Under the pieces are notes generated by a model that did not search any database, was not told where the DNA came from, and was given only the letters and a program-made list of their open reading frames with translations. Position numbers and translations under genes: made by a program. Of a stretch of DNA of 20,550 nucleotides, positions 1 through 20,550 are shown piece by piece; position 1 is the first letter of the stretch, and the number at the start of each line of letters is the position of its first letter. Origin of the DNA: a virus; the IMG/VR virus record IMGVR_UViG_3300049847_000487, positions 1 through 20,550 of that record; one strand, given 5' to 3'.

Positions 1-5
1 CTACG

Positions 6-449
6 ATGAGTGCAACAGGAATAAATACCTTAAAGTTTGCGCGGCAGGCGTTTCCTGCGTGGTTTGACAGAGTGGAGAACAGACTAGAGGGCATACGCAC
101 GGCGGCAATGTTCGGGAAGCGTGCAGTAACCCCACAGAGGCGCACAGGGGAGACGTGGGAGGAGTGTTTTCGCAGGACTTGCCTTACCGTTGCCCCTGAT
201 TGGATAATAGAACGTGCTACGATTACCCATGAGGCGGTACTGAGGAAGCACGCCCTACACTCCTCCGAGCCTTTTCCTGATAAGTCACCATGCACAAAAT
301 GTAAACTCCTCTCCTCATACGAGAAGCTCGCCGTGAATCTCTATAATGGTGATCCCTTCGCGCAAAAAAACGATAACTTGCCGTACATGGAACCCGAATT
401 CTTCCGTAAAGGCGCGGGGGTGTGGGGGAAGGGTAAGCCCTCATGGTAA
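6..449 (+). CDS. hypothetical phage protein, 147 aa
   Basis: I do not recognise this 147-residue protein. It has an N-terminal basic and aromatic stretch, and a Cys-x-x-Cys pair (CTKC, residues 96-99) in its middle, which could bind a metal, although no second pair is obvious. Its stop codon overlaps the ATG of the next gene by 7 bp, the tight packing seen throughout this operon, which supports it being a real gene. The ATG lies only five bases from the left edge, so its ribosome site cannot be judged and an upstream start cannot be excluded. Position upstream of the terminase genes suggests an accessory or DNA-processing role, but that is inference only. Confidence 0.6.
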   Translation: MSATGINTLKFARQAFPAWFDRVENRLEGIRTAAMFGKRAVTPQRRTGETWEECFRRTCLTVAPDWIIERATITHEAVLRKHALHSSEPFPDKSPCTKCKLLSSYEKLAVNLYNGDPFAQKNDNLPYMEPEFFRKGAGVWGKGKPSW

Positions 450-1168
450 TAGATGTATGTGTGAATGGACACCCTGCGCGGGTAGAGGATTGGGAGAGGA
501 TACGAGAGCAACTCTCCTTCCAGTATGAAAACGTGCAGGAAAGTCCCTTCCTGCCCTTTAGGGAGGTGTTGGACTATTGGGGAGAGGGAATATACCCCAC
601 ACACCTAAAAGCCTTGAGGGAGACGCGCACGGAGGCTACGCACGCTCTCTTTCTGCAAGAGGATATACTCCTATGCGAAAACTTCCTACCTGCCGTACAG
701 CGCACCGTAGAGGTGTACCCTGATGATATTATCTCCTACTACTGCCCACGTAAAATATGCACGGTAGAACACCAAAACGGGAGATCGTGGGTGGCTATAC
801 GCGGGGGAATATGGGGGCAGGCAATGCTCTATCCTGTGCGGCACATACCCGCAATCCTTGATTGGTGCGCCTCAACACTCACAGATAACTACCCGCACGA
901 TGATACCGCCATAACGGCGTATTGTTTGGATAAAGGTATTCGGGCAATGATTACCATACCCTCCTTAGTGGAACACGTAGGGTATGACCGTAGCCTATTA
1001 GGACATAGCGCACAGATAGGCAAGAATGTGCGCCGTGCGGCACTCTACATAGGGGACACCGATCCCCTCTCTATTGATTGGGAGAGACGCGCAATCACGG
1101 AGCAGAAATCCTCTCTGCGCGAATACCTCCCCTCCCTTCGTCCCTATTTGAAAAGGAGCCTTTACTGA
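443..1168 (+). CDS. putative GT-A type glycosyltransferase
   Basis: The 241-residue product resembles the small GT-A fold glycosyltransferase-like proteins found in phage genomes. Visible marks are an acidic LQED motif after a hydrophobic strand (residues 71-74, in the place of the nucleotide-sugar and metal-binding DxD motif), a glycine-rich GGIWGQA segment (121-127), a second acidic HDD (152-154), and a C-terminal PSLVEHVG..S..GH stretch (173-188) like the end of family 25/family 2-like enzymes. Such enzymes transfer sugar from a nucleotide-sugar donor. The acceptor here could be phage DNA, a virion protein or a host surface glycan. The ATG overlaps the previous gene by 7 bp behind a purine-rich GGGAAGGG, and the TGA overlaps the next ATG. 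The family assignment is by motif only and moderately uncertain. Confidence 0.5.
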   Translation: MVIDVCVNGHPARVEDWERIREQLSFQYENVQESPFLPFREVLDYWGEGIYPTHLKALRETRTEATHALFLQEDILLCENFLPAVQRTVEVYPDDIISYYCPRKICTVEHQNGRSWVAIRGGIWGQAMLYPVRHIPAILDWCASTLTDNYPHDDTAITAYCLDKGIRAMITIPSLVEHVGYDRSLLGHSAQIGKNVRRAALYIGDTDPLSIDWERRAITEQKSSLREYLPSLRPYLKRSLY

Positions 1169-2058
1169 TGCCAGAAACACCCTCTAATATCACACCTGCC
1201 GACCTACAGCGTGCTACCCGTAGGGGACGCACACAGGTGCAAAAGCAGGCGAATGCCCTAGAGCGTCTACGTATTGAGTACGTGACCCATGATCGCATTA
1301 CGGCGAACTCCTACAATCCCAATCGCCAAAGCGAAAACGATTTTGAACTTCTCTGCCGGTCAATGGAAGAAGATGGCATAACCCAACCCATAGTATGCGT
1401 GGTAGACCCTGACCGAGAAGGGAACTTCATAATCGTAGATGGGGAGCATAGGTGGCGTGCGTCTAAGAAAATAGGCTACACGGAGATACCGATCACTATT
1501 GTACCTATGACACCCGAACAGGCACGTATCGCCACACTACGCCACAACCGAGCGCGGGGTAGTGAGGACATAGAACTATCTACGCAGGTACTACGCGATC
1601 TAGAGAGACTAGGGGCGAAGGGGTGGGCACTAGATAGCCTGATGATGAGTGAAACCGAATTCGATAAACTTCTTGAGGATATTTCCGCACCTGAAGCCCT
1701 AGAAAATGAGGAGTTTTCCCAATCGTGGGAGCCTGATATGCTAGACGATGCAGACGCCTCTGCCGCAGAGAGAGGGGATACCTCACTACGCACTGTAGAG
1801 GGCGCACAAACCCTACATACTGCCCTTACAACTGCGGCGGTAGAGGCACAGCGCACAAGGGAGGAAAACCTACACGCCGCACGCACAGAGGAGGAGCGTT
1901 CCCTCATAAAGCGATCCAATACCCTTGTTCGTATCTCCCTCCTCTTTAGTGAGGAAGAGGCAGAATTCGTTAAGCGCACACTAGGCACAGAGGCGGCAAA
2001 CAAGTTTCTGCAAATACTGCGCTGGTACACTAATGGGATGCCTGAAGGGGGGAGGTAA
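1168..2058 (+). CDS. ParB/sulfiredoxin-fold nuclease-like protein
   Basis: A 296-residue protein with an N-terminal ParB-like domain (about residues 35-130). The sequence shows NSYNPN (47-52), a helix, GITQPIVC (70-77), and the core DGEHRWRA motif (91-98), equivalent to the GERRxRA box that binds CTP or acts in DNA nicking in the ParB/Srx family. An acidic, alanine-rich middle (about 165-235) and a helical C-terminal segment follow. In phages such proteins usually sit beside terminase or methyltransferase genes and are thought to act in DNA binding or nicking, not plasmid partition; no ParA partner is present. I chose the ATG at 1168 because AAAAGGAG lies just upstream and it overlaps the preceding TGA (TGATG); an upstream in-frame start at 1078 would run deep into the previous gene. 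Confidence 0.75.
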   Translation: MPETPSNITPADLQRATRRGRTQVQKQANALERLRIEYVTHDRITANSYNPNRQSENDFELLCRSMEEDGITQPIVCVVDPDREGNFIIVDGEHRWRASKKIGYTEIPITIVPMTPEQARIATLRHNRARGSEDIELSTQVLRDLERLGAKGWALDSLMMSETEFDKLLEDISAPEALENEEFSQSWEPDMLDDADASAAERGDTSLRTVEGAQTLHTALTTAAVEAQRTREENLHAARTEEERSLIKRSNTLVRISLLFSEEEAEFVKRTLGTEAANKFLQILRWYTNGMPEGGR

Positions 2059-2615
2059 TGACAGAACCTTACTTCAAAAGACTGCGCCCTTTTGAGAAAA
2101 CCCTCCCGAATGATGAGGGGGAATATTGTTGTAAGGTGTGCGGGGTTCCCCTTCACCGCAAGAATGGGGCGTATTGTGGGGAGGTGTGCCAAAACATCTA
2201 CGAGATACCTAGAAATTGGAATGTAGCAAGGTGGCACGTCTCACAGCGTGATAAAGGGGTATGTGCGCGTTGTGGGGTAGATACCTCTCTTATAGTGAGG
2301 CAAATACGCAGATACTCTTTTCGCTACAGAGATGGCGGCGTATACTTTGACGCGGCACGTATGCGTTCAATACGCGATGAGTATGAGGAATGGGCAGAAC
2401 CCCTACGGCAAAAGGGATTTGCACTTCCTAATATTAGCGTACAACCCCACGAGCCTGTATGCCTTGCAGAAGTAGACCATATCCTACCTGTATGGAAGGG
2501 CGGCGGGGGGTGTGGGTTGGATAACCTGCAAACCCTCTGTGTGCCGTGCCACAGGCAGGTAACCAAAGAGCAATCCAAAGAACGGGCAGAGTGGAAGAAG
2601 AGAGGCACAACGTGA
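2058..2615 (+). CDS. HNH endonuclease with zinc-binding cysteines
   Basis: A 185-residue HNH nuclease. The ββα-metal core lies near the C-terminus: EVDHI (residues 138-142, the catalytic His is 141), the LDNLQTLC segment (Asn 156) and CHRQVT (His 165). Cys 69/72 and Cys 161/164 form the two zinc-binding knuckles expected in this family, and an additional N-terminal set (CCKVCG at 24-29 and CGEVC at 40-44) makes a second small zinc module. HNH proteins encoded directly beside terminase genes are known in several cos-type phages, where they assist the terminase in genome cleavage and packaging, so that role is likely here. The ATG follows GGGGGGAGG and shares one base with the previous stop (TAATG). 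Confidence 0.88.
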   Translation: MTEPYFKRLRPFEKTLPNDEGEYCCKVCGVPLHRKNGAYCGEVCQNIYEIPRNWNVARWHVSQRDKGVCARCGVDTSLIVRQIRRYSFRYRDGGVYFDAARMRSIRDEYEEWAEPLRQKGFALPNISVQPHEPVCLAEVDHILPVWKGGGGCGLDNLQTLCVPCHRQVTKEQSKERAEWKKRGTT

Positions 2616-3202
2616 AACTTAAAGAGTGGGAACAAAAACCTGACGAATCAGCGCAGGCGTATTTTGCCTTTACCTGCTACCGTGACCTACCCGCATTAGA
2701 GCGCACACTTGATAAAGCCTTTGAGGAATCCCTGCGGAGACGGCACGGAGGGCGGCAGGAGGGAGATAACCGCAAGGCGGGGGGGAATTGGCGGGACTGG
2801 ATGGCGGGTAATAAATGGGTAGAGCGTGCGCGTGCCTATGATGCCCACATCGAACGGGAGACGGCGCAAAGACTAGAGGCGGAACGCATAAGGCAGGTGG
2901 CAGATATGAGGCGTCGGCACTCTGCTACGGGGCGTGCCCTATTCGAGCAGGGGGTGCGTGCGTTTCGTTCCCGCGTAGAGAAGGTGCAGACCGAAGGGAA
3001 GGACATACCCGATTGGCTATGGCTACAATTAGTACGAGAAGGTACTAAAATGGAAGCGGAGGCGTTGGGGGAACCTTCGGTCATACAAGGGACAGTCTCC
3101 CCTACTGGCACGGCTATAGGGGACGGGGAGAATGAGTTAAGCGAACAGGACATACTTCTCTACGCAGAGTACATTCAAAGGCGGCAACAAGGTGAAGCCT
3201 GA
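2612..3202 (+). CDS. terminase small subunit
   Basis: Putative DNA-recognition subunit of the packaging terminase, 196 residues from the GTG at 2612. The N-terminal pattern PDESAQAYFAF..YRDLPALERTL (from residue 10), followed by NWRDWMAGNKWVERARAYDAH (59-79), is characteristic of a family of small terminase-like proteins encoded just upstream of TerL, where the second part is a helix-turn-helix-like segment with W...W..RA.AYD. The rest is mostly charged helix, suited to oligomerisation and TerL contact. The GTG overlaps the HNH stop (GTGA) after an AGAGAGG site; a longer ATG start at 2546 would overlap HNH by 70 bp and has no comparable site. The stop overlaps TerL by 11 bp, suggesting translational coupling. 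Confidence 0.78.
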   Translation: MKLKEWEQKPDESAQAYFAFTCYRDLPALERTLDKAFEESLRRRHGGRQEGDNRKAGGNWRDWMAGNKWVERARAYDAHIERETAQRLEAERIRQVADMRRRHSATGRALFEQGVRAFRSRVEKVQTEGKDIPDWLWLQLVREGTKMEAEALGEPSVIQGTVSPTGTAIGDGENELSEQDILLYAEYIQRRQQGEA

Positions 3203-4577
3203 TAGGGACTTCCTGCGACGGCACTTCCTGCCTTATTGTAGGTGGGTGAATCCCTCCTTCCTTTTCCCTGAGCATATATACAGGCTTGGGGAGGTGTTGG
3301 AACGAGTGGAGAGGGGGGAACTTACCCGCGTGGTAATAGAGATGCCTCCCCGTCATGGCAAATCGGTGGCTACTACGATCCATTTCCCCACGTGGTACAT
3401 AGGCAAACACCCTGACCACAAGCTCGCCATTACCTCATACTCCTCTGAATTGGCGGGTGAATTCGCTACCCAATCGCGTGCCCTCATAGATTCACCCCGT
3501 TACGCGCACGTATTCCCTGATGTGCGTACAGAGGCGCGGCGCACAGGCGGCACGATGTGGGATATTGAGGGCACGGGTGGCGGGGTAAAGAGTATCGGCG
3601 TGGGGGGTGCTATGACTGGTAGGGGGTTTCATGGCATAATCGTAGATGACCCTATTAAAAACGATATGGAAGCGCGTTCTCCTGTCTTTAGGGAGCGTAC
3701 ATGGAGATGGTTCAACTCTACGGCATATACACGCCTTGAGCCTGATGGGTGGTGTATTGTCATAATGACAAGATGGCATGATGATGACATAGTAGGGCGT
3801 CTCTTGAGGGAGCAGGAGGAGCAGGGGGTGAATACGTGGGAGGTGGTAAACTTGCCTGCTATTGCCACAGCGTCCAACACCAATCCCTATGAGTGGAGAG
3901 AGGAGGGGGAGCCTCTGTGGGGAGAACGGTTCTCCATAGGGGATTTGAGGCGTATTGAGAAACAGATAGGCGCGTATCAATTCACCGCACTCTATCAGCA
4001 GAGACCTGTGCCAGAAGGAGACGGCGATCTAAATCATACCGATCTACGTATGATACGACGGGAGGCACTCCCTCCTATGGTGCGCCTTTGCAGGTATTGG
4101 GATTTGGCATTCTCTGAAAAGGCGGCGGCAGACAGCATAGCAGGCGTACTCTGTGGGATAGACGCCCAAAACAACTTCTACATACTACACATAGAGCCTC
4201 TTAAAATGAGATGGACTAGGGGTATGCCCCGTCTCATGGATAGAGCCTTACTCGATCCGCCCCTCACTAGGCAGATTATTGAGTCCAACGGTACGCAATT
4301 GGGGTATTATCAGGAGGTGAAGGAGCATACCCGTATGAGACGCACCCATGTATCCAACTGTAACCCTGTGGGCACTAAAGAGATGAGGGCAGGGGTGTGG
4401 GGTAGCCGTCTGGTAGACGGTATTATATTCTGCGTGGTAGACGAGTGGAACGATGCCCTATTTCAGCAGATGGATGGGTTCCCCAATGCGGCGCATGATG
4501 ACATGGTAGACGGGGTTAGTGGGGCATGGTGGCATTTAATGGTAGGTAAAGGCGGCGCGGTACATTCCGCACAATAG
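3192..4577 (+). CDS. terminase large subunit (packaging ATPase and nuclease)
   Basis: Motor of DNA packaging: the ATPase translocates DNA through the portal and the RNase H-fold nuclease cuts concatemers. Clear motifs in the 461-residue product are Walker A MPPRHGKS (51-58), Walker B GIIVDDP (148-154) and the coupling-like TRWHDDD (193-199). The nuclease domain shows RYWDLAF with Asp 304, QIIESNG with Glu 364, and HDDMVDG (435-441), the three acidic positions that hold the metal ions. YQQRP (268-272) lies between the domains, as in the family. Length is normal and all key residues are intact, so the gene looks functional. The start is GTG, overlapping TerS by 11 bp; translation is probably coupled. 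Confidence 0.96.
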   Translation: MKPDRDFLRRHFLPYCRWVNPSFLFPEHIYRLGEVLERVERGELTRVVIEMPPRHGKSVATTIHFPTWYIGKHPDHKLAITSYSSELAGEFATQSRALIDSPRYAHVFPDVRTEARRTGGTMWDIEGTGGGVKSIGVGGAMTGRGFHGIIVDDPIKNDMEARSPVFRERTWRWFNSTAYTRLEPDGWCIVIMTRWHDDDIVGRLLREQEEQGVNTWEVVNLPAIATASNTNPYEWREEGEPLWGERFSIGDLRRIEKQIGAYQFTALYQQRPVPEGDGDLNHTDLRMIRREALPPMVRLCRYWDLAFSEKAAADSIAGVLCGIDAQNNFYILHIEPLKMRWTRGMPRLMDRALLDPPLTRQIIESNGTQLGYYQEVKEHTRMRRTHVSNCNPVGTKEMRAGVWGSRLVDGIIFCVVDEWNDALFQQMDGFPNAAHDDMVDGVSGAWWHLMVGKGGAVHSAQ

Positions 4578-4591
4578 CAGGAGGTAAGGTA

Positions 4592-6016
4592 ATGATAGAC
4601 CCATTGGCATTAAAGCAAAGTCTCTACGTGAAAGACTTATATAAGGAGATGCTAGAGGATTACCCTCTCCTCTGCCTCTATGAGGATTACGTAAAAGGCG
4701 AACACGCCTTGAAATTCGCCACACAGAAATTCAGGAACGTATTTGGGGGACTCTTCAAAGAGTTTGCCGATAACTACTGCCCCCGCGTGATAGAAACCCT
4801 ATCAGCGTATACCTCCGTGAAAGAGATAGAGGCGTCAGATGAGGCACAGAGCAAGGTTTTGGAGGAGATGCTAGAGAGTGTGCGCTTTGACGCCATGCAA
4901 ATACAGGTACACGAAGATGCCTTTAAGTTTGGCAATTCCTACCTAGTGGCGGCAGAGACGCAGGGAGGCACACAGAGGCTATACAGGCAAGACCCGCGCC
5001 TCTTCCGTGTACTCTATGACCCGGAGAATCCAGAGCAGATATTGGTAGCGGTCAAGGTATGGCGCACTCTTCAAAACTCATGGAGACTTAATATTTGGTT
5101 CACAGACGACGGCGGCGCGGCGCATTGTTACAGGTACGCCACACTTCCCAAAGGGGATTTTAAGATAGAGGATTACACTGTACCTTCTTCTCTATCGGAC
5201 TACTTCCCCTCCACAGATAACCCTATCATACCTTTAGGGACAGGGATGCCAGTATTCCACATAGCGCACTCTCCCGATACGGTGGGGTACGGGGTATCCG
5301 CACTGCGGGACGTGATTCCCTTGCAGAATGCCCTTAATAAGGGGTGTTGCGATCTCTTGGTGGGGATGGAGTTTTACGCCTTGCCCCAAAGGTGGGCAAC
5401 AGGTATTGAAGGTAATTGGGACGAGGATGGAAACCCTAAGCCTCTAGCGGTGGGGGGCGCGGATAGGCTTTGGTGGACTGAAAACGAAAACGCAAACTTT
5501 GGTTCCTTCACCGCAGGGAGCCTTGACCAGTATTTAGGTGTGTTAGAGGGGTGGCGCATGGAGATAAGCAGGGTATCGCGCATACCTCCTCACCATTTAT
5601 TTACCAACACAGGTAACTACCCTTCGGGAGAGGCATTGAAAACAGCAGAATCCCCTCTACTGGCAAAGGTGGCGAAACTTCAAACCCTGTGGGGTAATGT
5701 TTGGGAGGATATTGGCAACTACCTCCTAAGTGTAAACGGGTACGCCGATCCGAGTGTGGAAGTGTGTTGGCGGGACGTTACGCCCCGTAGTCGAAAAGAG
5801 GAGGCAGAGGCAGATAATACGGAGGTAGATACCGCCGCACGCAAACTTACTCTAGGGGTAACACGCGCACAGGTGCTAGGCGAACTAGGGTACGATGATC
5901 AGCAGGTGCAGGATTTCCTTGCAGAATATACCGCACAGCAGGACGCAAACCTAAAACGCCTCGAGCAGGAGATGGCACTACGGTCTACAAACCCATTCGC
6001 CGCGTACAAGGGGTAA
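4592..6016 (+). CDS. portal protein, SPP1 gp6-like
   Basis: Subunit of the dodecameric portal ring that fills one capsid vertex, docks the terminase, and later joins the neck. The 474-residue sequence fits the SPP1 gp6-like portal family: the N-terminal half has YTSVKEIE and the beta-rich clip/stem segment with VAVKVWR and WFTDDGGAAHCY. The middle has HSPDTVGYGVSALRDVIPLQ, then the stem helices around ALNKGCCDLLV, and the C-terminal half carries RIPPHHLF and SGEALKTAESPLLAKV, the long crown/wing helix signature. It follows TerL by 14 bp with a perfect AGGAGGT ribosome site at 4579-4585. The position between TerL and MuF is canonical. I see no lesion. Confidence 0.93.
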   Translation: MIDPLALKQSLYVKDLYKEMLEDYPLLCLYEDYVKGEHALKFATQKFRNVFGGLFKEFADNYCPRVIETLSAYTSVKEIEASDEAQSKVLEEMLESVRFDAMQIQVHEDAFKFGNSYLVAAETQGGTQRLYRQDPRLFRVLYDPENPEQILVAVKVWRTLQNSWRLNIWFTDDGGAAHCYRYATLPKGDFKIEDYTVPSSLSDYFPSTDNPIIPLGTGMPVFHIAHSPDTVGYGVSALRDVIPLQNALNKGCCDLLVGMEFYALPQRWATGIEGNWDEDGNPKPLAVGGADRLWWTENENANFGSFTAGSLDQYLGVLEGWRMEISRVSRIPPHHLFTNTGNYPSGEALKTAESPLLAKVAKLQTLWGNVWEDIGNYLLSVNGYADPSVEVCWRDVTPRSRKEEAEADNTEVDTAARKLTLGVTRAQVLGELGYDDQQVQDFLAEYTAQQDANLKRLEQEMALRSTNPFAAYKG

Positions 6017-6019
6017 CCT

Positions 6020-8617
6020 GTGAATATCTTTGAACTCTCTACTGCATTTGATAAAGCCCTCTTGTTAAGAGATAAGGGGGCTTTGCACCGTTTGAGAGAT
6101 ATTGAGGATAACCTCTCTGAGGCACTCTATTTAGCCTATAAGGACGCACGCAAGGAGTACAAAGACGCGCAGGGGACTAGCAGGGAGGCGTCTGCGGCGG
6201 CAAAGAGGCGCAGAGCCTCCATGCTATATGAATCCATAGGCGGCATAGTGGAGGCGCACGCGGCGCAGGCGGTGGCAGAGGTGGGTAGTCATGTTATGAC
6301 CTACATAGAGACTGCCGCACAGCAATCGCACGAGATGCTACAAGAGCAGATGCAAGACGCCGTTTTTAACCATGCGCCCATAGAGGCAATACGGAAGGTG
6401 GCGGGGTTCTATTCGGGAGAGAACTCCCCTCTTGAGAAGATATTCAAGGGGTACAGTGAGGAGGATAAGGCACTCTATGAAAAAACCATATTAGAGGGTC
6501 TGGCGCAGGGGTACTCTCCGTCTAAGATGGCAGGTATCCTCTCTAAGGCGGTAGAGATAAGCCGTGCGCGTGCGGAAACCATAATGCGTACAGAGAGCCT
6601 CCGGGCGTATAGGGAGGTGTCGAGAGAGACGTATGAGGCGAATAGTGACGTAGTGGAGGCGTGGGCATGGAACGCACATTTACCCGATAGGCGCACCTGT
6701 GCGGTATGCACCGCACTACACGGCACGATTTGGAAGGTAAGCGTGCCAATGGGCACTCACCCGAATTGCCGTTGCGCGATGGTTCCCATAGTGCGCTTCA
6801 ATGACAAGTGGCTTAATGGTCAATGGCAAGGGGAGGCGTGGTTTAAGAAGCAGGACGAGGATTACCAAAAGGCGGTATTGGGCAAGGCAAAATTTGAGGC
6901 GTACACGGATAAGAAGATAACCCTGCGTGACCTCATAGGATACCGTGAAAGTGAGACTTGGGGTGCGGTGCGTTGGGAGCGTAGCCTAAAAGACGCACTC
7001 ACAGAACCACGTGCTAAAGGCGCATACCCTCCCGTATTCCGTTCCGCACCGTCTGCAAACCCCACACCCGCAAAGGCAAAGCAGGCAAAACCCTCCGTAA
7101 CGCCTCCACAACCCACGCAGAGCCTCTTCCCCTCCGATCTGAGTGCATTTACCCATGTAAAGGACTTAGGAGGGAGTACAGGTGCTACGCTCGTTAAAGA
7201 CGCAGACGGGGTACTTTATGTTATGAAGCGTGGTAGTAACCCCGAACACCTTTTGGCAGAGATGGAAGCAGATACCTTCTACCGTGCGGCGGGGGTGAAT
7301 GTACCAGAATTTCAGAAGTACATAGACGCAGACGGCAAACCCGTCAAAATCGCTAAATTCGTAGAGGGCAAGACCCTTGCAGAGGTGCGTGCAAGTGGGG
7401 GAGACGTAGCAGGCTTTGTCAAAAAAGCGCAGGCGCACTTTTACACCGATGCCCTTATGGGGAATTGGGACGTTATAGGCTTGAGTGCGGATAATATCCT
7501 CATAGATAACGCAGGCGCGGTATGGCGTATAGATAACGGGGGCGCACTAGGCTACAGGGCGCAGGGTAGCCTAAAGGGTTCGGCATTTACGGAGAATCCC
7601 TTAGAACTCATTACTATGAGGAAAGACAAAACGCACGCGGCGCAGGCGGTGGGGGTGTTTGGGGACGTAGATATATTCCAACTTGCCGACCAGCATACCC
7701 TATATGGTAAAACCTTAGAGGCAAACCTTAACCTTATCTCTGATGCAGGGGTAAGGGAGACTATGAGGAAACGCCTTGAGAGTGCGCGTACAGTTTTTGA
7801 GACTGTGGGGGATATGAGAGCAGACCAGTGGAAGAGTGGGTACACCGATCTGATAGCAGAGTATATGCTACGGTGGCGGCAGGAGGGTGTGGTAGAGGAG
7901 ATGCCTGCCTCCCTACACGGCGCACTAGGTGCGGTTACCTTCAAAGACTCGGCGGGTAAGGAGTTCGATAGCCTGCGGGGTTCTAATGGCATTATGAGGC
8001 ACGCCGAGCGCGTGGTAACCAACACGGGCGGGAACTACCAGTATTTCAGTGAATGGAGTACACGGCAAGCGGGTAGTTCGTGGAGTGAACCTCCTCTCAT
8101 GTTAAAATACCGATCCGCAACAGCATGGAGAAATACACCCGTAAAGGATTACTTTTGGCGTTTGCCAGTAGCAGAGGGTGAAAAGGCTTTCAAAGACAAT
8201 GTACCAGACGCAGGTATATATGACCGCACTTTTGCGGCGATGCACGCCTTTAATATAGAGTTCTTGCGGAAAACTACCTTCCTGAATAACGACACCGTAA
8301 AGCGCACTTTGAAACTAGGGCGCACGGAAGATATCGCAACCCTACGAGATAAATACAAAGTAGATATAGGACAAAAAGGGGTACAATTTAAGAGAGGAGC
8401 TTGGGAAAGTACCTCTATATCACGCCCTGTATACCCTTACGGGAACACCCTCACCGTATACACGGAAGTACCGCACCATAGGGTATTGAGTAATTATTTC
8501 TTTTCAAAAGGGGCAAATAGTCATGATATGTTCTACGGGGATGGGGAGAATGAGTTCGTAGTAATGCTAGAAGGGTTAGGCGCAGATGTTAAAGCCTATG
8601 GAGGGCAGATTGATTAA
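6020..8617 (+). CDS. MuF head protein with kinase-like and ADP-ribosyltransferase-like domains
   Basis: An 865-residue multidomain protein, far longer than a plain MuF protein (roughly 250-400). Residues about 150-258 form the MuF domain: RAETIMRTE and WNAHLPDRRTCAVC (Cys 227/230), then HPNCRC (Cys 250/252); such proteins sit inside or at the portal of the head. A Pro/Ala/Lys-rich linker (about 336-370) leads to a kinase-like domain (about 378-560): LGGSTGATLV glycine loop (382-391), Lys 403, GNWD (481-484), SADNILID (489-496) and IDNGGAL (504-510). These match the catalytic Asp, metal Asn and DFG-like Asp of PI3K/HipA-type kinases. The C-terminal part (about 640-865) has LGRTE (Arg 768), ESTSIS (STS 797-799) and GENEF (Glu 843/845), the R-STS-ExE triad of ADP-ribosyltransferases. 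It starts with GTG 3 bp after the portal. MuF is secure; the two enzymatic domains are motif-based inference. Confidence 0.88.
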   Translation: MNIFELSTAFDKALLLRDKGALHRLRDIEDNLSEALYLAYKDARKEYKDAQGTSREASAAAKRRRASMLYESIGGIVEAHAAQAVAEVGSHVMTYIETAAQQSHEMLQEQMQDAVFNHAPIEAIRKVAGFYSGENSPLEKIFKGYSEEDKALYEKTILEGLAQGYSPSKMAGILSKAVEISRARAETIMRTESLRAYREVSRETYEANSDVVEAWAWNAHLPDRRTCAVCTALHGTIWKVSVPMGTHPNCRCAMVPIVRFNDKWLNGQWQGEAWFKKQDEDYQKAVLGKAKFEAYTDKKITLRDLIGYRESETWGAVRWERSLKDALTEPRAKGAYPPVFRSAPSANPTPAKAKQAKPSVTPPQPTQSLFPSDLSAFTHVKDLGGSTGATLVKDADGVLYVMKRGSNPEHLLAEMEADTFYRAAGVNVPEFQKYIDADGKPVKIAKFVEGKTLAEVRASGGDVAGFVKKAQAHFYTDALMGNWDVIGLSADNILIDNAGAVWRIDNGGALGYRAQGSLKGSAFTENPLELITMRKDKTHAAQAVGVFGDVDIFQLADQHTLYGKTLEANLNLISDAGVRETMRKRLESARTVFETVGDMRADQWKSGYTDLIAEYMLRWRQEGVVEEMPASLHGALGAVTFKDSAGKEFDSLRGSNGIMRHAERVVTNTGGNYQYFSEWSTRQAGSSWSEPPLMLKYRSATAWRNTPVKDYFWRLPVAEGEKAFKDNVPDAGIYDRTFAAMHAFNIEFLRKTTFLNNDTVKRTLKLGRTEDIATLRDKYKVDIGQKGVQFKRGAWESTSISRPVYPYGNTLTVYTEVPHHRVLSNYFFSKGANSHDMFYGDGENEFVVMLEGLGADVKAYGGQID

Positions 8618-8936
8618 AGTATTTCGGTATGAGGATTGCGGGGTGGTGGCAATAGTAGAGGCATTCGGTAAAAGGGGTGTACTCTACATTTCTGATCAGA
8701 GACGGGAGACCGCAGAGGCGGGGTACTGCATGGTACTAGGTACGGTGTGGAAGGAACACGGCACGGAAACCTTCCTCCCTAAAGAGGGGAATACTCCCAT
8801 AGAGGGGTACAGTAGGGAGCCTGCCTTAGTGGAAGCGGTACGAGAGATGTTCCGCCAATCAGACAGCGGAGCAACCCTGCCATACTTGACAAGGGAGGAG
8901 GTGCAAAAACTATGCACGCAAGAATCGCCCAGTTAG
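8610..8936 (+). CDS. hypothetical protein downstream of MuF
   Basis: I do not recognise this protein of about 108 residues. It is a beta-rich N-terminal half (VFRYEDCGVVAIVEAFG, GVLYIS, YCMVLGTVW) followed by a helical half with EPALVEAVREMF. I prefer the TTG at 8610 because GGAGG (8600-8604) sits five bases before it, and it overlaps the MuF stop by only 8 bp; in-frame ATGs at 8586 and 8598 lack a well-placed ribosome site but would add 8 or 4 residues. The gene directly follows the toxin-like MuF protein, so an immunity, chaperone or inhibitor role is possible, but nothing in the sequence proves it. It overlaps the next gene by 25 bp. Confidence 0.6.
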   Translation: MIKVFRYEDCGVVAIVEAFGKRGVLYISDQRRETAEAGYCMVLGTVWKEHGTETFLPKEGNTPIEGYSREPALVEAVREMFRQSDSGATLPYLTREEVQKLCTQESPS

Positions 8937-9421
8937 CATTAGCAGAGGCGTATAAGGATTACCAGACTAGAAAGAAGTTCACCCCTAAAGGGCTTGGAGA
9001 GGAAACAGGGGTGCGGAGTACGGCGTATTGGTTAGGGAAACTAGAGGCGGCGGCAAAAAAACTTGACGCACTTAATCCCTATCCTCTCAAAGGCACACCT
9101 ACCACATTGGCAGAGTGGGCAAAAGTCTGCGATCTCTGGATACCCGTACAGGAGGTGCAGGCACACCCTGAAATCCTACAAGAAAAGCGTACACTCTGCG
9201 TATACCCGCACCATAGGCGGCATGGGTCTATGTGCGGTATAGATGGGGTGTTGGATGCAGGGTGGGAGGAGGAAACCGCAGAGGGTGGAACTCTTACCGT
9301 TATAAAAATACTAGGGGTAAGAGAAAATAGCGGTATGGTGGGTTTGCACAATCTCTTCTGGAAAGACTTCTACGCACAAAATGGAAATGCCCGCGGGGGA
9401 TTTATTCACCTGCGGTATTAG
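8912..9421 (+). CDS. hypothetical protein, last gene of the packaging/head operon
   Basis: An unrecognised 169-residue protein. The N-terminal half is helical and lysine/alanine-rich (IAQLALAEAYKDY, LGKLEAAAKKLDAL); the C-terminal half is beta-rich and includes a His/Cys cluster, CVYPHHRRHGSMCG (Cys 96, His 100, 101 and 104, Cys 108), which could bind a metal. The start follows a strong GGGAGGAGG, and the frame overlaps the previous gene by 25 bp. An intrinsic terminator lies about 40 bp past the stop, so this is the last gene of the unit that begins before the window. A role with the adjacent MuF effector is conceivable but unsupported. Confidence 0.6.
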   Translation: MHARIAQLALAEAYKDYQTRKKFTPKGLGEETGVRSTAYWLGKLEAAAKKLDALNPYPLKGTPTTLAEWAKVCDLWIPVQEVQAHPEILQEKRTLCVYPHHRRHGSMCGIDGVLDAGWEEETAEGGTLTVIKILGVRENSGMVGLHNLFWKDFYAQNGNARGGFIHLRY

Positions 9422-9463
9422 GGTATACTATGGGGGTATGTATCTCCATAGGTGTTTGAGACT

Positions 9464-9497
9464 AGGGAGGGTGCTTCGTCACACCCTCCCTTTTTTT
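9464..9497 (+). terminator. intrinsic terminator after the packaging operon
   Basis: A perfect 10-bp GC-rich stem (AGGGAGGGTG at 9464-9473 with CACCCTCCCT at 9482-9491) and an 8-base loop run into seven T residues. A weaker imperfect hairpin (CTATGG/CCATAG, 9428-9451) lies just before it. There is no T-run on the minus-strand side, so I expect it to act mainly on plus-strand transcripts, stopping them before the converging minus-strand genes. Confidence 0.88.
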
Positions 9498-9505
9498 CGT
9501 CTCTA

Positions 9506-9856
9506 CTATATCAAATCCTCTTTGCGTGCGGCGTTTGCCTGCGCCTCACTGCATAGGATAATATACGGTGTGAGGCGTATACCGTCTGCGCTAATGGGGC
9601 ATACAGGTACGAGCCTCTTCCCTGCAAGACGATTTAATACTCCTCCCAATGCCTCATGCTCTAAATCTGAGAGGTTCTCTATGGCAATCAGAATGTCAAG
9701 AGCCTCCTCTACGGTGCGGCGCAAAGGGTGACCCTCTTCTTTCATGGTACGCAGGTAGTCTGCATGGTAGGGAGAGAGGGTTATATTCATCTGCCGAACG
9801 TGGGTTTCGGGTGGGGTGGGTTTTCTCCCTGACCCTATGCGTTTACCTCCGTGCAT
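9506..9856 (-). CDS. small RHH-like regulator or hypothetical protein
   Basis: A 116-residue protein beginning HGGKRIGSGRKPTPPE, a basic GxGRKP leader typical of small phage and plasmid ribbon-helix-helix-like proteins. It is followed by a short strand (RQMNITLSP, 21-29) and two helices (HADYLRTMKEEG and LRRTVEEALDILIAIENL). This strand-helix-helix order fits an RHH DNA-binding fold, so it may regulate its own island; the C-terminal half (VPVCPISADGIRL and onward) is unrecognised. I chose the ATG at 9856 because GGGAAG precedes it with good spacing and it overlaps the upstream membrane-protein gene by 14 bp; a start at 9907 would overlap by 65 bp. It is the last gene of the minus-strand unit. 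Confidence 0.6.
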   Translation of the reverse strand: MHGGKRIGSGRKPTPPETHVRQMNITLSPYHADYLRTMKEEGHPLRRTVEEALDILIAIENLSDLEHEALGGVLNRLAGKRLVPVCPISADGIRLTPYIILCSEAQANAARKEDLI

Positions 9857-10004
9857 TTTGGGCTTCCCTCTCTCTGTTTCCCTGCCGTGTACCTTCGTAG
9901 GTATCATATTGGCGATCTATTCCCTCTGCCAGAAAGTACGCCATAATCCCTACTACAAAGAGTAGTATGAGTATATCGCGCACTATGAGTAGTAGTTTTT
10001 TCAC
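9843..10004 (-). CDS. 53-aa single-pass membrane protein
   Basis: A short reading frame with a GTG start at 10004 and a TAA at 9843-9845. The product opens with two lysines, has one hydrophobic span (about residues 3-25: LLLIVRDILILLFVVGIMAYFLA, interrupted by one Arg-Asp), then a very hydrophilic tail rich in Arg, Gln and Glu. This predicts an inner-membrane anchor with a cytoplasmic or periplasmic tail. AGAGG lies six bases before the GTG, and the leader upstream is a near copy of the leader of the preceding minus-strand gene. Small membrane proteins in lysogenically expressed phage cassettes often act in superinfection exclusion; that role is inference here. The next gene overlaps its end by 14 bp. 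Confidence 0.62.
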   Translation of the reverse strand: MKKLLLIVRDILILLFVVGIMAYFLAEGIDRQYDTYEGTRQGNREREAQNARR

Positions 10005-10015
10005 AGTATGCCTCT

Positions 10016-10035
10016 TTTGTGATGGTGGGGGAGGG
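10016..10035 (-). repeat. duplicated leader element, copy 1
   Basis: A 20-base sequence (TTTGTGATGGTGGGGGAGGG on the plus strand) identical to 10541-10560. Each copy lies just before a ribosome site of a minus-strand gene and is flanked by an AGGG..CCCT box that differs between copies (TGCGCCCT here, CGCACCCT in copy 2). It may be a shared translational or RNA-level control element, or a duplication scar. Confidence 0.75.
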
Positions 10036-10042
10036 TGCGCCC

Positions 10043-10528
10043 TTATCTATCGTAGATGTTAAGGACGTGCCCCTCTAGGGAGATATAGCGATTACCCTTA
10101 TAGGTTCCGTCTGCACTTTGCAGGTACTTCTCAAAAGTGAAGTCTATTTCCTCATAAGTAATAGAGTGAGGGAACTTTTTAAGGTGCAGGTTACTCCTCT
10201 CTTCCATGTAGGTACGCACAGGTGCGGGGGGAGCCTCCGGGCGGGTAACCATAACTAAGGCTTTCCCTTCGGGGTGGGGTGCATACTTAATCGGGAAATC
10301 CTCCGTAACGTCCAATTCTATGGTCTCTGCGTCTGTGGGGATGGTTAATCCTCCTGCTAGCGCAGAGGTGCAATACTCAAAGATAACCCGATTAGGGTTT
10401 TGACGGCAATCAAGGTACATACCTCGAAAATAAAACACCCTGTCAAGGTAGGTTATATACGCCGTGCCGTTTTTGCCTAATTTGGCATTGTGACCCTGTG
10501 CGATCTCTGCGCGTGTAAGTCGTAACAT
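10043..10528 (-). CDS. hypothetical protein of the minus-strand island
   Basis: An unrecognised protein of 161 residues from the ATG at 10528. It looks like a soluble beta-rich protein: GTAYITYLDRVFYFRGMYLDC, VIFEYCTS, TIELDVTEDFPI, ALVMVTRP, and a C-terminal RYISLEGHVLNIYDR. There is a proline-rich turn (APPAPV) in the centre and no signal peptide or membrane span. An AAAGGAG lies eight bases before the ATG at 10528 but only two bases before an alternative ATG at 10534, so the inner start is preferred. It is the second gene of a four-gene minus-strand unit. Confidence 0.62.
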   Translation of the reverse strand: MLRLTRAEIAQGHNAKLGKNGTAYITYLDRVFYFRGMYLDCRQNPNRVIFEYCTSALAGGLTIPTDAETIELDVTEDFPIKYAPHPEGKALVMVTRPEAPPAPVRTYMEERSNLHLKKFPHSITYEEIDFTFEKYLQSADGTYKGNRYISLEGHVLNIYDR

Positions 10529-10540
10529 TCTCATATCTCC

Positions 10541-10560
10541 TTTGTGATGGTGGGGGAGGG
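10541..10560 (-). repeat. duplicated leader element, copy 2
   Basis: Second exact copy of the 20-base element at 10016-10035, here directly upstream of the ribosome site of the gene ending at 10043. Together with the adjacent bases it forms an 8-bp perfect stem (GGGGAGGG at 10554-10561 region, loop CGCA/TGCG, CCCTCCCC up to about 10573), with no T-run after it on either strand. It is more likely a leader stem-loop than a terminator. Confidence 0.7.
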
Positions 10561-10591
10561 CGCACCCTCCCCTTGCGGTCTTGCGATACCT

Positions 10592-10870
10592 CTATGCTTT
10601 GCAGTATATCAGGTACAACTCGTATTGCATATCCTTAACCCGCAAGAGGTCAGCATAGATAGCCTTTAGTCCCTCTGGTGCGTCTTTGGCAGTGGGGTCA
10701 TGAGGAAGCAACAGCAAGTCTTTATTGGTATAACTGTCCATCTCTGCCTGTATGCAGGTTTCTACTTCCTCAAGTGCCTCTATCGCACCTTTAATAGCAC
10801 CTTTAATCACTGGCTCTGGTGACCCTGAAAGCATATCTTGCAGGATACGATTTTGATAATGTGGACTCAT
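10592..10870 (-). CDS. hypothetical helical protein, first gene of the minus-strand island
   Basis: A 92-residue, almost entirely helical acidic protein of unknown function, with no membrane span. It contains a short internal duplication (IKGAIKGAI, residues 22-30), reflected in the DNA as a 12-base tandem repeat, then EALEEVETCIQAEMDS and a C-terminal helix with LLRVKDMQYELYLIYCKA. The ATG at 10870 follows AAGGAGAAG. It is the promoter-proximal gene: a perfect-consensus promoter lies about 35-60 bp upstream. This makes it the most strongly expressed candidate of the island, possibly a regulator or small inhibitor, but no motif supports a specific role. Confidence 0.6.
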   Translation of the reverse strand: MSPHYQNRILQDMLSGSPEPVIKGAIKGAIEALEEVETCIQAEMDSYTNKDLLLLPHDPTAKDAPEGLKAIYADLLRVKDMQYELYLIYCKA

Positions 10871-10903
10871 GCCTAAACTTCTCCTTGTGGGTAACTTGAA
10901 TAC

Positions 10904-10932
10904 ATTATATCACTAATCAAGGGTAATGTCAA
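10904..10932 (-). promoter_or_regulatory. perfect sigma70-type promoter for the minus-strand island
   Basis: Read on the minus strand: TTGACA (10932-10927), a 17-base spacer, then TATAAT (10909-10904). Both hexamers and the spacer match the consensus exactly. It drives the four minus-strand genes away from the capsid genes. Confidence 0.85.
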
Positions 10933-10979
10933 TACTTGTGTGCGAAATAACGTCAAAATACACATAATTTTTAATTGTG

Positions 10980-11009
10980 TTGACAATAGAGGGAGAATTT
11001 CGGTAATAT
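10980..11009 (+). promoter_or_regulatory. sigma70-type promoter for the scaffold/capsid operon
   Basis: TTGACA at 10980-10985 and TAATAT at 11004-11009, separated by 18 bases, in an AT-rich gap. The -35 is perfect and the -10 matches four of six. It faces the scaffold gene, with an 11011-11076 leader. A partial palindrome ACACA(N11)TGTGT (about 10960-10980) sits between the two divergent promoters and abuts this -35, so it could be an operator. Confidence 0.65.
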
Positions 11010-11076
11010 GAGGTCGCCATAGTACCCGCGATGGGGAACGGCGCACACTCAATCCGAGATGGAGAAGGGTTACCCA

Positions 11077-11565
11077 ATGTCACAAGATGATGCAGGCGGC
11101 GGTGCAGGCGGTGGTGGGAATGAACACGATCCGCAGGTGGTTATCGCCAAACTAAACAAAGAGAACACGGCGCGGCGTCTTGAAAACGAGAAGCTCGCCA
11201 AAGAATCCCAAACTTATGCCTCTCAAATCGAGGAACTTACTAAGGCACATACCACACTAGAAACAGGATACACTACTACCCAAAAAGAGAACGCCCTGCT
11301 TCGCGCACTTCACAAAGAGCAGGTGGCGCACGTAGATGCGGTACTAAAACTCGCAGACTACAGTAAGGTACAGATTGACGGGGGTAAAGTAGTGGAGAAA
11401 AGTATCAGTGAGGTAATCGCAGAATTAAAGGGCGCATACCCTGTTTTGTTCTCCACACCTGCAAGCGGCGCGGCGAAGGTACTAGGCGCAGATGCAGGGT
11501 CACAGGGTGGGGGGAAACCTCCCGTAGACATGAACGCCCTAATTCGCAAGCGTGCAGGTAGGTAG
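11077..11565 (+). CDS. capsid scaffolding protein
   Basis: A 162-residue protein whose composition and position fit a phage scaffold, which guides assembly of the capsid shell and then leaves. Residues 1-18 are Gly/Asp/Asn-rich. A long charged coiled coil follows (about 20-85, KLNKENTARRLENEKLAKES onward). Then comes the compact segment DGGKVVEKSISEVIAELKGAYPVLF (101-125), which is typical of GP20-like scaffolds, and a flexible Gly/Ala tail ending in basic residues (IRKRAGR) that would contact the capsid protein. The ATG at 11077 has AAGGG seven bases upstream; an ATG at 11059 lacks a ribosome site. It is immediately upstream of the major capsid gene. Confidence 0.82.
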   Translation: MSQDDAGGGAGGGGNEHDPQVVIAKLNKENTARRLENEKLAKESQTYASQIEELTKAHTTLETGYTTTQKENALLRALHKEQVAHVDAVLKLADYSKVQIDGGKVVEKSISEVIAELKGAYPVLFSTPASGAAKVLGADAGSQGGGKPPVDMNALIRKRAGR

Positions 11566-11596
11566 AGACGTTTTGAGGGCACTAGGAGAAACGTAG

Positions 11597-12550
11597 ATGC
11601 CCTACAATAGCATTATAGATCGTGATGACGCCTCCCCTCTCATACCTGAAGAGGCGGCAACAGCGATCCTTACCGATGTCACTCGCAATAGCCTTGCCCT
11701 CAATATGTTCCGCCAAACCCCTATGAGTAGGGGTCAGCAAAGAATCCCCGTAACCTCTGCCCTTGCTACAGCGTATTTCGTCAATGGCGATACAGGACTG
11801 AAGCAGACTACCTCTATGGCGTGGGATAACCTCTATCTTAACGCCGAAGAAGTGGCGGCAATCGTGCCGATCCCTGAAGCAGTGCTAGAAGATAGCGCGT
11901 TCGATATTTGGGGCGAATACCGCAAAGACATTGCGGAAGCAGTGGGTTCCCTCCTTGACGCGGCGATTTTCTTCGGCACGAATAAGCCCTCCTCATGGAG
12001 TGATGACCTTGTAACGGGGTGTACCAATGCGGGCAACTATATTACCCGTGCGGCACAATCCTCTACTAACGACGTAGCCTTAGAAATCTCTAACGCTATG
12101 GCACTCGTAGAGGCAGACGGGTACACCTGTAACGGTCACGCGGCGCGGGTGAATATGCGCGGCGAGCTTCGTGGTCTGCGTGATCAAAACCGCCAACTCC
12201 TCTACCTGAATAGCCTTAACGATGGTAGTACCTCTCCCTCCCTCTACGGTCTCCCCATAAACTACATGGTAAACGGCGGGTGGGTGACCTCTGGTAGCAA
12301 CCTCCCACACATGATCAGCGGGGACTTTCAGCAGGGCATAATCGGCGTGCGGAAGGATTTGGAGTGGAAGGTTCTAACGGAGGCGGTGATCACCGACACA
12401 GAGGGGAATATCCTCTATAACCTCGCACAGCAAGACATGGTGGCACTTCGTGTACGTGCGCGTTTCGCGTGGGCAATCGCAAACCCCGTGAATCGCCTTA
12501 ACTCCAACGATAGTACGCGGTTCCCCTTTGCCCTCTTGCGTGCGGCGTAG
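11597..12550 (+). CDS. major capsid protein, HK97 fold
   Basis: The 317-residue shell subunit. It shows the HK97-family arrangement: an N-terminal arm (IPEEAATAILTDVTRNSLALNMFRQTPMSRGQQRIPV), the E-loop with ATAYFVNGDTGLKQTTSMAWDNLYLNAEEVAAIVPIPEAVLEDS (about 58-101), the spine-helix segment DIWGEYRKDIAEAVGSLLDAAIFFGT, the A-domain with GLPINYMVNGG and SGDFQQGIIGVRKDLEWKVL, and a final strand RVRARFAWAIANP. There is no obvious N-terminal delta domain, consistent with a separate scaffold gene. An AGGAG lies upstream of the ATG. A stem-loop follows the stop, which may trim downstream expression relative to capsid. Confidence 0.94.
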   Translation: MPYNSIIDRDDASPLIPEEAATAILTDVTRNSLALNMFRQTPMSRGQQRIPVTSALATAYFVNGDTGLKQTTSMAWDNLYLNAEEVAAIVPIPEAVLEDSAFDIWGEYRKDIAEAVGSLLDAAIFFGTNKPSSWSDDLVTGCTNAGNYITRAAQSSTNDVALEISNAMALVEADGYTCNGHAARVNMRGELRGLRDQNRQLLYLNSLNDGSTSPSLYGLPINYMVNGGWVTSGSNLPHMISGDFQQGIIGVRKDLEWKVLTEAVITDTEGNILYNLAQQDMVALRVRARFAWAIANPVNRLNSNDSTRFPFALLRAA

Positions 12551-12555
12551 TCTAC

Positions 12556-12575
12556 AGGGAGGGAATACCCTCCCT
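12556..12575 (+). terminator. stem-loop after the capsid gene, weak terminator or attenuator
   Basis: A perfect 8-bp stem (AGGGAGGG, loop AATA, CCCTCCCT) six bases after the capsid stop. Only TCTTG follows, not a true T-run, so it probably causes partial termination or protects the capsid mRNA end. The AAAGGAGGT site of the next gene begins about seven bases later. Confidence 0.5.
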
Positions 12576-12597
12576 TCTTGTAAAGGAGGTGTCTTAA

Positions 12598-13026
12598 TTG
12601 GCACGAAATACTAACGCGCACCCGCGAACGGTGCGTCTAAGGTTCGCCGCCCCTGCGGTGGCAAGTGGTTCCGATCTTACTACTATGGCACTCCGTGTTC
12701 CTTGTGATGGGACAGTAGAAAGCGTATCTTGGGTTCCCCTCTCTACCGTCACAGGTGCAGACACGAATACCCGCAAACAGGAATTGTACAATCGCGGCGC
12801 GGCGGGTAGTGGTACGACACAAATAGCCCTCTTGCAGTACAACAGTGGGGTAAACGCTACGGCAAAAGTGGCGAAAACAATCACACTTAACGCTACGGCG
12901 GCAAACCTTGAGGTATCAGAGGGTGATATTCTGGATTGGGTTTCTACCCACGTGGGTACGGGTGTGGCAGACCCCGCGGGGTTTGTGGAAGTAGTCATTC
13001 AGGCAGGACGTATTAGCACAGACTAA
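12598..13026 (+). CDS. putative capsid decoration (cement) protein
   Basis: A 142-residue protein rich in Thr, Val, Ala and Gly with alternating beta strands (RTVRLRFAAPAV, TMALRVPCDGTVESVSWVPL, TQIALLQYN, VAKTITLNATAANLEVSEGDILDWVSTHVGTG, GFVEVVIQAGRI). This suggests a beta-sandwich with no catalytic motif. Placement right behind the major capsid gene and the composition suggest a capsid-surface decoration protein, but I do not recognise the family. The start is TTG with an excellent AAAGGAGGT ribosome site eight bases upstream, which decides the start. The weaker start codon and the preceding hairpin could keep its amount below that of the capsid protein. Confidence 0.6.
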   Translation: MARNTNAHPRTVRLRFAAPAVASGSDLTTMALRVPCDGTVESVSWVPLSTVTGADTNTRKQELYNRGAAGSGTTQIALLQYNSGVNATAKVAKTITLNATAANLEVSEGDILDWVSTHVGTGVADPAGFVEVVIQAGRISTD

Positions 13027-13129
13027 ACGCCGATCTGAGGCATGATGCAGTAGGGAGGGGTAAAACTCTCCCTGCATGGGTGAAAACGGGCTTAAAACCC
13101 ATTCTAGAGGGATTACGGAGGCAAATCGA

Positions 13130-13618
13130 ATGATACAAGTACAGCGCACCATACCAGTAACAAATAAAGACGGTTCCTACCAGTACGACAGGTACGGGAA
13201 TATTCTTGAAAGACCTGCGCGGGGTTCTGTCACACATAACGCCGTCTACCTGCAAAACACGCAGACGGAAGAGGTAAGCCTGCAAAGCGCAAAGGCGGCG
13301 CGAATGCTACTGAACACCAACTACACAGAGGGCGGGGAGCCTCTCTATAAGGTGATGAAGGATGAGGCAGGCAAGGCACTTCTTGAAAAACAGAAGCGGG
13401 GTGCGATAGAAACACAGGAGACGGATAGAGAATTCTTTGCTCGTATGCTCTCTGCACAAGATGGAGAAGAGAATCCCATAGAGGAGGTACAGGACGATGC
13501 CACAGGCGATCCCGATAACGCAGGCGGAACTTTTGGCGCGGGTAGCGATATTAGCCAACACCTCACAATATCCCGCCCTGACCGAAGGACAGTTAGCCGA
13601 AATCGCGCTACAAAGTAG
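13130..13618 (+). CDS. hypothetical head/neck-region protein
   Basis: A 162-residue unrecognised protein. The first part (IQVQRTIPVTNKDGSYQYDRYGNILERPARG) looks like a short beta-hairpin region; charged helices follow (SAKAARMLL, YKVMKDEAGKALLEKQKRG, DREFFARMLSAQ). The last 41 codons lie wholly inside the next gene in another frame and read as a Gly/Asp-rich then basic tail with no structure. I chose the ATG at 13130 because ACGGAGG precedes it; a longer start at 13076 has no ribosome site. The 103-base gap before it (13027-13129) holds two short inverted repeats, AGGGAG/CTCCCT and ATGGGT/ACCCAT, but no T-run. Its place suggests a neck or capsid accessory role. Confidence 0.62.
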   Translation: MIQVQRTIPVTNKDGSYQYDRYGNILERPARGSVTHNAVYLQNTQTEEVSLQSAKAARMLLNTNYTEGGEPLYKVMKDEAGKALLEKQKRGAIETQETDREFFARMLSAQDGEENPIEEVQDDATGDPDNAGGTFGAGSDISQHLTISRPDRRTVSRNRATK

Positions 13619-13889
13619 ACGTGCAGACGCAGATGGGTACGTGGTATCTTCTGAGAATTGGACTCCTACGCATGAATTGGAATTCGCGGTTGCCTATGCG
13701 TGGGAGTTAAAGGCGGCAAACGCCGCTACGGATATTACCTACACGCACAACAGCAGTACGTATAAGCGTGAGGAAATACAAAAAAACTGTATGGCGCAGG
13801 CGAAAATTTGGCGGCGCAGGCGCGGTATGGGTTCCTCCCAACTAGTGGGCATAGAGCCTTTGACGACAAATACCCTCCCTCTCCCATAG
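13497..13889 (+). CDS. putative head-tail connector (adaptor) protein
   Basis: A 130-residue protein with an N-terminal helix pair (TQAELLARVAILANTS, EGQLAEIALQSRRADADG), then WTPTHELEFAVAYAWELKAANA (residues 55-76) and a helix with QKNCMAQAKIWRRRRG. The combination of DxxG, WTPTYD-like and W.wKA motifs followed by an aromatic strand and a basic helix is common in a class of connector-region proteins of siphophages, which attach to the portal after packaging. The ATG has a strong GAGGAGG (13481-13487) with nine-base spacing. It begins 122 bp inside the preceding gene, an unusually long overlap for this genome. The family assignment is moderate. Confidence 0.65.
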   Translation: MPQAIPITQAELLARVAILANTSQYPALTEGQLAEIALQSRRADADGYVVSSENWTPTHELEFAVAYAWELKAANAATDITYTHNSSTYKREEIQKNCMAQAKIWRRRRGMGSSQLVGIEPLTTNTLPLP

Positions 13890-13896
13890 GTGATAT

Positions 13897-14277
13897 ATGA
13901 ACTCCGAACTACGAGAGAATTTGAGTAATCATTATGCGGGGGAGATGGAGATAACCTTCTCCCTACTGACCTACGCTACCACAGGGGACGAGCAAGGCGG
14001 GTATACACTCACTCCCACAGTGGGGGACGATGATACCTATAAATGTAACGTGGTAGCAGTACATAGGCAGGCACGGGACGTATACAAGGGTATGGCGGAT
14101 GCCACGTGCATTATAGAGTTTCCCCTCTCCCTACAGGAGACGATCTCCGAGCATTACCTAGAGGGGCGACGGGTGATAATATCAGGGGTGCAGTATGACC
14201 TCATAGCGGAAATAACGCTTCCTAACGATCTCTGCCTGCGCTTCGGCGGCAGGCGGGTAGAAGGTGGGTTCCATTAG
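13897..14277 (+). CDS. putative head closure / neck stopper protein
   Basis: A 126-residue protein that is mostly beta strand after a short N-terminal helix (MEITFSLLTYATTGD, YTLTPTV, TYKCNVVAVHRQ, ATCIIEFPL, RRVIISGVQYDLIAEITLPNDLCLRFGGRRV). The ending VIISGVQYDLIA...L.LRFGGRRV resembles the SPP1 gp16-like/head-closure beta-barrel fold that seals the portal channel. The position between the connector and the gp10-like protein is right for it. AGGTGA lies just before the ATG, and the TAG shares a base with the GTG of the next gene. There is no strict catalytic or signature motif, so the call rests on fold-like pattern and context. Confidence 0.6.
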   Translation: MNSELRENLSNHYAGEMEITFSLLTYATTGDEQGGYTLTPTVGDDDTYKCNVVAVHRQARDVYKGMADATCIIEFPLSLQETISEHYLEGRRVIISGVQYDLIAEITLPNDLCLRFGGRRVEGGFH

Positions 14278-14579
14278 TGCAGAACATTACTGTAATAATT
14301 CCTGTGGTTATATTCCTCTTGACCCAATTAGGGGTACTACTCGTAACACTCACAAAAAGCAGGGTAGAGGGAGAGTACACCCGCAAGGAGATTCAAGACC
14401 TCAAGGCGTCGACCGACAAAAGGTTTGACGAATTGCTTCGTAGTGCGAAAAGCGATCTAAACGCCGTGCAAGCCTCTATTGATAAAGTAGATAAGGAAAA
14501 CAACACCTTGCACGATGCAGTAATAGAGATACGCGCACAGGTGCAAACCCTCCTACGATCTGGCAGGGGGATGGGGTGA
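14277..14579 (+). CDS. membrane-anchored coiled-coil protein
   Basis: A 100-residue protein with one N-terminal membrane span (ITVIIPVVIFLLTQLGVLLVTL, residues 4-25) followed by about 65 residues of charged coiled coil (KEIQDLKASTDKRFDELLRSAKSDLNAVQASIDKVDKENNTL). This architecture is like XhlA-type holin partners and some spanin-like or membrane-tethered phage proteins. It starts at a GTG overlapping the TAG of the neck gene (GTGGGTT region upstream acts as a weak ribosome site) and its TGA overlaps the next gene. Its place among neck genes is unusual for a lysis protein, though the adjacent small membrane protein makes a lysis-like pair plausible. Confidence 0.65.
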   Translation: MQNITVIIPVVIFLLTQLGVLLVTLTKSRVEGEYTRKEIQDLKASTDKRFDELLRSAKSDLNAVQASIDKVDKENNTLHDAVIEIRAQVQTLLRSGRGMG

Positions 14580-14779
14580 TGGAACAGAGAGATATTGATC
14601 GCATAGTGCGTACAGATTGGAGTAAGGTTACCACGCATTCTATGGGGGTGGCACTCCTTATAGGCGCGGCTACCTACGCTACTACCAAAGACATTGATTG
14701 CGCCGCACGGTACGCGGTAATGTCATTAGGGGTATATTCTGTGGGGTATAGCCGCAGACGCCCTAAGAAAGGCATTTAG
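14579..14779 (+). CDS. small holin-like membrane protein
   Basis: A 66-residue protein: a short polar N-terminus (EQRDIDRIVRTDWSKVTTHS), two moderately hydrophobic spans (MGVALLIGAATYATT, about residues 22-36, and ARYAVMSLGVYSVGY, about 43-57) separated by a small polar loop with Cys, and a strongly basic tail (SRRRPKKGI). Two spans with a basic C-terminus is the common layout of small holins. The ATG at 14579 overlaps the previous TGA and follows a GGGG-rich stretch; a GTG one codon upstream is possible. The pairing with the preceding TM/coiled-coil gene recalls XhlA/XhlB-like cassettes. No sequence signature fixes the function. Confidence 0.58.
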   Translation: MEQRDIDRIVRTDWSKVTTHSMGVALLIGAATYATTKDIDCAARYAVMSLGVYSVGYSRRRPKKGI

Positions 14780-15208
14780 ATGCCGTCTAGCGTGGATGTG
14801 ACGTGGTTAATCTCTCCTGTAGAAGTGATACGCAAGAGTAAGGCGGCACTTTGGGGCGTGATCCGCGTAACGGCGTTTGCCATAGAGGCAGACGTAAAAG
14901 CGGCGATCCAGACAGGGGCAAAGACAGGTAGGGTATACACGCGGCGGGGGAAGGGGAAGCGCAGGCGTCTTATCACGCACCAAGCCTCTGCACCGGGCGA
15001 AGCACCTGCAACAGATACAGGTTTTTTAGTGAACTCCATAAGCACCAAACTAGAGCCTGAAAAAATGCGTGCCATAGTGCGCGTGGGTGCAGAGTACGCG
15101 GTATTCTTAGAGTATGGTACGGTACGAATGGCGGCACGCCCCTTCTTCACTCCCGTAGTGGAAGCGCAGAAAAGCGCATTCGCGAAACGCTTAAAGGAGG
15201 TAGTCTGA
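14780..15208 (+). CDS. HK97 gp10-like tail/neck protein
   Basis: A 142-residue protein of the HK97 gp10-like family, which acts at the head-tail junction or in tail completion. The signature is clear: an N-terminal helix (VIRVTAFAIEADVKAAIQTG), then TGRVYTRRGKGKRRRLITHQASAPGEAPATDTGFLVNSI (49-87), VRVGAEYAVFLEYGTVRMAARPFFTPVVEA (100-129) and a terminal helix. The APGEAPAxDTGxLxxSI and GAEYAxxLEYGTxxMxARPF boxes are diagnostic. The ATG is directly after the TAG of the preceding gene, and the TGA overlaps the next ATG. It is intact and at the expected place. Confidence 0.88.
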   Translation: MPSSVDVTWLISPVEVIRKSKAALWGVIRVTAFAIEADVKAAIQTGAKTGRVYTRRGKGKRRRLITHQASAPGEAPATDTGFLVNSISTKLEPEKMRAIVRVGAEYAVFLEYGTVRMAARPFFTPVVEAQKSAFAKRLKEVV

Positions 15209-15417
15209 TGGCACAGAAATACGCAGGGTGGGGGAAACCCTACAGAATGAAGTACGCACACTACTTTAAGGATTCTCCTCTAAGCCTCTGCGGTATAGTG
15301 ATATTCATAGGCGCAGGGGAGGAGAACCTTGACAATGCTTCCCACACCGCAGAGGGGAATTGCAGAGTGTGCGAAAAAGCACGGCAGGCACGGGAAAAGG
15401 TACATAGTGCGGTATGA
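15208..15417 (+). CDS. small zinc-finger-like phage protein
   Basis: A 69-residue protein with the pattern MKYAHYFKD..LSLCG (His 18, Cys 28) and, near the C-terminus, NCRVCEKARQ (Cys 52/55). Many phages encode small proteins of this His...LCG...CxxC layout, which probably bind one zinc; their function is not established. The gene overlaps both neighbours (TGATG before, ATGA after), so it is translated with the neck genes. I see a possible stem in GGCGCAGGGGAGG but nothing regulatory. Confidence 0.7.
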   Translation: MAQKYAGWGKPYRMKYAHYFKDSPLSLCGIVIFIGAGEENLDNASHTAEGNCRVCEKARQAREKVHSAV

Positions 15418-15839
15418 ATGAAACAACGGCGGTAAACAAATTTCTCTATGAGCAGATAACCGCAGACCCTACTTTACAGGGATTGGTGGGGGACAGGGTG
15501 TACATGGATATACCTCCTCCTCAATCCTCTTTCCCTCTGATAATTGTAGGGTTCCTTGCCTCTACGCCTCTTCACAAAAACGGAGGCGGCATTCTCCTGC
15601 ACCGTCTAATCTATTCTGTGCAGGCGGTGGGGGCAGGGGACTCCTACGCACCGTTAAGCGCAATCGCAGGGGCACTGGATACTTGCCTAGTGCAAAGTTA
15701 CTGCCTCTCGCAAGATGGGTATACCTTTGAGAATATATCCAAGCAATCCGCACTCCAATACACTGAGACCGTAGACGATAGGCACTTTAAGCACTTAGGC
15801 GGCATTTATGCTATTTTGGTGCAGGTAGGGGAACTATGA
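15414..15839 (+). CDS. tail terminator / tail completion protein (DUF3168-like)
   Basis: A 141-residue protein resembling the minor tail or tail-terminator family that caps the tail tube and joins it to the head. The N-terminal helix MNETTAVNKFLYEQITADPTLQGLV, then GDRVYMDIPPPQSSFPLIIVGFLAS, with the IPPxxxxFPLIIVG core, a strand HRLIYSVQAVGAGDSYAPLSAIAGALDTCL and a final HLGGIYAILVQV are typical. The ATG overlaps the previous TGA (ATGA), and its own TGA overlaps the ATG of the long tail gene. The position before the tail tube gene supports the call. Confidence 0.8.
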   Translation: MNETTAVNKFLYEQITADPTLQGLVGDRVYMDIPPPQSSFPLIIVGFLASTPLHKNGGGILLHRLIYSVQAVGAGDSYAPLSAIAGALDTCLVQSYCLSQDGYTFENISKQSALQYTETVDDRHFKHLGGIYAILVQVGEL

Positions 15840-18800
15840 CCACATACCAGATCGCCACAGATGATTTTACTCCTGATTCTTCAGGGGTAAATCTCAATAA
15901 CATACTCCGACTACGGCAGAAACAACTCCCTACAGGTAGTACGGTGGTGTTCGCGAATGCCTGTAATACTAAGAGTGGCACACAGGTAACCTCTGCAAAA
16001 GGCAATCACGGGGTTTTGTCTACGGCGGATGATGACTACGTACACTATGTGCCTCCCTCCTCCCCACGGGGCGCAGACTATAGCGGGTTTTGGTTCTACG
16101 AGAGCGATTCAAATGGCACGGTTGCCCCTTATGTGACAATAGGCGCGGCGGGTGATAGCAATATCAATATTGAACACACCCAATCTTATACGTTTCGGGG
16201 TGCGTTTCGCGTCAATGAACTCCCTGTAAGTGGGCAGTATGGGATATTCTACACTACGGTAACACACCCAACAGACTATAAAGGGCATGAGGCATTCTAC
16301 GGTACAGACGGTAAAATCCGTGTACGTATTATCCAAACCCTGAATACGGATATGATCGGTCTAGTGAGTACGGAGACTTTTGCCCTCAACACAGACTACA
16401 TAGTACACGTGACCTATGACGGGAGCAGGAACGCTTCAGGCGTACACGTGTACTTGACGAACCTAAACGCAGGCACGTGCGCGGAACTCACTATGAGTAA
16501 TGAGGATGGAGTAAGCACGCTCAACGGTGCAGGTACTCTCCTCTCTTCCGAGCAACAGTTCACACTAGGCAATCAGCAGAACTTTAACAGGTTCGGCATG
16601 ATAGGCTATATGTGGTTTGCAGAGTTTTCTAAGGTGGTACGCACGGGTATTACGAGTGTGGTATCTTGGGCAACCCTCCCTGCTAAAGACGCCTCACACT
16701 TGATATATCAGGACTGCACGCGGGGGTACGGGAGTGGGTTCGCAGATGGTGGCACGGCGGCACTCACAGTAAGCCTTGCAGGTGGGTGCGCGTGGTTACC
16801 TGATGCCCCTGATCAATTAGGCGGTAATGGTGGGTTCTTTTGGACTAGAGACACAACAGCAAACCTAGCAAACATAGAGGTAACCAATGAGGCTTCTTAT
16901 AGGTTTACCTCTGGTAACTTCTCCATAGAGTGTTTTGCACGGTACGCGCACAACCCTACGTCTAATACCTCTCCCTACGCAGGTACTCTTCTCTGCAACT
17001 ATGGCGGCGCGGGTGGGTGGGCACTCCTTTTTATGCCTAGTAGTACGGCTACTGCAATCGGTCAACCCACATACGCGAATAAACTTTGCGTATATGATGG
17101 TACGGCATTCCGCAGTAGCGGGTTGACCTGCACGGATAACGATTGGCATCATTATGCGGTCACATTTGACGGCACAAACTACCGATTCTATGTGGATGGC
17201 GCACTAGGTGCAACGGTGGCGGGTAACCAACCCTCTTCTGATACGGGTACTCTCACAATCGGCACTTGGAAAGATGGGGGCGTGCAGGGGTGGCGGGGTA
17301 ATATTGCCAACGTCATACTCTACAATACTGCCCTAAATTTGGCGGCGGTGCAGGCAGATGCAGTACGGTACGAAACGAGCGCGATCTATTCCCTGACCTC
17401 CCCTATTGATACTACAGAATGGAGTGGTGCTACCTCTCTGTACCTCCCTCTAGTCCTCCCTACGGGTACGAGTGCGGAATACCGCGTAGGGCATGGGGCA
17501 AGCGGGGCGGCGGCTACCTCCAACAAAGAGGCGGATTCTTGGACAAGTGCGGCAAACGGCGCGAACACCCTCACAGAAGGGGAAGGACAGTATTTTGACA
17601 TAGACGTAAAACTCTACGCGAACTCTGCAAAGTCTGCCACGCCGTTGCTTACCTCCGTTACTGGTACGGAAATCTCTCTTACCTATGAGGCGGCGGCGGT
17701 GACTCCTGTAAGTGCGGAGCAAAATACGTTTCGGTGGTATGAGGATGACGGCGCACTAGGTGCGGGTACTCCCGTCGAAGCGGCAGATACGGCTATTGCG
17801 GTATCTAAGGAGGAGACTTTACGCCTCCGTTTTGGTATATTGGCATTGGAAGATGGGCAGGGACGTTACTATCTCCAACACCGTATAAACGGCGCGGATT
17901 GGGAGACTACCACAGCAGGTAGCACAGGGGTACGCATTACCTCTTCTTCCAATTTCACCGATGGAGACAGTACCACGCAGGTACTAACCTCTCCTGCTAC
18001 CTACACAGGAGGGGAGGGAGTGGAGACGGCGCGTAACACGTCAAACTATTTCCCTCTTACCAATGAGGCGGTAGAGATAGAGTACAATCTCTACTTTGCA
18101 GATACCCTTAACCTAAGAGACAGGGTAGAATTTAGGCTACTTACTACTACTTCATCCACGCACGGCACGGGCGGCGAGCCTCTGACGGCGTACACGGTTA
18201 CCCCAATAGCGCGTATCAGCGCAAGGAGCATAACAATGCGGAAAATAACAAGCTCTGCTACGCAGGGCGCGTACATTGGATTAGAGAGTACAGCGGGTAC
18301 GCCAGTGGCGGCAACAAAACGCCTCCCCTCTGTATCATTCCTACCTCAAAAGGTGGTGAATCGGAAGCGGGTAAAACCCTCCCATTCCCGATTTGGCAGA
18401 GGTCACACCAAAGGCAAGGGGCGCACGGAAGGTACGTATGAGGCAGAGGGTTCTTTCTCTGAGATACTCTACCTCCTCTCCTCTATGTGGAGTAAAAACC
18501 CTGCTAGTGTGTACCTCCTCACTACTACGAATGATTCTGATAACTACACCCTGACCTTTAGGGGTGCAACGACAGGAAACATTGCGGCGAACGCTTCGGC
18601 GGCTACTATCGCTACAGCGATACGTGCCCTCTCTACTATCGCAGATGCAGAGGTGCAGGTAACAGGGAGCGCAGGTTCCTACAAGGTGTACCTCACAGGC
18701 GCACTCACATACGCAGAGGATAGCCTCACAGGGGCAGGAGACGGGTTCACCGCATTGGCAAACACGAACGGATTTGTACCTGCCTCTTTGGGGGTATGGA

Positions 18801-19753
18801 CGTTTACGCAGGATGGGAACGCCTCACACTCCTACACGGCGTCATTCGGCGGGGTGACCTCTGGTAGTATTGCAGGTAATGCAAATACGGCGGCGGTGCA
18901 GGCGGCATTTGAGGCTATGAGTACCATAGATACGAATGTACTTGTGGAACTCGTATCCTCTAACGTCTACCGCGTTACCTTGTTGGGCGCACTAGCAGGC
19001 GATACCCGCCCCTTGCAGATGAGTGGTACGGGACTTTCCGCAGGCCCTACGGTGGCGGCGATCTCCTCCCTTTACAAGTGGCTATTCGTCCCACGCCTAA
19101 AGTGTGATGAATCCCCACAGACCTACACGCTTGAGAAGGGGAACTGTTCGCGTGCCACACAAGTACCCTATGTGGCACTCTCCTCTATGGAACTCCGTAG
19201 CAACGATAACGAACTCACCCTTAACGGGAATATTTTTGGCAGGGTGATGGATGAGACAATCACGCTCTCCGAAGGGGTGGCAGACGTTGCGCCGCGTCTC
19301 ATTGACCCGGCGGGGGTGAATATTTATATAGGTACAAGCCTGAATAACCTTACCCTTTTGGAAGAGCCTCTTGAGAGTAGTTTTTCATTCGGTACGTCTA
19401 AGAAGCCACGTAACACACAAAACAGCGCGTACACGTCATTTACGGGCGTTACAGGCACACCCTACGAAACTACCTTCACTTTTGTACTCCCGAAAAGCGA
19501 TGAGGCTTTGACGGAATTGGATAATCTCGATGACGGTACGCGGGTATACATAGTGTGGGAAGTGGAAGGGGCAACATTGGATACCTACTACACGGAACGG
19601 CTACGGATCACAATGGCGGCAGACCTCACAGGGGGATCGCATGGAGACAGTGACGACGCATACGCGGTAACCTTCACCGCAGACGTGGTAGAGGATAGCA
19701 CGCTCGGCGGCGCGATGAAAATTGAGGTAGATACTACTCTCTCTACTTTGTAG
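15836..19753 (+). CDS. LamG-bearing protein fused to the major tail tube protein
   Basis: A continuous 1305-codon frame. Residues about 75-285 and 330-510 are two concanavalin A/LamG-like domains; the second shows DNDWHHYAVTFDGTNYRFYVDG (from about 434). Residues about 629-797 resemble the FRWYEDDGA..A domain seen in surface and tail proteins. From Met 801 the sequence is a tail tube protein: AYIGLESTAGTPVAATKRLPS, then GTYEAEGSFSEILYLLSSM, then two tandem Ig-like repeats (about 888-985 and 986-1075; YTLTFRGATTGNIAANASAA and YTASFGGVTSGSIAGNANTA). It continues YKWLFVPRL (1080) and ELTLNGNIFGRV to the end. Tube proteins polymerise into the DNA conduit; LamG-like domains bind glycans. An optimal internal ribosome site precedes Met 801, so a separate tube product of 505 residues is likely. 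The first ATG overlaps the previous stop. Confidence 0.85.
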   Translation: MTTYQIATDDFTPDSSGVNLNNILRLRQKQLPTGSTVVFANACNTKSGTQVTSAKGNHGVLSTADDDYVHYVPPSSPRGADYSGFWFYESDSNGTVAPYVTIGAAGDSNINIEHTQSYTFRGAFRVNELPVSGQYGIFYTTVTHPTDYKGHEAFYGTDGKIRVRIIQTLNTDMIGLVSTETFALNTDYIVHVTYDGSRNASGVHVYLTNLNAGTCAELTMSNEDGVSTLNGAGTLLSSEQQFTLGNQQNFNRFGMIGYMWFAEFSKVVRTGITSVVSWATLPAKDASHLIYQDCTRGYGSGFADGGTAALTVSLAGGCAWLPDAPDQLGGNGGFFWTRDTTANLANIEVTNEASYRFTSGNFSIECFARYAHNPTSNTSPYAGTLLCNYGGAGGWALLFMPSSTATAIGQPTYANKLCVYDGTAFRSSGLTCTDNDWHHYAVTFDGTNYRFYVDGALGATVAGNQPSSDTGTLTIGTWKDGGVQGWRGNIANVILYNTALNLAAVQADAVRYETSAIYSLTSPIDTTEWSGATSLYLPLVLPTGTSAEYRVGHGASGAAATSNKEADSWTSAANGANTLTEGEGQYFDIDVKLYANSAKSATPLLTSVTGTEISLTYEAAAVTPVSAEQNTFRWYEDDGALGAGTPVEAADTAIAVSKEETLRLRFGILALEDGQGRYYLQHRINGADWETTTAGSTGVRITSSSNFTDGDSTTQVLTSPATYTGGEGVETARNTSNYFPLTNEAVEIEYNLYFADTLNLRDRVEFRLLTTTSSTHGTGGEPLTAYTVTPIARISARSITMRKITSSATQGAYIGLESTAGTPVAATKRLPSVSFLPQKVVNRKRVKPSHSRFGRGHTKGKGRTEGTYEAEGSFSEILYLLSSMWSKNPASVYLLTTTNDSDNYTLTFRGATTGNIAANASAATIATAIRALSTIADAEVQVTGSAGSYKVYLTGALTYAEDSLTGAGDGFTALANTNGFVPASLGVWTFTQDGNASHSYTASFGGVTSGSIAGNANTAAVQAAFEAMSTIDTNVLVELVSSNVYRVTLLGALAGDTRPLQMSGTGLSAGPTVAAISSLYKWLFVPRLKCDESPQTYTLEKGNCSRATQVPYVALSSMELRSNDNELTLNGNIFGRVMDETITLSEGVADVAPRLIDPAGVNIYIGTSLNNLTLLEEPLESSFSFGTSKKPRNTQNSAYTSFTGVTGTPYETTFTFVLPKSDEALTELDNLDDGTRVYIVWEVEGATLDTYYTERLRITMAADLTGGSHGDSDDAYAVTFTADVVEDSTLGGAMKIEVDTTLSTL
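18223..18238 (+). promoter_or_regulatory. internal ribosome site and in-frame start of the tail tube protein
   Basis: AAGGAG at 18223-18228, a seven-base spacer, and ATG at 18236-18238, in the same frame as the 15836 start (exactly 800 codons on). It sits exactly where upstream LamG/FRWxxDDG domains end and tail-tube homology begins. This would give a 505-residue tube protein ending at 19753 in addition to the long form. Confidence 0.7.
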
Positions 19754-19777
19754 GGTAGAATAAGGGTCAACGCAAGC

Positions 19778-19812
19778 TCCCTTCCCTGCTATGCGGGGAG
19801 GGGACTTTTTTT
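19778..19812 (+). terminator. intrinsic terminator between tail tube and tail chaperones
   Basis: A 12-bp stem with two G-U wobbles (TCCCTTCCCTGC at 19778-19789, GCGGGGAGGGGA at 19793-19804), a three-base TAT loop and a seven-T run at 19806-19812. The AGGAGG ribosome site of the chaperone gene begins right after the T-run. Partial readthrough would set a high tube to low chaperone and tape measure ratio. Confidence 0.85.
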
Positions 19813-19825
19813 AGGAGGCAAGCAG

Positions 19826-20239
19826 ATGCAGAAGAAATTAGAAGTCATAGGGGAAGAGGTGGCAGAGAGTATGCCCCTTGAGGCAGATGTAAACACCGCA
19901 GAGGCAGAGGAGTTTGATTTTGCCGATTATATGGAAGAAACGGTACGCATACCCTGCTATGTGGAAGGGAAGGTATTCCATGTATTCCACAGAGTACACT
20001 CTCGCACGCTCGCCTATCAGATGAGGCTTGAGACACTAAACGCCGACCTTGAGGCAAAGCGTATTTCGCACGGAGATTTTGTCAAAGAGGTATACCTCCC
20101 TCTTATTAGTGGGTGGGATATGAAAAAGAAGGGGGAGCCTATTCCCTTCTCGCTAGAGGCACTATTAGGGATGCCTGATGCAGTATTTCAGGCGATTGCC
20201 TCTGCCTTGCTAACGGCGGTAAACGTCCCAAAGTCGTAA
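19826..20239 (+). CDS. tail assembly chaperone, short (gpG-like) form
   Basis: A 137-residue acidic N-terminal and helical protein (EEFDFADYMEETVRIPCYVEGKVFHVFHRVHSRTLAYQMRLETLNADLEAKRISHGDFVKEVYLPLISGWD) with PFSLEALLGMPDAVFQAIASALL near the end. This is the usual plan of the tail assembly chaperone that coats the tape measure protein during tail assembly. It begins at an ATG behind AGGAGG and lies between the tail tube and tape measure genes, as in lambda-like phages. A slippery CCCAAAG lies four codons before the stop (sense codons GTC CCA AAG TCG TAA), and the -1 frame stays open for 76 codons, giving the gpG-T equivalent. Confidence 0.85.
   Translation: MQKKLEVIGEEVAESMPLEADVNTAEAEEFDFADYMEETVRIPCYVEGKVFHVFHRVHSRTLAYQMRLETLNADLEAKRISHGDFVKEVYLPLISGWDMKKKGEPIPFSLEALLGMPDAVFQAIASALLTAVNVPKS
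20227..20233 (+). other. -1 ribosomal frameshift site CCCAAAG
   Basis: The heptamer is in the correct phase (C CCA AAG) two codons before the short form's TAA. The -1 frame continues without a stop from 20233 to the TAA at 20461-20463. Downstream, GAGTACC (20254-20260)/GGTACTC (20297-20303) and inside it GGGAAG (20272-20277)/CTTCCC (20287-20292) can form a nested hairpin, about 20 bases from the slip site, farther than usual. Confidence 0.8.
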
Positions 20240-20463
20240 GGGATGGCGCATTTGAGTACCTCGTATCGTATGGGAAGTTTGGCGAGCTTCCCTACTGGTA
20301 CTCTCTGATCCGTGCGTCTAAGACCCTAAACTGTTCGCCCTTTGAACTACTGAAACAACCCGCAATTTGGTATCACAGGGCATTAGCCTATGAGGAGATA
20401 GAGGCACGCGCACAGAGGGAAATGAGGCGGCGTGCAGAGGCAGAGAACGCACAGAGGAGGTAA
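20233..20463 (+). CDS. tail assembly chaperone, -1 frameshift extension (gpT-like)
   Basis: The 76-codon extension read only after -1 slippage (VVRDGAFEYLVSYGKFGELPYWYSL at its start). It has no ATG near its beginning and no ribosome site of its own. It carries a helical domain with CSPFELLKQPAIWYHRALAYEEIEARAQREMRRRAE. A small share of ribosomes would make the fused protein of about 212 residues (from 19826). This C-terminal part is known in lambda to bind the tail tube, linking it to the tape measure complex. It ends four bases before the tape measure ATG, and its last codons contain the AGGAGG used for that start. Confidence 0.8.
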   Translation, partial: VVRDGAFEYLVSYGKFGELPYWYSLIRASKTLNCSPFELLKQPAIWYHRALAYEEIEARAQREMRRRAEAENAQRR

Positions 20464-20467
20464 CGGC

Positions 20468-20550
20468 ATGGATGGTACACCTGATGTAAAACTATCAGCG
20501 ATAATAGACGCAGACGCCTCTAAATTTGAGGCGGCACTAAAGCACGTAGA
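20468..20550 (+). CDS. tape measure protein, N-terminal fragment (runs off the window)
   Basis: Only 27 codons are visible: MDGTPDVKLSAIIDADASKFEAALKHV. The beta strand plus helix start with VKLSAIIDADASKFEAAL is typical of tape measure proteins (V.l.a.i.aD.s.F..al). AGGAGG lies seven bases upstream and the position right after the chaperone genes is diagnostic. The protein sets tail length and is coated by the chaperones. It continues past 20550. Confidence 0.75.
   Translation, partial: MDGTPDVKLSAIIDADASKFEAALKHV

Follow-up and report, generated by a model that had tools for sequence, protein, structure and literature searches.

Does a four-gene minus-strand block, set within an otherwise co-oriented phage head gene cluster, belong to virion assembly, or is it an inserted accessory operon with expression of its own? 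The block lies in the virus record IMGVR_UViG_3300049847_000487, a 20.5-kb fragment which was analyzed over its whole length of 20,550 bases (the window). Four minus-strand ORFs (9506-10870), referred to here as the island, separate the gene for a MuF-like protein and two small genes from the scaffold and capsid genes, and all assigned genes outside the island are on the plus strand. The plus-strand order begins with two unassigned genes, followed by genes for a ParB-domain protein, an HNH-type protein, a putative small terminase, and the large terminase; the small terminase was assigned by position and the large terminase by tblastn matches that relatives show at the corresponding position. 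The portal, the MuF-like protein, two small genes, the scaffold, and the major capsid protein follow, and beyond the capsid are several small genes, presumably with head completion and tail roles, and then a long tail-like ORF. No lysogeny gene was recognised among the proteins searched, a set that took in few late genes and not the large tail ORF.

Features of the island and its borders

6020..9421, plus strand: gene for a MuF-like head morphogenesis protein (865 aa), then two small genes, on the upstream side of the island (Phage_Mu_F, 8.6e-14; phrog_241, 1.2e-22)
9464..9497, plus strand: intrinsic-terminator-like hairpin (9464-9491, 10-bp stem) and T-run, ending the plus-strand run ahead of the island
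9506..9907, minus strand: mD, 133 aa, basic (pI 9.0), last gene of the block, putative DNA-binding protein
9843..10004, minus strand: mC, 53 aa, GTG start, one N-terminal hydrophobic (transmembrane-like) helix and a charged tail
10012..10043, minus strand: 32-bp intergenic repeat copy 1, with ribosome-binding site, ahead of mC, 91% identical to copy 2
10043..10534, minus strand: mB, 163 aa, orphan
10537..10568, minus strand: 32-bp intergenic repeat copy 2, with ribosome-binding site, ahead of mB, overlapping an 8-bp G+C hairpin
10592..10870, minus strand: mA, 92 aa, acidic (pI 4.7), first gene of the block, orphan
10904..10932, minus strand: sigma-70 promoter of the island, perfect TTGACA-N17-TATAAT, exact and unique in the window (0.02 expected by chance)
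10933..10979, no strand: A+T-rich gap of 47 bp between the divergent -35 boxes, with imperfect repeats only, none significant
10980..11009, plus strand: promoter TTGACA-N18-TAATAT ahead of scaffold-capsid, 10 of 12 consensus match
11059..12550, plus strand: scaffold and major capsid genes, downstream of the island (Phage_scaffold, 1.2e-11; Phage_capsid, 7.9e-27)

Coding signal and gene layout

Four genes of opposite strand within the structural cluster (9506-10932) had been reported by the initial annotation, and both their coordinates and their coding character were confirmed. Codon-usage scores, obtained with a scoring trained on the large plus-strand genes of the window, were positive for all four island ORFs (0.06-0.31 bits/codon), with three of them below most structural genes. 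Antisense and shadow ORFs scored between -0.27 and 0.00 bits/codon in 12 of 13 cases, the exception being a 41-codon ORF at 0.12. Ribosome sites of the AAGGAG/AGAGG type precede the first three island genes, and AGAGGGA is found at a longer distance ahead of mD, whose gene overlaps that of mC by 65 nt. The G+C content of the island, a property in which morons can depart from their neighbors, is 48.7% versus 52.0%, a slight difference. Upstream of the island, the MuF-like protein (6020-8617, 865 aa) carries a C-terminal stretch of more than 500 residues beyond the MuF domain without a Pfam match; judged by eye, one part of it is kinase-like and its end may be ADP-ribosyltransferase-like.

The 32-bp repeat (AGGGYGCRCCCTCCCCCACCATCACAAARGAG) has a core 17-mer that was found twice in the window against 0.08 expected; this core matches just four viral contigs, which is close to chance for such a collection as far as the estimated chance figure goes. 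In cluster K mycobacteriophages, start-associated sequences are short repeats that contain a ribosome-binding site and lie immediately ahead of start codons; inverted repeats sometimes accompany them (PMC3203893). The island repeat is similarly short and holds a ribosome-binding site directly upstream of starts, but it has just two copies, a different sequence, and a different phage group as its setting. It may have come with the assembly of the cassette, or it may serve translation. The G+C-rich half of the repeat resembles an arm of the terminator at 9464-9491. No structured RNA was matched in Rfam.

Transcription signals at the island borders

Plus-strand transcription was proposed in the initial annotation to stop just ahead of the island, the island to be read from a perfect TTGACA-N17-TATAAT promoter, and a second plus-strand promoter to lie behind it. 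All three signals are present in the window. The hairpin and T-run at the first border form one of the two strongest plus-strand terminators in the window, and the 85 nt around them fold far better than shuffled sequences (z = -4.6). The other strong plus-strand terminator (19778-19811, 12-bp stem and T-run) follows the long tail-like ORF, and a new gene begins at 19826. On the minus strand no T-run follows the 9464-9491 hairpin, and the island is thus without an obvious terminator of its own. As predicted from sequence, the hairpin would insulate the block, and no end to the transcript of the block itself is visible there. A flanking terminator is usual for morons, but not obligatory.

Promoter calls assumed that the host uses the sigma-70 consensus. 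In a scan of both strands with weights that are approximations, the island promoter ranked first and the plus-strand site at 10980-11009 second among all placements. A consensus scan gave the same ranking, with the island promoter (10932-10904, minus) matching 12 of 12 positions, the plus-strand site 10, and every other placement 9. Since the two best sites in 20 kb are placed back to back at the boundary where the direction of transcription changes, a chance origin of the pair is unlikely. No significant operator was found in the promoter region, where inverted repeats are no better than background. Across the -10 box of the island promoter runs one of these, the imperfect CTTGATTA-N11-TATTCAAG, which does not stand above others in the region.

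Searches with the island proteins

None of the four proteins was recognised in the initial annotation, and the library searches bear this out: Pfam and PADLOC gave no relatives, and the matches from PHROGs and NCBIfam were all weak and below threshold. Beyond the family libraries, mA, mB, and mD gave nothing beyond chance in viral contigs, species genomes, phages, plasmids, solved structures, or the records of relatives (30 whole records), the collections searched differing between the proteins; mC was searched in the family libraries and related loci only. A match to virion components had been named in the initial annotation as evidence that would count against its reading; profile searches of Pfam and PHROGs produced no virion-family match for any island protein. 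No member of a known Acr or Aca family was found among them in Pfam, PHROGs, PADLOC, or NCBIfam.

The hydrophobic helix of mC reaches a Kyte-Doolittle maximum of 2.7. In mD, a weak PHROGs match (phrog_8312, E = 0.0095) accompanies a basic GGKRIGSGRKP segment, followed by a segment which resembles a ribbon-helix-helix (RHH) by eye. Small phage proteins of diverse kinds, RHH-like and terminase-like ones among them, widely begin with a GGKRxGxGRKP segment, and the segment therefore suggests DNA binding rather than membership in a family. Assignment of mD as an RHH protein was not confirmed by Pfam, which gave no match, or by a profile of our own built from RHH-like GGKRxGxGRKP proteins, which also failed to match it. 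As the RHH likeness failed both profile tests, DNA binding by mD is a proposal only. The AlphaFold model of mD is of low confidence (pLDDT 49), with helices at 46-57 and 63-77, and the single-sequence prediction for mB is uninformative (pLDDT 34); these models were too poor for a fold search.

Comparison with related loci

Relatives of the window capsid are found in very many viral contigs and prophages at 41-56% identity, and the capsids of cultured phages (Arthrobacter, Microbacterium, Mycobacterium, and Acutalibacter) are less than 45% identical to it. Genes were called in 163 related loci by a simple codon-usage caller, which is imperfect and, applied to the window, left out or displaced a few of its genes. 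Loci with a portal or MuF match plus a capsid match (capsid 41-56% identical), in which the portal/MuF-to-capsid interval could be measured, numbered 53. The initial annotation had called for a comparison of gene order across 9498-10940 and had held that universal conservation with the head genes would speak against an insertion. The block was absent from all 53 relatives, the pattern of a moron, which is present in one phage but absent between the same genes of its relatives. Any predicted minus-strand gene in this interval was seen in only two of them (two genes in L044 and one, doubtful, in L086). The interval runs from about 0.6 to 8.5 kb, the long ones filled mostly by plus-strand small genes; its length and small-gene content mark it as a variable region. 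L044 and L045, viral contigs that are related to each other and have similar portal-to-capsid regions (~5-9 kb), differ in exchanged small genes, and the two minus-strand genes of L044 are missing from L045. No close relative without the block was found (nearest capsid 56% identical), so a clean empty site is not available; searches for closer relatives with the large terminase gave three distant loci and those with the portal none.

Widening the set to 112 loci that extend at least 4 kb upstream of the capsid gave 16 loci with a predicted minus-strand gene of at least 60 aa. The convincing cases, located no more than about 4 kb before the capsid gene, are on prophage contigs labeled Gastranaerophilales or uncultured bacterium. 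They are three tandem paralogues with signal-peptide-like starts (L138:1269-3058), tandem paralogous membrane proteins of one family in two loci (three in L116:5821-7103 and four in L133:5292-6962), and a related secreted-looking protein in L134 and L105, all on the minus strand. Scans of related-locus proteins, six of these minus-strand ones among them, gave no Pfam match above cut-off and only unnamed PHROGs, and the minus-strand proteins showed no relationship to the four island proteins. These genes suggest that antisense genes, frequently ones that encode membrane or secreted proteins, have entered the region ahead of scaffold-capsid on repeated occasions; by its layout the island, with its 53-aa membrane-type mC, would be another such arrival. 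At the minus-strand starts L134:8657, L105:4356, and L138:3058, the predicted start codon is preceded by a TATAAT whose end lies exactly 6 nt ahead of it, an arrangement that would give a near-leaderless mRNA.

Discussion

Taken together, the data suggest that the block is likely an accessory (moron-type) operon that was inserted into the head cluster between its MuF and scaffold-capsid ends and is expressed independently. This proposal of the initial annotation is supported by the promoter pair, the terminator, the absence of the block from 53 relatives, and the lack of a virion match. The promoter of its own that is expected of a moron is seen in the island as an exact sigma-70 consensus, that is, in sequence only. 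Host RNA polymerase would start at about 10897, as inferred from the promoter, and would transcribe mA, mB, mC, and mD independently of the late genes. The plus-strand terminator would keep transcription of the upstream head genes out of the block and prevent head-on collision and antisense RNA, and the plus-strand promoter at 10980-11009 would restore the capsid expression that the terminator would cut off, so that the insertion would be tolerated and self-contained in transcription. By analogy, and with less certainty than the transcription steps, the products probably act on the host or on competing phages, where mC may act at the envelope as a small membrane protein and the basic mD may regulate the divergent promoters. 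Superinfection exclusion and anti-defence are common roles of moron cassettes. That the island may be an undescribed defence or control cassette is a guess.

The roles suggested for the products are drawn solely from precedent, namely Tab, STMMW_20121, and anti-CRISPR clusters. Tab, a moron of Pseudomonas phage JBD26, lies on the minus strand within the late operon as a small gene that has a promoter of its own (PMC10884400). The island shares this layout; Tab is a single gene between the small and large terminase and the island is four genes between MuF and scaffold. STMMW_20121 of prophage ST64B is antisense to lytic genes, has its own promoter, and is considered an accessory (moron) locus (PMC7067206). 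The island shares its own promoter, antisense placement, and moron-type character, but STMMW_20121 is a single gene with expression measured in the lysogen. In Pseudomonas Mu-like phages, anti-CRISPR genes sit in a plasticity region, RGP G, and this variable region, like the island, has short accessory genes in a cluster (PMC4378225). The island would be a moron of a kind already known, with proteins that are orphans.

A special case of the accessory operon, possible but unlikely, is an acr-aca-like counter-defence operon in which mA and mB inhibit host defence and mD acts as an autorepressor in the core promoter. Known Aca genes follow acr genes, Aca proteins bind inverted repeats in the core promoter, and the last gene of acr-aca operons often encodes a DNA-binding protein (PMC9410906). 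The small orphan first genes of the island, its strong promoter, its location in the head cluster, the putative DNA-binding protein at its end, and the inverted repeat over the -10 box are all consistent with such an operon. However, the island proteins have no PADLOC match and no Acr or Aca similarity, the basic mD matches no Aca/HTH family and its RHH nature was not confirmed, and the inverted repeat is no better than its neighbors.

We consider it improbable that the island is a regulatory switch of the phage itself, with mD and its partners controlling the divergent promoters and timing the island and the capsid operon differently. The closeness of the back-to-back -35 boxes and the basic, putative DNA-binding character of mD would suit a switch, but comparable relatives, all without the block, manage without one, and no significant operator accompanies the promoters. 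Little likelihood likewise attaches to a four-gene control cassette whose last product acts on the divergent promoters and decides between transcription of the cassette and of the capsid operon; such a cassette would rely on two orphan effectors and on a DNA-binding protein not described until now. That the four are structural or assembly genes belonging to this lineage and inverted by chance, for example for minor head or decoration proteins, is very unlikely, as the opposite strand, the sigma-70 promoter, the transmembrane-like helix of mC, and the lack of a virion-family match outweigh the adjoining scaffold and capsid genes and the accessory decoration-protein genes known from that genome part (PMC4378225).

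With the accessory (moron-type) operon as the preferred reading, the island is a well-delimited case, with one promoter and four small genes in about 1.4 kb, and its proteins have no match in any library searched. New proteins for superinfection exclusion and counter-defence come in large part from accessory cassettes whose expression is separate from that of the lytic genes. The minus-strand membrane and secreted protein genes upstream of the capsid in distant relatives point to an entry site that can be searched across this capsid family.

Follow-up and report, generated by a model that had tools for sequence, protein, structure and literature searches.

A siphophage tail tube gene fused in frame to an N-terminal adhesin-like arm, with a candidate internal start at the junction

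The tail tube gene of the virus studied here forms one continuous frame with an 800-residue N-terminal arm, and a second start with its own ribosome-binding site (AAGGAG-N7-ATG) lies at the junction, the stop codon being common to both forms. It is probable, as judged from sequence comparison, that this is a dual-product gene, in which internal initiation yields a tube protein whose N-terminus is free, in addition to a longer, adhesin-bearing form. In such a scheme, a siphophage tube gene would have gained an N-terminal adhesin arm (a LamG and an FRW domain, see below), with its original ribosome-binding site and start codon retained in frame. Initiation at 15836, coupled to the tail terminator gene by an ATGA overlap, would produce the 1305-aa arm-tube fusion, and initiation at 18236 the normal tube protein of 505 aa, free at its N-terminus. 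Both products would be made, the short form constituting most of the tube; some long subunits would co-assemble with it in one mixed and sparsely decorated tube, from which the putatively sugar-binding arms may project to bind host or environmental glycans.

Gene layout and the start codon at the junction

The window, i.e., the whole stretch of DNA analysed, is an IMG/VR virus record of 20,550 bases. From left to right, it encodes a terminase, a portal, a MuF-type protein, a major capsid protein (matching PHROG 10, E 4e-47), neck genes, a tail terminator, the 1305-codon frame and a tail chaperone, and the features described below between 15414 and 20239 all lie on the + strand. The MuF protein (6020-8617) has 865 aa with PF04233 at residues 155-254, followed downstream by stretches that resemble a HipA kinase and an ADP-ribosyltransferase by eye only. 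The tail terminator gene (15414..15839; Tail_completion_gp17-like, PF11367, E 8.7e-6) adjoins the long frame upstream, its TGA overlapping the long start as ATGA at 15836. As initially annotated, the long frame (15836..19753) comprises 1305 codons and no internal stop, and codon usage scores frame 0 best over nearly its whole length. The tube gene thus occupies the position between the terminator (15414-15839) and the chaperone (19826), and in most relatives it follows directly 3' of the terminator gene. The zero-frame part of the tail assembly chaperone (19826..20239) was recognized by its position and by an in-frame heptamer. This heptamer, CCCAAAG, lies at the end of the chaperone gene (20227-20233), and the -1 frame remains open to 20463 (76 more codons), which is the classic layout of a gpG/gpGT-type programmed frameshift.

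At the junction, a Shine-Dalgarno (SD) sequence AAGGAG (18223..18228) precedes, with a 7-nt spacer (18229-18235), the ATG of codon 801 (18236..18238), and the positions in the initial annotation proved exact. Its statement that the tube sequence begins precisely at this codon was likewise confirmed: in a 72-row alignment, Met801 falls in the same column as Met1 of 71 homologous tubes, and conserved positions follow. By homology, the internal ATG therefore corresponds to the start codon of normal tube genes. The anti-SD energy of the internal site is -7.7 kcal/mol, a value reached by 14% of in-frame positions, so by energy alone the site is moderately unusual at most and not decisive; combined with homology, it becomes strong. 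When a start codon was required to have an energy of ≤ -5 kcal/mol at positions -18..-5, 0.9% of the in-frame codons of the window frame qualified, one of them exactly on the homologous start. The energies of the internal and the long start (-7.7 vs. -7.6) are alike, and a large excess of the short form is therefore not predictable from sequence.

Domains of the tube part and of the arm

Homology, AlphaFold2 and Foldseek agree on the identity of the C-terminal part (residues 801-1305, 18236..19753, 505 aa). It is about 20-29% identical to the 71 homologous tubes, which came from loci fetched with the capsid protein and with the tube alignment and are about 330 aa long. Structure prediction, which had been suggested as a check, returned a tube fold with a core pLDDT > 90; Foldseek matched the model to the P74-26 tail tube (8ed0, E 1.5e-9, 543 columns, TMt 0.68), the T5 tube (9iny, E 1.3e-7) and 8xan (TMt 0.76), and the matches also include the SH-Ab15497 major tail protein. 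On this model, residues 801-1305 fold into the two tandem beta-sandwich domains of a siphophage tail tube protein of the P74-26/T5 type. The same residues had no Pfam match, PF18906 (Phage_tube_2) included, and sequence searches of the PDB returned spurious antibody matches or nothing. The greater length relative to most homologues includes an insert of roughly 180 aa (18494..19039, tube residues ~87-268) made of two copies of a module of about 80 aa, which is absent from most relatives and found as single copies in three tubes (L082, L149, L262); the initial annotation did not list this insert. The module follows the pattern xYTLTFxGATTGNIAANASAAxIxTALxALSTIG, sits in different loops of different tubes and has similar counterparts in other major tail and sheath PHROGs. 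It has the look of a mobile decoration unit.

The N-terminus of such tubes is a sensitive site. P74-26, whose solved fold comes nearest to this one, has its N-terminal Met packed into the ring interface, and a flexible N-terminus controls assembly (PMC10034513); in T5, deletion of the N-terminus impairs tube formation (PMC5717097). By analogy with both phages, a plain tube form with a free N-terminus is probably needed here as well, and the retained start would supply it.

The initial annotation had placed two LamG-like domains and an FRWYEDDG domain in the arm. One of the LamG domains held: residues 356-505 (16901..17350) match the Laminin_G_3/concanavalin A-like family PF13385 with E 7.7e-16 (8e-18 on the segment alone) and 59 bits against a gathering threshold of 27.6. 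The other did not, as residues 1-340 (15836..16855) gave no Pfam match even at E 5 and are LamG-like only by eye. The FRWYEDDG domain (17729..18217, residues about 632-794, with the last strand at I791-I794) proved to be a real family of phage protein domains with the signature FRW(R/Y)xDDG, having 27 invariant columns in one alignment (A5) and aligning over its full length with that of L359 in another (A7). A tblastn search with this segment matched the prophage of genome G528 with E 2e-10. The end of the family, PLDTYTVTPKWTI in L358, corresponds to PLTAYTVTPIARI in the window, so the arm stays in frame to about residue 794 and only some six residues remain as a linker. This linker, SARSIT (residues 795-800, 18218..18235), overlaps the internal ribosome-binding site. 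The structure model of the FRW domain is beta with low confidence (pLDDT 58), and the fold search with this model found no PDB match at E < 0.001. The domain is also N-terminal in tail-hub-like proteins of Armatimonadota-type genomes (L251, L252, L264), which makes it look like a general tail adhesin module.

Extended tubes in viral contigs and in Armatimonadota-type prophages

A survey of 113 distinct related tubes, drawn almost entirely from viral contigs, found a genuine N-terminal extension in the window alone. Apparent extensions in four further loci (L133, L125, L115, L190) were rejected as GC-rich frames or overlaps with the tail terminator gene. Where a tail terminator was recognisable (111 loci), its stop is usually followed by the tube start within 30 nt, and the 2.4 kb of the window are therefore an insertion before the tube. 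Searches of viral contigs and GenBank phages with the tube, the arm or the FRW segment found no close relative of the window contig, and the matches of the LamG segment in GenBank phages were all weak. At least nine of the surveyed loci have a separate long ORF between terminator and tube; genes of this kind were seen in L226, L095, L108, L126, L127, L135, L152, L176, L177 and L178. The one in L226 (2712-4913) is a glycoside hydrolase of family 6 (Pfam, E 4.5e-38), while the others had fn3 or weak cellulase-type Pfam matches only and resemble GH26 by eye. These other genes, as judged mostly by eye, begin like signal peptides, contain Pro/Thr linkers and have catalytic parts that resemble GH26 or cellulases. 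Cargo thus occupies the slot before the tube, elsewhere in the viral-contig survey in the form of separate genes, and this slot is a suggested hot spot for cargo of the carbohydrate-active kind.

The comparison with related phages proposed in the initial annotation therefore gave a split answer: the other tubes of the viral-contig survey are unextended, with cargo, where present, in separate genes, but fusions do recur in Armatimonadota-type prophages. The latter were found by profile searches of 251-291 genomes from the phylum of an Armatimonadota MAG (G002). In two of them, G528 and G585, an FRW domain and a PF18906 tube (E 1e-18) share one 548-aa frame, in which codon 191 is an internal ATG that follows AGGAGG at a 7-nt spacing. 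At the DNA level, these assemblies are 96.8% identical, and their fused ORFs are 100% identical in protein with 2 synonymous differences. Domain order and the 7-nt SD spacing are as in the window; in contrast, LamG is lacking, the tube matches PF18906 in Pfam and is only ~20% identical to that of the window, the FRW arm being the common part.

The search with the tube family of the window matched 13 genomes of the phylum. In 5 of these (G524, G538, G500, G442, G382) the tube carries a full N-terminal arm of about 170-330 aa, two (G418, G371) are cut by contig ends, their junction being marked by a GTG behind a strong SD, and in the remaining 6 the tube is not extended. An F5/8C domain was identified in the arms of G524 and G538, and the group of five as a whole has F5/8C or related domains. 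Since these five arms are mutually homologous and point to one ancestral arm, the origins are few; we estimate about two to three independent origins of extended tubes from these relationships. Four loci, namely the window, G382, G500 and G538, have the extended gene in the tube slot with a chaperone and/or tape measure gene behind it, and an overlap of the long start with the stop of the gene before it was seen in three of these (the window, G500, G538). The gene order is rearranged in G528, G524 and G442, and several of the relatives are MAG contigs. Two prophages (L325, L328) encode the extended tube on one strand and the tail terminator and neck genes on the other, which is unusual within a tail operon; the G524 prophage has a GH5 cellulase gene (L297:3706-4614, PF00150, E 2e-22) between the tape measure and the extended tube.

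A start codon occupies the homologous position in all 9 extended loci, compared with 5-9% of in-frame codons that are starts. A start with an SD energy of ≤ -5 lies exactly at the tube start in 6 of the 7 fully covered loci, against 0.5-3% of codons, and the SD ranks over the extended loci gave a Fisher p of 2.5e-4 with the loci treated as independent. For three genomes (G500, G524, G538), a small choice is involved, since the start codon nearest to the profile estimate was used as the tube start. The exception among the seven is G500, whose internal SD is weak (-3.3), and dual initiation may therefore not hold everywhere. Comparison of G500 with G538 bears on the long form: the frame is kept through the junction at 45% protein identity in the arm and 58% in the tube, and most differences fall at third positions, with a third-position excess in the arm, which indicates that the long form is under selection. 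The interpretation in the initial annotation is supported in part: its dual-start reading gains from the homology of the start to normal tube starts and from the recurrence of the fusion with a junction start, mostly with an SD. The presence of the same arrangement in other prophages makes an accident unlikely. The Chloroflexota-type phylum (of G001) was no source of fusions: the 6 PF18906 loci found in 251 of its genomes all lack one, and a search of 301 genomes returned no FRW domain. The shared modules and architecture provide only a lead to Armatimonadota as the host of the window phage.

Alternative readings and comparison with known systems

An alternative in which only the long form is made, all subunits bear an arm and the junction ATG and SD are relics or a structural Met is unlikely. 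The coupling of the long start to the upstream gene and the poor internal SD of G500 are what it would predict, and three arms per trimeric ring could, on a rough estimate, fit even in a dense all-long tube. It does not explain why start codon and SD are kept together at the homologous position in 6/7 fully covered loci, nor why G418 and G371 use GTG, which would be read as Val if internal, with strong SDs; moreover, the N-terminus of known tubes lies in assembly interfaces. Less can be said for a polyprotein that is cleaved at its short linker, from which arm and tube would emerge as separate proteins with the internal start being minor. The shortness of the linker, the independence of the two parts as domains and the occurrence elsewhere of separate genes in the same slot, glycoside hydrolases among them, would suit such processing, but the linkers SARSIT, TGGSL, SGAEI and GSL have no conserved cleavage motif and a conserved start codon with SD would be superfluous under cleavage, which makes this reading quite improbable. 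Finally, a one-off fusion, in which a stop between two former genes was recently lost or a base mis-called in the window contig, as the initial annotation had allowed, is very improbable: the searched collections hold no close relative of the contig and a stop could be masked by one surplus base in the interval from about 18206 to 18231 (TAG at 18207 and TAA at 18231 in the +1 frame), but the same fused layout with a junction start recurs in several other assemblies, the FRW domain is in frame to within ~6 residues of the junction, with its family end YTVTP in frame up to residue 790, and a single substitution cannot turn any of the codons between Tyr786 and Met801 into a stop. Accordingly, two specific candidates were discarded, a homopolymer error at CCCC 18201-18204, given the in-frame YTVTP of the family end, and a single-substitution stop loss, given that no candidate codon follows Tyr786.

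The dual-product reading has partial precedents. In SPP1 (gp17.1/gp17.1*) and the lactococcal 936-group phages (MTP/TpeX), one tube gene yields proteins of two lengths, the longer adding an FN3 or carbohydrate-binding decoration (PMC8718954; PMC6669499). There, the extension is C-terminal and made by programmed frameshift, whereas in the window it is N-terminal in one continuous frame and internal initiation is proposed; as in these phages, it carries a domain of glycan-binding type (LamG, PF13385, E 8e-16), the binding itself being predicted. Two-polypeptide endolysins consist of two in-frame ORFs with a common stop, the shorter set by an internal ribosome-binding site and start (PMC9430671). 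Phages, therefore, do use in-frame internal starts, although in that case the product is a lysis enzyme and here it would be a polymeric virion component. P74-26 gp93 and T5 pb6 have the same fold as residues 801-1305; the P74-26 tube is smooth and that of T5 has a C-terminal Ig domain, and an N-terminal arm is described for neither (PMC10034513; PMC8718954; PMC5717097). The lactococcal neck passage structure, a non-essential accessory virion protein with CBMs (PMC6669499), is like the arm in its carbohydrate-binding-type modules, but it is a separate neck protein and not fused to the tube. In the literature examined, tube decorations are C-terminal or internal, and two lengths arise by frameshift; an N-terminally extended tail tube was not found in the open-access literature, which is weak evidence of absence.

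For phages of Armatimonadota or related hosts, there is an even chance that mosaic tubes evolved more than once, with the plain form supplied by internal initiation and an exchangeable N-terminal adhesin arm creating a glycan-binding shaft. If true, N-terminal fusion with retention of the ancestral start would be another way to make a mixed polymer from a single gene. It would also bear on how tube assembly tolerates change at the N-terminus, a site that structures place in ring interfaces, and would offer a natural scaffold for display along the phage tail.
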